From positions 1,197,030 to 1,261,029 of the forward strand of contig NZ_LR792632.1 in assembly GCF_902827225.1 (NCBI RefSeq): 64,000 nucleotides of DNA, read 5' to 3'. The stretch is from Methanocaldococcus lauensis. Its GTDB lineage: Archaea > AGJL01 > Methanococci > Methanococcales > Methanocaldococcaceae. A model generated the notes under the pieces. It was not told the origin of the DNA. It did not search any database and saw nothing but the letters and a program-made list of their open reading frames with translations. Both the position numbers and the translations under genes were made by a program. This document shows, piece by piece, positions 1-64,000 of the stretch (positions are counted from its first letter, which is position 1; every line of letters begins with the position of its first letter).

Positions 1-179
1 CAATCAGTGCTATGACTGTTTTATTGATAGTTGTAAAACTTTTTATTCCAGTTGCTGAGATTTTATCAAACATTGCTACAGTTTTAATTTTAGCCTTAAT
101 TGCTGATATTATAAACACATGGTTTTTGAATGCTGGGATATTAAAATACTATATAACTCAATATAAAGGCAAAAATTAA
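1..179 (+). CDS. secF: protein translocase subunit SecF, C-terminal end (5' truncated by window)
   Basis: Only the last 58 or so codons are present, read in the frame that starts at base 3 and stops with TAA at 177-179. The peptide is almost wholly hydrophobic, consistent with the last two membrane helices of an RND-type protein, and carries the D-x-x-N-T-W signature (ADIINTWFLNAG) followed by a short basic tail. That signature is typical of the last helix of archaeal SecF, which works with SecD to support protein export through SecYEG. The stop codon overlaps the convergent stop of the next gene by two bases. The assignment rests on this tail alone; another RND-family membrane protein is a less likely alternative. 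Confidence 0.7.
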   Translation, partial: ISAMTVLLIVVKLFIPVAEILSNIATVLILALIADIINTWFLNAGILKYYITQYKGKN

Positions 180-679
180 AAATATTCTTTTTTTAAGATT
201 TCTAAAAATTTTTTAATACCCTTTTCTATTCCACTTTTTTGCCTTTCTTTAACATTTTCAAAAGTTAATAAGTTTGCATAAACATCAGATGTAAATAAAT
301 ATATATTATAATCTGTAACTATACAAATAGCCCCTCTTCCAATTCCAGCAGTAGTTCCAATACCTATATTGGCATTTAATTTTTTCTTTAAACTGTTAGC
401 CATTAACTTTGCCACTTCTAAATCTTTCTCTTCGCTGTATGCCTTTGCATATTTATAATTATAATCTGGCTCTGGAAGTTTTACATCTAACAATTTCTCA
501 GCCCCATATATTGATGGAACAAACATAGATACTAAAACTTTAACATTTTTTATTAATCTTAAATCTTCATCAGAAAATAAATATTTATATTTAAAATTTT
601 CATAGCCAGATGAAGCTTTGTGTATGGTTAAACCAATATTTGCATGGGTAAAGCATTCAGCAGTGGCAACTGTAATCAT
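176..679 (-). CDS. UPF0254 family protein
   Basis: A 167-residue soluble protein that I recognise as the methanogen-restricted UPF0254 family (MJ1251-like); its function is unknown. Visible features are the N-terminal MITVATAECFTHANIG stretch and the glycine-rich segment GIGTTAGIGRGAICIVTD near residue 110, which looks like a conserved core motif. The ATG is preceded by GTGAT at good spacing. The gene converges on the secF end and diverges from the methyltransferase at 700 across a gap of about 20 bases, so the two promoters must overlap. There is no context that reveals a role. Confidence 0.75.
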   Translation of the reverse strand: MITVATAECFTHANIGLTIHKASSGYENFKYKYLFSDEDLRLIKNVKVLVSMFVPSIYGAEKLLDVKLPEPDYNYKYAKAYSEEKDLEVAKLMANSLKKKLNANIGIGTTAGIGRGAICIVTDYNIYLFTSDVYANLLTFENVKERQKSGIEKGIKKFLEILKKEYF

Positions 680-699
680 ATTATCACTTCGTGGTATTT

Positions 700-1401
700 A
701 TGGGAATTAAAGATTACTATGATAAATTGGCAAAAAACTATGATAAATTATATAAAAACAAGTATATGAGAATTGTGGAAAAGGAGATTATAAAAAAAGA
801 AATTAAGGATAATGATTTTGTTTTAGACATTGGTTGTGGAACTGGGGAACAGTTAAAAATTTTAAATAAAGCAATTGGTTTAGATATATCAATAGAAATG
901 GCTAAAATAGCAAATAAAAAAACTAATAAACCTGTTGTTGTAGCAAATGCTGAATTTATACCCTTTAAAAATAGGAGTTTTGATAAGGTTATATCATTTT
1001 TTGGAGCTTTAAATCATTGTAATATAAAGAAAGTTTTTAAAGAAGTTAGAAGAGTTTTAAAAGATGATGGAGTTTTTATTTTTACTGTGGCAAATATCTA
1101 TGATATAAAATGGATATTAAAGAATATTATAAAAGGTAACTTTAAAAAAATAAGAAAATCATTAAAGAAAAGAAAAGGGACTATAATAAAAGTAGTTGAT
1201 GGAGAAAAAATAAAAGTAAAAACAAGATTTTATAGCATTAAAGAAATTGAGGAACTCCTAAAAAAAGAAGGTTTTGAAATATTATATACCTTTGGAGCAA
1301 ATATTACAAACTCTCCATTGGATATGTTTATTTATAAAAGCTTTTTAAAGCATTTTGCCTCCTATATTGGCTTTGTTGTTAAAAAGAAGAATAAACGCTA
1401 A
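700..1401 (+). CDS. class I SAM-dependent methyltransferase
   Basis: About 233 residues with the Methyltransf_11 type core. Motif I, VLDIGCGTGEQLKIL, lies near residue 46. It is followed by a GLDIS motif II and a post-motif SFDKVISFFGALNH, then EVRRVLKDDGVFIFTVAN, the usual beta-4/5 region of small-molecule or lipid methyltransferases. The substrate cannot be told from the sequence. An in-frame GTG at 691 exists but lacks a ribosome site; the ATG at 700 has a weak GTGG upstream and starts at the family-like MGIKDYYDKLA, so I prefer it. The C-terminus is unusually basic. The gene diverges from the UPF0254 gene and has no clear operon partner. Confidence 0.75.
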   Translation: MGIKDYYDKLAKNYDKLYKNKYMRIVEKEIIKKEIKDNDFVLDIGCGTGEQLKILNKAIGLDISIEMAKIANKKTNKPVVVANAEFIPFKNRSFDKVISFFGALNHCNIKKVFKEVRRVLKDDGVFIFTVANIYDIKWILKNIIKGNFKKIRKSLKKRKGTIIKVVDGEKIKVKTRFYSIKEIEELLKKEGFEILYTFGANITNSPLDMFIYKSFLKHFASYIGFVVKKKNKR

Positions 1402-1412
1402 TCTTATTATTT

Positions 1413-2180
1413 TTATTTAACCTTATTTTTTAATTTTTCTTTTCCTGCCCTTTTTATTGCGTCATACATCATCTCAACAGCATTAGGATTTTTCTCCAAC
1501 AGATTACCAGTAACTATCGCATCAGCTCCTGCTAAAACTTTTTCATAAGCAATTTCTGGCTTTCTAATTCCTCCACCAACTATTATATTGATATTAGATA
1601 GTTTTTTTGATAAAGCAATTGTTTCATTATTCACTGGATACTCTGCCCCACTACCCGCCTCTAAGTATGCCCATCTCATTCCAAAGAACTTTGCTGATAA
1701 ACAATACATGGCTGTAATATTTGGTTTATTCTGTGGGATTTCTCTAATTTCCCCAATGTAACCAACAGCTGTTTTTCTTGCTGGCTCTATACAGAGATAA
1801 GCCATAGGGATTGGCTCTAACTTGTATTTTAAAATTGTTATCGCCCCTAAAGTTGGAGCAGTTACAACCCAGTAAGTATTTGTTGAATTCATTAAGCTCA
1901 TGTAAAAAACAGCATCAGCATATTTTGATAATCCATCTACATTCCCAGGAAATAAAATTATAGGAAGTTTAGTTATCTTTTTTATAGTTTTCACTTTCTC
2001 ATCTAAATCAATTATTCCAATACTACCTCCAACCATTATAGCATCTGCATAATCCTTAATTTTTTCTGATATTTCTTCAATATTTTCCTCTTCTGGGTCT
2101 AATAAAGTTAAATAAACTGCCCCTTCTTCTTCAATAATTTGTGTTAATTTTTTCTCAACTTTTCCTATTTTTATTTCCAT
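1413..2180 (-). CDS. geranylgeranylglyceryl phosphate synthase
   Basis: A 255-residue TIM-barrel prenyltransferase of the GGGP synthase/PcrB family. It joins geranylgeranyl diphosphate to sn-glycerol-1-phosphate, forming the first ether bond of archaeal lipids. Support comes from the N-terminal LTLLDPEEENIEE (DP phosphate-site motif), the central IMVGGSIGI, the AYLEAGSGAEYPV segment near residue 170 and the C-terminal phosphate-binding IIVGGGIRKPE followed by ADAIVTGNLLEK. Length and motifs fit the group II archaeal enzymes. GGTGA lies just before the ATG. The upstream neighbour on the same strand is dehydroquinate synthase II, about 115 bases away, so a shared transcript is possible but not shown. 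Confidence 0.88.
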   Translation of the reverse strand: MEIKIGKVEKKLTQIIEEEGAVYLTLLDPEEENIEEISEKIKDYADAIMVGGSIGIIDLDEKVKTIKKITKLPIILFPGNVDGLSKYADAVFYMSLMNSTNTYWVVTAPTLGAITILKYKLEPIPMAYLCIEPARKTAVGYIGEIREIPQNKPNITAMYCLSAKFFGMRWAYLEAGSGAEYPVNNETIALSKKLSNINIIVGGGIRKPEIAYEKVLAGADAIVTGNLLEKNPNAVEMMYDAIKRAGKEKLKNKVK

Positions 2181-2296
2181 ACTTTCACCAAAATAGAAGA
2201 TTGAAATTTTAAAATAAATTTATATAAAATAAAAATCAAAATTACAATATAAGAACTAAAAGATTATATTTAAAATTTAAAAATAGTTTTTGATAT

Positions 2297-3382
2297 TCAC
2301 TTTTCAATTATTGTTTCCTTTATAGCCATTCCAAAATGTCTCGCATATTCATCTGGTCTTATTAAAACTTTGTCTCCTGGTTTTAAATCAACAACAGAGA
2401 CTGGTTCTCCTTTTTCATTAACCAATCTTATGGTTTCAGCGTTTTGTAATATTGTTCTAATTATATCTCCTTTATACTCTGCTTCAATTAACACTAAAGG
2501 TCTTCTTTCAATTTTAACTCTGCCAACTATTGCCTCTCTCGCGTTTCCATCCTTATCTACTATTAAAACCTTATCTCCTGCTTTTAATTCACTTAAATAT
2601 TTTGTTTTATTTCCTGGGCATAATATATAGGCATGAACAGGCCCTGCATTAACTCTGAAAGGTCTTGTAGATACATAAGGATTCTCTACAGTCTCAGAAT
2701 GAACTAAAAATAATCCTCTTGAATATGAACCAATTAACATTCCCTCCCCAATGTTCATTAAGGAGCAAGTGTCTATACAAACCCTATCTCCACTACCTAT
2801 TGGCTCTACATTTGTTATTGTTGCTACATCTAATTTTACCTTCTCTTTATTCATTTCCTCAATTAATTTTGACAACTCTTTTATATCCTCTAAGTTTTTT
2901 GGGTTTAAAAGAACTCCATCAGTCCCTTTTTCTAAAATTTCATAGGCAACTTTTGCCTCATCAACTGAATCAACACTTGCAATAATCTTTACATCTCTAT
3001 TAAATAAATCTGCTATTAAGTTCTCTAATGGAATTATAGTCCAATCTCTACCCTCTAATATAATATTATCAACAAAGCCAAACCTTGCTACTTCTGAAGC
3101 AAATTCTTCATCTTCTTTTGACTCTATAGGAATGTATATCGCAGTTTCTTTACCTAAATTTTTTGCCTCTTTTAAAAATTCTATGTTGTCATTTTTATTT
3201 ACTAAGACAATATCAGCATCCAAAGAATGTGAGGCGACTTTAATATTTCCCAATTCTTTAATTTTTTCAATATCTTCTGGTTCAGCAACAACTACGGGAA
3301 TTGATGACTCTAAAGCCATTTTTACAATTTCTTTCTTATCTTCCCAATTATCTCCTGTAACTCTAATCCATCCAAATTTCAT
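2297..3382 (-). CDS. aroB': 3-dehydroquinate synthase II (archaeal AroB')
   Basis: At 361 residues this matches the archaeal-type dehydroquinate synthase (MJ1249 type). It oxidatively deaminates and cyclises 2-amino-3,7-dideoxy-D-threo-hept-6-ulosonate to 3-dehydroquinate, feeding aromatic amino acid synthesis without DAHP. Recognisable segments are the N-terminal MKFGWIRVTGDNWEDKKE, the central VEPIGSGDRVCIDTCSLMNIGEGMLIGS region near 190-220 and the NAGPVHAYI motif near 245. The ATG is preceded by GGTGA. The partner enzyme that makes its substrate is also in this window (45521-46342) but far away, so the two steps are not in one operon here. Confidence 0.92.
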   Translation of the reverse strand: MKFGWIRVTGDNWEDKKEIVKMALESSIPVVVAEPEDIEKIKELGNIKVASHSLDADIVLVNKNDNIEFLKEAKNLGKETAIYIPIESKEDEEFASEVARFGFVDNIILEGRDWTIIPLENLIADLFNRDVKIIASVDSVDEAKVAYEILEKGTDGVLLNPKNLEDIKELSKLIEEMNKEKVKLDVATITNVEPIGSGDRVCIDTCSLMNIGEGMLIGSYSRGLFLVHSETVENPYVSTRPFRVNAGPVHAYILCPGNKTKYLSELKAGDKVLIVDKDGNAREAIVGRVKIERRPLVLIEAEYKGDIIRTILQNAETIRLVNEKGEPVSVVDLKPGDKVLIRPDEYARHFGMAIKETIIEK

Positions 3383-3449
3383 ATTTTCACCTACTCACAA
3401 AATATTAACATTAAAAATAGTCCGTAATGATGATATATATACTTATATC

Positions 3450-3992
3450 TTATAATAGATTACAATGTCTCTTTATTATTTCGCTTTCATCTAAGTTTAA
3501 TTTTTTCATAATTTCGGCAATAACTAAATCTAAGAATATTAATACCATTTCTTCAAATGCTGTTCCCATTGGTAAGTAATTTGATTTTTTAATTGGTAAT
3601 TGGATAGTTATATCTACAAACTCCATTATAGAGCCACACTCACAAACAATAGCAACAATATTATTATTTATCTTTTTAGCCCTCTTGGCTACAATCAAAA
3701 CACTCTCTGTCTTTCCACTACCTGTTATTAAAATTAATAAATCATCCTTTTCGTAAGATGGCGTTGTTGTATCTCCAACAAAATAAGAGTTAAAGCCAAG
3801 ATGCATCAATCTCATAGCAAAAGATCTTCCTACATATCCACTTCTTCCTACGCCAAATACAAAAATTTTTTTTGCATTTATTATTTTATCTATTAATAAA
3901 TTCATTTTTTGTTTCCATTCGTCTTCAATATAAAATTTTTTTAATGTATTAATATTTTGTAAGATAATTTCAAGTTCTTCCAATTTCGACAC
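3450..3992 (-). CDS. hxlB: 6-phospho-3-hexuloisomerase
   Basis: A 180-residue single SIS-domain protein, the MJ1247-type PHI. It interconverts 6-phospho-3-hexulose and fructose 6-phosphate. In methanogens it is part of the reverse ribulose monophosphate route that makes ribose phosphate from hexose phosphate. The SIS core is clear: IFVFGVGRSGYVGRSFAMRL near residue 40 and LLILITGSGKTESV near 85, with the family C-terminus ESEIIKRHCNLL. The start used is a GTG at 3992; a TTG three codons in has a better-spaced GGTG and cannot be excluded. The gene stands alone between aroB' (54-base gap) and the tRNA-Trp gene. Confidence 0.9.
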   Translation of the reverse strand: MSKLEELEIILQNINTLKKFYIEDEWKQKMNLLIDKIINAKKIFVFGVGRSGYVGRSFAMRLMHLGFNSYFVGDTTTPSYEKDDLLILITGSGKTESVLIVAKRAKKINNNIVAIVCECGSIMEFVDITIQLPIKKSNYLPMGTAFEEMVLIFLDLVIAEIMKKLNLDESEIIKRHCNLL

Positions 3993-4077
3993 CTATCGAA
4001 TTTATATTCACAAATATATCTAAATTTATTGATTAATATTTTAAAAATAAAAACAAATTAATTAATTTCTTAAAAAA

Positions 4078-4188
4078 TGGTGGGGGTGCTGGGATTTGAA
4101 CCCAGGTCCAGGGATTTCTCCTGCTATAGTCCAGTGCCCTATAGGCATCTGGAGTCCCCGATGATAGACCTGGCTACACCACACCCCC
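4078..4188 (-). tRNA. tRNA-Trp (CCA) with a 33-nt intron
   Basis: The minus strand folds as a cloverleaf with acceptor stem GGGGGTG paired to CACCCCC, a T-arm containing GGTTCAAATCC, and anticodon CCA at 4152-4150. The anticodon stem closes only when about 33 bases (4148-4116) are removed after position 37, the canonical archaeal intron site. The exon-intron junction region can form the bulge-helix-bulge recognised by the splicing endonuclease. A discriminator A (4081) is followed by an encoded CCA at 4080-4078. The intron is too short to hold the C/D box guide RNA found in the tRNA-Trp intron of some other euryarchaea. Confidence 0.95.
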
Positions 4189-4220
4189 TCATTAACGACA
4201 CATATAAAAAGTTATAAGGG

Positions 4221-4240
4221 AGTATTTAAACTTTACGGTT
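4221..4240 (-). promoter_or_regulatory. BRE/TATA promoter of the tRNA-Trp gene
   Basis: Read on the minus strand the sequence is AACCGTAAAG followed by TTTAAATACT, an archaeal BRE plus TATA box. It lies 33-52 bases before the mature tRNA 5' end, leaving room for a start about 25 bases downstream and a short 5' leader. The same CCG-AAA-TTTAAATAC pattern precedes the histone gene in this window. Confidence 0.6.
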
Positions 4241-4458
4241 TATGGGTTTTAAATGTAATGATGAATTTTCATTAAAAATAAAAATTTAAATATATATTAT
4301 TTAAATATATATTAATTCTGTTTTTATAGTATTTTATATGGTTTCTATTTTTATTTTGTCTGTGGAAAAAATTTCGTAATCATACCTTTTATATATTAGA
4401 TTTTACTTTTTTATTGTTTATATGTTAAAACTTATATAACTTATTAAAGGTGTAAATT

Positions 4459-5322
4459 ATGATTTTATTAGACGAAAATACAAGAGCAATAGTTCAAGGA
4501 ATAACTGGAAAACAGGGAAGTTTTCATACAAAAAAAATGTTAGAATGTGGAACAAAAATTGTTGGTGGAGTTACCCCAGGAAAGGGAGGAATGAATGTTC
4601 ATGGAGTTCCAGTTTTTGATACTGTTAAAGAGGCAGTTAAAGAAACAGATGCTAATGCATCGGTAATTTTTGTTCCAGCACCATTTGCTAAGGATGCTGT
4701 TTTTGAAGCAATAGATGCAGGATTGGATTTAATTGTCGTTATAACTGAGCATATTCCTATTCAGGATACAATGGAATTCGTAAATTATGCAGAAGATTTA
4801 GGAGTTAAAATTATTGGTCCTAATACCCCAGGAATAGCCTCTCCAAAAGTAGGAAAACTTGGAATTATACCAATGGAAGTGTTAAATGTTGGTAATATTG
4901 GAATAGTTTCAAGAAGTGGAACTTTAACTTATGAGATTGCACATCAAATAAAAAAGGCAGGTTTAGGAGTATCAACGTGTGTAGGAATTGGTGGAGATCC
5001 AATAACTGGGTTAAGATATAAAGAAGTTTTAGAGTTATTTGAAGAGGATGATGAAACTGAGGCTGTTGTATTAATTGGAGAAATTGGAGGAGGTGCTGAA
5101 GAAGAGGCAAGTAAGTTTATAAAAAAGATGAAAAAACCTGTCGTAGGATATATTGCAGGACAGTCTGCTCCAGAAGGTAAAAGAATGGGGCATGCAGGGG
5201 CAATAATTGAAAAAGGAAAGGGTACTGCTAAAAGTAAAATGAAGGCATTAGAAGAGGCAGGGGCTTATGTGGCAAGGAGAATATCTGATATTCCAAAAAT
5301 ACTGTCAGAATTTATAAAATAA
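4459..5322 (+). CDS. sucD: succinate-CoA ligase (ADP-forming), alpha subunit
   Basis: 287 residues, full length for the alpha subunit. It binds CoA through an N-terminal Rossmann fold ([30 protein letters not shown], residues 14-43) and carries the phosphorylated histidine in [15 protein letters not shown] near residue 247. With a SucC beta subunit, which is not in this window, it interconverts succinyl-CoA and succinate, part of the incomplete reductive TCA route to 2-oxoglutarate in methanogens. The start ATG has AAGGTG upstream. A 270-base AT-rich gap precedes it and contains TATA-like stretches (for example TTATATAA near 4433). It is transcribed alone, with 150 bases before the next operon. 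Confidence 0.95.
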
Positions 5323-5474
5323 GAAGATCAATAAAATCTAAGACTATGCTATAAAAAACTTAATACCTATAAATGTATAAAGTAATAGATATATGATAAT
5401 ATAAAAGTTAAATGAAAAACTTTATATTTTATTTTTTAAAATTAATTTTTAACTTTTCCACATAGGGGGATAAT

Positions 5475-5813
5475 ATGTCAAAAAGAGTATTATTAAAACT
5501 GTTTATTGAAGAAAAGAATATTAATAAGGCTATAAATATTATGACCTTGGCTGGAATTTCTGGATTCTTTTTACATAACTATAGAGGTATGTCATCAGAT
5601 AAGTTCAAAACTCTAAAAAAGGAGGATTTAGAAGATATTAATAAAGTTTATGAAATTATAAATAAAGAATCTGATAAAGCTGTTATTATAGGAACAGTTG
5701 TTAAAGAAGAGAAATCTAAAAAGATAGAGGAATTACTAAAAGAAAAAATGTCAAATGATAAATGGACATTAATTAAAATCCCAATATTAAAAGTTAAGGT
5801 TCATAAGGTTTAA
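5475..5813 (+). CDS. uncharacterised methanogen protein, paralogue of the next gene (MJ1245-like)
   Basis: A 112-residue protein of unknown function. It aligns end to end with the product of 5825-6151. Both open with a short beta strand (LLKLFIEEKNINKAINIM here), share GI-x-GFFL-x-(N/D)YRGMS near residue 30, a mid-protein VIIGTVV and a C-terminal amphipathic strand with IPI. The pattern of alternating strands and helices suggests a small alpha/beta ferredoxin-like fold of the PII/ACT kind; that is inference. The ribosome site GGGGATAAT precedes the ATG. It is the first gene of a tight four-gene operon ending in the MCR component A2 ATPase, which links it to methyl-coenzyme M reductase activation or its control. 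Confidence 0.65.
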   Translation: MSKRVLLKLFIEEKNINKAINIMTLAGISGFFLHNYRGMSSDKFKTLKKEDLEDINKVYEIINKESDKAVIIGTVVKEEKSKKIEELLKEKMSNDKWTLIKIPILKVKVHKV

Positions 5814-5824
5814 AAGGTGAAATT

Positions 5825-6151
5825 ATGAAAATCTTACTGTATTTATTTGTCGAAAGTGAAAATGTTGGGAAGGCAATAAATGCATTATCAGAGGGCGGAA
5901 TAACAGGGTTTTTTTTATACGATTATAAAGGGATGTCTCCTCAAGATTGGCATGGATTTTTGTTAGATGAAGATCCTGAAATGGCTATAAAGGCTGTTAG
6001 CGATTTAGCACAAAATGCTGTATTAATTGGAACTGTTGTTAGTGAAAGCAAACTTATGGAGTTAGAAAAAATTATAGACGAAAAACTTGCTGACTGTAAA
6101 TACACTATAATTGAAATCCCAATAGAGGGAATTATTGTAAATATGCCCTAA
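5825..6151 (+). CDS. uncharacterised methanogen protein, paralogue of the preceding gene (MJ1244-like)
   Basis: 108 residues, the second copy of a tandem gene duplication. Compared with its neighbour it keeps YLFVESENVGKAINAL, GGITGFFLYDYKGMS, AVLIGTVV and a terminal IIEIPIEGI, but it is more acidic and has a DWHGFLLDEDPE insert-like stretch near residue 45. No catalytic motif is visible. The ATG follows AAGGTGAAATT with 11 bases after the previous stop, and only 13 bases separate it from the UPF0251 gene, so translation is probably coupled along the operon. The two paralogues may act as a heteromer; this is inference from pairing and fold pattern only. Confidence 0.65.
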   Translation: MKILLYLFVESENVGKAINALSEGGITGFFLYDYKGMSPQDWHGFLLDEDPEMAIKAVSDLAQNAVLIGTVVSESKLMELEKIIDEKLADCKYTIIEIPIEGIIVNMP

Positions 6152-6164
6152 ATGAGGAGATGAT

Positions 6165-6542
6165 ATGGGTAGAAGAGGAAGACCAAAGATACCAAGATTT
6201 ATATCTGAGGAACCTAAGTTTAGAATATTTAAACCTCATGGAGTACCTTTTAGACATTTAGATAAAGTTGTATTAACAGTAGATGAATTAGAGGCTATTA
6301 GGTTAGTTGATTATATGGACTTTACTCAGGAGGAGGCGGCAAAGTTAATGGGTATTTCAAGGAGAGTGTTGTGGAGTTTATTAAAAGAAGGTAGAAAAAA
6401 GATATCTGATGCATTAATAAATGGGAAAATTATAATTATTGAAGGTGGTTTTTACAAAATTAGAGAATGTGGTTTTTGTATGAGAAATAGATTTGGAATA
6501 AAAAAACATTGTAGAAATATAAACAATATGAATGGTGAGTAG
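6165..6542 (+). CDS. UPF0251 (DUF134) helix-turn-helix protein
   Basis: 125 residues. The N-terminus [17 protein letters not shown] leads into a sigma-70-region-4-like helix-turn-helix, [19 protein letters not shown] then [21 protein letters not shown], residues 38-76, typical of the UPF0251/DUF134 family. A short C-terminal cysteine cluster, [15 protein letters not shown] near 104-118, may bind metal. It is therefore a likely DNA-binding or redox/metal-sensing regulator. It ends two bases before the A2 ATPase gene and follows two small paralogues, so it is probably co-expressed with them and may control the operon. The family has no firmly known target. Confidence 0.75.
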
Positions 6543-6544
6543 TT

Positions 6545-8146
6545 ATGATACTATTGGAAGTAAATAATGTAACAAAAAAGTTTGGAGATAAGGTAGTTTT
6601 AAAAAATATTTCATTTAAATTGGAGGAAGGAGAATCCTTAGGTATATTAGGAAGAAGTGGAGCAGGGAAATCTGTTCTATTACATATGTTAAGAGGAATG
6701 GATGGATATGAGCCAACTGAGGGAAATATTATATATCATGTCTCATACTGTGAAAAGTGTGGATATGTAGATGTTCCTTCAAAGGCAGGTTCTCCATGTA
6801 AAAAGTGTGGAAACACTCTAAAAAAGATAGATGTAGATTTTTGGAATGATAAAAAATATACATATAATTTAAAAAAGAAAATTGCTATAATGCTTCAAAG
6901 AACATTTGCCTTATATGGAGAGAAAACAGTTATTGAGAATATTTTGGAAGCTTTGTATCAGGCAGGTTATGAAGGAAAAGAGGCTATAAATAAGGCGTTA
7001 GAATTAATTAAGATGGTTAAGTTAGAGCATAGAATTACTCACATTGCAAGAGATTTAAGTGGTGGAGAAAAACAGAGAGTAGTTTTAGCAAGGCAAATAG
7101 CAAAAGAGCCATTTATATTTTTAGCAGATGAGCCAACAGGAACATTAGACCCTCAAACTGCTAAGTTAGTTCATAAGGCATTAAAAGATTTAGTTATAAA
7201 TAACAATATAAGTTTAATTTTAACTTCACACTGGCCAGAAGTTATTGCTGAGCTAACAGAAAGGGCTATTTGGTTAGATAACGGAGAAATTATAATGGAA
7301 GGTACATCAGAGGAAGTTTATAATAAATTTATGGAATCTGTAAAAGAGTTCCAAAAACCAGAAGTTGAAATAGAAATTAAGGAAGATATTATAAAATTGG
7401 AGCATATATCTAAACACTACTGTTCAGTTGAAAGAGGTGTTATTAAAGCTGTAGATGATGTAACACTCAATATAAGAGAAAACGAAATATTTGGTTTAGT
7501 TGGGACAAGTGGGGCTGGAAAAACAACATTGGCAAAAATTATTGCAGGAGTTCTCCCACCATCAAAAGGAAAGTATTGGTTTAGAGTAGGAGATGAATGG
7601 GTAGATATGACAAAGCCCGGATTAAATGGAAGAGGTAGAGCTAAGAGATATATTGGAATATTATTCCAAGAGTATGCATTGTATCCACATAGAACTATAT
7701 TGGAAAACTTAACCGAGGCAATAGGTTTAGAACTACCAGACGAATTTGCAAGAATGAAGGCAGTTTATACTTTAACTTCAGTAGGATTTAGTGAAGAGGA
7801 GGCTGAAGAAATCTTAGATAAGTATCCTAATGAATTGAGTGTTGGTGAAAGACATAGATGTGCCTTAGCACAAGTTTTAATAAAGGAGCCAAGAGTTGTT
7901 ATATTAGATGAGCCAACAGGAACTATGGACCCTATAACAAGAAATATAGTTGCAGAATCCATCTTAAAATCAAGAATTGAGTTAGAGCAAACATATATTA
8001 TTGTTTCTCACGATATGGATTTCGTATTAAATGTTTGTGATAGAGCCGGGTTAATGAGAAATGGTAAATTAATCAAAGTAGGAAAGCCAGAAGAAATTGT
8101 TCCATTATTAACTGAAGAGGAAAAACAAGAGATGTTCAATAAGTAA
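6545..8146 (+). CDS. atwA: methyl-coenzyme M reductase activation ATPase, component A2
   Basis: A 533-residue double ABC ATPase without membrane segments. Domain 1 has Walker A GRSGAGKS near residue 38, signature LSGGEKQR and Walker [11 protein letters not shown]. Domain 2 has GTSGAGKT near 320, LSVGERHR and VVILDEPTG. Between Walker A and the signature of domain 1 sits an insert with two CxxC pairs, CEKCG and CKKCG, likely a zinc ribbon peculiar to this family. Component A2 hydrolyses ATP to help reduce the Ni of F430 in methyl-coenzyme M reductase. It is the last gene of the operon from 5475, two bases after the UPF0251 gene, and GGTGAG lies before its ATG. Confidence 0.93.
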
Positions 8147-8356
8147 AATTTAAGTTTAGAATTTTTATTAACTTTAATAATTATTTATATTAGTTGTGAA
8201 TGCCCTATTAAGGTTGTTAAACTAAAAACCTAACAAATATTTTTAAAATTTTACATAAATCTTAAATTTTAAGTTCATTTTTGTTTAATATTGTAAGCCA
8301 TTATTTATTGTCTTTTTTTAAAAAAGCAAAAAAATTTTATTAAAATGGGTGATAGT

Positions 8357-9724
8357 TTGGAATTTTCAGAGTGGTACTCAGATATATTAGAAAAAGCTGA
8401 AATTTATGATGTTAGATATCCAATAAAAGGATGTGGAATTTATCTACCTTATGGATTTAAAATCAGAAGATATACATTTGAAATAATTAGGAATTTGTTA
8501 GATAAAAGTGGGCATGAAGAGGTTTTATTCCCATTGTTAATTCCAGAAAATCTATTGGCTAAAGAAGGAGAACATATAAAAGGATTTGAGGATGAGGTTT
8601 ATTGGGTAACTCATGGGGGAAAGACCCCATTAGATGTTAAATTAGCTTTAAGACCTACATCTGAAACTGCAATATACTATATGATGAAACTTTGGGTAAA
8701 GGTTCATACTGACTTACCTATAAAAATTTATCAAATTGTCAATACTTTTAGATATGAAACAAAGCACACAAGGCCTTTAATTAGATTGAGAGAAATAATG
8801 ACTTTTAAAGAGGCACATACAGCACATTCTACAAAAGAAGAGGCAGAGAATCAAATTAAAGAAGCAATATCAATTTATAAAAAATTCTTTGACACCTTAG
8901 GAATTCCATACTTAATTTCAAAGAGACCAGAATGGGACAAATTTCCAGGGGCTGAATATACAGTTGCCTTCGATACGATATTCCCAGACGGTAGAGCGAT
9001 GCAAATAGCAACAGTTCATAATTTAGGGCAGAATTTTTCAAGGACTTTTGAAATTATATTTGAAACTCCAACAGGAGATAAGGATTATGCTTATCAAACC
9101 TGCTATGGTATTTCAGATAGAGTTATTGCCTCAATTATAGCAATACACGGAGATGAAAAAGGATTAATTCTGCCCCCAATTGTAGCACCAATACAAATAG
9201 TTATAGTCCCATTAATCTTTAAAGGACAGGAAGATTTAGTTTTAAATAAGGCAAAAGAGATTTATGAAAGATTAAAAGATAAGTATAGAGTTTATATTGA
9301 TGACAGAGATATAAGACCTGGAAGAAAGTTTAATGATTGGGAAATAAAGGGAGTGCCTTTGAGAATTGAAATAGGACCAAAAGATATTGAAAATAAAAAA
9401 ATAACTCTATTTAGAAGAGATACTATGGAGAAGTTTCAAGTAGATGAGTCACAATTAGAAGATGTTATAGAAAAAACTTTAAATAATATTATGGAAAACA
9501 TTAAAAATATAGCTTGGAAAAAATTTGAAGACTTTATAACGGTTATAGATAATTTAGATACTGATAAAATTAAAGAAATACTTTCTCAAAGAAAGGGAAT
9601 AATATTAATCCCATTTAATGAAGAAATTTATAATGAAAAACTTGAAGAAAAGGTGGAAGCAACTATTTTAGGAGAAACTGAATATAAAGGAAATAAGTAT
9701 ATTGCAATAGCTAAAACTTATTAA
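8357..9724 (+). CDS. proS: prolyl-tRNA synthetase (archaeal/eukaryotic type)
   Basis: A class II synthetase of about 455 residues. It charges tRNA-Pro; the methanogen enzyme is also known to activate cysteine. Core motifs are motif 2 [17 protein letters not shown] near 138, the [13 protein letters not shown] segment near 102, motif 3 within [21 protein letters not shown] and the anticodon-binding domain from about residue 270, ending in the IAKTY terminus of the short archaeal form. An ATG at 8345 is in frame, but GGTGAT at 8348 sits only four bases before TTG 8357, and translation from that TTG gives [18 protein letters not shown], the N-terminus I recall for M. jannaschii. I therefore call a TTG start. 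It is monocistronic. Confidence 0.94.
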
Positions 9725-9894
9725 TCTATTTTTACATCTATAAAAAATATTTTATATAAAAATATTTTAACTAATAGGTTTCTTTATAACAATTGTGAAT
9801 TTAATGGAATTTAATATCCATTAATCCTATGTATATCATAAATTATTTAAATCTTAAGATAGGAATACTTAGATTATAAAATTAAGGTGAAAAA

Positions 9895-10569
9895 ATGGAA
9901 GCTCTGAAAGGAACGACTACTGTTGGTTTAATTTGTGACGATGCTGTAATATTGGCAACTGATAAAAGAGCATCTTTAGGTAATTTAGTGGCAGATAAGA
10001 ATGCTAAAAAATTATATAAAATAGATGATTATATTGCAATAACAATTGCTGGTAGCGTTGGAGATGCACAGGCAATAGTTAGAATGTTATCGGCTGAAGC
10101 CAGATTATACAAAATGAGAACAGGCAAATATATTTCTCCATTAGCTTGTGCTACCTTGTTAAGTAATATCTTACACTCAAGCAGATACTTCCCTTTTTTA
10201 ACTCAAATAATTATTGGTGGCTATGACTTGTTACAAGGACCTAAATTATTTTCATTGGATCCATTAGGTGGTATGAATGAAGAAACTAATTTTATTGCCA
10301 CAGGTTCAGGTTCTCCAATAGCTTATGGGGTTTTAGAGGCAGGATACGAGAAAGATATGTCTGTTGAAGATGGATTAAAATTAGCAGTAAAATCCCTTAA
10401 ATCAGCTATGGAGAGAGATACCTATTCAGGTAATGGAATATCATTAGCTGTAATAACGAAAGAGGGAGTAAATATATTGGAAGATGACGAAGTTGAAAAA
10501 ATTTTAACAAACATACAAACAAAATCTAAGAAAAAATCTACAAAAAGAAGTAGAAAGAAAAGTAAATAA
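9895..10569 (+). CDS. psmB: proteasome beta subunit
   Basis: 224 residues. It is the N-terminal threonine protease of the archaeal 20S proteasome. A six-residue propeptide, MEALKG, is followed by the mature [21 protein letters not shown], with Thr7 as the catalytic nucleophile after self-cleavage and Lys/Asp of DKRAS completing the site. [12 protein letters not shown] near 142 and [13 protein letters not shown] near 182 are also family hallmarks. The C-terminal tail is strikingly basic ([13 protein letters not shown]), longer than in many archaeal beta subunits. GGTGAAAA precedes the ATG. The gene is alone, with 170 bases of AT-rich sequence upstream and about 285 downstream in which I see no gene. 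Confidence 0.96.
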
Positions 10570-10854
10570 GAGAGATTAAATAAATAAAAATTAAAAAAAT
10601 ACTCAAAAATTAAATTTTAAATTAAACTATTTTTATATATTCAAATTTTTAAATTTTTTGTAATATTTATGAAAATTAAATTTCTTTAAAATTTTTATTG
10701 TATGGCTTTAAAACAAATATTTTGTTAAAATAAGAATTAAAATAAGAATTTTTAACTCTTACTGGTTTAATCCTTTAACTTATATCATTTTTTGTTATTG
10801 ATCTGTCGTCGTTATTAAATTTAAAAATTTTAAAATTTTAGGAGGAGGATTATT

Positions 10855-12759
10855 TTGCCAGCAGAGGAAATTTTAGAAAATATAAAGAAAGAAATAATAA
10901 AAAAATCTCCAAAAGAGGCAAAAATAGTCGATGTTCAATTTGAAGGTCCTGAAGTAGTTGTTTATGTAAAAAATCCAGAAATCTTTACGAATGAAATTAT
11001 AAAAAATCTCGCTAAGGATTTAAGAAAAAGAATTTCTATTAGACCAGATCCTTCTGTTTTAGTGGAGCCAGAAATTGCTAAAAAGAAAATATTAGAGATA
11101 GTGCCTGAAGAGGCAGAAATAACAAACTTTGTTTTTGATGCAAATACTGGGGAGGTTATAATAGAATCAAAAAAACCTGGATTAGTTATAGGTAAAGAAG
11201 GAAAAACATTAGAAATGATTAAAAAAGCAATAAGATGGGCTCCTAAACCCGTAAGAACTCCACCAATACAATCTGAAACAATTAAAGCGATTAGAGCAAC
11301 TTTATATAGAGAAAGGGATGAAATTAAAGGAATTTTAAGAAGAATTGGAAGAAGGATACATAGAGATGTCATTGTTAGAGGAGACTACTGGATAAGAGTT
11401 TCTTTTTTAGGAGGTGCAAGGGAAGTTGGAAGATCTTGCCTGTATGTTCAAACACCAGATACGAGAGTATTAATTGATTGTGGAATTAATGTTGCGTGCG
11501 AAGATAAAGCATTTCCTTATTTTGATGCTCCAGAATTTTCAATTGAAGATTTAGACGCTGTTATAGTTACTCATGCCCATTTAGACCATTGTGGCTTTGT
11601 TCCAGGATTATTTAGATATGGTTATGACGGTCCTGTATATTGTACAAGGCCCACAAGAGATTTAATGACTTTATTACAAAAAGATTATTTAGAAATAGCT
11701 AAAAAAGAAGGAAAAGAAGTTCCATATACATCTAAGGACATAAAAACATGCGTTAAGCATACGATTCCTATTGATTATGGTGTTACAACTGATATCAGCC
11801 CTACAATAAAACTAACTTTACATAATGCAGGGCATGTTTTAGGTTCAGCCATAGCTCATTTGCATTTTGGGGAAGGATTGTATAATTTAGCATATACTGG
11901 AGATATTAAGTTTGAGACTTCAAGATTATTAGAGCCAGCAGTTTGTCAATTTCCAAGATTAGAGACATTAATTATAGAATCTACTTATGGGGCATATGAT
12001 GATGTTCTTCCAGAGAGGGAAGTTGCTGAAAGAGAGTTGTTAAAAGTTGTTAGTGAAGTAACAGATAGAGGAGGAAAGGTTTTAATTCCTGTTTTTGGTG
12101 TAGGGAGAGCTCAGGAATTGATGTTAGTTTTAGAGGAAGGATACAATCAAGGGATATTCAATGCTCCTGTATACTTAGATGGAATGATTTGGGAGGCAAC
12201 TGCTATACATACAGCATATCCTGAATATTTATCAAAAGAGATGAGACAAAAAATATTCCACGAGGGGGATAACCCATTCTTATCAGAAGTTTTTAAAAAA
12301 GTAGGAAGTACTAATGAAAGAAGGAGAGTTATTGATAGCGACGAACCTTGTATAATATTAGCCACTTCTGGGATGCTAACAGGAGGACCAAGTGTTGAAT
12401 ATCTAAAAAACTTAGCTCCTGACGAGAAAAATGCAATAATATTTGTAGGTTATCAAGCTGAGGGAACTTTAGGTAGAAAGGTTCAGAGAGGTTGGAAGGA
12501 AATTCCGATAGTTACAAGAAATGGAAAAACAAAATCAATTCCAATAAATTTACAAGTTTATACTATCGAAGGATTTTCTGGTCATTGTGATAGGAAGCAG
12601 TTAATTAAATACATTAGAAAAGTAAAACCATCTCCAGAAAAGGTTATTATGGTTCATGGAGAAGAAAGTAAGTGTTTAGACTTTGCAGATACTGTGAGAA
12701 GATTATTTAAAAAACAAACCTATGTTCCAATGAATTTAGATGTAATAAGGGTTAAATAA
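10855..12759 (+). CDS. aCPSF1, KH-domain beta-CASP ribonuclease (archaeal CPSF73-like termination factor)
   Basis: 634 residues starting at TTG, with a strong AGGAGG site upstream. The N-terminal 150 or so residues carry KH-type RNA-binding modules (GLVIGKEGKTLEMIKKAI near 109). A metallo-beta-lactamase domain follows (VTHAHLDHCGFVPG near 240, LHNAGHVLGSA near 325), then a beta-CASP domain (FSGHCDR and VIMVHGEES near the end). The family cleaves RNA 3' ends and is the archaeal transcription termination factor, acting at U-rich sites. It is monocistronic; a copy of the hairpin element at 12766 begins six bases after its stop and may serve as its own 3' end signal. A second, shorter beta-CASP protein is encoded at 30590. 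Confidence 0.95.
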   Translation: MPAEEILENIKKEIIKKSPKEAKIVDVQFEGPEVVVYVKNPEIFTNEIIKNLAKDLRKRISIRPDPSVLVEPEIAKKKILEIVPEEAEITNFVFDANTGEVIIESKKPGLVIGKEGKTLEMIKKAIRWAPKPVRTPPIQSETIKAIRATLYRERDEIKGILRRIGRRIHRDVIVRGDYWIRVSFLGGAREVGRSCLYVQTPDTRVLIDCGINVACEDKAFPYFDAPEFSIEDLDAVIVTHAHLDHCGFVPGLFRYGYDGPVYCTRPTRDLMTLLQKDYLEIAKKEGKEVPYTSKDIKTCVKHTIPIDYGVTTDISPTIKLTLHNAGHVLGSAIAHLHFGEGLYNLAYTGDIKFETSRLLEPAVCQFPRLETLIIESTYGAYDDVLPEREVAERELLKVVSEVTDRGGKVLIPVFGVGRAQELMLVLEEGYNQGIFNAPVYLDGMIWEATAIHTAYPEYLSKEMRQKIFHEGDNPFLSEVFKKVGSTNERRRVIDSDEPCIILATSGMLTGGPSVEYLKNLAPDEKNAIIFVGYQAEGTLGRKVQRGWKEIPIVTRNGKTKSIPINLQVYTIEGFSGHCDRKQLIKYIRKVKPSPEKVIMVHGEESKCLDFADTVRRLFKKQTYVPMNLDVIRVK

Positions 12760-12765
12760 CCATAG

Positions 12766-12831
12766 CCATAGGGCTCCGCCCTATTGGGATACCCGGGATG
12801 CATTGCCTCGCAATGCTCGGCAATGCCTCTT
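12766..12831 (-). repeat. hairpin element copy a (CRISPR-like head missing)
   Basis: These 66 bases are identical, in reverse orientation, to 13474-13539 inside the CRISPR array. They contain the two hairpins of the element: CCATAGGGC/GCCCTATTGG, closed by TCC, and GCATTGCC/GGCAATGC. The part of the element that resembles a CRISPR repeat is absent; the homology stops at CCTCTT, after which the sequence is TTTCATAAT. The copy lies directly behind the aCPSF1 stop codon, and on the plus strand the second hairpin is followed by CTCTTTTT. It forms an inverted pair with the array copy, bracketing the CRISPR leader and first repeats. Confidence 0.85.
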
Positions 12832-12839
12832 TTTCATAA

Positions 12840-13210
12840 TATCTTTTCTCTCGCTAAAAATTGTTATTTTTTAATTTAGAGGATTTTAATTTAATATTTT
12901 TAAATTTTAGGGGATTTTATCCACTTTCGGAGGATCTTCTATTTTGATTAATTTGAATAATTAAGTTTATTAAATTATTGGGATTTTTTTGATATTTTAG
13001 TAGTTTATTTTTATCTCTAATTTTCCCCGATGAATAAATTGATATAAAAAATTTTAAGAATTTTTAGGGAAATAAATAAAAATAGAAAAGTTTATATATA
13101 AGTTCGGAGGTATATAAATAACAAGGGTTACTGACCCTCCAAACTATAACCCCCCAACAAAGAAGCATAATAAAGTAATTTTAGTCCTTAATCTCAAAAA
13201 ATTATGCCCT
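12840..13210 (+). promoter_or_regulatory. CRISPR leader region with TATA box
   Basis: About 370 bases of AT-rich, gene-free DNA ahead of the first repeat, as expected for the long leader of Methanocaldococcus arrays. A strong TATA box, TTTATATATA, is at 13091-13100; a transcript would begin near 13125, about 85 bases before repeat 1. The segment at about 13126-13160 is richer in C (ACTGACCCTCCAAAC, ACCCCCC) and unlike the rest. The repeats end in GATGGAAA, which fixes the direction of transcription as plus and supports this side being the leader. No open reading frame of note is present. Confidence 0.65.
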
Positions 13211-13570
13211 GTCTAAAATCAGACCCCTAAGGGGATGGAAAATTGCAGCAATGAGCTCCTTTTCAGATAATATTGATTCGTCTAAGTCTAAAATCAGACC
13301 CCTAAGGGGATGGAAATAAACCACAACCTAAGCAAACCAAACTAAACTTCTTAGATGGTCTAAAATCAGACCCCTAAGGGGATGGAAATAACTTTCCATA
13401 AAAATCATTTCCTCTTTACTACCCGTTTTAACTGTTTAAAATCAGACCCCAAAGGGAAAAATGATTTTAATTTAAGAGGCATTGCCGAGCATTGCGAGGC
13501 AATGCATCCCGGGTATCCCAATAGGGCGGAGCCCTATGGGTGTAAAATCAGACCCCTAAGGGGATGGAAA
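13211..13570 (+). CRISPR. short CRISPR array: three perfect, one near-perfect and one broken repeat
   Basis: Perfect 31-base repeats lie at 13211-13241, 13286-13316 and 13358-13388. Each begins GTCTAAAATCAGAC, continues CCCCTAAGGGG and ends ATGGAAA. Spacers are 44 bases (13242-13285), 41 (13317-13357) and 45 (13389-13433). At 13434 a fourth repeat starts but keeps only about 22 of the first 23 or so bases before turning into the hairpin element. A fifth repeat, differing by C to G at position 3, occupies 13540-13570 and ends the array. Two palindromes, GTCT/AGAC and CCCC/GGGG, lie inside each repeat. The 3' GATGGAAA matches the usual crRNA 5' handle of type I or III systems. No cas gene is in the window. 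Confidence 0.9.
13434..13540 (+). repeat. hairpin element copy b, within the CRISPR array
   Basis: A 107-base element. Its head (13434-13456) is a CRISPR-repeat look-alike, GTTTAAAATCAGACCCC then AAAGGG. An AT-rich link (13457-13473) joins this to the body, with hairpin GCATTGCC/GGCAATGC (13479-13505) and a second stem, CCCAATAGGGC/GCCCTATGGG (13517-13540). It runs directly into the last CRISPR repeat, sharing its first G. It is nearly identical to the unit at 44379-44486 (about seven differences), and its body is identical to 12766-12831. No open reading frame and no obvious target duplication are present. Confidence 0.85.
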
Positions 13571-13635
13571 TTTTTATATATTCTTTTATGTATGTTTTTC
13601 TTTCTTCAACATTTATTTTTTATTGTTTTCATTTT

Positions 13636-14583
13636 TCACACTAATAGTAATCCAAATATTATAAAAATATCCAAAATTAGGGTAATTATAGCATTGATCA
13701 TAACTATTTTAGTTCCTAACTTGGCTCCAAACAATGAAACATGTAGTGGCAAAGAGTGTTTTACATATCTTGTGGAGAATGTTAATACATTTCCAATAAT
13801 TAATCCAATTAGAACTTCTTTTGAACTTAAAATATTTTCATTTAAAAAACTTCCAGCCATAACTATTGCGGCTTGAACATTTAAGACTTCAGTTAATGCT
13901 AATATTCCAACATTCGGATTTAAATTTAACACACTTATTATTGGCTGAATTAATTTTTCAATATAGTTAAAGAAACCAACTTTGTATAGATATAAAACCA
14001 AAGTCATCATAAAAAACATTGTTGGTATAAATCTCTTAGAGAATTTTAATGTTTTTATCAGTGATTTTTTAAAATTCTCTTTTTTATTTAGTTTATTTAT
14101 TTTTGGAGGTTCATAAAAATCATTTTTTGATATTGAAAAGAGATACAAAAATCCAATTATTGTTTTTATAAATGCCACTCCTAATCTAATTAAAATAAAC
14201 AATACTCCAGTCCAACCTAATATTGGAATAACTACGGGAATAAAAAAAGTAAATATATGTGATAAAACTGACGGAAATGAGTTAGCTAAAGAGGTTCCTA
14301 TAAGCTCTTTTTCATTTATTTTATTCTCTTTTAAACCTTCTGCTAAGATAGAATAGCCAACTGTAGGACTAAAAAAACACGCCAATATTGAGGAGATTGA
14401 GAGAGGATTTATTTTTAGCCTCTTTAAAAATGGAAATAAATAGTCACTTAGCTTTTTCATTGTTCCAATATTCATAATATAATTTACAATAAACATCGTT
14501 AATAATACGATAATAGATATTTTTATTGTATAAAATAGAGAGGTTTCAATGCACTCAAATAACAGTGTGAAATTGAAATACAT
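13636..14583 (-). CDS. Gate-domain (nucleoside-recognition-like) membrane protein
   Basis: About 315 residues and very hydrophobic, with eight or so membrane helices arranged as two homologous halves. The first half contains ISSILACFFSPTVGYSILAEG near 65 and the second TEVLNVQAAIVMAGSFLNEN near 235, the two Gate motifs of the nucleoside recognition/SpmA-like family that has several M. jannaschii members. The transported substrate is unknown. A GTG three codons earlier is part of the GGTGG ribosome site, so the ATG at 14583 is taken as the start. It ends 65 bases from the CRISPR array on the opposite strand and has no operon partner. Confidence 0.75.
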   Translation of the reverse strand: MYFNFTLLFECIETSLFYTIKISIIVLLTMFIVNYIMNIGTMKKLSDYLFPFLKRLKINPLSISSILACFFSPTVGYSILAEGLKENKINEKELIGTSLANSFPSVLSHIFTFFIPVVIPILGWTGVLFILIRLGVAFIKTIIGFLYLFSISKNDFYEPPKINKLNKKENFKKSLIKTLKFSKRFIPTMFFMMTLVLYLYKVGFFNYIEKLIQPIISVLNLNPNVGILALTEVLNVQAAIVMAGSFLNENILSSKEVLIGLIIGNVLTFSTRYVKHSLPLHVSLFGAKLGTKIVMINAIITLILDIFIIFGLLLV

Positions 14584-14799
14584 AATAACCACCGTAATAT
14601 TTAGATAAACTTAAATTATCCATTTTCACTTGTTTATTATTATTTATTAAACTTACTATTAAATTTATTATTCTCGCTTAAAAAATTTATTTAGTATCTA
14701 AAATAGTAAATGTAGCCGTTTGAAACTGTTTAATTTTTCATAGACAAATATAGACATTAATAGATTTTCATTATCTAAAGATTTAGATATAAGTATGTA

Positions 14800-15045
14800 T
14801 AAGAAATAGAGATTATACTTGACTCAGATGCGGGAGTGAAATGAAGTCCCTAATAGTTATTATCAAATTTAACCAGTGGGAAGATAATAAAAACCTCAAC
14901 ATGAGCGGAGATCAATGATATACTCTCAATGAATCCAGAGGGACATAGAGTTAATGACTTCCAAGTCCAATATGGCATATTGTGGAGTGTTACAGAAATT
15001 AAGAAAATGTTTCGAACCCTACAACAGTCTCTAAGAATTATTTTT
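14800..15045. other. GC-raised, non-coding island of unknown nature
   Basis: Between the Gate-domain gene and cdhA lie 660 bases without a gene. Most is over 75 percent A+T, but 14820-15035 is visibly richer in G+C and contains short hairpins: CAATATGGCATATTG at 14968-14982, CTCAACATGAG near 14896 and GGGA/TCCC near 14834. No frame stays open for more than about 35 codons. The 3' part (CCAGTGGGAAG followed by AAAACCTC) faintly resembles the TnpB relic at 40050-40095. It could be a non-coding RNA or the decayed end of a transposon; I cannot decide. Confidence 0.4.
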
Positions 15046-15252
15046 TTAAATTATTTTTAATTATATACTTAAATATATAAATTAATATTACGAAATTTGT
15101 AAAATTTTATTATTTAAATTGCGAATATGCGTAATTAATTTATTTAATTTTTCAAAAAACAGTTGAGTAATACTTTATAAAAATTTTTCATAACAAGGTA
15201 TTTATATGAAACGTATAAAATTAAATACCAACAAAATTGTTAATGATTAATA

Positions 15253-17601
15253 ATGATAAATTTGAGTATGAGTTATGGTGATATTGTGAGATTTGAAGGG
15301 GATATAAAATCAATGACATCCCAATTATTAAAGTTAAAAAATGTTAAAATCTCTGGAACTATAAAATTTGGGGAAAATATTGAGGAAGATGATGATTGGG
15401 AGCCAATGGGACCTACACCAATGCCAAAAATTCCTACATTAAGACATTGGGATTTTAAATTATTGGAGAGATATCCTCCATTCTATATGCCAATTTGTGA
15501 CTTATGTTGTCTCTGTACCTTTGGAAAGTGTGATTTAAGTAAAGGAAAAAAGGGAGCTTGTGGTTTAAATATAAAGGCTCAGCAGGGAAGGATCGTTTTA
15601 ATAGCTTGTTGTATTGGAGCAGCGTGTCATACTGGACATAGTAGGCATTTAGTTCATCATCTAATTGAAACATTAGGAAGAGATTATCCAATAAACTTAG
15701 GTAATGAAATAGAAGTTGAGGCCCCAATAGCAAGAACAGTAACTGGGATCAAACCAAAGACCTTAGGAGATTTAGAAAAAATTTTAGATTATTGTGAAGA
15801 GCAAATAACTCATCTCTTATCAGCAGCACATACTGGACAGGAAGGAGATTATTTAGATTTTGAGAGTAAAGCATTACATGCAGGAATGATTGATGACTTA
15901 GCAAGAGAGGCAGGAGATATTGCTCAAATAGTAGCATACAACATGCCAAAAGGAGATGGAGATGCTCCTTTAGTTGAGTTAGGTTTTGGATGTATTGATA
16001 AAAGTAAGCCAGTGATTTTGTGTATTGGACATAATGTAGTCCCTGGAAGTTACATATTGGAATATTTGGAAGAGAATAATTTAGAGGATGAAATAGAAGT
16101 TTGTGGAATTTGTTGTACAGCCATAGATATAACAAGAGTTTCTGAAAAGCCAAAAATTGTTGGACCATTATCAAGGCAATTAATGTTTGTAAGATGTGGT
16201 GTTGCAGATGTTGTTGTAATAGATGAACAGTGTATTAGAACAGATATATTAGAGGAGGTTTTAAAAACTGGAGCTGTGTTGATAGCAACAAACGAAAAAA
16301 TGTGCTTAGGTTTAGAGGATATATCCCATTTAAGCGAAGATGAAATTATTAGTTATCTGATAAGAAATAGGGCTGGTTTAATATTGGATGAAGAAAAAGT
16401 TGGTAAAGTGGCAGTTGAAGTAGCTAAAATTGTTGCTAAAGAAAGAAAAGATAGGAAATCATTGCCAGACTTAAATGAAGTTATAGAGTTGGCAAAACAA
16501 TGCACTGAGTGTGGTTGGTGTAATAGAAACTGTCCCAATGCATTTAAAGTTAAAGAATCTATGATTTTAGCAAAACAAGGAAATTTTGAAGGATTCATTG
16601 ATTTATATAAAAAATGTTATGGCTGTGGTAGATGTGAAACTATCTGTCAAAGAAACTTACCAATAGTTAGTATGACTACAAAGGTTGGAGAGGCTTATTA
16701 CAAAGATTTAAAATTCAAAATAAGGGCTGGTAGAGGACCAATTAAAGATGTAGAAATTAGAAGTGTTGGAGCTCCAATTGTATTTGGAGATATTCCTGGA
16801 GTTGTAGCATTTGTTGGTTGTTCAAATCATCCAAATGGAGAGGAGGAAGTTGCTTTAATGGCTAAGGAATTCTTGGAGAGAAAGTATATAGTTGTAGCAA
16901 CAGGATGTGCGGCAATGGCTATAGGAATGTGGAAAGATAAGGATGGAAAGACATTATATGAAAAATATCCAGGAGAGTTTAGGGCTGGAGGATTAGTAAA
17001 TTGTGGTTCCTGTCTATCAAACTGTCACATTACTGGAGCGGCTATAAAAATAGCCAACATATTTGCTAAGGTTCCATTAAGAGGAAACTATGCTGAGATT
17101 GCCGACTATATATTAAACAAGGTTGGAGCTGTTGGAGTAGCTTGGGGTGCTATGAGTCAAAAGGCTGCGGCAATAGCTACTGGAGTTAATAGATGGGGAA
17201 TTCCTGTAATTGTAGGACCACATGGGGCTAAATATAGGAGGCTGTATCTAAGCAATGGAGAGAAGTTTAAAGTTAAAGATAAAACCACTGGAGAAATCAT
17301 GGAAATAGATCCAGTTCCAGAGCATTTAATTGTAACTGCTGAAAATTACAAAGAATGTATCTGTATGATTCCAAAGTTGTGTATGAGACCTAATGATACT
17401 CCAAAAGGTAGGGCTAATAAGATTTATCATTATGTAGATCTCTACGAGAAATACTTTGGAAGAATGCCTCCTGACTTAGAGAAATTTGTCAGAACTGAAA
17501 AAGACATTCCATTTATGATGAAAGACAAAATAATGAATTATTTAGAAGAAAAAGGATGGAAACCATTTGAGAAATATCCTAAAAATCCAACAATACTTTA
17601 A
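15253..17601 (+). CDS. cdhA: CO dehydrogenase/acetyl-CoA synthase alpha subunit
   Basis: 782 residues, full length for the archaeal CODH catalytic subunit. It reduces CO2 to CO at a Ni-Fe C-cluster and hands the CO to the acetyl-CoA synthase beta subunit. Cysteine motifs for B/D clusters occur near residues 82-100 ([12 protein letters not shown] and CGLNI). C-cluster ligands are spread over HTGHSRH, CGIC, CGCAA-like and CGSCLSNCH segments. Two 4Fe-4S ferredoxin motifs near 415-470 ([23 protein letters not shown]) are specific to the archaeal alpha subunit. A second ATG five codons in is possible. It heads the operon cdhA-cdhB-ferredoxin-cdhC; upstream, TATA-like CTTTATAAAA lies near 15174. 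Confidence 0.95.
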
Positions 17602-17669
17602 ATTTTTTAATAATTTTTAATAAAAATATAATAAAATAATAAAAATAAATTTTTTCTATTGGTGAGATA

Positions 17670-18110
17670 ATGGATGAAAGGTTTGTTCCTTACATTCCAA
17701 CTGCTGGAAGTAATGTGGCTCATGCTGAGATAACTACTCCAACTCTTGTAAAAATGATGATTAAGAGATCTAAAAAACCTATTCTAATCTTAGGAGAAAA
17801 TCTCAGCAAAGATGAAATGGAACTTATTGATAAATTTATTGAGAAATATAATTTAAAAGTAATTAAAACTCCTGAAGAGATGAATTTAATGGCTATAATG
17901 AAATTTTTAGCAAATAGCAATTATGACTTGGCATTATTTACTGGGATAACTTACTACTATTTGGCTCAAGCAGTAACTCATCTAAAACAGTTTTCAAATG
18001 TAGTAACAGTTTCCATAGACAAATATTATCAACCAAATACTTTGTATTCCTTTCCAAATCTTAGTAATGATGAATATATAGATTATTTGAAAAAACTGTT
18101 AGAGGGATAA
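17670..18110 (+). CDS. cdhB: CO dehydrogenase/acetyl-CoA synthase epsilon subunit
   Basis: 146 residues, the small Rossmann-like subunit that pairs with CdhA in the alpha2-epsilon2 CODH component and is thought to take part in electron transfer to FAD or in stabilising the complex. The N-terminus MDERFVPYIPTAGSNVAHAE, the PILILGENLSKDEMELIDKF region near 37 and ALFTGITYYYLAQAVTHLKQF near 88 are family features. The ATG follows GGTGAGATA. It lies 68 bases after cdhA and its stop is one base before the next start, so it is co-translated with the polyferredoxin. Confidence 0.93.
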   Translation: MDERFVPYIPTAGSNVAHAEITTPTLVKMMIKRSKKPILILGENLSKDEMELIDKFIEKYNLKVIKTPEEMNLMAIMKFLANSNYDLALFTGITYYYLAQAVTHLKQFSNVVTVSIDKYYQPNTLYSFPNLSNDEYIDYLKKLLEG

Positions 18111-18111
18111 G

Positions 18112-18567
18112 ATGAATCCCAAAATAATTGTTTTAAATCCTGAAATATGCACAAAATGTTATGATTGTATTAATAAATGTAAAGAAATTCATGGAGAAAG
18201 TAGAATAAGAAAAGTTAATGGAGTCCCTTTATTCTGTATGCAGTGTGAAAAAGCCCCATGTATGGAAATTTGTCCAGTAGATGCTATTTATCTTAAAGAA
18301 AATATTCCAATAGTAAATAAAGAAAAATGTATTGCCTGTGGAATGTGTGCAATTGCATGTCCTATTGGAGCAATATTTATAAAAAATAAGGTGGCTCACA
18401 AATGCACACTTTGTTTAGATGTTGATAGGATAACTCCTGCCTGTATAGAGGTTTGTAAAGATAACGCTTTAATATTAGTATCAGACGAAACACTTGACAT
18501 GTTAAAAGATGAAAAAAGAAAAAAAATATTTGAAGTTTTAAGAAAAAAAGAAGAAAATGAGATTTAA
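18112..18567 (+). CDS. polyferredoxin/4Fe-4S protein of the CODH/ACS operon
   Basis: 151 residues with four 4Fe-4S type cysteine clusters, in the order CTKCYDCINKC, CMQCEKAPCMEICPVDAIY, CIACGMCAIACPIGAIF and CTLCLDVDRITPACIEVC. This is the HycB/DmsB-like arrangement used to wire electrons to redox enzymes. Its position between cdhB and cdhC, with one base between it and cdhB, indicates that it supplies low-potential electrons to CODH or the ACS complex. That job is inferred from context. The start is ATG with GGGATAAG immediately upstream. Confidence 0.88.
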   Translation: MNPKIIVLNPEICTKCYDCINKCKEIHGESRIRKVNGVPLFCMQCEKAPCMEICPVDAIYLKENIPIVNKEKCIACGMCAIACPIGAIFIKNKVAHKCTLCLDVDRITPACIEVCKDNALILVSDETLDMLKDEKRKKIFEVLRKKEENEI

Positions 18568-18587
18568 AAAATAAAATGGGTGAAATT

Positions 18588-20009
18588 ATGTTTGATGATA
18601 TTCCAGTATCCGTAGGTCCGATGAACGAAGGGGAAAGAGTTAGAAGCCCAGATATGTATGTTGAATTAGCAGGACCAAAGAGTTATGGTTTTGAATTGGT
18701 TAAAGTTGTAGAAAATGCAGAAGATAAAGTAGAAGTTGTTGGAAAAGATTTGGATGAGATGGAAGAGAAAGGTAGATATCCTTTTGCAATAATTGTTAAA
18801 GTTAGTGGAAGTAATTTAGAGGAGGATTTAGAGGGAGTTTTAGAAAGAAGGGTTCATGAATTTATAAACTACATAGAAGGAGTTATGCACCTAAACCAAA
18901 GAGACCAGATTTGGATTAGAGTTAATAAAGATTCATTTAATAAAGGTTTAAGATTAAAACATATAGGATATGTTATTCAAAGATTGTTTAAGGCAGAGTT
19001 TCCATTTATAGAAAAATGTGATGTAATATTAATAACAGATGCCGAGAAAGTTAAGGAAGAGTTAGAAAAAGCCAGAGAAATTTATAAAAAAAGAGATGAA
19101 AAAACAAAATCTATAAGAGATGAGGATGTAGATGTATTTTATGGCTGTGTAATGTGTCAGAGTTTCGCCCCAACTCATGTTTGTATTATAACCCCTGATA
19201 GGCCTGCTTTATGTGGAGGAATTAATTATTTAGACGCAAGGGCAGCGGCGAAGATAGATCCTAACGGACCAATATTTGAAGTTCCTAAGGGAGAGTTAAT
19301 AGATGAAAAATTGGGGATTTATTCAGGAGTAAATGAAGTTGTTAGGGAGAAATCACAAGGAGCTATTGAGGAAGTATCTCTACATAGTGCCTTAGTTAAT
19401 CCTTGCACATCCTGTGGTTGTTTTGAAGCTGTTGTATTCTACATCCCTGAAGTTGATGGATTTGGAGTAGTCCATAGGGGATTCAAGGGAGAAACCCCAG
19501 TGGGCATTCCATTCTCATCTCTTGCAGGACAATGTAGTGGAGGTAAACAGGTTCCTGGATTTTTAGGAGTTTCTATTGCTTACATGATGTCTCCAAAGTT
19601 TTTGCAAGGAGATGAGGGATGGGAGAGAATTGTATGGCTACCAAAAGAGTTAAAGGAAAGAGTAAAAGAGGCCATACCAAAAAATTTATATGATAAAATT
19701 GCTACCGAAGAAAATGTTTCTAATACTGATGAATTAATTAAATTCTTAAAAGAGAAAGAACATCCATGTATAAAAAGAATAGAAGTTACTGAAACCAAAG
19801 TAGAAGAACAAGAAGTTACTGAAATTTCTGAAACAGAAGAGACAGAAGAGAATAAAGAAGTTGAAAGTATAGGAATTCCTACTATGACCTTACCAGGAAC
19901 TTTTGCAGGACTACCACCAGGGATAAAGATAGTGTTATATAATGCTGTAATTAAGGCAGAGAAAATTGTTATTACTAAGGAAGATTTTAACAAGAAAAAA
20001 AATAAATAA
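18588..20009 (+). CDS. cdhC: acetyl-CoA synthase (CODH/ACS) beta subunit
   Basis: About 473 residues. It builds acetyl-CoA from CO, CoA and a methyl group on the Ni-Ni-Fe4S4 A-cluster. Ligand cysteines sit in YGCVMCQSFAPTHVC near 186 and NPCTSCGCFEAVV near 272, as in archaeal CdhC, which lacks the N-terminal domain of bacterial ACS. A glutamate/threonine-rich linker (TETKVEEQEVTEISETEETEE is its core) precedes the C-terminal TMTLPGTFAGLPPGIKIVLYN tail. An ATG at 18576 is in frame, but GGTGA lies between it and ATG 18588, so the latter is taken. CdhD and CdhE are not in the window. A poly-T run follows. Confidence 0.95.
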   Translation: MFDDIPVSVGPMNEGERVRSPDMYVELAGPKSYGFELVKVVENAEDKVEVVGKDLDEMEEKGRYPFAIIVKVSGSNLEEDLEGVLERRVHEFINYIEGVMHLNQRDQIWIRVNKDSFNKGLRLKHIGYVIQRLFKAEFPFIEKCDVILITDAEKVKEELEKAREIYKKRDEKTKSIRDEDVDVFYGCVMCQSFAPTHVCIITPDRPALCGGINYLDARAAAKIDPNGPIFEVPKGELIDEKLGIYSGVNEVVREKSQGAIEEVSLHSALVNPCTSCGCFEAVVFYIPEVDGFGVVHRGFKGETPVGIPFSSLAGQCSGGKQVPGFLGVSIAYMMSPKFLQGDEGWERIVWLPKELKERVKEAIPKNLYDKIATEENVSNTDELIKFLKEKEHPCIKRIEVTETKVEEQEVTEISETEETEENKEVESIGIPTMTLPGTFAGLPPGIKIVLYNAVIKAEKIVITKEDFNKKKNK

Positions 20010-20012
20010 ACA

Positions 20013-20029
20013 CTCTTTTTCTTTTTTTT
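20013..20029 (+). terminator. poly-T terminator of the cdh operon
   Basis: Four bases after the cdhC stop comes CTCTTTTTCTTTTTTTT, two adjacent T-runs without a hairpin. Such U-tracts are the usual archaeal termination signal. Termination is needed here because the rRNA operon is transcribed towards this point from the other side. Confidence 0.65.
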
Positions 20030-20086
20030 ACTCCCTTTATATTTATTAATTCAAATTAATCAATAAATAGTAGTATAATAAAAGAT

Positions 20087-20211
20087 GGGAGGCCGGCGGC
20101 GTCGCCCCTTTCCCACCAGATGGCAGTACTCGGGGCATCGCTGGGGGGCTTAACTTCCGAGTTCGGTATGGGTTCGGGTGTATCCCCCCCGCTATGACCG
20201 CCGTACCTCCC
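20087..20211 (-). rRNA. 5S ribosomal RNA
   Basis: The ends pair as GGGAGG with CCTCCC (helix I). The interior contains the conserved CCGAACTCGGAAGTTAAG loop region and CGATGCCCCGAGTACTG on the minus strand. Length is about 125 bases and G+C is very high against AT-rich flanks. It is the last gene of the rRNA operon, about 55 bases after the 23S 3' end. End positions are set from helix I and may be off by a base or two. Confidence 0.93.
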
Positions 20212-20234
20212 TCAATAAATAGTGCCTTTTTTTA

Positions 20235-20258
20235 GGCCATGCATAGACCCCCACATCC
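20235..20258 (-). other. 23S processing stem, 3' arm (pairs with 23296-23319)
   Basis: The plus-strand sequence from GGCCATGCATAG to CCACATCC is complementary, with two imperfect positions, to 23296-23319, which runs from GGATGTGGGA to TATGCATGGCC. Together they form a 24-base stem enclosing the whole 23S sequence, the substrate for the archaeal splicing endonuclease that frees pre-23S rRNA. The stem continues into 23S helix 1 after an internal loop. Confidence 0.75.
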
Positions 20259-20266
20259 ATTTAGTG

Positions 20267-23290
<3,024 letters not shown>

Positions 23291-23380
23291 CACCAGGATG
23301 TGGGAGCCTATGCATGGCCCTCATGTTTTTCGGGCCCTTCACCTACAACCTTTTAAGGTTGCAGGCTGCACATAAAAAAG

Positions 23381-23453
23381 TGGACCCGGTGGGATTTGAA
23401 CCCACGGCCTCCGGCTTGCAAGGCCGGCGCTCTCCCAGCTGAGCTACGGGCCC
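23381..23453 (-). tRNA. tRNA-Ala (TGC)
   Basis: A 73-base cloverleaf with acceptor GGGCCCG/CGGGTCC, D-arm GCTCAGCTGGGAGAGC, anticodon TGC at 23420-23418 in a CTTGCAA loop, and T-arm GTGGGTTCAAATCCCAC, ending in discriminator A at 23381. CCA is not encoded (CTT follows). It lies in the 16S-23S spacer, the usual place for tRNA-Ala in euryarchaeal rRNA operons, and has no intron. Confidence 0.97.
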
Positions 23454-23521
23454 ACTTATTCTTATGAGGCAAGCCCACGACTGGGGATTTAGCGCCCCAC
23501 AGCAACCAGCGAGATGATTTC

Positions 23522-25004
<1,483 letters not shown>

Positions 25005-25021
25005 TAAGTTAGGAGTACGGT

Positions 25022-25093
25022 CGCAAGAAAGGATAAACCTTTCTTGCGGCTGGTTGCTGTGGGGTTTCACCACCCCAGTCGTGGGCTTGCCTC
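25022..25093 (-). other. 16S leader with processing stem (5' arm)
   Basis: On the plus strand 25050-25064 (CTGGTTGCTGTGGGG) and 25073-25093 (CCCCAGTCGTGGGCTTGCCTC) are exact complements of 23495-23509 and 23466-23486. They give a 15-bp and a 21-bp helix around the 16S sequence, separated by opposed 8-base loops, where the bulge-helix-bulge cut is expected. A separate hairpin, CGCAAGAAAGG/CCTTTCTTGCG, is at 25022-25048. Confidence 0.8.
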
Positions 25094-25153
25094 AGCCCCG
25101 ACCCTCCCAGATCGGGGACGCATCTCCTATCGCACCTAATACCCTAACATCGT

Positions 25154-25164
25154 CATATGTATCG
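25154..25164 (-). promoter_or_regulatory. candidate TATA region of the rRNA operon
   Basis: The minus strand reads CGATACATATG, the most TATA-like stretch roughly 60-70 bases before the start of the GC-rich rRNA leader. It lacks a canonical BRE/TATA, so the call is tentative. The gap 25094-25246 also carries the oppositely directed promoter of the gene at 25247. Confidence 0.3.
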
Positions 25165-25246
25165 TTTTTAGGTTCAAAACAATTAGGGAAAAAGACTATA
25201 TTATAGATAACTAAATATACAATAACAAAATTTAGTGGTGGTAAAT

Positions 25247-25552
25247 ATGTCAGAAATTGAGGCAATTAGTAAAGATAATATAAATATTAAGGTTGGAGAT
25301 TATGTCGTATATGTAAATACAGGAACTAAAGGAAGAGTTGTAGATATAAGAAAAGATGAAGAAGGAAATATTTGGGTTTTGTTAGATAATAACTTAATGT
25401 ATAGACCTCATTTATTAAGAGTTATTGAAAAATATAAAATTACTGAAAGAAAAGAAGATATTGAAGATGTTGTGAAAGAAATTGAAAAAGAAGAATTAGA
25501 AACTGAAAAATTAAGTGATATGGATTTTGGAGATGCATGTGGTGCAGGATAA
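25247..25552 (+). CDS. DUF2098 family protein (MJ0157-like)
   Basis: 101 residues, function unknown. The first 70 residues look like a small beta barrel (VGDYVVYVNTGTKGRVVDIRKD, then IWVLLDNNLMYRPHLLRV), as in the methanogen DUF2098 family. A charged helical linker follows and then a short tail, MDFGDACGAG. The tail with a lone cysteine is unusual. A GTG four codons upstream is part of the GGTGG site; the ATG at 25247 is the better start. It precedes the SelA-like PLP gene by 43 bases, so the two are probably co-transcribed; what links them is unknown. Confidence 0.6.
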   Translation: MSEIEAISKDNINIKVGDYVVYVNTGTKGRVVDIRKDEEGNIWVLLDNNLMYRPHLLRVIEKYKITERKEDIEDVVKEIEKEELETEKLSDMDFGDACGAG

Positions 25553-25595
25553 AAACATAAAACTGACTTTTTATTATTTTTTATGGTGAGTTAAA

Positions 25596-26729
25596 ATGCT
25601 TACAGATTTTGAAGAACTTTCAAGAATAGAAAGAGCAAGAAAAATTATTTTAGATATCTTAAAAAAGGAAGGTAGGGAGGCGTTATATGATTTAAGTGGG
25701 TTATCTGGTGGTTTTTTAATAGAGAAAGAAGATATAAACTTGTTAAATACTTATATTGGTTCTTCTTATTTCTCTGAAAAAGTTAATAAATATGGATTAC
25801 AACACTTAGGTGGAGATAAAAAAGAGGACAAATGTGTTGCTTTTAATAGAACATCCTCTGCAATTTTAGCAACAATATTAGCATTAAAACCTAAAAAAGT
25901 TGTTCATTATCTGCCAGAACTTCCCGGACATCCTTCAATAGAGAGAAGTTGCAAACTTATTAATGCTGAGTATTATGAATCATCTAATGTTGATGATATT
26001 ATAAATAAAATAGACAAAGATTGCTTAGTTATTATTACAGGCTCTACTATGGATTTAAAAGTTATAGATATTGAAGATTTTAAAAAAGTTGTTAATATTT
26101 CTAAAGATAAAGGGGCAATAGTGTTCGTTGATGATGCTTCAGGAGCAAGAGTTAGATTACTATATAATCAACCTCCTGCATTAAAATTGGGAGCAGATTT
26201 AGTAGTAACAAGCACAGATAAACTTATGGAGGGTCCAAGAGGAGGATTATTGGCAGGGAGAAAAGATTTAGTAGATAAGATATATATTGAAGGAACAAAA
26301 TTTGGTTTAGAGGCTCAACCCCCATTAATGGCAGGAATATATAGAGCTTTAAAAAGCTTTAATTTAGAAAGATTAAAAAAAGCATTTGAGAGAAGTAAGA
26401 AATTTGATTTATCTAAAATTTTAGCATTAAATGAAGAACTTAAAAAAATTGACAAAAATATTGAAATTATATGCGAAAAAACTCCAACAGGATTTGTAAT
26501 AAAAAGAGTGCATAAAGATGATAATATAAATATTAAAAAACTTGTAGAAATTGGATTTAACTTATTGGAGAAGTATAGAATTATAACCATTACCGTAGCA
26601 GGAATGCCAGGAGCTAGTAAGAGTATAAGGATTGATTTAACATCAAAAGATGCTGAAAGAGTTAGTGATGAATATATAATAAACGCAATAGTGGATTCAA
26701 TAAAATCTTCTTTTTATAAATCCTTATAA
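25596..26729 (+). CDS. SelA-like PLP-dependent protein (UPF0425, MJ0158-like)
   Basis: 377 residues with a fold-type I PLP core. [17 protein letters not shown] near 85 is the cofactor-phosphate region, [13 protein letters not shown] near 178 contains the PLP-contacting aspartate, and [17 protein letters not shown] near 208 holds the Schiff-base lysine. It resembles bacterial selenocysteine synthase, but methanogens use SepSecS, and the M. jannaschii homologue was reported not to make selenocysteine, so its reaction is unknown. Its 3' end overlaps the convergent nrpR end by 16 bases. It lies 43 bases after the DUF2098 gene. Confidence 0.8.
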
Positions 26730-28333
26730 CTTATGAGTTGAGAATATCTAACAACTTCATCCATAGCTTTTAAAGTCATAGGTATTTCATTCTCTTTCAA
26801 TAAAACTAATGGATTTATTCCTCCAATTGTTACTATACCACACATATCTTTATTTACATTGATTCCATAAAGCTCATTATTTGGTTCTCCCACAGCATCA
26901 ATACCATTCCATTTTAATTTATCTAAAACAATCTCTAATTTATCTCTCGCTACTCTATGAACTTCTCTAAAACCTGCTAAAAATATGGTTTCACAATCAA
27001 CTCTGTTAAAGAAAACTTCATGTGGATCTAATGATGAACCATCATACCCAATTATATCAATAAATCTCTTTTTATCTTCAACAATCTCTAAAATTCCTCC
27101 ATATCTTGGAATTACAGGAATTGAATATCTTAAAAATATACCATCTAAGGTTACTGCACATATCGTTTGAATCTTTACTTTATCTTTTTCTTCAACTATT
27201 CCCAATCTGTCAGAGATTCCCAAGCCCTTTTTATAACCCTCCTTTAATAAATCTAACGCTTCATCAAGATACTTTTTATCAATATATGATGTATTAACTA
27301 TAACATCTCCATCTTTCTCATCTACATCATAAGAAACCTTAGCCATTGCATTGAACATTTTAGAAACTACTGTCTTTATTCTAACATTTGACTTTTTATT
27401 TACTATTTCTCTTGGAATCTTCTTAAATTTGTGGAGAGATTCTAACCTAACAGTTGAAGACATTGGATATAGTTCTACATAGTAGTTATTTTCAACAAAA
27501 GGAGCTATTGGAGTTAAACCACCAATTAAAGCAACTCCAACCTTATCATCTCCAACATCTAATCCTAAAACATTGTCAGTTCCATAACTAATTACACACT
27601 TTAACTCATCCTTTTCTAAGATACTTTTAAATCTCTCTAAGAATTCAACTCCAAATACTCTAAAATTTGCTGGTAGATAACCTTCTCCATTTTCTATAAT
27701 ACCCATAACATCTGTTTTTTTCGTTTCAATAAAGACACTTAAAGGATCTACTGATGTGGAAACATATTTTATAACCTCTTTAAACTCAACTGGCTTTCCA
27801 TCTTCATACTTAACAATTCCACCACACTCGTGAAGTGGAAATATTCCATTTTGTAATAGAATATTGTCAAAATTTAAAGAACATAGAGTAGTAATTTCAG
27901 CATATTTCTCTCTATCCATAATACCTACTCTATCCCCAACAGATAGTCCAGATTCATAAACACTTTTTATTATATTCAAAACATCATTAAAATCAGCATA
28001 TACATGGAATCTATTCACTACAACATATCCAAATCTATAATTTGCAGAGATCATCTTTTCTAATATATTTGAGTAAATACTACCCAATCTATAAAGTATA
28101 TTTGCCTTTTCCAATTCTTCTAATCCTTTCTCTGTTATAACTCTACCAGCATAGCCTACTTTTTTTGTTAATTTCATACTATCTAATAATTTTAAATGAT
28201 ACCTAACTGCCCTCTCCCCTATTTTATATCCTCTTTTATTAAGTTCTTTGGCTATAATTTTAGCTCCTACAGGCTCTTTTGATTTGGATAAAATATCTAA
28301 AATTTCAATTAGTTTTCTATCAAGATCTGCCAT
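26714..28333 (-). CDS. nrpR: transcriptional regulator NrpR
   Basis: 539 residues in three parts. The first is an N-terminal winged helix of the ribonuclease R type (residues 1-75; [26 protein letters not shown]). Two homologous NrpR (DUF128) effector domains follow, about 85-310 and 320-539, each containing a VGDRVGIMD- or ISDRLGIVE-like motif and a VALIGGLTP- or VTIGGINPL-like motif. NrpR represses nitrogen-assimilation genes in Methanococcus and releases DNA on binding 2-oxoglutarate. This is the two-domain, single-chain form. GGTGATATA lies before the ATG. It shares no operon with nitrogen genes and converges on the SelA-like gene. Confidence 0.93.
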
Positions 28334-28389
28334 TATATCACCAAAGTATATAAAATAAAAGTTAAAAAGTGAAAATTAAATAAAATTAA

Positions 28390-29802
28390 CTATAACTTAT
28401 CTAACCTTTCTTTTAACAACTCAATAACTTTTTTTGGATCTGCTCTACCTCTTGTTAATCTCATAACCTGCCCCATTAAGAAGTTTAGGGCCTCTTTTTT
28501 TCCACTTAAGTAGTCATTAACTGCTTGAGGATTATTTTTAATAGCCTCTTCAACTGCTTTTATTAAGGCATCTTCATCTTTAATCACAGTTAATCCAAGT
28601 TCTTCAACTATTTGCTTAGGTGTCTTTTTTCCTCTATTGATAACCAATAAATCGACGATTTCCTTAGCTATCTTTTGAGAAATAGTTCCATCTTTAATTA
28701 ACTTTATTAACTCAACTATATGCTCTGCCTTAACTCCACTTTCGTATAAATCTACTTTGTGATACTGCAAACTTCTTTTCAACTCATTTCTAATCCAAGT
28801 AACTGCTAAATCAACATTTTCTTTATCAACACCCAAAGATTTAACAACTTCCTCAAACATCTCAGCCATATCTAAGTCAGAAACTAGTACCTTAGCATCT
28901 TCCTCATCTATACCATATTCTTCAATAAATCTCTTCTTCTTAGCTAATGGGGTTTCTGGCATCTCTTCCTCTATTTTTTTAACCCACTCTTCAGAAATAA
29001 CTATTGGCTGAATATCAGGATCTGGGATATATCTGTAATCCTCAGCCGTTTCTTTACTCCTCATTGCCTTAGTTATCATCTGACTTTCTAAGAAAGCCCT
29101 TGTTTCTCTCTTAACAACTCCCCCTCTCTTAATAATATTTTTTTGTCTAATTATTTCATATTTTAAAACCTTATATACTCCTTTAATTGAGTTAATGTTT
29201 TTAACTTCAACTCTATTTCCTTGAACGCCCATGTATTCAATTGAAATATTAACATCAGCCCTCATTGTCCCTTCTCCTCTTAAGCATCCAAGGTATCTAA
29301 ACAAAGTCATTAATTGCTTTAAAAACTCTCTTGCCTCTTCTGGACTCTTTATATCTGGCTCTGTAACTATTTCTATTAAAGGAGTCCCACTTCTATTATA
29401 ATCAACAATTCCAAAACTTGGATTATACTGCCCTGGATCCTCTTCTAAATGAACCTCAGATATTCTAATACCCATAAATTCTCCATTTACCCCTATAGGT
29501 GTAGATGTTCTCTGATACCCAGAAGGTAAGTCAGGGTAGTCATAATGCTTTCTCTGGAAGTAAATATCTCTATCAGTTACTATCTCACATCCAAGCATCT
29601 TTGCAACCATTATGGCAATTTCAATTGCCCTTTTGTTTGGAGGTAGTGGTTTAGCCCCAGGTAATCCAACACAAACTGGACAAATGTTGGTGTTTGGCTC
29701 AGCATCTAAATAATTTGTTGAACAGTTACAAAATAACTTTGACTTTGTATCAATTTGAACGTGTATTTCTAACCCACATTTCATTTTTACATCGTCATCC
29801 AT
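28390..29802 (-). CDS. gatB: Asp-tRNA(Asn)/Glu-tRNA(Gln) amidotransferase subunit B
   Basis: 470 residues, the tRNA-binding kinase-like subunit that activates the misacylated amino acid before GatA-derived ammonia amidates it. Hallmarks are the N-terminal KCGLEIHVQIDTKSKLFC, a zinc site of the CNC/CPVC type (residues 21-45), LPSGYQRTSTPIGVNG near 95, and EVHLEEDPGQY followed by VDYNRSGTPLIEIVTEPD near 118-150. The C-terminal YqeY-like helical tail ends in FLMGQVMRLTRGRADP near 446. GatA and GatC are not adjacent. GGTGAAAAA precedes the ATG. The gene is in line with nrpR (56-base gap) but of unrelated function. Confidence 0.95.
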   Translation of the reverse strand: MDDDVKMKCGLEIHVQIDTKSKLFCNCSTNYLDAEPNTNICPVCVGLPGAKPLPPNKRAIEIAIMVAKMLGCEIVTDRDIYFQRKHYDYPDLPSGYQRTSTPIGVNGEFMGIRISEVHLEEDPGQYNPSFGIVDYNRSGTPLIEIVTEPDIKSPEEAREFLKQLMTLFRYLGCLRGEGTMRADVNISIEYMGVQGNRVEVKNINSIKGVYKVLKYEIIRQKNIIKRGGVVKRETRAFLESQMITKAMRSKETAEDYRYIPDPDIQPIVISEEWVKKIEEEMPETPLAKKKRFIEEYGIDEEDAKVLVSDLDMAEMFEEVVKSLGVDKENVDLAVTWIRNELKRSLQYHKVDLYESGVKAEHIVELIKLIKDGTISQKIAKEIVDLLVINRGKKTPKQIVEELGLTVIKDEDALIKAVEEAIKNNPQAVNDYLSGKKEALNFLMGQVMRLTRGRADPKKVIELLKERLDKL

Positions 29803-29874
29803 TTTTTCACCAAACGAAATAATTAAATATTATTATGTTTAAGTTGTAATTTAAATTAGATCTAACTTAATTAA

Positions 29875-30381
29875 TTAACTTTTAGGTTTTAAGACTTTAG
29901 GACCTCTTGCCAATGCTGTTAAACCAGTTCTTGCCATTTCTTTAATACCCAAGGGTCTAACTAATTCTATAAATGCATTTATCTTATCTTCACTACCAGT
30001 TATCTCAACAATCATAGATTCTGGACTTAAATCAACAATATTTCCTCTAAATATACTTGTATATTGAATAATTTGGGATTTGGCACTTTCTGTTGGTGCA
30101 TATATTTTTATTAGACATAACTCTCTCTGAACAGATTTTTTCTCTTCCAACTCACTAACCTTAATAACATCAATTAACTTATTAAGTTGTTTAACAACCT
30201 GCTCTAATATTTTATCATCACCATTAACTACAATAGTTACTCTTGAAATCTGAGGATTTTCAGTAGTTCCAACAGAAATACTTGAAATATTAAACCCTCT
30301 CCTTGTAAATAACCCTGAAATTCTTTGTAATACCCCAGGCTTATTTAAAACTAATGCGGAAATAACATGCCTATGTTCCAT
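29875..30381 (-). CDS. ilvN: acetolactate synthase small (regulatory) subunit
   Basis: 168 residues. It is the ACT-domain partner that stimulates acetolactate synthase and confers valine feedback in branched-chain amino acid synthesis. The N-terminal ACT domain is [30 protein letters not shown] with the [15 protein letters not shown] strand. The C-terminal domain has [31 protein letters not shown] and [20 protein letters not shown] four codons earlier lies in the GGTGG site and is rejected in favour of ATG 30381. The catalytic IlvB subunit is not beside it, so the pair is split here. Confidence 0.93.
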
Positions 30382-30589
30382 TATATCCACCAAATGTTTT
30401 TATTTACGATTAATAACAGTAAAATTTAAATATTCAAAAATAGATTTAAGATTAATAGATTATGTCCTGTTTTATTTATCTTAGTGATTAGGATGTAGGG
30501 CTATTTTAATCCTTTTTCTTTTTACAGTTATTGGGTGTAATTTAAAATTACTTACAATTAGTTATATATAATTTTTTGGGATGGTGAAT

Positions 30590-31858
30590 ATGGTTTTATT
30601 AAAGTTTCATGGAGGTTGCCAACAGATAGGAATGAGTTGTGTAGAGATAGAAACACAAGAAAGAAGAATATTGTTAGATTGCGGAATGTCTCCAGATAAT
30701 AACAGCATTCCACAAATAGATGACAAAAATATAGATGCAGTTATAGTTTCTCATGCGCATCTTGACCACTGTGGAGCTATTCCTTTTTACAAATTTAAAA
30801 AAATTTATTGCACACATCCAACGGCAGATTTAATGTACCTCACATGGAAAGATACATTAAATTTAACTAAATCATTTAAAGAGGAAGATATTCAGTATGC
30901 TATGGAAAGTATTGAGACATTAAACTATTATGAAGAAAAAAAGATAAGTGAAAATATAAAATTTAAATTTTACAATGCAGGACATATATTAGGTAGTGCG
31001 TCAATATACTTAGAAGTCGATGGAAAAAAAATTCTATATACTGGAGATATTAATGAGGGTCCTTCAAGAACTTTACTACCAGCAGATACTGACATTGATG
31101 AGATAGATGTTTTAATTATAGAGTCAACTTATGGCTCTCCATTGGATATAAAGCCATCAAGAAAAACTTTAGAAAAGCAGTTAATTGAAGAAATCTCAGA
31201 AACTATAGAAAATGGTGGAAAAGTTATTATTCCAGTGTTTGCCATTGGAAGGGCTCAAGAGATACTTTTAATAATAAACAACTATATGAGAAGCGGAAAG
31301 TTAAAAAATGTTCCTATATATACAGATGGTTCTTTAATTCACGCAACATCTGTTTATTTAAGCTATGTAAATTGGTTAAATCCAAAAGTAAAAAATATGA
31401 TTGAATCTGGAATTAACCCATTTGGAGATGTAAAAAAAGCAGATGAAAAATTAGTATTTAATAAAAATGAGCCATGCATAATTGTTTCCACATCAGGAAT
31501 GGTTCAGGGTGGGCCAATATTAAAATATTTAAAATTATTAAAAGACCCAAAAAATAAGATTATATTGACTGGCTATCAGGCTGAAGGGACATTAGGTAGA
31601 GCTTTAGAAGAAGGCGTTAAAGAAATTCAGCCATTTAAAAATAAAATCCCTGTAAGAGGGAATGTAGTTAAAATAGAATTCTCTGCCCATGGTGACTACA
31701 ACTCATTAGTAAGATACATAAAAAAGATTCCTAAGCCAGAAAAGGCTATAGTTATGCATGGAGAAAGGTATCAGTCATTATCGTTTGCTATGACTATTTG
31801 GAAAACTTTAAAGATTCCTACATATGTCCCTGTCAAAGGAACTATTTTACCTATTTGA
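30590..31858 (+). CDS. aCPSF2, beta-CASP ribonuclease without KH domains
   Basis: About 422 residues, a compact metallo-beta-lactamase/beta-CASP nuclease. Metal motifs are VSHAHLDHCGAIPF near residue 55, FYNAGHILGSASIYL near 127, LYTGDINEGPSRTL near 150 and IESTYGSP. Beta-CASP motifs near the C-terminus are FSAHGDYNSLV and IVMHGERYQS. It lacks the N-terminal KH modules of the larger paralogue at 10855. Such proteins process RNA ends; the substrates of this group are less well known than for aCPSF1. An ATG at 30581 belongs to the ribosome site (ATGGTGA), so ATG 30590 is used. TATA-like GTTATATATA is at 30561. Confidence 0.9.
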   Translation: MVLLKFHGGCQQIGMSCVEIETQERRILLDCGMSPDNNSIPQIDDKNIDAVIVSHAHLDHCGAIPFYKFKKIYCTHPTADLMYLTWKDTLNLTKSFKEEDIQYAMESIETLNYYEEKKISENIKFKFYNAGHILGSASIYLEVDGKKILYTGDINEGPSRTLLPADTDIDEIDVLIIESTYGSPLDIKPSRKTLEKQLIEEISETIENGGKVIIPVFAIGRAQEILLIINNYMRSGKLKNVPIYTDGSLIHATSVYLSYVNWLNPKVKNMIESGINPFGDVKKADEKLVFNKNEPCIIVSTSGMVQGGPILKYLKLLKDPKNKIILTGYQAEGTLGRALEEGVKEIQPFKNKIPVRGNVVKIEFSAHGDYNSLVRYIKKIPKPEKAIVMHGERYQSLSFAMTIWKTLKIPTYVPVKGTILPI

Positions 31859-31862
31859 ATAT

Positions 31863-32435
31863 TTAACTTGTTATTAACATATTTTCACTATAAGATTCCT
31901 TTTCTGGATAGTCTATTGTTTTAAAATCTGAGAAATATTTTTTAAGTACATTACATGTTTTTTTAAGGATTTCTTTTTCATCAACTATTTCAAGCATAAC
32001 TTTTGACTCTATTATAATGTATATCATCTCACCACATAGTTTTATAGGATATATATAGATATATTTATCTTTTCTTTGTAATATTATTTTTCTAATATCG
32101 TTGTAAAATTTTTTGACATATTCGAATATTCCAAGACATACTGCTCCTGCATTTTCAGCATCTTTTAATGTAGAAGCAATAATTAATCCCTCGTTATTAA
32201 CAACAATAATATCCCCTACATCATATGTTAAAGCAATTTCTACTAAATCAAACTCTTTAGAGAATTCTTTATTTTCTGTATCCATATAAGTTTTTAATTC
32301 TTTAAGATTTTCAATAATTTCCATTTCAATAAGTTTATATGTTTTTCTTTTTTCACGCTCTCTATACATATAAATTCCTACTCCTTTAAGTACTCCCACT
32401 ATAAAAAGAAGTAAAAATATTATCATACCCTCCAT
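31863..32435 (-). CDS. membrane-anchored roadblock/LC7-like protein
   Basis: 190 residues. A single N-terminal membrane helix (IIFLLLFIVGVLKGVGIYMY, residues 5-24) is followed by a short basic linker. A soluble domain of about 110 residues then shows VGDIIVVNNEGLIIASTL near 73, GAVCLGIFEYVKK and KYIYIYPIKLCGEMIYIII, the strand-helix pattern of roadblock/LC7 proteins that bind small GTPases or form scaffolds. The function is unknown. The C-terminus ends five bases from the aCPSF2 stop on the other strand. It follows the DUF2226-like gene at 32536 by 100 bases on the same strand, suggesting a shared process. Confidence 0.55.
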   Translation of the reverse strand: MEGMIIFLLLFIVGVLKGVGIYMYREREKRKTYKLIEMEIIENLKELKTYMDTENKEFSKEFDLVEIALTYDVGDIIVVNNEGLIIASTLKDAENAGAVCLGIFEYVKKFYNDIRKIILQRKDKYIYIYPIKLCGEMIYIIIESKVMLEIVDEKEILKKTCNVLKKYFSDFKTIDYPEKESYSENMLITS

Positions 32436-32535
32436 ATTCAGACCTCTTAATATTTGTTTTTATTATTGATTATAAACAATTATATATAAATTTATAACAT
32501 ATTAAAATTATATCAATGATTATATATAAATATAA

Positions 32536-33687
32536 TTACTCAATGTTAATTGATATCCTAGATGTATATTTTGCTAAATGTTTCTTAATAACATTATCAA
32601 TTTCAAATTTAATTAGGGAAGGATCTACATTTTTTTTAATAATTCCTAAAATTTTCTTTCTTTTCACATTAATATCGCCATATATTAAGTATCTTCCATT
32701 TTCCCATTTGAGATTTATCTCAGGTTTAATATCTTCAACTCCATCAATATTTTTAATTTTTTCAATCATTTCTTTTTCAATTATTTCTTTTAATTCTTGT
32801 AGCTCTTCATTATTAGGTTTTATTAAATCTTCAATTACTGCTTCAATCCAGCTGTCATCTGGCTCAGATATTCCCAATTTTTTTAGTAATTCTTCTCTAG
32901 ATATATCTACATTCTCTTCATAGCTTAATGATATTGACTCCACATTATCAGTTTTTTCTTCGATAACATCTTCTTTTAATTCATTATCAATTTTCATATT
33001 TGGATACTCTTCTAATAGGACATTTACTTTTTTCTCATCATATTCATAAACTTCAATTACTGAATTTTCATCATTTAATAATGATCCTATTTTATAGCAA
33101 GCTTCTTTACCAAATAAAACGCCATTTTTAGATTCATACGCAGCAGCTAATGGTTTATTTCCATAGTATATTACATATCCAGTTTCAAAATTATTATTAA
33201 CTTTCCTGTATACATATATAAGAATATATTTATTTTCTTCCAAATATTTTTCAAAATCTCTAACATTTGCTGCAATAAAGTTACCCAATGGTATAGTTAT
33301 TTTTGTTTGTATATATTTTTCTTCCTTATGATCACTTTTTTCTTTTTTATTTTTGTCATCTTTTTTTACAAATATTTCTGGACATAACCACTTCATTAAA
33401 TTTAATTTATCTTTATTATATTTATAAATTTCAATAACTTTATTTTCTTTATTTAAAAGTTCTAAAACTTTAACTTTTCCTTCAGTTCCAAAAACTTCCT
33501 CCATAAGATTATCAGTATAGTAATAACCAATTATTTCTCCGTCTTCTACAAAAATGTAACCTTCATGTAACTTATTATTTTCTTTTAGCATAACAAGAAT
33601 ATATCCTCTATCCAACTCTTTTACAAGATCTTCTAAATTTCCATCAGTTAGTGTTTTTATATATTCACCTTCTACTATTTTTATCAT
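32536..33687 (-). CDS. uncharacterised protein with an internal duplication (DUF2226-like)
   Basis: 383 residues, soluble and highly charged. Residues 1-95 and about 130-225 are similar to each other. Each has a GN-x-x-x-L/F start, a YILV or YILI strand, a (E/T)GYV(F/I) strand and a later GKxxVxEL- or GSLLNDE-like segment with (V/E)IEVYEY or VIEIYKY. A lysine-rich linker separates them. The C-terminal third is helical and acidic, followed by a strand-rich domain ending in SRISINIE. I believe it belongs to the archaeal DUF2226 family but am not certain. It precedes the roadblock-like gene on the same strand. Confidence 0.5.
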
Positions 33688-33738
33688 GATTTCCCTCTAT
33701 TTAAAGTTACTATATATAATTAATAATTATAACAAACC

Positions 33739-34521
33739 TTATATTATAGATTTTTCATAAATAATTTTAGCAATTAAACCTGCAAAAACTCCTGCTCCAA
33801 AACCATTGTCTATATTAACAACTGCCAACCCTGGAGAGCACGTGTGAAGCATAGTTAATAGAGGAGTAATTTTTATTCCATAAGATGTTGATGTAGGAAC
33901 TCCAATAACTGGAATATCTACTAAAGAAGATACTATAGAGGGAAGAGCCCCTTCCATTCCAGCAACAACTATAATACAGCAAACTTCATTATTAATCATT
34001 CTTTTTAATGTTGGAAATAATCTATGAATTCCAGCAATGCCTACATCATAAGATATTATTACCTCAACTCCCATTACTTCTAAGGTTTCTTTAGCTTCTT
34101 CAGCTATAGGAATATCAGAAGTTCCAGCGGTTATTACTCCAACCTTACCTATTTTTTTTATAGTATAGTTTTTATCTTTTATTATTAATGTTTTAGCCTT
34201 TTTATTAATCTTTATGTGATAGTTTTTTAAATCATATTTCCTAATTTCGTCACTAAGTTTTTCTATATTATCTATTTTTGTTGCTAATGCAATCCCATTT
34301 TTTTCAGCAAGTTTTAATACTGCCCCTATTATTTCATTAATTTCTTTGCCTTTTCCATAAACAACCTCTGGAACTCCTGTTCTATACTTCCTATTAACAT
34401 CTAGCTTTAATGAGTTTTCAATTTCTTCAAAATAGTTAAGTTTTATTTGTTTTTCAACATCTTCCAAACTTATTTTACCATTTTTAAAATCTAAAAGTAG
34501 CTGTCTTAAATCTAAACCCAT
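33739..34521 (-). CDS. larB: LarB family protein (AIR carboxylase-like)
   Basis: About 260 residues. The C-terminal two thirds is an AIR carboxylase-like domain: VGVITAGTSDIPIAEEAKE near 130, GIAGIHRLF, and CIIVVAGMEGALPSIVSSLVD followed by PVIGVPTSTSYG near 195-225. The N-terminal MGLDLRQLLLDFKNGKISLEDVE is typical of LarB, the enzyme that carboxylates nicotinic acid adenine dinucleotide for the nickel-pincer cofactor of lactate racemase and relatives. An upstream in-frame ATG at 34554 overlaps dtdA and lacks a good site, while GAGGG precedes ATG 34521. No larC or larE is nearby, so the product used here is not shown by context. Confidence 0.82.
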   Translation of the reverse strand: MGLDLRQLLLDFKNGKISLEDVEKQIKLNYFEEIENSLKLDVNRKYRTGVPEVVYGKGKEINEIIGAVLKLAEKNGIALATKIDNIEKLSDEIRKYDLKNYHIKINKKAKTLIIKDKNYTIKKIGKVGVITAGTSDIPIAEEAKETLEVMGVEVIISYDVGIAGIHRLFPTLKRMINNEVCCIIVVAGMEGALPSIVSSLVDIPVIGVPTSTSYGIKITPLLTMLHTCSPGLAVVNIDNGFGAGVFAGLIAKIIYEKSII

Positions 34522-34537
34522 GTTAAATCCCTCAAAA

Positions 34538-35308
34538 TTAAACTCTTTCAACATCTATTCCTTTATTTTTAAAGAATTCCATATATCTTTTTTTATCTTC
34601 TCCTCTACAACCTTTCCAATCTATAAGAACCTTATCTACTTCCATTTTATTAACAAGTTGATTTAAGACATCTTCGGAAACTGATGCATACTTTGGAATC
34701 AAGTAGCCGAAGTAATATTTATCATACTCTAAGGCAAGTTTTGTAAATTTAGGAGCATAATGTCCTCCACCAAATCCTATGACTTTTAATCTATCTTCAT
34801 AATCTCTATTTTTTATCATCTCAATAGTTTCTAAAACTGACTTGGCTATAATTTCCCCAGCCTCCTTTAAAACCCATTCTTTTTCACTACTACCTATTTC
34901 AACAAATACTGTTGGGGCATTTAAATCAGTTGGTGAGTGATGGACTACTTCAAAAGAGACATCAAATTTAGAGATTTTATTATTTTCATAATATATATTG
35001 TAGTTTTTGTAAATATTTTTCAATAAAAGTGTGTTTAAAATAGCATCACATGGACAAACTTCTTTAGGATTTCCACCAAAATCATTATTTTCTGTTAAAT
35101 TTCCTGGAGTATGGACTGTTAGAGATGGCTGATTTGCTTTACTTCTATGCTTTGATAAAAATATGTAGTAATCAGCATCCTCCAAATCTGAACTTTTTAA
35201 TTCCAACAACTCTTTATCAGTTTCAAAAATATCAAAATACTCTTTTAAATGACTGGCTATGTTTTTACTTGCCAAATCTTTATTTGAAGATATTAATAAA
35301 AATTTCAT
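34538..35308 (-). CDS. dtdA: D-aminoacyl-tRNA deacylase (archaeal type)
   Basis: 256 residues of the archaeal/plant DTD2 family, which hydrolyses D-aminoacyl-tRNAs and so protects translation from D-amino acids. Family segments are YYIFLSKHRSKANQPSLTVH near 50, FGGNPKEVCPCDA, FEVVHHSPTDLNAPTVFVEIGSSEKEW near 120-145 and IGFGGGHYAPKFTKLAL near 185, with histidines likely at the zinc and active site. GAGGGATA precedes the ATG. It starts two bases after the moaB end and is followed, with a 16-base gap, by larB, so moaB-dtdA-larB read as one operon. Confidence 0.92.
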   Translation of the reverse strand: MKFLLISSNKDLASKNIASHLKEYFDIFETDKELLELKSSDLEDADYYIFLSKHRSKANQPSLTVHTPGNLTENNDFGGNPKEVCPCDAILNTLLLKNIYKNYNIYYENNKISKFDVSFEVVHHSPTDLNAPTVFVEIGSSEKEWVLKEAGEIIAKSVLETIEMIKNRDYEDRLKVIGFGGGHYAPKFTKLALEYDKYYFGYLIPKYASVSEDVLNQLVNKMEVDKVLIDWKGCRGEDKKRYMEFFKNKGIDVERV

Positions 35309-35310
35309 AG

Positions 35311-35802
35311 TTATCCCTCTCTTATATGTCCCAATATATGCCCAGTTTCTTCTTTTATTATTTTTAATGCAGTTTTACAGGCATTTACTGAACCAGGAAG
35401 TGCATATATAATTTTTCCTTTATAAATTCCAGCCATCGCCCTTGATAGCATAGATGAAAATCCTACTTCTTCATAACTTAACTTTTGAAATAAAATTTTA
35501 AAGCCATCAATTTCTTTTTCTATAATTTCTTTTAGAGCATCAACAGTAACATCTCTCTTCGCTATTCCTGTTCCACCAGTTAAAACGATACAATCTACAT
35601 CAAACGATTCAGTAATATGTTCAATTATTCCCTTAATCATATTTTTATTGTCTGGGATTATAGTGTATATTTCAGCGTTTAACTCTTTTTTTAATAAATT
35701 TCCAGATACATCACTTACATCTTTGCCCATAATTAAATTATTATATCTACTATCACTTACTGTAACTACAGCATATTTTATATTTTCAATTCTTTTATGC
35801 AT
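35311..35802 (-). CDS. moaB: MoaB/MogA family molybdopterin adenylyltransferase
   Basis: 163 residues with the MoCF_biosynth fold: YAVVTVSDSRYNN at the N-terminus, DCIVLTGGTGIAKRDVTVDALKE near 70 (the molybdopterin-binding TGGTG loop), and AMAGIYKGKIIYALPGSVNACKTAL near 115, with the LPGS phosphate site. It adenylates molybdopterin in the molybdenum/tungsten cofactor pathway used by formylmethanofuran and formate dehydrogenases. GGTGAAACT precedes the ATG. It is the first gene of the moaB-dtdA-larB group. Confidence 0.92.
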   Translation of the reverse strand: MHKRIENIKYAVVTVSDSRYNNLIMGKDVSDVSGNLLKKELNAEIYTIIPDNKNMIKGIIEHITESFDVDCIVLTGGTGIAKRDVTVDALKEIIEKEIDGFKILFQKLSYEEVGFSSMLSRAMAGIYKGKIIYALPGSVNACKTALKIIKEETGHILGHIREG

Positions 35803-35933
35803 AGTTTCACCATACTACTAATAAATTATGCAAATATACAAATATAATGGAGCATAAAAATATAGCAAAAACATAATAAATAATAAGAAAAAATTAAAAA
35901 GAAATAAAATATTAAAAAACAAAAATTATTTTC

Positions 35934-36137
35934 TTATTTTTTTAATGCCAATTTAATATCTTCGACTTTAACGGTTTTTCTCTTAGCATGCTTAGCTAAA
36001 TCAACTGCCTCTCTTGCGATTTCTAAAGCAATTTCTTCAACAGCCTCTGCCAAGTATTCTGCAGCAGCTCTACTTACTCTCTCTGCTCCTGCCTTCTTCA
36101 ATATTCTTTCAAATGGTGCTACTGGTAACTCTCCCAT
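35934..36137 (-). CDS. archaeal histone
   Basis: 67 residues, the whole of a histone fold with no tails: [20 protein letters not shown] (alpha 1), [21 protein letters not shown] (alpha 2) and [14 protein letters not shown] (alpha 3 with the RKTVK loop). It matches HMfB-type histones that wrap DNA as dimers or longer hypernucleosomes. A BRE/TATA box stands about 45-60 bases upstream and GGTGATATA directly before the ATG. It is monocistronic. It appears to be the last gene in the stretch collinear with M. jannaschii MJ0157-MJ0168. Confidence 0.97.
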
Positions 36138-36180
36138 TATATCACCTCAAAATTTTATAAGAGTTTTTATTAAATTTGCA

Positions 36181-36197
36181 GTATTTAAAATTTTCGG
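36181..36197 (-). promoter_or_regulatory. BRE/TATA promoter of the histone gene
   Basis: The minus strand reads CCGAAAATTTTAAATAC, a textbook archaeal BRE (CCGAAAA) joined to a TATA box. It is placed for a start near 36158 and a leader of about 20 bases containing GGTGAT. It resembles the tRNA-Trp promoter at 4221-4240. Confidence 0.65.
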
Positions 36198-36295
36198 TTT
36201 ATGGTGACTATTGGAAAAGGGATGACATTATAATACTTCTTTAGTGATTTTACAAATTGTTTAAATAATCTAATTCTTTAAGAATTTAGATATGT

Positions 36296-37417
36296 TTATA
36301 TAAGTTTAACCTTCTCTTTAATTTTTTTAATTTCTTCTATTTTAGCAATAGTTTTTGGATGCTTTGGGAGATAAGGACATTTTATTTCTTTTTCAGTTGA
36401 TATATCATAAGTTTCAATATCTTTGGCAATTTTTACAATATCATCTTTATCAAAACCAATTAAAGGTCTCAAAGTTAAATAATTTATTACATCATCAATA
36501 ACTTTAAGGTTTTTTAATGTTTGTGAAGCTACTTGTCCTAAATTATCTCCAGTAACTATAGCATTGCAACCTAAGTATTTAGCATACTTTTCTGCAATTT
36601 TTAACATCTTTCTTTTACAAAATATGCATGTATAGTTTTCCTTTTTAATGCTCTTTAACTTTTCTACTATATCTTCAATGTCTTTTTTGTAGTCATAGAC
36701 AACAAATTCTAATTGAGTGTCGTAATCACTTAAAACCTCGACAATTTTTCTAACTTTGTTTAAAGATTCTTCATTCATCTTCAAGTGTAATAATACTACA
36801 TTACAACCTCTTCTAATCATCATAAATGCCGCTACTGGACTGTCTATACCATCAGAGATTAAACATAAAACTTTTCCTTGACTACCTACTGGCAATCCTC
36901 CAAATCCTTCATACTTTTCTGTAAATAAATAGGCATTATCTTTTAAAATCTCAATTCCTAAAACAATGTCTGGATTAGTTAGATCTACTTCCAATCCAAG
37001 TTTTTCGACTATTGCCTCTCCAACTATTCTATTAACTTCTGGAGATGTGTATGGAAAACTTTTGTTACTTCTCTTAGTTTTAACAGCAAAGGTTATTTTT
37101 TCTTTATTAATCTCTTTTAATTTCTTCCTTATTATTTGAACTGCATAATTAACAATTTCGTTAATGTTTAAAGGACACACATAAACAGGGCTATATGAAA
37201 CAATGCCCGGAACTTTTTTTAATAATTTTATTGCTAATTCCTCCTTACCTTTTGTATTTACTTTAACTAACAATCTCCAATGCAGTATTTTAACATCTAC
37301 ATCAATTTCATACTTTCTAAATAATTTTATAATGTTTTTTCTTAAAATTTCTATTAAATTTTTTCTTATAACTTCAGATTTTAATCCAATCTCCCCATAT
37401 CTAACTAAGATTTCCAT
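36296..37417 (-). CDS. thiI: tRNA 4-thiouridine synthase ThiI (no rhodanese domain)
   Basis: 373 residues: an N-terminal ferredoxin-like region, a THUMP RNA-binding domain (about 60-165) and a PP-loop adenylation domain. As in other archaea, the C-terminal rhodanese domain of the E. coli protein is missing. The PP-loop reads LISDGIDSPVAAFM near 178, with Asp where most family members have the first Gly of SGG. A CxxC (YTCIFCKRKM near 260) may help sulfur transfer or metal binding; TGDNLGQVASQT follows near 286. It makes s4U8 in tRNA and can serve thiamine synthesis. It lies 14 bases after cbiC on the same strand. Confidence 0.9.
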   Translation of the reverse strand: MEILVRYGEIGLKSEVIRKNLIEILRKNIIKLFRKYEIDVDVKILHWRLLVKVNTKGKEELAIKLLKKVPGIVSYSPVYVCPLNINEIVNYAVQIIRKKLKEINKEKITFAVKTKRSNKSFPYTSPEVNRIVGEAIVEKLGLEVDLTNPDIVLGIEILKDNAYLFTEKYEGFGGLPVGSQGKVLCLISDGIDSPVAAFMMIRRGCNVVLLHLKMNEESLNKVRKIVEVLSDYDTQLEFVVYDYKKDIEDIVEKLKSIKKENYTCIFCKRKMLKIAEKYAKYLGCNAIVTGDNLGQVASQTLKNLKVIDDVINYLTLRPLIGFDKDDIVKIAKDIETYDISTEKEIKCPYLPKHPKTIAKIEEIKKIKEKVKLI

Positions 37418-37431
37418 AATTTCACCTAAAA

Positions 37432-38064
37432 TTAAGCCCTCTCATCTTTTGCGTATGCAATTATTCCATTTATTATAGAAACTGCCACAGGAGTTCCTCC
37501 TTTTGGGCCTATAGTTGTTATATTTGGAATATCTAACTTCCTAAGATTTTCCTTAGATTCTGACGCTTGGACAAAACCAACAGGAACGCCAATAACTAAT
37601 TTTGGCTTTATATTTTCCTCTTTAATTAATCTTATTACTTCAAATAGTGCAGTTGGAGAATTTCCTATAACAACAATTCCTCCATCTATTAAATCTTTGG
37701 CAAACCTCATTGATGCCATAGCCCTTGTAATTCCTTCTTTTTTAGCAACATCATAAACTTTTGGATGATCTATATAGCAATGAACATTATCATACCTTAT
37801 TCCAACTTTAATCATATTCACATCAGTAACTATTGGAGTTTTGTTTTTTATTGCTTTAATTCCACTCTCTATTGGATTATTTTTAAAAACTAAAAGTTTT
37901 GCGTATTCTGGATCTGCAGTAGCATGAACTACCCTCTCAATAATTCCTAATTCTTTCTCATTAAATTGATTTATTTTATCTCCTAAAACTTCTTTTATTT
38001 TTTTTCTAACGATTTCTCTTGATTTATTAGCAATGTTTAAGCCATCTTTTGATATTGCCCCCAT
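37432..38064 (-). CDS. cbiC: cobalt-precorrin-8 methylmutase
   Basis: About 210 residues. It moves the C-11 methyl group to C-12, giving cobyrinic acid in the anaerobic B12 pathway that supplies corrinoids for methyl transfer. Family marks are MGAISKDGLNIANKSREIV, RVVHATADPEYAKLLVF with the catalytic histidine near residue 50, ITRAMASMRFAKDLIDGGIVVIGNSPTALFEV near 130 and GVPVGFVQASESKE near 170. ATG 38085, GTG 38073 (with GGTGG upstream) and ATG 38064 are all in frame; the last fits the family length best, but the choice is not secure. Other cbi genes are not adjacent. Confidence 0.88.
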   Translation of the reverse strand: MGAISKDGLNIANKSREIVRKKIKEVLGDKINQFNEKELGIIERVVHATADPEYAKLLVFKNNPIESGIKAIKNKTPIVTDVNMIKVGIRYDNVHCYIDHPKVYDVAKKEGITRAMASMRFAKDLIDGGIVVIGNSPTALFEVIRLIKEENIKPKLVIGVPVGFVQASESKENLRKLDIPNITTIGPKGGTPVAVSIINGIIAYAKDERA

Positions 38065-38131
38065 AAAATCCACAATAACCACCATTAAAAAGTAAAAAAT
38101 AGATTGAAAATAAAATAATGGAAAAATTTAT

Positions 38132-39484
38132 TTAATATTCTTTATTTCTTAAAGTTTTTATAACGTTATCTACAATTTCTGGAGCCAATCCAATATATGT
38201 TTTTGGATCCATCAATTTTTCTATTTCTTCTTTTGTTAAATACTTCATAACATCCTCATCCTCTAATAATACCTCTTTTAAATGTCTATCTTCTTCATAC
38301 GCCTTCATCGCACATCTTCTAACGACTTCATGAGCTGTCTGCCTTCCCATTCCTCTTTTAGCTAACTCAATCATTATTCTCTCAGCCATTATTAGCCCTT
38401 TTGTTAATTCCAAGTTTTTCTCAACATTTTTTATATTAACTTTTAGTTTTTTAATTCCTTTAATTGCTAATGTTAAAGTGTGATCTGTCAAAACGCAAAC
38501 CTCTGCAAATATGCATCTTTCAGATGATGAATTTGTTAAATCTCTCTCTTCCCATAAAGGAATATTGTCCATTTCTGCAATACATAAGGATTTTATAACC
38601 CTTGATAAACCACAAATTTGTTCAAAAGTTATGGGGTTTCTTTTATGTGGCATTGTCGATGAACCTGTCTGCTTTGTTGGGTCAAATTCTTCCTCTAATT
38701 CTCCTATCTCAGTTCTTTGCATGTTTCTAACTGTAACTCCAATTTTATTTAAAGTTTGAGCAATTAAAGCTAATAAAAATACAAATTCAGCATGTCTATC
38801 TCTCTGTATAACCTGATTTGAAATTAAAACTGGCTCTAGGCCCAAGATTTCTGCAACTCTCTTATGGACTTCTAAACCTTTATCTCCCATTGCAGCCATT
38901 GTTCCTACTGCCCCAGTTATCATAGAAACGCATATTCTTTTCTTAGCCTCATTTAACCTCTCTAAGTGTCTGTCAATCTCAGCAGCCCATAAAGCAAATC
39001 TCATACCATAAGTTGTTGGAATTGCATGCTGTCCATGAGTTCTACCAACGCAGACTGTATATTTATGCTCTTCTGCCTTATTTAGTAAAATATCTCTTAA
39101 CTCCTTTAATTTTTTTTCTATAATTTCTATAGACTCTTTTATTAGTAAAGAATTGGCAGTATCTACAATATCATTTGATGTAGCTCCAAAGTGTATATAC
39201 TCTCCAGCATTTCCTTCGCAAACCTCTGCCAATGCTCTAATTATCGCTACAACATCGTGCTTTGTTTCTTTTTCAATTTCTTTAACTCTTTCTAACTTTA
39301 CATATTTTGTAGATGCCTTTCTATTTATTTCCTCTGCCGCTTCTTTTGGAATTAAACCAAGTTCTGCTTGAGCCTTTGCTAATGCTGCTTCAACTTTTAA
39401 CATTTTTTCTAATTTGTTTTCTTCTTCCCAAATTCTTCTCATTTCTGGAGTACCATATCTATAATCAATTGGATGTACTGCCAT
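38132..39484 (-). CDS. purB: adenylosuccinate lyase
   Basis: About 450 residues of the fumarase/aspartase superfamily. It acts twice in purine synthesis, splitting SAICAR and adenylosuccinate with release of fumarate. The superfamily signature TGSSTMPHKRNPI lies near 273, HFGATSNDIVDTA near 88 and VGRTHGQHAIPTTYG near 140, covering the three conserved regions with catalytic His and Ser. An in-frame ATG 14 codons upstream is rejected because GGTGA sits right before ATG 39484, giving the family start MAVHPIDYRYGTPEMRRIW. It is upstream of cbiC with a gap of 46-67 bases, perhaps co-transcribed. Confidence 0.95.
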   Translation of the reverse strand: MAVHPIDYRYGTPEMRRIWEEENKLEKMLKVEAALAKAQAELGLIPKEAAEEINRKASTKYVKLERVKEIEKETKHDVVAIIRALAEVCEGNAGEYIHFGATSNDIVDTANSLLIKESIEIIEKKLKELRDILLNKAEEHKYTVCVGRTHGQHAIPTTYGMRFALWAAEIDRHLERLNEAKKRICVSMITGAVGTMAAMGDKGLEVHKRVAEILGLEPVLISNQVIQRDRHAEFVFLLALIAQTLNKIGVTVRNMQRTEIGELEEEFDPTKQTGSSTMPHKRNPITFEQICGLSRVIKSLCIAEMDNIPLWEERDLTNSSSERCIFAEVCVLTDHTLTLAIKGIKKLKVNIKNVEKNLELTKGLIMAERIMIELAKRGMGRQTAHEVVRRCAMKAYEEDRHLKEVLLEDEDVMKYLTKEEIEKLMDPKTYIGLAPEIVDNVIKTLRNKEY

Positions 39485-39569
39485 TTTTTCACCAACAATT
39501 GTTTTATTCCACAGAGAATTCTTCAATTGGTATATTCCATTAATATTTTTTAGTTTTTATTTTCTCTTT

Positions 39570-39625
39570 GGTTAAATAACCATAGAGGTAGAGTCTCCCA
39601 TAGGTGTAAAATTAGACTGTTTAGA
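39570..39625 (+). repeat. possible diverged relic of the hairpin element
   Basis: TCCCATAGGTGTAAAATTAGAC at about 39596-39617 resembles the junction CCCTATGGGTGTAAAATCAGAC found in the CRISPR array at 13532-13553, with a few changes. In addition GGTTAAATAACCATAG (39570-39585) is identical to 12750-12765, directly beside element copy a. Each match alone is weak; together, and with the transposon relic next door, they suggest an old element copy. Confidence 0.4.
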
Positions 39626-39739
39626 ATGAAACAAATAGGAAAAAGGAATGTAAACCACCAATAAACATATAATATGTTATTTTACTATAAATTGATGCTA
39701 AGGAACTCTGCTTTAATGAATTCAGATGAAAACTTTCAG

Positions 39740-39880
39740 ATTTCATTAATCTCCATGCGAAGCAAGGAGATAGGGGAGGAGGATAGAGACTTATTTTATG
39801 GATATAGTCCTATATAATATTATTATGGAGTTGAAATCTCCACCAAAGAAATTCTACCATCTATAGACAGCCAGAAAGGT
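39740..39880. other. hairpin-rich non-coding segment, possible transposon left end
   Basis: Small perfect hairpins occur at 39749-39771 (ATCTCC/GGAGAT) and 39837-39851 (GGAG/CTCC), with AATGAA/TTCATT just upstream. The segment is more GC-rich than its flanks, contains a purine run (GGGGAGGAGGATAGAGAC) and directly precedes the TnpB relic. It has no open frame. It is most simply the left end of the same degenerate element, but a structured RNA cannot be excluded. Confidence 0.35.
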
Positions 39881-40113
39881 GTCTAAGTTGGGAGTAACGA
39901 GAGTTTTAACGATAAATCTAACGAGAAAATTAACTGACGAACAATGGATTATCTTAAACCATTTAACTTATTCCTCATCAAAATTATGGAATGTATCTTA
40001 GCGTAGTCTCGAATCCTGAGATGGACAGGAATAGAGGGTTTGGCAACCCATGGGAAGTGAGGATTATTTCTTCGCTCTTCTAAAAAACCTCCACTTTAGG
40101 CTGGAAGACATCA
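39879..40113 (+). pseudogene. TnpB (IS200/IS605-type) remnant, internally deleted
   Basis: From 39879 forty codons are open and end at TAG 39999. They read VSKLGVTRVLTINLTRKL and then TDEQWIILNHLTYSSSKLWN, the N-terminal pattern of archaeal TnpB/OrfB, where an HLTYHSSKLWN-like motif follows the first strand. Straight after, in the next frame, comes SRILRWTGIEGLATHGK, a stop, and GLFLRSSKKPPL, which looks like a TnpB C-terminus broken by stops. About 300 internal codons, including the RuvC catalytic sites, are missing. The right end abuts the stop codon of the DUF655 gene at 40111. Confidence 0.6.
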
Positions 40114-40752
40114 TTCTTTTAAATAATATGCCATATTTTTTTCATCCAATATTATTCCCTTTTTCCACTTTACAAATAAGTAATATTTATCTTTTTTATC
40201 ATCTGACAGTTCTTTTTCTATTCTTTTAGCTATAATTCTTATAGGGTCTTTACCCACTCTTTCCTTAAAATCTTCAAAACTTTCAAATTTTTTTGCTTCT
40301 CTCTCTTCAATTATTTTCCACATGTATTTTGTCTTAATTTCAGGTAATAGCTCCAATGTATGTAATTTTGTAGTAATTGGCGGGCATTCATTTAAAAATC
40401 TTATAAATCTTGGTTCCTGCATCTTTACAGCTTCCATAATAACATATAATAGTTCTGCCTTAGCAGTTGGTGTTAAATGATCATATTTTATCATTCTTCT
40501 TACATGGTCTATTTTGTCTCTTTTTCCTCTACCAATATAGACTCTTTCACCCAATTGAATATCAACATCAGGCTTTGGAATCATCTCCATTAATAAAAAT
40601 TGATATTCGCCAAGTCCTTGAACAATAGGCTCGTCAGGTTTATCTGGATAACCATAAGGTAGATAATCTAAAACCCATGCATAGTTTTCAAATTTTTGTG
40701 GCTTGTTTTTTTTAGGAAATCTCATTTCTTTTTTATATTGTCCTCTAACCAT
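40111..40752 (-). CDS. DUF655 family protein
   Basis: 213 residues. The N-terminal part (residues 10-70) carries YAWVLDYLPYGYPDKPDEP and an OB/S1-like strand pattern with VDIQLGERVYIGRGKRDKIDHV. The C-terminal half has a helix-hairpin-helix-like segment, LTPTAKAELLYVIMEAVKMQEPRF followed by LHTLELLPEIKTKYMWKIIEERE, typical of DUF655, an archaeal family conserved beside rpo4 and probably nucleic-acid binding. GGGTGAAA precedes the ATG. It lies 51 bases downstream of rpo4 on the same strand, matching the conserved L21e-Rpo4-DUF655 order. Its molecular role is unknown. Confidence 0.8.
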   Translation of the reverse strand: MVRGQYKKEMRFPKKNKPQKFENYAWVLDYLPYGYPDKPDEPIVQGLGEYQFLLMEMIPKPDVDIQLGERVYIGRGKRDKIDHVRRMIKYDHLTPTAKAELLYVIMEAVKMQEPRFIRFLNECPPITTKLHTLELLPEIKTKYMWKIIEEREAKKFESFEDFKERVGKDPIRIIAKRIEKELSDDKKDKYYLFVKWKKGIILDEKNMAYYLKE

Positions 40753-40803
40753 AAAATTTCACCCTTTATTTAAATCTATGAATTAAAATTTGCAATAAAA
40801 AAA

Positions 40804-41127
40804 TTAAAGGTATTTTTTAACAGTGTTTAGAATTTCTTCAGCATTTTCTGGAAGGTCTCTTTTGTAGTATATTGCCTTCAAATCATCTATATCTTCAGGT
40901 AAAATATCTGCTATTTTCACTGCTGTCTTTTCATCTACTCCTAATGATTTTAATTCTTCAACTAATTTTTTTGCGGCCTCTTTATCTAACTTAGTAAATT
41001 TTTGTAAATAATCTAATGCACATCCTTGTTCATAAGACAGTTCTCCAATTTGTGCCCTTTCATTCATAATTTCTAATGCCTCAGAGATCGTTACATATCT
41101 CTCTCTTAAAATTTTTTTACCAATCAT
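40804..41127 (-). CDS. rpo4: DNA-directed RNA polymerase subunit Rpo4 (RpoF)
   Basis: 107 residues. It is the archaeal homologue of Rpb4, which with Rpo7 forms the stalk of RNA polymerase and helps open-complex formation and RNA binding. The sequence shows RERYVTISEALEIMNERAQ at the N-terminus, then the HRDC-like helical domain, with LSYEQGCALDYLQKFTKLD, LVEELKSLGVDEKTAVKIADILP and the terminal DLKAIYYKRDLPENAEEIL. GAGGGAGAG precedes the ATG. It stands between L21e (127-base gap) and DUF655, a gene order conserved in euryarchaea. Confidence 0.93.
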   Translation of the reverse strand: MIGKKILRERYVTISEALEIMNERAQIGELSYEQGCALDYLQKFTKLDKEAAKKLVEELKSLGVDEKTAVKIADILPEDIDDLKAIYYKRDLPENAEEILNTVKKYL

Positions 41128-41254
41128 TCTCTCCCTCTTTTTTAAAATATCAATATAATAAATTACAAAAACAAAACGACGACAACTAAAAATATAAAAA
41201 TGTAAAGATATTACTATTAAAAAATCAAAAATAATTTGTTTAAATTTTTAAAAT

Positions 41255-41551
41255 TTATGCGGTTGCTGGTCTTAAGTGCTGTGGATAGGCAATTATATGT
41301 TTGTATTTTCCTCCATCTCTAACTTTTACAATAAACGCTCTACCTTGTTTTCCAACAACAATTCCTGTTCTTCCGTGGAATCTTGGGTGAGGCATTCCTT
41401 TATGGACTGATGGATCTATAACAATATGGACATAATCTCCCTCCTTATACTCCTTTAAAGCTCTTGTTATTGGATATAAACCTCTTTCTCTTGGATGTTT
41501 TGATAACTTCTTTCTTGTTTTTCTTCTAAATCCTTCACTCATTTCTACCAT
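41255..41551 (-). CDS. rpl21e: large ribosomal subunit protein eL21
   Basis: 98 residues and basic: [52 protein letters not shown] near 30-60 and [23 protein letters not shown], all diagnostic of eL21. A GTG three codons upstream is really the ribosome site (GGGTGG), so the ATG at 41551 is chosen. The start overlaps the 3' end of pus10 by 17 bases, implying translational coupling from the tRNA-modification gene into the ribosomal protein gene. Confidence 0.95.
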
Positions 41552-42902
41552 TGTTTCCACCCTCTATATTATTTATATTAATTTTTTCATTGTTTTCATC
41601 ATCATGAACTTTTAAAACATCCAACTCTTTACAAATACATTGTTTATTTAATATAGATGAGACTGATGGATTTGTTCTTCCATCATCTCCACTAATTAAT
41701 TCCTTAATATATAATCCACCATCGCAATATATAATCATCTCAAAATGATTGTCATCTACTTTATTAACTTTAACTTTATATACCTTACGGATTCTTACCA
41801 AATCAGCCCTTCTATGCAAAACCCTTTTAGGAGTTTTTTGATATATGGTTCTATTTTCAAGTTCTTTTTCAAGGAGTTTTAATTCTTCCTCATTTATTTT
41901 TTCAGAACATTCAACTAATGCTCTATATGTCTTTTTATGAGGAGTATTTTTTATTAAAACTTTATCCTCTCTTTTACCAAATTCTAAATTTAAAATCTCA
42001 ACTCTTCCATCTTTATTAACCTCTTCAGCAATTTTATTTAAATCAATTTTTCTTATTTTTGGTTCTTTAATTTCTAAGACAAAAGGTCGCCCATCTCCAA
42101 GCATCCTAACATCTATATCTTCTCTTCCTGCACCATGAAATTTTGCATCGGTTCCTTTTGTTGCCTCTAAGAATGGTTTTGCAACGATTTCCTCCACAGA
42201 TATTGGATATTTCTTCCCTGTGTAATTACAAACTTCGCAACCTTTTCCTCTACACTTTCTACACGGCCATCTTGTTTGTGGAATCCCTCTAACTAATTTC
42301 CTGTATCTACCTTTTATAAATAATGGATTAACCTGCAAATAAATCTCTTCAGTATATGGATTTATATGAACAACTATGTCTGGATACTCCTTATTTGGCA
42401 TTTTGTTTAATTTAACCGCCAATAATTTACCAAACTCTCTACCAAATTCTTGTTTTATACTTTCCATAAACTCTGTTTCAATCTCTTTTTCAAGTTCTTT
42501 AATTTCATTAGGAATGTGAGTTCCAATTAAAAAAGTATCAAAATCGTAATCTTTCAAAAGTTCAATAGTTTTATTTAATAACCTATCAATTTTTTGTTTA
42601 TCAAATATATTCCTACACCAAGGGCAGTTTTCCTTTTCTATATTTTCATCTAAAACTTCTTTCAACCTTATTTTATTAAAACCACTTCTTACTAAAACTT
42701 TTAATAATTCTAACTCTTCTTTATAGTCAATTCCTTCCTCCTTAGCTTTCTTTATTTTTGCTTCAAGTTCTAAGGCCTTGTATAATTTTAAAGCTCTACC
42801 TCTCTCAATGTTTGTTGCATGTAACAACTTAGCATATAATCTTCCAAAACATCTATCACAGAGTGGATACTTTTTTAATATTTCATAATTTATAATTTCC
42901 AT
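41535..42902 (-). CDS. pus10: tRNA pseudouridine synthase Pus10
   Basis: 455 residues. It makes pseudouridine 54 and 55 in archaeal tRNAs. An N-terminal zinc-binding THUMP-like domain uses [16 protein letters not shown] near residue 14 and CPWCRN near 93. The catalytic domain has a further zinc knuckle, [12 protein letters not shown] near 218, and the catalytic region [20 protein letters not shown] near 262, where one Asp is the nucleophile. The C-terminal part ([35 protein letters not shown]) completes the fold. It is the first gene of the pus10-eL21-rpo4-DUF655 series. Confidence 0.93.
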
Positions 42903-42990
42903 AATCTCGCCCTATGTAGTTTTATAGTTGTGTTGATTTATTAAATTCTAATTTTATAAAAATTTAAATTATATTATTTAAGGTGATAAT

Positions 42991-44169
42991 ATGATTGCTA
43001 ATGTGGATTTACACATACATTCAAGATTTTCTGGAGGAACATCAAAAGATATGAATATAGAGAATATATTAAAGTATGGAAAGTTGAAAGGATTAAACAT
43101 TATTGGAACTGGTGATTGCACACATCCAGAGTATTTAAAGGAGATAAAAGAGTATAAAGACAGAGAACTAATTTTAACAACTGAAATTGAAGATAAAGAT
43201 AGAGTTCATCATCTCATTTTACTACCTTCAATAAGTAAGGCAGAAGAACTTAGAGAAAGTTTAAAAAAATTCTCTAAGAATATTGACACAGAAGGTAGAC
43301 CTAAAGTAAATATTGGCGGAAAAGAGTTATTAGAGATTGTTAAAGAAATTGGTGGTTTGATAGGACCTGCACATTCTTTTACGCCGTGGACATCAGTTTA
43401 TAAGTCATTTAATTCAATATATGAGTGTTATGAAAAAAAACCAGATTTTGTTGAACTCGGTTTATCGGCAGATACTGATATGGCAGATATGGTTCCTGAA
43501 CTTAGAGATTTGCCATTTTTGTCAAATTCAGATGCTCATTCCTATCATCCACACAGATTGGGTAGAGAATTTAATCAAATAGAGGTTGATTATATAGGTG
43601 GAGTTGAAGATAACTTTGAAGAAATAAAGAAAGCTATAACTCACAACAAAATTTTAGCAAATTATGGATTAGACCCAAAATTAGGAAAGTATCATTTAAC
43701 TGCCTGTTCTAAATGCCATACAAGGTTTAAGTTGGAGGATGCTAAAAAATACCATTGGAAATGCCCAAAATGTGGAGGATGTATAAAGAAAGGAGTTTTA
43801 AGTAGGGTTGAAGAGTTAAGTGATGGAAAAATAGAACATCCTAAATTTAGACCTCCATATTATAGAATAATTCCATTGGCAGAGATTGTAAGTTTGACTC
43901 TCAACAAAGGAATATTTACAAAAACTGTTCAAAGTTTATGGGAAGAATTTATTAAAAAATATGGTAATGAGATAGAAGTATTGATAAATGCAAATATTGA
44001 GGAATTATCTAAAATTAACCCAAAAGTGGCTGAAACTATAAAGAGGTTTAGAGAGGGAAGAATATATATCTATCCAGGTGGCGGTGGAGAATATGGTAAA
44101 ATATCATTCAAACCACAAAAAATTAATTGGTATAAGGAGGAGATAACATTAGATAGATGGCTAAAATAG
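42991..44169 (+). CDS. EndoQ-like PHP-domain protein
   Basis: 392 residues. The N-terminal PHP phosphoesterase domain has NVDLHIHSRFSGGTSKDM (metal-binding His pair), TGDCTHPEYL, a GPAHSFTPWT segment near 128 and SNSDAHSYHPHRLG near 172. A zinc ribbon, CSKCHTRF and CPKCGGC, is near 235-260, and a C-terminal helix-hairpin-helix-like part follows (LSKINPKVAETIKRFREG). The combination matches endonuclease Q of Thermococcales, which nicks DNA 5' of uracil, hypoxanthine or abasic sites, and methanogen homologues share the layout. Activity here is inferred. AAGGTGATAAT precedes the ATG. The gene diverges from pus10. Confidence 0.85.
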   Translation: MIANVDLHIHSRFSGGTSKDMNIENILKYGKLKGLNIIGTGDCTHPEYLKEIKEYKDRELILTTEIEDKDRVHHLILLPSISKAEELRESLKKFSKNIDTEGRPKVNIGGKELLEIVKEIGGLIGPAHSFTPWTSVYKSFNSIYECYEKKPDFVELGLSADTDMADMVPELRDLPFLSNSDAHSYHPHRLGREFNQIEVDYIGGVEDNFEEIKKAITHNKILANYGLDPKLGKYHLTACSKCHTRFKLEDAKKYHWKCPKCGGCIKKGVLSRVEELSDGKIEHPKFRPPYYRIIPLAEIVSLTLNKGIFTKTVQSLWEEFIKKYGNEIEVLINANIEELSKINPKVAETIKRFREGRIYIYPGGGGEYGKISFKPQKINWYKEEITLDRWLK

Positions 44170-44301
44170 AGTTAAAAATTTTTTATTATTTTGTAACAAA
44201 AATTTTAGAATTTACCGAGAGTCGTTATTACTTTTAAAATATATGTAAATATAGAAATCTATGGATTTTTATGATACTGAAATAAAATTAAGAGAACAAA
44301 T

Positions 44302-44486
44302 CCCCAATGCATTATCTCGCTTTGCTCGATAATGCCTCTTAATTTAATATTATTTCCCCATTGGGGTCTGATTTTAAACCCATAGGGCTCCGCCCTATTG
44401 GGATACCCGGGATGCATTACTTCGCTAACGCTCAGCAATGCCTCTTAAATTAAAATCATTTTTCCCTTTGGGGTCTGATTTTAGAC
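44302..44486 (-). repeat. tandem hairpin elements at an orphan site (copy c)
   Basis: On the minus strand a full 108-base unit (44486-44379) begins GTCTAAAATCAGACCCC, runs through the two hairpins and ends CCCTATGGG. It is followed at once by a second, truncated unit (44378-44302), TTTAAAATCAGACCCCAATGGGG and one hairpin. The full unit differs from the array copy (13434-13540) at about seven positions, clustered in the first hairpin. In the truncated unit that hairpin is GCATTATC/GATAATGC instead of GCATTGCC/GGCAATGC. The rest of the gap 44170-44571 is AT-rich and shows nothing else. Confidence 0.85.
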
Positions 44487-44571
44487 TATAGCTATCAGTT
44501 TACCATAAATTAAATTATTATTAATTTATTTTATTAATGCTATGAAAATAAGAAACGGATAGAATAAACAT

Positions 44572-45435
44572 TTATTCAACTATTGCTGATGCATAACCTA
44601 CAACTGAGGAATAGTCTCCAGTAATATCCCCAGAAGTATAATAACATAATAACTCTGATTTTGTGGCTCCTAAAATTTTCATAGCTCTTAACATTGCTAT
44701 TACTGGTCCATATCCACACATTGATATATTATAGTTTATAACATCTTCATATAGGTCTTTTTCATTCATTTCCAATATGTGTTTAATTACTATAGCATCC
44801 TTTTTTGAAGCTATTTCTTGCGGTTCATAATGGCTTAGATCTGAAGAGGCAATTATTATAACTCTTCTATTTAACTCTTTGGCAATCTTAGCTATAAAAT
44901 ATCCAACCTCAACTGCTGTTTCATAATCTTGAAACATCATACATATTGGAACTATTTTAAACTTAGCAATGTTTAACAATTCCAAGTGCTTTAAAAATGG
45001 CAATTGAACCTCAATAGAATGCTCATTCAAATGAGCAGTTTCATCTAAATCAACAATTTCACATTTTCTCCAAAGCTCTTCAACAAATTCCTCGTCACAT
45101 TTTACATCTCCCAAAGGAGTTTTCCAAATCCCATCCATTACACTAACTCCTGAACCTAAACCAGTATGATTAGGTCCTAAAATAACAGCGGTAATATTTT
45201 CAAGGTTGTCTACTCTTTTTGATAGTTCATAATATGAATGTGCCATTACTGGACCAGAGTATATATATCCTGCGTGAGGACAAAGTATTCCAATAGGTTT
45301 TTTATAACTTCCATGAACTGGCATAGATTTTGGTCCAAACTTATGCAAATAGCACTGTTCAATTAATTCAATAAGTTCATCAGGATGAGATGGATAAAAC
45401 ATACCAGCAACTGCGGGATATCTTATATTAACCAT
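44572..45435 (-). CDS. MEMO1 family protein
   Basis: 287 residues of the MEMO family, whose fold resembles iron-dependent extradiol dioxygenases. Visible motifs are [19 protein letters not shown] at the N-terminus, [21 protein letters not shown] near 50 (first metal-site His), [15 protein letters not shown] near 86, [14 protein letters not shown] near 140 and [12 protein letters not shown] near 195. These histidines line the putative active site. No biochemical role is established in archaea. GGGGGATAA precedes the ATG. It is downstream of the ADTH synthase gene on the same strand, with an 85-base AT-rich gap. Confidence 0.9.
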
Positions 45436-45520
45436 ACTTATCCCCCAATATTTTAGAAAGTAAAAATCTTTATTAATATATTAATATAAAAAATATAAAA
45501 AGATAATTATTAAAAAAATA

Positions 45521-46342
45521 TTATTTCCTCTTAATCTCTTTTAAAGCCTCTTCAACATCAGCATTTTCATGGACAATCTTACAAACAGCCCTCGTTATCC
45601 CTACGACATCATCGTGTTGGAATATATTCCTTCCAACAGCAACTCCTACAGCTCCTGCATCTATGGCATCTTTTATCATTTGTAAAAATTCTTCATCAGT
45701 ATTAGTTTTTGGACCTCCTGCAACTACTACTGGAGCTGGACATCCCTTAACTACATTTCTAAATGAATCGATATCTCCTGTATAACTTGTTTTAATTATA
45801 TCTGCTCCTAACTCCGCCCCTAATCTTGCTGCATGAGCAACTAATTCAGGATCTCTCTCATTTTTAATATGTTTTCCTCTTGGGTACATCATAGCAATTA
45901 GAGGCATTCCCCAGTATTCACATGTCTCTGCTATCATTCCCAAATCTCTGTATGCTTCCCAGTCTTCATCTGAACCTACATTTACATGAACTGAAACAGC
46001 ATCTGCTCCCATTCTAATAGCTTCTTCAACTGTTGTAACAATAACTTTCTTTAATGGATTTGGAGATATTGAAGTTCCAGCTGATAGGTGAATAATTAAT
46101 CCAATATCTTTGCCATAGCCTCTATGACCATGTCTAACAATTCCTTTATGTAATAGAACTGCATTAGCTCCTCCTTCAGCTACATCATTTACAGTTTTCT
46201 TCATATCTATTAATCCCTTAATTGGACCATTTGACACTCCGTGATCCATTGGAACTATTACTGTTCTTTCACTATTTTTGTTGAAAATCCTTTCCAACCT
46301 TACAAGTTTTCCAAGATTTTTAATATCTGCAAATAATTCCAT
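45521..46342 (-). CDS. aroA': 2-amino-3,7-dideoxy-D-threo-hept-6-ulosonate synthase
   Basis: 273 residues, a class I aldolase-type TIM barrel of the MJ0400 kind. It condenses 6-deoxy-5-ketofructose phosphate with aspartate semialdehyde to begin the DAHP-independent aromatic pathway. Motifs are [17 protein letters not shown] near 30, [18 protein letters not shown] near 118, [11 protein letters not shown] near 184 with the Schiff-base lysine, and [14 protein letters not shown] followed by [16 protein letters not shown] near 210-245. The next enzyme of the pathway is the product of 2297-3382. The ATG follows GTGATAAT. A 125-base gap separates it from the divergent phosphomannomutase. Confidence 0.92.
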
Positions 46343-46467
46343 ATTATCACATTTTTAGTAGTTTTTTGTTTTAACCTATATATTAATATATTATTAAAAT
46401 AAAAGTAGTTATACCCATAGAAAAATGTTGCTCATTAATATTTAAAATTTATGTTTATGGTGATTAG

Positions 46468-47805
46468 ATGGTATTTAAGGCGTATGATATCAGAGGAGTT
46501 TATGGTAAAGATTTAGATGAAAAATTTGCATACTCCTTAGGAAAATGCTTAGGAAATAAATATGAAGATAAAAATATATTAGTTGGAAACGATGTAAGGA
46601 TTGGTTCTAAAAAACTACTACCTTACTTTATTGTAGGTTTAAAGGAACATTCAAATGTGTATTATGCTGGAACAATATCTACACCATTAATGTATTTTGG
46701 AACTAAGGATAAATATGATTTAGGAGTAATATTGACAGCCTCTCACAATCCACCAGAATATACTGGATTTAAGATGTGTGATAAAAACGCTATTCCAATA
46801 TCTCCAATTGAGGAAATTAAGCCAATATTTAAAGAGTATGAGTTAAATGATAAGATAAAATTAGAAGCAGAAAATCTAAATTTGGAAGATTTTAGAGTAG
46901 ATATTATAAAAGATTATAAAAAGTTTTTTTTAAATAGGTGTAGTTCATCAGATATAAAAATAGCAGTTGATTTTGCAAATGGCTCTACAACAATTGCTGA
47001 AAAAGAAATATTATCAGAATTATTTGAAAATGCTATTTTTATAAATGACTATCCAGATGGGAATTTTCCAAGTCATCAGCCAGACACTTTAAAGATGGAA
47101 TGTTTAAAAGATATAATAAAGGCTGTTAAAGAAAATAACTGTGATTTAGGATTAATTTTTGATGGAGATGGGGATAGATTAGGAATTGTTGATGAAAATG
47201 GAGATGTATTAAGAGGGGATATTTTAACTGCAATAATAGCAAAAGAAATTTTAAAAGAAAAGCCAAAATCTAAGATTGTCTATGATTTAAGATGCTCCAA
47301 AATAGTTCCAGAAATTATTAAAATGTATGGTGGCATACCAATAAAGAGTAGGGTAGGGCATTACTTTATTAAAAAGTTAATGCACGAAATAGATGCAGAA
47401 TTTGCTGGAGAGTTGAGTAATCATTTCTACTTTAAAGAAATTGGATATTTTGAAAGTCCTTTATTAGCTTTAAACTATATTTTAAAGGCTATGGAAGAAG
47501 AAAATAAAAAATTATCTGAATTAAATAAAGTATATAATCAATATTCGCATAGTGGTGAAATAAACTTTAAAGTAAGAGACCAAAAATATATAATGGAAAA
47601 AATAAAAGAACACTTTAAAAATTGCAAAATTGAAGAATTGGATGGAATTTCAGTTTATTGTAAAGATTTCTGGTTTAATTTAAGACCATCTAATACAGAA
47701 CCTTTACTAAGACTAAACTTAGAGGCTGACAATGAAAATATAATGAAGGAGAGGGTAGAAGAAATTAAAAACCTTATTGAGAAATTTAATAGAGAACTAT
47801 TGTAA
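46468..47805 (+). CDS. phosphomannomutase/phosphoglucomutase family protein
   Basis: 445 residues of the alpha-D-phosphohexomutase superfamily. The four signature loops are all present: MVFKAYDIRGVYGKDL at the N-terminus, the phosphoserine loop LTASHNPPEYTGFKMC near 93, the magnesium loop FDGDGDRLGIVDE near 232 and the phosphate-binding RPSNTEPLLRL near 410. It interconverts mannose or glucose 6- and 1-phosphates for glycan and compatible-solute synthesis; the exact sugar cannot be told. GGTGATTAG precedes the ATG. M. jannaschii has a second paralogue elsewhere, so the roles may be divided. Confidence 0.9.
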   Translation: MVFKAYDIRGVYGKDLDEKFAYSLGKCLGNKYEDKNILVGNDVRIGSKKLLPYFIVGLKEHSNVYYAGTISTPLMYFGTKDKYDLGVILTASHNPPEYTGFKMCDKNAIPISPIEEIKPIFKEYELNDKIKLEAENLNLEDFRVDIIKDYKKFFLNRCSSSDIKIAVDFANGSTTIAEKEILSELFENAIFINDYPDGNFPSHQPDTLKMECLKDIIKAVKENNCDLGLIFDGDGDRLGIVDENGDVLRGDILTAIIAKEILKEKPKSKIVYDLRCSKIVPEIIKMYGGIPIKSRVGHYFIKKLMHEIDAEFAGELSNHFYFKEIGYFESPLLALNYILKAMEEENKKLSELNKVYNQYSHSGEINFKVRDQKYIMEKIKEHFKNCKIEELDGISVYCKDFWFNLRPSNTEPLLRLNLEADNENIMKERVEEIKNLIEKFNRELL

Positions 47806-47906
47806 TAATTTATTTAAATTTATTAAAAATTATCTTTAAAAAGTAAAAGTTCAATTATAAATTTTCTATAAAATTGCATTTGCATTTTATTTTTATCAGT
47901 GATAAT

Positions 47907-48281
47907 ATGGACAAAGAACAGTTAATGAAACTACATCAATTTTTTGTTTATGTTGTAAAAGAAATTAGTGAAGATAATAATTTAAATAAAGATTGTGATG
48001 AATTACTTAAATTGTATGAAATGTTAGATATTAGACCGCATCATATTCATAGACTTAAAAATGAGCAAAAGGCGGCAATATTGCTATTATCTGCCTATGT
48101 AGCTAAATTTTTAGCTAATAATTTAGATAATGTGCCAGAAAATTTGTCAAAGAAACTTAAAGAGAATGCTATTAAACACTTAATTATTTGTAAAAAAGAA
48201 GATATATTAAAAAAGATTGGTGCCTTAGAAAATGATGATGTTAAAATAGAAAAGGAGAATGAAGAAAAAATAAAAGAATAA
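47907..48281 (+). CDS. UPF0058 family protein
   Basis: About 124 residues, nearly all alpha-helical: [20 protein letters not shown] at the N-terminus, [33 protein letters not shown] near 45-80, and a lysine/glutamate-rich tail. The LHQ, RPHHIH and KxxQ pattern is the UPF0058 family, found across euryarchaea, with no known function. An ATG at 47874 would add 11 residues that do not fit the family; GTGATAAT precedes ATG 47907. It ends 13 bases before the GMP synthase ATPase subunit gene and is probably co-transcribed with it. Confidence 0.78.
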
Positions 48282-48294
48282 AGGTGAATATATT

Positions 48295-49227
48295 ATGTTC
48301 AATCCGCAGAAATTTATCGAAGAGTCAGTTGAAGATATAAAAAAACAGATTGGAAATAGAAAAGCTATAATTGCTTTAAGTGGTGGAGTTGATAGTTCAG
48401 TAGCGGCTGTATTAACTCATAAGGCTATTGGTGAGAATCTAACCGCTGTATTTGTAGACACTGGCTTAATGAGAAAGGGAGAGAGGGAAGAAGTTGAAAA
48501 AACATTTAGAGATAAGTTAGGATTAAATTTAATAGTTGTTGATGCGAAAGATAGATTTTTAAATGCTTTAAAAGGAGTTACAGACCCAGAAGAAAAAAGA
48601 AAAATTATTGGAAAATTATTCATTGAAGTTTTTGAAGAAATTGCTGAAAAAATTAAGGCAGAGGTTTTAGTTCAGGGAACTATTGCTCCAGATTGGATTG
48701 AAACTAAAGGAAATATAAAGAGTCATCATAATGTAGCTTTACCTCATGGAATGGTTTTAGAGGTTGTAGAGCCATTAAGAGAGTTATATAAAGATGAAGT
48801 TAGATTGTTAGCAAAAGAACTTGGTTTGCCAGATAGTATTGTATATAGACAACCATTCCCTGGGCCAGGATTGGCTGTAAGAGTTTTAGGAGAAGTTACT
48901 GAGGAAAAGTTAGAAATATGTAGAGAGGCTAATGCAATAGTTGAAGAAGAAGTTAAAAAAGCTAATTTAGATAAAGATTTATGGCAATATTTTGCTGTAG
49001 TTTTAGATTGTAAGGCTACTGGAGTTAAAGGAGATGTTAGGGAATACAATTGGATTGTTGCTTTAAGGATGGTTAAATCTTTAGATGCTATGACAGCCCA
49101 CGTCCCTGAACTACCTTTTGATTTATTAAAGAGAATTAGTAAAAGGATAACTTCTGAAATTCCAAATGTAGCAAGAGTTGTATTTGATATAACTGACAAA
49201 CCTCCAGCAACTATTGAATTTGAATAA
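48295..49227 (+). CDS. guaAb: GMP synthase (glutamine-hydrolysing) subunit B
   Basis: 310 residues, the ATP pyrophosphatase half of GMP synthetase, which in methanogens is separate from the glutamine amidotransferase subunit. The PP-loop [16 protein letters not shown] lies near 26, [12 protein letters not shown] near 52 and [13 protein letters not shown] near 125. [18 protein letters not shown] near 185 and the C-terminal [19 protein letters not shown] dimerisation motif complete it. It adenylates XMP and takes ammonia from the partner protein, which is not in the window. AAGGTGAATA precedes the ATG. It converges on hisA with a 7-base gap. Confidence 0.95.
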
Positions 49228-49234
49228 TTATATG

Positions 49235-49966
49235 TTATAATTTACGTTCAATTTCTAATTCTAATAACTTTATTACCTCTTTTAAATTAATATATCCCTT
49301 ATAAAGAGCAGAGCCTATAACTACTCCATAAACTCCAATATCTTTTAAAATCTCAATATCTTTTAATGTTGTAACCCCACCAGAATAAATAATTGGAATA
49401 TCTGTATTTTCAACTAAATCTTTAACTATATCTATATTAATTCCCTTCAATAATCCTTCAACATCAACATTTGTAAATAAAATATATCCTACTTTATCTT
49501 CAAATTCTTTAATAACTTGAATTGGAGTTTTATCTATTGTCTCTTTCCAACCTTTAACTGCCACTTTACCATTTTTACATTCAACTGCCAAAACAATTTT
49601 ATCTCTACCAATCTCATTAGTTAAAATATCTACAAAATCTGGCTCTAAAATTGCCTTAGTTCCTAATATAATTCTATCAACTCCCATATTTATTAATTCT
49701 TTAGCAACTTCTAAACTCCTTATACCCCCTCCAACTTCTACGGGGACATTGACAGATTTTACAATCTCCTTAATAATGTCTCTATTATTCCCACTTCCTA
49801 ATGCGGCATCTAAATCTATAATATGCAAATACTCAGCCCCTTCATTAACAAACTTTTTTGCAACTTCCACAGGATTATTAATTTCTAAATGCTTTTTATT
49901 TGGATCCCCTTGAATTAATTGAACGCATTTTTTGTCTTTTAAATCAACTGCTGGAATTACTATCAT
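49235..49966 (-). CDS. hisA: ProFAR isomerase HisA
   Basis: 243 residues, a TIM barrel of two half-barrels. It isomerises the phosphoribosyl formimino aminoimidazole carboxamide ribotide intermediate of histidine synthesis. IPAVDLKDKKCVQLIQGD contains the catalytic Asp near residue 8, EVGGGIRSLEVAKELI near 78 and IYSGGVTTLKDIEIL near 195 are phosphate sites, and LFTNVDVEGLLKGINID near 165 supplies the second acid. GGTGAT precedes the ATG. The gene lies six bases after rimI on the same strand; other his genes are scattered, as usual in methanogens. Confidence 0.95.
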   Translation of the reverse strand: MIVIPAVDLKDKKCVQLIQGDPNKKHLEINNPVEVAKKFVNEGAEYLHIIDLDAALGSGNNRDIIKEIVKSVNVPVEVGGGIRSLEVAKELINMGVDRIILGTKAILEPDFVDILTNEIGRDKIVLAVECKNGKVAVKGWKETIDKTPIQVIKEFEDKVGYILFTNVDVEGLLKGINIDIVKDLVENTDIPIIYSGGVTTLKDIEILKDIGVYGVVIGSALYKGYINLKEVIKLLELEIERKL

Positions 49967-49972
49967 TTTAAA

Positions 49973-50443
49973 TCACCATAATGAGATTATTAACACTCCT
50001 TTAGCATTTGGTTTCTTTTTTATCATCAATATGGCATCTTCTCCATCTTCATAATATTTTGGAAGTAATCTTCTATCTTTATAACCCATTTTATAATAAA
50101 ATTTTCTTGCGATAATGTTGGAAACTCTAACCTCTAAGACAATATAATTACAGTTTGCCACATTAAAATAGTAATCTTCCAAAGTTTTTAATAAACTCTT
50201 ACCTATTCCTTTGCCCCTAAACTCTTTTTTTACAGCAAGAGAAACGATATGCCCATTACCCCAATCCATACTTCCTAATATATAGCCAACAACTTTTCCA
50301 TTAATTTCGGCAACATAAAAACAGTTTGGATACATAGCCCATAATCCTAAAACTAATTCAGTAGGATATGGATTTTTAAAAGATTCTCTTTCTATTTCTT
50401 CAACATCTTCTAAATCTTTGGTCGTAAATTTTCTAATTATCAT
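49973..50443 (-). CDS. rimI: RimI-like N-terminal acetyltransferase
   Basis: 156 residues with a single GNAT fold. IIRKFTTKDLEDVEEIERES opens it, CFYVAEINGKVVGYILGSM is near 38, and the acetyl-CoA loop HIVSLAVKKEFRGKGIGKSLLKTLE near 65-90 has the R-x-x-G-x-G motif. NYIVLEVRVSNIIARKFYYKMGYKD follows. It matches archaeal Ard1/RimI enzymes that acetylate protein N-termini. It is followed by hisA with a 6-base gap and preceded by ogt with an 18-base gap, so ogt-rimI-hisA form one operon on the minus strand with no obvious common pathway. Confidence 0.88.
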   Translation of the reverse strand: MIIRKFTTKDLEDVEEIERESFKNPYPTELVLGLWAMYPNCFYVAEINGKVVGYILGSMDWGNGHIVSLAVKKEFRGKGIGKSLLKTLEDYYFNVANCNYIVLEVRVSNIIARKFYYKMGYKDRRLLPKYYEDGEDAILMIKKKPNAKGVLIISLW

Positions 50444-50461
50444 ATTCCCACTAAAATTAAT

Positions 50462-50959
50462 TTAATTTTTTCTCATTTTCTTTAATCGTTCTCGTTCTAA
50501 TATAAATTTTTTCTTTTCTACTCCATAAGAATATCCTCCTAAAGAATTTTTAGCAACAACTCTGTGGCAAGGTATTATTAAAGGTAAAGGATTTCTTTTT
50601 AAAGATATTCCTACAGCTCTTGGAGATGTATTTAGTTTTTTGGCAATGTCTCCATAACAAATAGTTTCTCCAAATTCAATATTCTTAACAATCTCCAAGA
50701 CTTTTTTAGTAAATTCTGGAACTTCCAATTTGTAATTTATTATATTTCTCGCTTCTTTATCATCCATTTCTCCAAAGTATAGTTTTAATAAAATTTCAGC
50801 AGTTTTTAAATATTTGCCTTCTGGATTTTCTATAATCTTTCCATTAAAAAATTTAAATATTTCCTCTTTTCTCAAAGGAATAGTATTCCTAACCAATTGA
50901 TTACCTTTAAATATCATCCCAATGAAATAATCTTCAATATGAACTATATAATATTTCAT
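50462..50959 (-). CDS. ogt: methylated-DNA-protein cysteine methyltransferase
   Basis: 165 residues. It repairs O6-alkylguanine by moving the alkyl group to its own cysteine. The DNA-binding wing has FGETICYGDIAKKLNTSPRAVGISLKRNP near 95-123, and the suicide active site is LIIPCHRVVAKN near 128 with Cys-His-Arg. GGYSYGVEKKKFILERE follows as in the family. The N-terminal domain is short and poorly conserved, which is normal for hyperthermophiles. AAGGGGATA precedes the ATG. It diverges from tpiA over about 25 bases, so their promoters overlap. Confidence 0.94.
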   Translation of the reverse strand: MKYYIVHIEDYFIGMIFKGNQLVRNTIPLRKEEIFKFFNGKIIENPEGKYLKTAEILLKLYFGEMDDKEARNIINYKLEVPEFTKKVLEIVKNIEFGETICYGDIAKKLNTSPRAVGISLKRNPLPLIIPCHRVVAKNSLGGYSYGVEKKKFILERERLKKMRKN

Positions 50960-50984
50960 AAATATCCCCTTAATGGTGAAATGA

Positions 50985-51644
<660 letters not shown>

Positions 51645-51645
51645 A

Positions 51646-52893
51646 TTAAGTTCCTTCTCTCCAATCTTCTAAATACCTTTTTTGCTCCTCAGTTAGTTCA
51701 TCAATTTCTATTCCCATAGATTTTAACTTTAATTTTGCTATCATTAAGTCCTGCTCGTAAGGAATGTTATAAACCTTTGGCTCTAATTTTTCATGATTTT
51801 TTAAAATATACTCTGCCGCCAAAGCCTGATTTGCAAAACTCATATCCATAACTTCACAGGGATGTCCATCTGCACAGGCTAAATTAACTAACCTACCCTC
51901 TCCGAGGAGATATATTTTTTTATCTCCTAAATCATACTCAGTTACGCAGTTTCTTACTTCTTTTATTGACTTTGCCAACTCTTTTAAGTGTTGTTTGTTA
52001 ATTTCATTATCAAAGTGTCCAGCATTTGCCAAAATTGCCCCATCCTTCATTTTCAATATATGCTCCTTTCTGATAACATCTTTACATCCAGTTGTAGTTA
52101 TAAATATATCTCCTATTTTTGCTGCATCATCCATTTTCATAACTCTAAATCCATCCATTCTCGCCTCTAACGCTCTTATTGGATTTACCTCAGTAACTAC
52201 AACCTCTGCCCCCAAACCTTTAGCTCTCATTGCTACTCCTCTACCACACCATCCATATCCAGCTACAACAACAGTTTTTCCAGATATTAACAAATTTGTA
52301 GCTCTTAAAATACCATCTAAGGCACTCTGCCCAGTTCCGTATCTATTGTCAAATAGATGTTTTGTATAAGCATCATTTACATCCATAACTGGAAATTTTA
52401 ACGCCCCTTCTTTTTCCATTGCCTTCAATCTAATGATTCCAGTAGTTGTTTCTTCACAACCTCCCATTATATTGTCTAAGAGCTCAGTTCTCTTTGTATG
52501 CAACAAAAATATTAAATCACAACCATCGTCTATAACAATGTCAGGCTTATGGTCTAAAACTTTATTTAAATTTCTATAATATTCCTCAACTGTTTCTCCT
52601 CTCCAAGCATACACGTGCATGCCTTTCTTAGCACATGCTGCTGCTACATCATCTTGTGTAGATAATGGATTACATCCAGTTATAGCAATTTCTGCCCCGC
52701 CCTCCATTAATGTCTCTGCCAAAACAGCAGTTTTTGCCTCTAAATGCAAAGCCATACCTATTGTTATTCCTTCAAATGGCTTCTCTTCTTTAAATCTTTC
52801 TCTAATTAAACCTAAAACAGGCATATGCCTTTTAGCCCATTGAATTTTTTTCTCTCCATCTTTCCAAAGATTTATGTCTCTAACTTCATACAT
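51646..52893 (-). CDS. ahcY: S-inosyl-L-homocysteine hydrolase (AhcY family)
   Basis: About 415 residues, NAD-dependent. [29 protein letters not shown] near 210 is the NAD Rossmann loop. [25 protein letters not shown] near 168-190 holds the catalytic Lys and Asp, and [10 protein letters not shown] near 288 is also conserved. In M. jannaschii this protein acts on S-inosylhomocysteine, because adenosylhomocysteine is first deaminated; by close similarity I expect the same here. An ATG four codons upstream lies in the ribosome site ATGGTGA, so ATG 52893 is used. It recycles the product of SAM-dependent methylations. Confidence 0.92.
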
Positions 52894-53000
52894 TGATTTC
52901 ACCATTCTAATTTTGTTTTTTATTCAAACTATTAATTACAAAACCTTTATATGTAAATGGATAACATTATTACCTTGAATAATATACTTTTGGTGAAAAA

Positions 53001-53351
53001 ATGAGTGGTCTAATTGGAATTATAATCTTAATAGGTGTAGGTATATTAATAGGATATATACTATTCGGTAGAAAAAAAGAAAAAGTAGTATATGTTCAAG
53101 GTAATCAAAATGTCCCAACTGTTAGGAGTAGTCCCATAATTTATAGAGGAGGTAATGGAAGTAGTTCCGGAAGTAATTTATTAGGAACAGCAGCAGCTGT
53201 TGCTGGAGGTGTTGTTGCTGGGGAGTTAATCGCTGATGCTGTTGAAGATATGTTGGATGGGGATGTTATTGAAAATATAGAGGAGTCAATTGAAAATGCA
53301 GGAGATTATGTTGAGGATGCATTTGATGACTTTGGTGAAGATATTTTTTAA
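53001..53351 (+). CDS. small membrane protein with glycine-rich middle and acidic tail
   Basis: 116 residues, unknown function. One membrane helix (LIGIIILIGVGILIGYILFG, residues 4-23) is followed by a basic stop-transfer, RKKEK. A Ser/Gly-rich segment (GGNGSSSGSN) comes next, then an Ala/Gly/Val-rich stretch (GTAAAVAGGVVAGELIADAV) that may be a second, loosely hydrophobic helix. The strongly acidic end is rich in Asp and Glu. GGTGAAAAA precedes the ATG. It stands alone, ending three bases before the convergent UPF0280 stop. The layout suggests a surface or membrane-associated protein; I recognise no family. Confidence 0.6.
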   Translation: MSGLIGIIILIGVGILIGYILFGRKKEKVVYVQGNQNVPTVRSSPIIYRGGNGSSSGSNLLGTAAAVAGGVVAGELIADAVEDMLDGDVIENIEESIENAGDYVEDAFDDFGEDIF

Positions 53352-53354
53352 ATT

Positions 53355-54089
53355 TTAATAGATATCAAACAACTCTCCCAAAGTTACTTTTTTATCTGTC
53401 TTAACCAACTCTGGAATTTTTCCTTTAATCCCTACTTTATCTTTAATAACAACAAAAACACCATCTATTTTGTCAATTTCATCTGCCTTTTCTAAAGCGT
53501 TAAATATCATTTCCTCCTCATTTCTACCTCTTGAAGCGTTACATATTGCTGTTGCCGCGGCATCCGCTATGGCAGAACTTTTGGCAAAAACAGTTACAGC
53601 ATCAGCCTCACCAAAACTTATGGAATGCCCTACGGTTGCTGATGAAGTACAAACACCATAAATATTTTTAATTTTCTCTTTTTTTAATTTAAATCCAACT
53701 TTTCCAGTAATTTTAGAATTTCCAGCATATAACCCAACTACAATATCTTTTTTACTTCTTAAACAAATATCTCCACCATTTTCAGCGATAATATTTTTAG
53801 CATTTATATTTTTAACAACCATCTCAGATATTGCCCCAGCAACGCTTGCCATTGGGCCAACATTTGCTATTAATCCAGCCATAGCCATTAACTTTACAAT
53901 TTCTGGAGCATCATCTTCCACATAAATTGGAGTGTATGATGTTAAAAAGAGATTATTTTTTAATATATATCTTTCTAATTCTAATCTATTTTCCATTATA
54001 ATATCTTCAGCTATTTTGAAATATTTAATATCATCAACCTTTAAAAGAATGTTTGTCTCTTTAATAATAATTCTTTTTTTGAACCACAT
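53355..54089 (-). CDS. UPF0280 family protein
   Basis: 244 residues, the MJ1526-like UPF0280 family. Conserved-looking segments are APEIVKLMAMAGLIANVGPMASVAGAISE near 65-95, NIIAENGGDICLRSKKDIVVGLYAG near 98-125 and VCTSSATVGHSISFGEADAVTVFA near 148-172. The glycine- and serine-rich motifs suggest binding of a phosphate or flavin-type ligand, but the family's role is not established. It starts one base after the end of the bioB-like gene on the same strand, so the two are probably translated together; a link to biotin or radical SAM chemistry is possible but not shown. Confidence 0.8.
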   Translation of the reverse strand: MWFKKRIIIKETNILLKVDDIKYFKIAEDIIMENRLELERYILKNNLFLTSYTPIYVEDDAPEIVKLMAMAGLIANVGPMASVAGAISEMVVKNINAKNIIAENGGDICLRSKKDIVVGLYAGNSKITGKVGFKLKKEKIKNIYGVCTSSATVGHSISFGEADAVTVFAKSSAIADAAATAICNASRGRNEEEMIFNALEKADEIDKIDGVFVVIKDKVGIKGKIPELVKTDKKVTLGELFDIY

Positions 54090-54090
54090 A

Positions 54091-55098
54091 TTACTCCTCC
54101 AAATTATAAAAATTTAAAATCATATTTAAGTCATCTTCTAAGTTTCTTCCTTTTGTTGTTAAGTAGTTTCCAACCATTAAGCCATCTAAAGCCATTAAGG
54201 CATAGGATTGATAATCTTTTAAATTATATATTCTTCCACCCGCAAGCCTTATTTCAGTGTATGGCATAATTATCTTAAAAATTGCTATTGACTTTAAAAT
54301 TTCTGGAATACTTATTACCTTTATAACTCCACTTTTTATTTTTTCATAAACCTTAGTGCCTTCAATAGGATGAAGAATGTTTATTGGGACACTATCTACA
54401 TTTAACTCTTTAAGTTCAAAGGCTAAACTTATTCTATCATATAAACTCTCTCCTAATCCAAGTATTCCGCCACTGCAAACTTCCAATCCTATTTTTTTCG
54501 CCTCTTTAATAACTTTAACCTTATCTTCATAAGAATGAGTAGAACATATATTTTTAAAGTAATTTTTTGATGTCTCTAAGTTGTTGTGAATTCTAACATC
54601 TAACTTTTTTAATTCTTTTAATTTTTCTTTATCCAACAATCCTAAGGAACAACACACTTTTAGGCTGGTTTCTTCTTTTATTAGTTCAATAGATTCAACA
54701 ATTTCTGTAAATTCATCATCATTAATTTTTTTACCACTAACAACTATGCTGAATCTCTCAATTTTTAACTTTTTATTTCTATATTTACTTTCAATTTTGT
54801 TATTCTCAATTTCAATTTTTTTAGCGCATTGTAGGATTTCTCTTTTTGATTTTAAGGGATATATTGGAATTTTACATTTATTGTGAATTGATTGTGAGCA
54901 AAAAATACAATCTTCTGAGCACTTTCCACTTTTAGCATTCATTATTGAACAAAGTTTAATATCATTGTTTATTTTACTTTTTATTTTAAAAGATAAATAT
55001 AATAACTCAATTACACTAAAATTGTTATAAAGGTATAAAGCGTCTTCAAAACTTATTCTATTTTTTAATGATTTTTCTAAATAGTCTAAGATTTCCAT
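54091..55098 (-). CDS. bioB: biotin synthase-like radical SAM protein
   Basis: 335 residues. The radical SAM cluster motif is CSEDCIFC (Cys60, 64, 67), in the BioB form followed by SQS. Other BioB marks are RIHNNLETSKNYF near 169, LKVCCSLG (Cys149), LEVCSGGILGLGES (Cys208) and TEIRLAGGR (Arg284), matching three of the four ligands of the auxiliary 2Fe-2S cluster. The position of the fourth (Cys97 in E. coli) is Ser117 here, in RFSIVVSGK. BioB inserts sulfur into dethiobiotin. No other bio gene is nearby. The gene ends one base before the UPF0280 start and follows the small membrane protein gene by 18 bases. Confidence 0.8.
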   Translation of the reverse strand: MEILDYLEKSLKNRISFEDALYLYNNFSVIELLYLSFKIKSKINNDIKLCSIMNAKSGKCSEDCIFCSQSIHNKCKIPIYPLKSKREILQCAKKIEIENNKIESKYRNKKLKIERFSIVVSGKKINDDEFTEIVESIELIKEETSLKVCCSLGLLDKEKLKELKKLDVRIHNNLETSKNYFKNICSTHSYEDKVKVIKEAKKIGLEVCSGGILGLGESLYDRISLAFELKELNVDSVPINILHPIEGTKVYEKIKSGVIKVISIPEILKSIAIFKIIMPYTEIRLAGGRIYNLKDYQSYALMALDGLMVGNYLTTKGRNLEDDLNMILNFYNLEE

Positions 55099-55116
55099 AT
55101 TGTTCCCTATAATAAT

Positions 55117-55446
55117 TTATCTTAAAAACTCTCTATAGTATTTTTCTGCAATGTCTCCAAAAATTGGAAATTTATATTTTTCTCCATTGTATGCTTTAAA
55201 CATTCCAACAATCCATAAGATTATTATAGCAATATTTATTAATGCTGAAATTATCCATCCAATAATTGGGATCTTAGAAATAATTATATTTATTATGCTT
55301 AATGATAAAAAGGTTATAAAAGACTGCATGGCGTGAAATCTAACAAAATCATCCTCTTTTTCTAACAACAGGAATATTAATCCGCTAATCCAAAATAATA
55401 AATAAGATAAAGCTCCTTCTATATTTCTATCTAATCCTAATGCCAT
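55117..55446 (-). CDS. DUF4870-like small membrane protein
   Basis: 109 residues. After a short start, MALGLDRNIEGALSYL, there are three or four membrane helices: LLFWISGLIFLLL, FITFLSLSIINIII, IIGWIISALINIAIIILWIVGMF. Between them lies the motif EKEDDFVRFHAMQSFITF, which is the hallmark of the DUF4870/YtfA-like family (KxxFVRFHAxQ). The C-terminus carries GEKYKFPIFGDIAEKYY, also typical. The function is unknown. A TTG upstream lies before the GGTGATAA site and is rejected. It is first in line with bioB and UPF0280 on the minus strand. Confidence 0.75.
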   Translation of the reverse strand: MALGLDRNIEGALSYLLFWISGLIFLLLEKEDDFVRFHAMQSFITFLSLSIINIIISKIPIIGWIISALINIAIIILWIVGMFKAYNGEKYKFPIFGDIAEKYYREFLR

Positions 55447-55524
55447 ATTTATCACCAAAACAGTAAAACAATAAACTTATGAACAATAAAATTTTAATAA
55501 AGTAAAAGTTAAAAATCTGCAAAA

Positions 55525-56781
55525 TTATTCAAATTCTAAGTCCAAATCCTCTAATCTTCTCTTAAATTCTTCTAAAACTATATCTTCATACTTCTCTTCT
55601 GTTGTAGGATTACCTTTTTCATCTTTTGCCACAAAGCAAGCAGCTAATCTTAAATAATGCCCTGCATCATCCCAAGGAACGGTTGAAATAAGCTTCTCTT
55701 TAATTAAATATTGCGAAAAATCTTCTGCTGTTTTAAATTCTATTCCATTAGCCTTTATTGGTGATTTGACATACAAGTAGAATGTTCCACCCGGCATTCT
55801 TGCATTAAAGCCAACTTCTCTTAATATCTTCACCATCTTTCTTAATCTCCTCTCATATTTTTGTCTAACTCTTTCAGTTATTTCTGGGTGTTGTAAGCAG
55901 TATATTCCTGCCTTTTGTATTGGAATAAATTGCCCACTGTCAAAGTTGTCTTTAACTGTTGCAAATGCTTTAATAATTAACTCGTTACCTACTAAAAATG
56001 CTAATCTCCACCCAGTCATATTAAACGCTTTTGAAAAACTGTGAATTTCAACCCCAACCTCTTTTGCATCTTTAACTGATAAAAATGATAAAGGCTTTCC
56101 ATCATAAACTAATGCCCCATAAGCGGCATCTTGAACAACTATAACTTCATTTTCAAATGCAAAATCTACAACTTCCTTATAAAATTTCTTTGTTGCCTGA
56201 GCCCCAGTAGGATTGTTAGGATAATTTAAATATAATATCTTTGCTCTCTTCTTAATATCTTCTGGAATGCTATCCAAATCTGGCAAGAAATCATTTTTTT
56301 CTAACAATGGAAGATTATAAACTTCTCCTCCATACCACTTTGTGTGGGTTGCTGTAACTGGATAGCCAGGAACTGTCATTAAACAAATATCTCCTGGGTT
56401 GATAAATGCTGAAGTTATATATGCCAATGCTGGCTTTGAACCTATTGAGTGTATAACTTCATTTACTGGGTCAATATCTTTAACTCCATAAACCTTTTCC
56501 ATATATGGAGGGACAGCATCTTTTAACTCTTGAATTCCGTTATCTGCATAACCTCTATTTTCCCATTTTTTAGCCTCTTCACATAAAACTCTTATAACCT
56601 CTGGGTCAGCCATTTCATCAGGTTCTCCAACACCCATATCAATTAATTCCATATCTGGATGTTTTCTCATTGCTTCTTGCTTAGCCCTTTTAATTTTTTC
56701 AAACTTGTAAATTACTTCCTCCTTACCAAACTTTTTTCCTCCAATTCTTTCAGCAAATAAATTTTGTATATAACTATTCAT
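55525..56781 (-). CDS. dapL: LL-diaminopimelate aminotransferase
   Basis: 418 residues, a fold-type I aminotransferase. It makes LL-diaminopimelate directly from tetrahydrodipicolinate in lysine synthesis. MELIDMGVGEPDEMADPEVI is near 44, GYADNGIQELKDAV near 77, ILYLNYPNNPTGAQAT near 185, VVQDAAYGALVYDG near 213, and EIHSFSKAFNMTGWRLAF near 245 with the PLP lysine in SFSKA. FYLYVKSPIK near 340 follows as in DapL2-type enzymes. The ATG is preceded by GGTGAGAAT. It is monocistronic, with 210 bases of AT-rich, gene-free DNA upstream. Confidence 0.92.
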   Translation of the reverse strand: MNSYIQNLFAERIGGKKFGKEEVIYKFEKIKRAKQEAMRKHPDMELIDMGVGEPDEMADPEVIRVLCEEAKKWENRGYADNGIQELKDAVPPYMEKVYGVKDIDPVNEVIHSIGSKPALAYITSAFINPGDICLMTVPGYPVTATHTKWYGGEVYNLPLLEKNDFLPDLDSIPEDIKKRAKILYLNYPNNPTGAQATKKFYKEVVDFAFENEVIVVQDAAYGALVYDGKPLSFLSVKDAKEVGVEIHSFSKAFNMTGWRLAFLVGNELIIKAFATVKDNFDSGQFIPIQKAGIYCLQHPEITERVRQKYERRLRKMVKILREVGFNARMPGGTFYLYVKSPIKANGIEFKTAEDFSQYLIKEKLISTVPWDDAGHYLRLAACFVAKDEKGNPTTEEKYEDIVLEEFKRRLEDLDLEFE

Positions 56782-56993
56782 ATTCTCACCAAGTAATGTT
56801 TTATTAATATTTTTATTTAATAGTCATTAAAGTTAATATTTCATAAATGTTGAATAGTTTTAAAAAAATAGGAGTTTAAAGAAGTTTATAAATCTTTCGT
56901 TAAAGATACACTTTAAAAAACACATCAAAGACAACCAAAAGTAGTACATAATTCCTTTTCTTATCTCTTAATAAGTAGACTAAATAAATAAAA

Positions 56994-57512
56994 TCATACT
57001 TTATTTCTTTTTACAGCTGTAGTAATTTCCTTTCTATAATTAATTTCAGTTTTATTTTTATTTTCTGAATTTTGTAATTCTTTGTTAATTTCATTAATTA
57101 AAAAATTTACAAGTTCTTTTAAAGGGTCTATTAAGTAAGGTAAAACACCAATAAGTTCATTCTCAGTAATAATACCAATGATTTTTCCATTTTTTGTTAT
57201 AGGTATTTTTGATACTTTATATTTTTTCATTAAGTCTAATGCTTTTTCAATTGGTGCATTTGGTGAAAGAGTTATGATAATTTCTGTAGCAATTTCCTTA
57301 ATCTTAGTGGATTCTGGAGATTTTTTTTCTAAAACAGTATGTTTAATAATATCGGATATAGTAACAACCCCAATATAATTATTCTCTTCATCAAGAACAA
57401 TACAATATTTTTTTCCAGTATTTATCATTTTTTTCATTGCATTATATACCGATAATTGACCATTAACAAATAGTGGCTCTGACATTGCTATTTCAACAGG
57501 AACATCTATCAT
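56994..57512 (-). CDS. tandem CBS-domain protein
   Basis: About 172 residues. It holds two CBS domains, residues 1-60 (PLFVNGQLSVYNAMKKMINTGKKYCIVLDEENNYIGVVTISDI) and 75-130 (IITLSPNAPIEKALDLMKKYKVSKIPITKNGKIIGIITENEL), forming one Bateman module that should bind adenosine nucleotides or SAM. A helical, lysine-rich C-terminus of about 40 residues follows. A TTG nine codons upstream is in frame, but GGTGGG precedes ATG 57512. The target is unknown: neighbours on both sides have their own regions, and no transporter or enzyme is co-transcribed. Confidence 0.8.
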   Translation of the reverse strand: MIDVPVEIAMSEPLFVNGQLSVYNAMKKMINTGKKYCIVLDEENNYIGVVTISDIIKHTVLEKKSPESTKIKEIATEIIITLSPNAPIEKALDLMKKYKVSKIPITKNGKIIGIITENELIGVLPYLIDPLKELVNFLINEINKELQNSENKNKTEINYRKEITTAVKRNKV

Positions 57513-57706
57513 AATAAACCCACCAAAAATTACAATCAATTATATTTTAAAATAATATTTTACTAACTAATAATGTTTATCTACAATCATTATATATATT
57601 TGTGTGGAGAGTGAATTGTATATTCTCAAATGTGTAAAAATCTGTGTTTGTTAATTAATTTTGTTAATTAATGGGTATATAAACTAAGCTAGTGTAAGGG
57701 AGAGTT

Positions 57707-58888
57707 ATGCAAGAAAAAGGGGTTAGTGAAAAAGAAATTTTTGAAGAATTAAGTAAATATAGAGAACTGGATTTAAAGTATGAGGATGGAAAAATATTTG
57801 GATCAATGTGTTCTAATGTTCATCCAATTACAAGAAAAATAGTAGATATGTTTTTAGAAACTAATTTAGGAGACCCCGGATTATTTAAAGGAACTAAACT
57901 GTTGGAAGAGAAGGCAGTAAAATTGTTGGGAGAGTTGTTAAATAATAAAAATGTCTATGGGCATATTGTTAGTGGAGGCACAGAGGCTAATTTAATGGCA
58001 CTCAGGTGTATAAAAAATATATGGAGAGAGAAAAAAAGAAAAGGTTTAACAAAAAATGAACATCCTAAAATAATTGTTCCAGTAACTGCTCATTTTTCAT
58101 TTGAAAAAGGAAGAGATATGATGGATCTTAAATATATTTACGCTCCTCTTAAAAAAGATTATACAGTGGATGAAAAATTTGTTAAGGATGCTGTTGAAGA
58201 TTACGATGTAGATGGAATAGTTGGAATTGCTGGAACTACTGAATTTGGAACTATAGATAATATAGAAGAACTTAGTAAGATAGCAAAAAATAATGAAATA
58301 TATATTCACGTGGATGCCGCTTTTGGAGGATTGGTAATTCCTTTTTTAGAGACAAAATATAAGAAAAAAGGTGTTAATTATAAATTTGATTTTTCTTTGG
58401 GAGTAGATTCAATAACTATTGACCCCCATAAAATGGGACACTGTCCTATACCAAGTGGAGGAATCTTATTTAAAAATATCAATTATAGAAAATATTTAGA
58501 AGTCAATGCCCCTTACTTAACAGAAACTAAGCAAACTACTATTTTAGGAACAAGGGTGGGTTTTGGTGGGGCTTGCACTTATGCTGTTTTAAAATATTTA
58601 GGGAGAGAAGGGCAAAGGAAAATAGTTAGCGAATGTATGGAAAATACATTGTATTTTTATAAAAAATTAAAAGAAAATAGTTTTAATCCAGTAATTGAGC
58701 CAGTATTGAATATTATTACAATTGAAGATGAAGATTATATAGAAACCTGTAAAAAGCTTAGAGAGAAAGGAATATATGTTTCAATTTGCAGTTGTGTCAA
58801 TGCTTTAAGAATTGTTATAATGCCTCACATCAAAAAAGAACATATAGATAATTTTATTGAGATGTTAAAAAGCGTAAAGAGGAAGTAA
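57707..58888 (+). CDS. mfnA: L-tyrosine/L-aspartate decarboxylase MfnA
   Basis: 393 residues, a group II PLP decarboxylase. It makes tyramine for methanofuran and can also make beta-alanine for CoA. VYGHIVSGGTEANLMALRCI near 84 is the PLP-phosphate region, GIVGIAGTTEFGTIDNIEEL near 170 and HVDAAFGGLVIPF near 200 hold the cofactor Asp, and SITIDPHKMGHCPIPSGG near 235-250 contains the Schiff-base lysine. The N-terminus is short, as in other MfnA proteins. AAGGGAGAG precedes the ATG, with a TATA-like GTATATAAAC 25-34 bases upstream. Confidence 0.95.
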   Translation: MQEKGVSEKEIFEELSKYRELDLKYEDGKIFGSMCSNVHPITRKIVDMFLETNLGDPGLFKGTKLLEEKAVKLLGELLNNKNVYGHIVSGGTEANLMALRCIKNIWREKKRKGLTKNEHPKIIVPVTAHFSFEKGRDMMDLKYIYAPLKKDYTVDEKFVKDAVEDYDVDGIVGIAGTTEFGTIDNIEELSKIAKNNEIYIHVDAAFGGLVIPFLETKYKKKGVNYKFDFSLGVDSITIDPHKMGHCPIPSGGILFKNINYRKYLEVNAPYLTETKQTTILGTRVGFGGACTYAVLKYLGREGQRKIVSECMENTLYFYKKLKENSFNPVIEPVLNIITIEDEDYIETCKKLREKGIYVSICSCVNALRIVIMPHIKKEHIDNFIEMLKSVKRK

Positions 58889-59055
58889 ATAATTTAATTT
58901 AATATATAAGATTTGCATATGGTTTTTAGTTAAGTTAAGGTTATCAAAATTCTAAATCTACTTTGCTTTCAATGATACCGTAATCTTTAAATATACTATT
59001 TTAATATGTCTTATGGTAAGTAGTTTATTTTTTAACTATTTTGGAGGTGTTGATT

Positions 59056-59304
59056 ATGGAAGAAAGAATATATACTATTCCATTGAGAGATGTTATAAAC
59101 AAATCTGTTAGAAACAAGAGAGCTCCAAGAGCTATAAAGAAGATTAAAAGATTTTTAATGAGACATATGAAGGCAGAAATTGTTAAGATAGATAATGAAT
59201 TAAACGAGAAAATTTGGGAGAGAGGTATTGAAAAACCACCAGCAAGAGTTAGAGTAAAAGCAGTTAAAAAGGATAATGTAGTTATTGCAACTCTTGCAGA
59301 GTAA
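59056..59304 (+). CDS. rpl31e: large ribosomal subunit protein eL31
   Basis: 82 residues: [60 protein letters not shown], all typical of eL31. A TTG five codons earlier lies within the strong GGAGGTG site; ATG 59056 is the start. It is followed after 30 bases by the gene for eIF6, the usual archaeal pair, so both are ribosome-assembly genes on one transcript. Confidence 0.96.
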
Positions 59305-59334
59305 ATTTATTTTTTATTAAAAAAAGTGATAGTT

Positions 59335-60015
59335 ATGATAATAAGAAAATACTTTTCAGGAATTTCAACTATTGGAGTATTGGCAATGACTACTGAAGAC
59401 ATAACCTTATTACCAATTTTTCTTGATAAAAATGATGTTAAAGAAGTTTCTGAAGTTTTAAAAACTAAATGCCTCCAAGTTAATATAGGAGGTAGTTCTT
59501 TACTCGGTTCTTTGTCAGTTGGAAATAAATATAGCCTATTATTACCAAAAATTATAGATGATGAAGAATTAAATATTATAAAAAATTTTTTAAAAGAAAA
59601 TGATTTAGATTTGGATATTAAAATTATAAAATCAAAAAACACTGCCTTAGGCAATTTAATTTTAACTAATGATAATGGAGCATTAATTTCTCCAGAATTA
59701 AAAGAATTTAAAAAAGACATTGAAGATGCTTTAAATGTTGAAGTTGAAGTAGGAACTATTGCTGATCTTCCAACAGTTGGAAGTAATGCAGTAGTAACTA
59801 ACAAAGGTTGTTTAACTCATCCATTAGTTGAAGATGAAGAACTTGAATTTTTAAAAAACTTATTTAAAGTTGAATACATAGGAAAAGGAACAGCTAATAA
59901 AGGAACTACATCTGTTGGTGCTTGTATAATTGCGAATTCTAAGGGAGCAATAGTTGGAGGAGACACAACTGGGCCTGAACTTTTGATAATTGAAGATGCC
60001 TTGGGATTAATTTAA
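59335..60015 (+). CDS. eif6: translation initiation factor 6 (aIF6)
   Basis: About 226 residues with the five-fold pseudo-repeats of the pentein-like IF6 fold: GISTIGVLAMTTEDITLLP, NIGGSSLLGSLSVGNKYSLLLP, TALGNLILTNDNGALISPEL, GTIADLPTVGSNAVVTNKGCLTHP and GTTSVGACIIANSKGAIVGGDTTGPEL. aIF6 binds the 50S subunit and prevents premature joining with 30S. The GTG at 59326 is part of the site GTGAT before ATG 59335. It follows eL31 closely. Confidence 0.95.
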   Translation: MIIRKYFSGISTIGVLAMTTEDITLLPIFLDKNDVKEVSEVLKTKCLQVNIGGSSLLGSLSVGNKYSLLLPKIIDDEELNIIKNFLKENDLDLDIKIIKSKNTALGNLILTNDNGALISPELKEFKKDIEDALNVEVEVGTIADLPTVGSNAVVTNKGCLTHPLVEDEELEFLKNLFKVEYIGKGTANKGTTSVGACIIANSKGAIVGGDTTGPELLIIEDALGLI

Positions 60016-60067
60016 ACTTTTCTTTTTTATTTTGCCTATAATTATTTTTTATTTAATTTTATATTTT

Positions 60068-61510
60068 CTATTTTTTATTGCATTTTTTAGATAATTTCTG
60101 AATTTTTAATGATAATGATGCAAGTAATACAAGGACTGGTATAAATTCTAATCTACCAACCCACATTCCTATAATTCCTGCGATTTTTCCAATTGTAGGA
60201 GTTTTTAAGGTAACAACACCTAAACACATTCCAATGTTTGAAACAAAAGAAACTGCATCAAATATAGATTTGTATGGACCATAACCTAAAAATATAAATG
60301 TTAATGCTATAAAAAATGAGGTTATTCCATATAAAAAGAATATTACAAATGCTTCTCTAATTATTTTATAATCCAATTCAATATTATCAAGATGTTCATA
60401 AATTACTGCTGATTTTGGATATATAACTTCTTTTATTTCATAATACATTGCTTTTAATATAACTAAAAATCTAATTATCTTAACCCCTCCAGTAGTTGTT
60501 CCTGCTCCTCCCCCTATAAACATTAAAAATATAATTAAAAATAAAGAAAGATTTGATAAATTAGCAATATTGATAGTAGTAAATCCTGTAGAAGTCATAG
60601 CAGAAACTACTGTAAATAAAGAGTCGATTATAGATATATGGTCTTTTATAGAAATTATTATTGAAATTATCGTTATAACAATTATAGCATACTTAGTCTG
60701 AATATCATTAAAATACTTTCCAGTTAATATCCTATGATGAATTGAAAATGATATAACCCCTCCAACCATCATTATACATATCATAACAATTTTTGCTAAA
60801 TCGTTGTATGGAAAACTGTAATTGCTTATACTCATTCCTCCAGTACTAATTCCAGTCATCGTTAAATTTATAGATTCCCAAAAACTTAAGCCTGATAAAT
60901 ATAATAAGAAAATTCCTAAAATCGTATATAATGTATATATCCATACAATAGTTTTTATTGTGCTTATAGCACTTGGCATTATTCTTTCTTGCCTTGCCTC
61001 AGAGGAATATAAAAGATAAGCGACAGTTCCAGATCTTGCTAAAACAAGGGCTGATAAAACTAAAATTCCAACCCCTCCAATCCACTGCTGAAAACTTCTC
61101 CAAAATAAAATTGATTTTGGCAAAACTTCTACATTAGTAATTAATGTCATTCCTGTTGTAGTCCAAGCAGACATACTTTCATAAACTGCATCTACATAGG
61201 AGAAATATGGTATAGAAAGATATAAAGGAATAGCCCCAATTAAAGAGGCTATTAACCAGGCTAATGCAGATGCTATCATACTGTGATGTAATTTTAAATT
61301 TCTTGGCTTTGTAATTTTTTTTAATATGCAACCAAAAATAGTAAAAAAGATTCCTGGAACTAAAAAATTAAAAATAGTATTTTCATTGTAATAAAAGGCA
61401 ATAATACAAGGAATCAAGGTAAATAATCCTATAACAGCAATAATCCCTCCCAATATATTTAATATCCCCTTAATATCTTTTTTATTTAAAATATCCAACA
61501 TTTCACCCAT
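60068..61510 (-). CDS. trkH: TrkH-type potassium transporter
   Basis: 480 residues with about ten membrane helices and the four selectivity-loop glycine regions of the Trk/Ktr family: [15 protein letters not shown] near 110, [15 protein letters not shown] near 220, [14 protein letters not shown] near 310 and [14 protein letters not shown] near 435. [14 protein letters not shown] near 140 and [17 protein letters not shown] near 340 are also family hallmarks. It takes up K+ driven by membrane potential, usually gated by a TrkA/KtrA NAD-binding partner, which is not in the window. Its start codon overlaps the stop of the upstream CheF-like gene by eight bases, indicating translational coupling. 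Confidence 0.92.
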
Positions 61511-62288
61511 TATTAATATACTTCAAGATACCCACATCTTTATATTCTAACACCAAAACTAAATATCTTAATAAAAATAACCTTACTTTTTTATCTTCAA
61601 CATACAAATATGAAATCACATATTTCCTTTTTTTAGTTTGTTGTATTACTTGTTTTATTACCAATACGGGTTTTAAATATCCATTAACTTCTTTTTCTTC
61701 TATTTCAATATCTTTTATATTGCTGAATATGTCATATATTATTGCTCTATTATCTTTCAGAACTTTAACTACTAACTTATATTTAATTTTTACAATAAAC
61801 TCTTCCTTAATACGCTCTTCAGTAAATTTTAAATATCCTTCTTCCCATTCTTTATATTTATTTTCTTCAATATCATAAATTATCTTGACTTCCTTGTTAT
61901 TTAATAATAAATAAAACAACCTTCTTAAAAAGTTAATAATGGGAGTTTTTCCATATATTGATGTTTCTGGAGCAAAACCTATTATTATATCCCCTAATTT
62001 ATCCGATTTAACAACAATTGAAGAATGATACTTGATATCTTCTAAAGACTGTTTAGCACTTTCAATAACCTTTTTTGGCAGTTTATAACCAATGTCTTCA
62101 ATATTTTCAATCCCTACTTCAAACTTGTTATCCGAAAATTCAAATATAATTTTATCCTCATATAGTATTATTTCTAACAAGTCCCATTTTATTACTGGTT
62201 TTTCTAAGGTTTGGGGAGTAATTAATACTCCCTTACCTGAGAATCTTGCAATTTCCGATGATTTGCCTTCTATACCTTCTATATTCAT
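61503..62288 (-). CDS. CheF-like (DUF439) protein
   Basis: About 261 residues, soluble. The N-terminal half has the pattern [34 protein letters not shown], then [17 protein letters not shown], then [20 protein letters not shown] near 95, followed by a winged-helix-like [22 protein letters not shown] end. I place it in the DUF439/CheF-arch family, whose halobacterial members connect chemotaxis to the archaellum. No che or arl gene is nearby. An ATG six codons upstream is less likely than ATG 62288, which has GGTGA. It is the first gene of a pair with trkH and diverges from guaB. Confidence 0.65.
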
Positions 62289-62538
62289 ATCATTCACCAC
62301 AATCATTATAAAAAGTTATTATAGTAATGTTAATGTTTGTTTAAATTAATATTTCAAATTATATTACTTATGATTATTGATGATTGATGAATTATCATTT
62401 AACATTTTATATATTTACCTTATGTAATATTAATTAGTATTAATTTAGTAATAAGGAGTTAGGGCTCAATTGTTTATAAAATCACATAAAATAAAGTATA
62501 TATAATCCCTCTCTAAATATAGTTAAAAAGGTTGATAA

Positions 62539-64000
<1,462 letters not shown>

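Follow-up and report, generated by a model that had tools for sequence, protein, structure and literature searches.

CreTA and crRNA-mimic units contain degenerate CRISPR repeats, and in CreTA such a repeat is paired with an insert that is not a spacer. CreTA-type mimics also have a spacer-like core directed at a regulatory target, and a small toxin linked to it. The unit described here, which we call the tail unit, has the same pairing. It differs in that it lies at the tail of an array and in that its core is a palindrome dispersed throughout the genome. REP/BIME sequences resemble this core as intergenic palindromes found in mosaics; to our knowledge they do not make target duplications, whereas the duplication made by the core is clear. 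The small mobile repeats ERIC, RUP, YPAL/RU-2 and RPE have been reviewed (PMC2229807). Like MITEs and these repeats, the core is short, hairpin-forming and dispersed, but its duplications (30-77 bp) are far longer than usual and, by eye, it has no terminal inverted repeats. YPAL has no TA at its termini; it contains internal inverted repeats and makes a variable target duplication of 3-26 bp (PMC2229807). The core is like YPAL in all of these properties except the length of the duplication.

A 2005 paper on M. jannaschii reportedly describes many palindromic elements that fall into three groups. Those elements and the core are both palindromic and dispersed, occur in the same genus, lie at gene ends and are fused to genes. 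Judged by these shared properties, the core is probably one of them. About 26 core matches were found in G004, the genome that we take to be M. jannaschii. The 2005 paper (Suyama, Lathe & Bork 2005, FEBS Lett 579:5281, cited in PMC2229807) dealt with palindromic repeats that have coding potential. The papers that we searched described no palindromes at CRISPR array ends, no 40-60-bp duplications for the M. jannaschii elements and none of the 2005 families by name. New here are the long target duplications, the recurrent capture at array ends and the spread between arrays.

The window, meaning the whole stretch of 64,000 nucleotides that was analysed, comes from a Methanocaldococcus chromosome of 1.53 Mb (G000:C1:1197030-1261029). 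Its array and the associated features are as follows.

12766..12831, minus strand: inverted core copy, 66/66 identical to 13474-13539, at the upstream (outer) edge of the leader
12846..13210 (approximate), plus strand: CRISPR leader, common to all nine leader-bearing chromosomal arrays of the genome
13211..13571, plus strand: CRISPR array of five repeats, starting at 13211, 13286, 13358, 13434 (variant) and 13540
13434..13456, plus strand: head, the penultimate repeat with its 5' part kept and its 3' handle GGATGGAAAT gone
13457..13475, plus strand: AT-rich link AAAAATGATTTTAATTTAA, candidate copy of the handle and the start of the trailer
13476..13539, plus strand: mobile core, GAGGC...CCCTATGG, 64 bp (about 65), the same core as in headless copies, with an exact CCCTATGG right edge
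13479-13505 (approximate), plus strand: hairpin 1, within the mobile core
13517-13540 (approximate), plus strand: hairpin 2, within the mobile core
13540..13571, plus strand: final CRISPR repeat, putative right copy of the duplicated target; element-free arrays end in one such repeat and often the same trailer
44307..44486, minus strand: array relic of two tandem head-and-core units (only hairpin 1 in the second), with no leader and with the trailer flank kept

The leader matches the chromosome at nine places with 87-100% identity, each match reaching the first repeat. A sequence-only reading of this DNA had described a fourth repeat that is altered and then passes through a link and two hairpins into the fifth repeat, and both the coordinates and the fold bear this out. 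The fourth repeat (13434) reads GTTTAAAATCAGACCCCAAAGGG, followed by AAAAATGATTTTAATTTAA where the handle GGATGGAAAT is expected, and CCCTATGG of the core abuts the fifth repeat without a gap. The stretch 13434-13540 is the last, leader-distal unit of the array, a position that the sequence-only reading had left unmentioned. Its RNA fold has a z of -3.8, and none of 200 shuffles was equally strong. In Rfam at the gathering threshold, the hairpins match no family; the only matches are to the repeats (CRISPR-DR39), tRNA and rRNA.

The same reading had reported a second copy near 44379-44486. This copy exists: it lies at 44363-44486 on the minus strand with 94% identity, and part of a third copy occupies 44307-44379. 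Its standing as an independent dispersed element did not hold up, since over 1,981 bp the flank on its trailer side shares 97.6% identity with the corresponding side of an intact G005 array (L206); the opposite side is unmatched. We therefore describe 44307-44486 as an array relic. The reverse case also occurs: two lone units in G005 (L100, L101) have trailer flanks 95-97% identical to those of intact arrays in the window's genome (L057, L061). Relics in both directions indicate that arrays were lost or rearranged and that the tail was left behind.

Eleven places in the window's genome match the unit at E < 1e-27, which excludes chance as the origin of the repeated unit. Ten of these lie at an array end, inside an array or in a relic, and the sole exception is the inverted copy upstream of the leader. 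With array orientation set by the leader, eight of nine oriented arrays in this genome have a tail made of head, link and two hairpins, followed by a final repeat unless truncated. Two of the eight (L056, L057) have an extra hairpin block ahead of the last repeat, and one (L064) has a further internal copy of the unit. The ninth array (L063) lacks the unit and closes with an ordinary repeat, after which comes the shared trailer. The tail unit was also found in seven of nine arrays, one of them partial, in G005 (Methanocaldococcus sp. SG1, LR792634), in 11 of the 17 arrays with readable tails in G009, and once in the fragmented genome G010. Arrays that lack it end in one repeat and often the same trailer, and such arrays sit beside unit-bearing ones in the same genomes (L063, L204, L205, L207, L210, L212). 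A T-rich trailer follows the last repeat whether the unit is present or absent. A plasmid search with the unit as query gave zero matches.

Outside arrays, the core occurs by itself. Of 14 Methanocaldococcus genomes, 11 have headless matches, covering only query bases 31/38-106, with up to dozens per genome, whereas G003, G008 and G012 lack the element. Weaker matches were found in two genomes from a different genus within the order. Matches that start at query base 1 were limited to G000, G005 and G009, plus one in G010, and every headed copy examined belongs to an array or to the relic of one. The sequence-only reading had proposed that the array contains a small, dispersed, non-autonomous element. 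This is upheld, but its assignment of the head to that element is not: copies elsewhere without a repeat-like head, which that reading had itself named as a refutation, are the norm. We rejected the head as a part of the element because headless copies dominate and the headed copies outside arrays are relics. The head is not an accidental join either, since head and core are how most arrays here end, and they are inherited and copied as a unit.

The target of the insertion was examined at 48 non-array copies by comparing the left and right 90-bp flanks of each, with re-paired flanks as the control. Twenty of the 48 own flank pairs scored above the 99% control, compared to an expected 0.5 and a maximum of 5 in 2000 re-pairings. 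The aligned direct duplications were 30-77 bp long. They started a median of 49.5 bp from the core (range 37-90), and their right edge lay 0-4 bp from CCCTATGG. At L135, the 35-bp duplication is perfect, and the orthologous sites in G002 and G006 have one target copy and no core. The same empty state was found for L151 (42-bp duplication) at its G006 site and for L134 (50-bp duplication) at its sites in G011, G001 and G006. Each duplication examined runs across a stop codon, a start codon or an operon junction, which leaves the genes whole. The other 28 copies showed no significant duplication, perhaps due to decay. As in MITEs, the core is short, dispersed and without an encoded protein of its own, and it duplicates its target on insertion, as seen at 20 of 48 copies and in the three empty-site comparisons; GAGGC at its left edge and CCCTATGG at its right are, by eye, not inverted copies of each other. 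At the gene end occupied by L151, other palindromic inserts are present in G004 (L226) and G011 (L227), with the gene end again duplicated. A single insertion mechanism may serve several types of element.

The head of the tail unit starts 42 bp from the core, which is inside the range seen for dispersed copies, and the head is therefore most simply a copy of the duplicated terminal repeat. In the window, it would be the left copy. The sequence-only reading had offered two options, a repeat captured by the element or a repeat used as its target, and a duplicated target comes close to the second. In G009, the repeats read CAGGCCCCAAAGGGG or CATGCCCC and the head is the same kind of sequence. In G005, four arrays have the head variant CCCTAAGGGG in common while their own repeats read CCCCTAAGGGG, so the tail unit is copied as a block, with a head that derives from the repeat. 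The missing handle of the left repeat may reflect decay of the terminal repeat, and without it the head would no longer be cut by Cas6. When the link was aligned to the trailer, most variants did no better than shuffles (p 0.05-0.9). The putative duplication in the window's lineage can accordingly be followed over the repeat only.

Arrays in G011 and G001 belong to a different repeat family (GTTAAAATCAGACCGTTTCGGTATGGAAA), and several of them end in palindromic modules that have the same right edge as the core. The flanks of one such module in G011 (L337) form a 41-bp direct duplication, 39 positions of which are identical, covering the degenerate terminal repeat and continuing into the trailer; the handle is absent from both copies of this repeat. 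No other case shows as clearly as L337 that an insertion has duplicated an array tail. These independent tail insertions in two other species support the reading of the head as a duplicated terminal repeat. The palindromic tail module was absent from the tails of the 16 G004 arrays examined, and about 19 arrays examined in G006 gave only one weak match (L369), which is probably due to chance.

The history of the tail unit was followed at one chromosomal site shared by three arrays, L058 (G000), L098 (G005) and L104 (G009), whose trailers are 96-98% identical. Each of these arrays has an element with the loop type usual for its own genome, and the mean distance between elements is 0.074 within G009 versus 0.179 between G000 and G009. 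Ordinary spacers of orthologous arrays almost all differ, with one shared by L058 and L098, yet the tail unit stays, showing that it outlasts the neighbouring spacers. Spacer duplicates occur both within and between arrays, which points to frequent recombination among arrays. The tail unit itself appears to have spread by recombination or conversion. Spacer 1 of the window array (13244-13285) is identical to spacer 1 of L064, and its spacer 2 to spacer 3 of L061, pointing to recent exchange between these arrays. In G005, spacer blocks are duplicated inside L205, L206 and L094, the block in L205 being eight consecutive spacers.

Taken together, we think it likely that a dispersed palindromic element inserted at an array end, duplicated its target including the terminal repeat, and was then copied from array to array. 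A non-autonomous, two-hairpin palindromic element of about 65 bp would have entered an ancestral CRISPR array at its leader-distal end and duplicated about 40-60 bp of the target. If the duplicated stretch held the terminal repeat, the insert would come to sit between two repeat copies, with the left copy becoming the head with its decayed handle and the right copy the array's last repeat. This duplication appears to have taken place in the lineage of the window's own genome. Since arrays within a genome exchange sequence, the head, core and last repeat could then have spread to most arrays, and the tail unit would stay uniform inside each genome as the spacers turn over. We infer that the unit has no role in immunity. 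On this reading, the duplication begins precisely with the repeat's first base, which would be a coincidence unless this boundary is preferred. Insertion of the core inside the last spacer, with the adjacent repeats as ready-made flanks, would look similar, and since the link was not recognisable as a trailer copy in this lineage, it stands as an alternative.

The unit could instead be present in most arrays through selection rather than passive copying. It would then mark the array end, whether as a transcript end, a 3' shield for the last crRNA, or a two-hairpin RNA joined to a handle-less repeat. This is consistent with the presence of the unit in most arrays of three genomes, the independent gain of palindromic tails in two other lineages, its persistence beyond that of adjacent spacers, and a head that has lost the handle required in a processed crRNA. 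Also, across 68 distinct cores, the stem of hairpin 1 stays paired through changes on both sides. However, the dispersed copies keep the same pairing, so it is not specific to arrays and does not argue for an array function, and two-sided changes could arise from hairpin-templated repair. The same genomes hold arrays without the unit, the G004 and G006 arrays examined lack it apart from the weak L369 match, concerted evolution accounts for its spread, and the T-rich trailer follows the last repeat regardless of the unit. We therefore regard such a function as unlikely.

Acquisition of hairpin DNA by Cas1-Cas2 as an over-long spacer, with the repeat duplicated as in normal acquisition, would account for the two flanking repeats and for a right edge that meets the first base of the repeat exactly. 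We consider this very unlikely, since acquisition is normally leader-proximal and the unit is leader-distal, the insert is about 80 nt compared to a median spacer of 39 nt, and the left repeat lacks its handle, so that the insert is not a spacer-length sequence between two full repeats. Moreover, at sites unrelated to CRISPR this core is flanked by duplications that are both long and variable, and the duplication at L337 extends past the repeat into the trailer. The explanation preferred by the sequence-only reading, that a dispersed element has a CRISPR-repeat mimic for a head and homes to arrays, is one to which we now give almost no credence. Head and core do move together from array to array, and CCCTAAGGGG in the four G005 arrays is not their own repeat. 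Nevertheless, there were zero headed copies outside arrays or relics among those examined, compared to dozens of headless ones, and the head in G009 is that species' own repeat sequence.

The tail units show that palindromic elements have repeatedly landed, or been held, at CRISPR array ends, and that arrays within a genome evolve in concert at their tails while their spacers turn over. Target duplications of 40-60 bp are unusual for an element so small. They account for its entry into gene ends and operon junctions with the genes left intact, and they point to an integration reaction that is open to identification.

Palindromes were also seen on the leader side. At the spot upstream of the leader that holds the inverted core copy in the window, palindromes are present in L060, L063, L099, L108, L204, L215 and L216. 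With inverted palindromes upstream and the tail unit at the other end, some arrays are bracketed. Bracketing was discarded as a general rule because only about one quarter of arrays have a palindrome upstream of the leader. A speculative and rather improbable idea is that palindromes are drawn to, or kept at, leader-distal ends as caps that shape transcription, crRNA processing or recombination between arrays, and that the second, inverted copy at the outer edge of the leader, present in some arrays including that of the window, brackets the array and may aid its moving or reshuffling.

Two contigs gave minor observations. On a 5142-bp contig of the window's genome (G000:C2), positions 335-600 (L065) contain a leader-like sequence (74%) followed by the degenerate repeat GTATAAAATTAGACCCCAAAGGGG. 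The terminus of contig G009:C12, at L211, reads CTGTCTCTTATACACATCT, which is presumably a sequencing adaptor left in the assembly.

Follow-up and report, generated by a model that had tools for sequence, protein, structure and literature searches.

Between two protein-coding genes of Methanocaldococcus lauensis, two units that each join a CRISPR-repeat-like head to hairpin sequence follow one another at positions 44302-44486 of the 64,000-nt stretch analysed here (the window; 1197030-1261029 of the 1.53-Mb chromosome, genome G000). How array-type sequence came to stand there without an array, and what the hairpins are, is the question raised by this locus. A preliminary description, drawn from the sequence, treated the place as an orphan site at which RNA or DNA folding, rather than sequence, is being preserved; that interpretation is partly supported by the comparisons reported below.

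Layout of the two units and the fold of their hairpins

The tandem consists of the following parts.

44379..44486, minus strand: unit 1, complete (CRISPR-repeat-like head, linker, hairpin A, hairpin B), 94-99% identical to units ending several G000 arrays
44464..44486, minus strand: head 1, GTCTAAAATCAGACCCCAAAGGG, which matches the opening 23 nt of the genomic CRISPR repeats at 96% identity
44414..44441, minus strand: hairpin A of unit 1 (GCATTGCTGAGCGTTAGCGAAGTAATGC)
44379..44402, minus strand: hairpin B of unit 1 (CCCAATAGGGCGGAGCCCTATGGG)
44302..44378, minus strand: unit 2, a truncated terminal unit with head TTTAAAATCAGACCCCAATGGGG and hairpin A; the orthologous unit ends an array in G005 (L108:6024-)
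44309..44335, minus strand: hairpin A of unit 2, with the compensated stem GCATTATC/GATAATGC

Compared with the genomic repeats, head 1 lacks the last 8 nt (ATGGAAAY) and is separated from hairpin A by the linker AAAAATGATTTTAATTTAAGAG. The sequence GCAT-(T/C)-GGGGAT in unit 2 suggests that hairpin B and most of a last repeat may have been deleted there, leaving the GGGGAT of that repeat. Seven copies of the motif TAAAATCAGACCCC are found in the window, where 0.74 would be expected; 0 of 100 shuffles had as many. Of the seven, five lie at a CRISPR array near 13.2-13.6 kb and two at 44302-44486. The tandem of head-plus-hairpin units with an array-type junction, as first described, is present on the minus strand, and the junction CCCTATGGG-T-T/G-TAAAATCAGACCCC is common to it and to the array copy at 13437-13556.

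The compensated change described in the first stem of the truncated unit is likewise real: hairpin A of unit 2 reads GCATTATC-GAGCAAAGCGA-GATAATGC where the array copy has GCATTGCC..GGCAATGC, with two changes per arm, all paired. Unit 1 differs from the array copy by GCATTGCT..AGTAATGC, which includes one G-U pair. Since the ortholog in G005 has the same stem as unit 2, the change is one older event and not an event at 44302-44486, and it is not evidence by itself. The mini-stem of the head, also said to be kept, is found in head 2, which carries CCCCAATGGGG, but the head of unit 1 has only three G (CCCCAAAGGG). RNA folding of a 187-nt stretch gave z = -5.3 for the minus strand and z = -5.1 for the plus strand; both strands fold.

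Constraint on the fold is visible in the element family as a whole. In a genus-wide MAFFT alignment of 35 copies, 97.2% of stem cells are paired and 8 pairs have changed on both sides. Among 85 distinct copies, whose alignment was fitted to the model and with which the less biased MAFFT alignment agrees, 98.3% of stem cells are paired and 17 of 18 pairs are doubly changed. There are 147 such cells compared with 27.4 in shuffles, and none of 500 shuffles matched this covariation; controls with slid pairings had only 23-46% of cells paired. In the 85 copies, each of the 10 pairs of stem A has changed on both of its sides. Compensated in dozens of copies, these changes show the fold of the element to be itself under constraint. 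Preservation of folding therefore holds through the whole family and not through this unit pair alone, while the phrase "rather than sequence" was too strong, as the unpaired AATGCATCC, GGGTAT and CCAATAGGG are among the most conserved columns.

The covariation could stem solely from maintenance of a perfect palindrome at the DNA level, as a cruciform or single-strand DNA serving movement, with no RNA role, and we rate this at slightly under an even chance. The element is mobile, as documented below, and intermediate GU and AC cells (30 and 18) do not differ (p=0.11), so that the conserved folding cannot be assigned in this way to RNA or to DNA, the two options named in the preliminary description. 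On the other side, the reading strand has a conserved tandem G-A/G-A mismatch in 49 of the 85 copies, a mild hint in favour of folding by this strand rather than its complement, though common descent also explains it.

Units at the ends of CRISPR arrays

The CRISPR array of the window has these features.

13213..13571, plus strand: CRISPR array with one element between its penultimate and last repeat
13474..13540, plus strand: element copy (hairpins A and B) within this array
12763..12831, minus strand: headless element copy, inverted, directly upstream of the leader of this array

Of the 9 CRISPR arrays of G000, 8 have a complete unit at their trailer end, array L097 ending in a plain repeat without the element. 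In G005, which is strain SG1 of the same species, a unit ends all 7 arrays examined, one of them with the truncated form, and in the arrays examined in G009 the array-end copies have that species' own repeat as head. The element was found in none of the 16 CRISPR repeat clusters of M. jannaschii. In every array-borne unit the element is preceded by the initial ~23 nt of the local repeat, and in most it is also followed by a repeat. The duplication around the element is at most ~24 nt in arrays, without the last 8 nt of the repeat, and shorter than elsewhere. Judged from the repeat hairpin, the missing ATGGAAAY would be the expected 5' handle of the crRNA. Duplication and recombination of arrays best account for the spread of the unit to nearly all of them, because arrays also have leaders and trailers in common.

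Several of these features might instead indicate that the unit serves to cap the ends of CRISPR transcripts: its handle-less head would give Cas6 processing no guide to release, and its hairpins would terminate transcription or shield the 3' end. The site at 44302-44486 would then be left over from a functional part. Its near-universal presence at trailers in three genomes, the compensatory changes in its stems and the fact that the head stops exactly at the point at which the repeat hairpin predicts cleavage by Cas6 all fit such a role. However, array L097 does without it, array L096 has a unit in mid-array followed by 12 more spacers and a second unit, M. jannaschii arrays lack it altogether, and elsewhere the element sits mainly at ordinary gene ends. 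We consider an end-cap function an unlikely but serious rival explanation of the units.

Other arrangements were observed at these loci. The complete unit at L096:1486-1594 has 7 repeats before it and 12 repeats plus the second unit after it, so that L096 looks like two arrays fused end to start. At the G005 array end L100:1852-2139, a spacer plus unit is tandemly duplicated (182 bp), possibly an intermediate of array shuffling. Upstream of the leaders of L093, L097 and L098 there are inverted element copies too, so that certain CRISPR loci lie between elements of opposite orientation. Elsewhere in the window, positions 4081-4188 give a 108-nt tRNA match, long enough for an intron.

Copies and insertion sites of the element

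The pair of hairpins, here called E, is an element of ~66-85 nt with no coding capacity. In a covariance-model search, most genomes of the genus contained 25-50 copies each, but G003, G008 and G012 had few or none; G035, which belongs to another Methanococcales genus, had 42. Most copies in the genus are headless. For 60 headless copies, the left flank was compared with the right, the 99th percentile of mismatched flank pairings serving as threshold. In this sample, which comprises the best-scoring copies and includes some orthologous insertions, so that the counts are not fully independent, 27 of 60 copies exceeded the threshold against 0.6 expected, and the other 33 showed no clear flank duplication. 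The duplicated stretches are typically 30-66 nt long with 80-100% identity, and mostly abut E on both sides. What is duplicated is in most cases the 3' end of the gene that precedes E, stop codon included, or else the region where an opposite gene starts. This preference for gene ends may be survivorship, because insertion there leaves the gene whole.

Empty sites in sister species confirm that E inserts. At the end of the Nob1 gene, E with a duplication of ~50 nt is found in G004 only, and G001, G006, G005, G000, G009 and G011 are uninterrupted. At the end of hypE, E is flanked by 42 duplicated nt in G001, and G006 and G002 are uninterrupted. E is thus mobile and duplicates its target. In G001, G004 and G011, moreover, duplicated 3' ends of hypE enclose hairpin inserts that differ from one another (L207/L208), apparently through independent insertions at this gene end.

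An unbiased scan for direct repeats enclosing an insert, run over 1.6 Mb of G004, which we take to be the M. jannaschii chromosome, returned many GC-rich hairpin mosaics of E and related modules, together with CRISPR arrays, tRNAs and coding repeats. These mosaics constitute a modular hairpin system. At G004:C1:873505-873674 and similar places, three to four different hairpin modules stand in a row within one long direct duplication.

The ends of E, AAGAGGC and CCCTATGG, are not inverted repeats of each other, and no autonomous partner was found. Three ways of moving E were considered and rejected. Retroposition (SINE-like) by a resident reverse transcriptase is contradicted by the presence of PF00078 in 0 of 14 genomes, mobilisation by a Y1 or RAYT enzyme by the lack of a Y1 transposase gene in 12 of these 14, including G000, and a viral or plasmid carrier by the absence of the E pattern from viral contigs and of any plasmid match. 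Imperfect palindromes, an extragenic position and many copies are what a REP/REPIN-type element moved by an IS200/IS605 (Y1) transposase would display. Nevertheless, only 2 of the 14 genomes, not including G000, have such a transposase, the element starts with AAGAGGC and has no GTAG (or CGTC) tag, and it makes long target duplications, which Y1 elements are not known to make. An identity of this kind is accordingly very improbable.

History of the site at 44302-44486 and known counterparts

Comparison with SG1, in which synteny between the two genomes was derived from selected stretches, bears directly on the origin of the tandem. Its surroundings are as follows.

42991..44169, plus strand: gene of the TIGR00375 family (PHP-type), which in G005 follows the trailer of array L108
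44180..44291, minus strand: CRISPR trailer sequence, sharing 95-98% identity with what follows arrays L096, L097 and L102, and also with the trailer-type stretch in L098
44572..45435, minus strand: Memo-like gene, which in G005 lies on the leader side of a different array, L102

Window positions 43001-44379 are 97.5% identical to G005 L108, and the TIGR00375 gene comes next in both genomes. In G005 this locus has a leader and 28 repeats and ends in a truncated unit orthologous to unit 2. Unit 2 and the gene downstream therefore correspond to the end of a living 28-repeat array, and the claim of an orphan site without array fails. The flank on the Memo side is 97-99% identical to the leader side of G005 array L102. 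A leader (~500 nt) and all spacers are absent between the two flanks. An array at the orthologous place, repeat-derived heads and trailer sequence mark the site as an array remnant. An Rfam search gave nothing above the gathering score, with only sub-threshold CRISPR repeat matches (RF01358). Between the Memo gene and the leader in G005, L102:1926-2477 is an apparent insertion-sequence remnant absent from the window's genome.

Exchange of array flanks is not confined to this place. At 3 of the 4 G000 sites with both flanks assignable, the flanks are re-paired relative to G005: L090, L092 and L107 are recombinant, and both partners are kept only at L088. Moreover, G005 has two further leaderless remnants. 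In L105, the argF-side flank of G000 array L097 joins a unit and the trailer of G000 array L094; in L099, a flank that is not near any array in G000 joins a unit and the trailer of G000 array L090.

Taken together, these observations make it very probable that 44302-44486 is the trailer end of a lost array, a scar where two arrays recombined with loss of leader and spacers, and that its hairpins are a small non-autonomous mobile element with long target duplication that had entered a terminal repeat. Points that speak against this reading are the 33 headless copies with no clear duplication, the shorter duplication around E in arrays and the lack of E in array L097. By contrast, it is extremely improbable that head and hairpins form one mobile unit which inserted de novo as a tandem at a site with no array history. 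The two units do stand in tandem without leader or spacer, but the truncated unit, the trailer and the gene neighbour are orthologous to the end of the full array in G005, which rules out de novo insertion at an orphan site, and most copies in the genus have no head. Least probable of all is a role as ectopic CRISPR repeats giving regulatory RNA (CreTA-like), which the repeat-like sequence outside an array might recall, since both heads lack the 8-nt handle, the "spacer" is a conserved hairpin and not a guide, no toxin RNA or cas neighbour was seen, and the site is an array remnant.

The history that would lead to such a scar can be outlined as follows. E inserts with a long target duplication, and so can enter a gene end yet leave the gene intact. 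In an ancestor of the clade, E may have entered the terminal repeat of a CRISPR array, and partial duplication of that repeat would have placed the head, a repeat shortened by its last 8 nt, in front of E and a repeat behind it, so that we infer the head to be duplicated target. Through duplication and recombination of array loci, the trailer bearing E would then have reached nearly all arrays, and units 1 and 2 would be the ends of two arrays, united by crossing-over within their repeat-like parts. The order of these events and the spread by array recombination are likewise our reconstruction, and for the loss of the leader at 44302-44486 no intermediate was seen.

With three scars in two strains of one species, and most assignable flanks re-paired, these loci illustrate how a hyperthermophile loses and reshuffles its CRISPR arrays. 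They also pose a testable question, namely how a tiny hairpin element inserts with unusually long target duplications while sparing the host gene. We tentatively suggest, as a reading less probable than not, that the E family of modular hairpin elements inserts by a mechanism unlike those of the known prokaryotic small-element classes, that in one clade such an element was fixed at the end of nearly all CRISPR arrays, perhaps with a second role as a functional boundary, and that it marks sites where arrays collapsed in the course of chromosome rearrangement. The mechanism is called unlike known classes because E has no terminal inverted repeats, no reverse transcriptase is present, a Y1 transposase is mostly absent and the duplications reach 30 to 66 or more nt. 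Long duplications, location at CRISPR ends and array scars of this kind were not found reported in the open-access literature searched, an absence that is weak evidence.

Among known systems, CRISPR array trailers carry degenerate terminal repeats and arrays serve as recombination sites. Chromosome rearrangement linked to CRISPR reportedly has a precedent in Thermotogales. Unlike known degenerate trailers, the one described here contains a mobile hairpin element that is fixed at nearly every trailer of a clade and marks lost arrays. The palindromic repeats of M. jannaschii, whose groups are reportedly named MJRE1-3, are likewise short, palindromic and present in many copies in the same group of organisms, and 52 model matches occur in G004. 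Such palindromic repetitive DNA elements were reported by Suyama, Lathe and Bork (2005, FEBS Lett 579:5281, as cited in PMC2229807), and E probably belongs to the same family; the long target duplications, the empty sites, the location at CRISPR ends and the array remnants are results of the present analysis. REP and REPIN elements, associated with RAYT transposases, are palindromic, extragenic, numerous and hairpin-forming (PMC3733652), as is E, but E differs in having no GTAG tag, in the absence of a Y1 transposase from most host genomes and in its long target duplications. The nearest analogue of the insertion signature is provided by the enterobacterial YPAL and RU-2 elements, which are not A+T-rich, contain internal inverted repeats, lack a terminal TA and make target duplications that vary in size (3-26 bp; PMC2229807). 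E shares these features with them, whereas its duplications are longer (typically 30-66 nt), its sequence is unrelated and its hosts are archaea.
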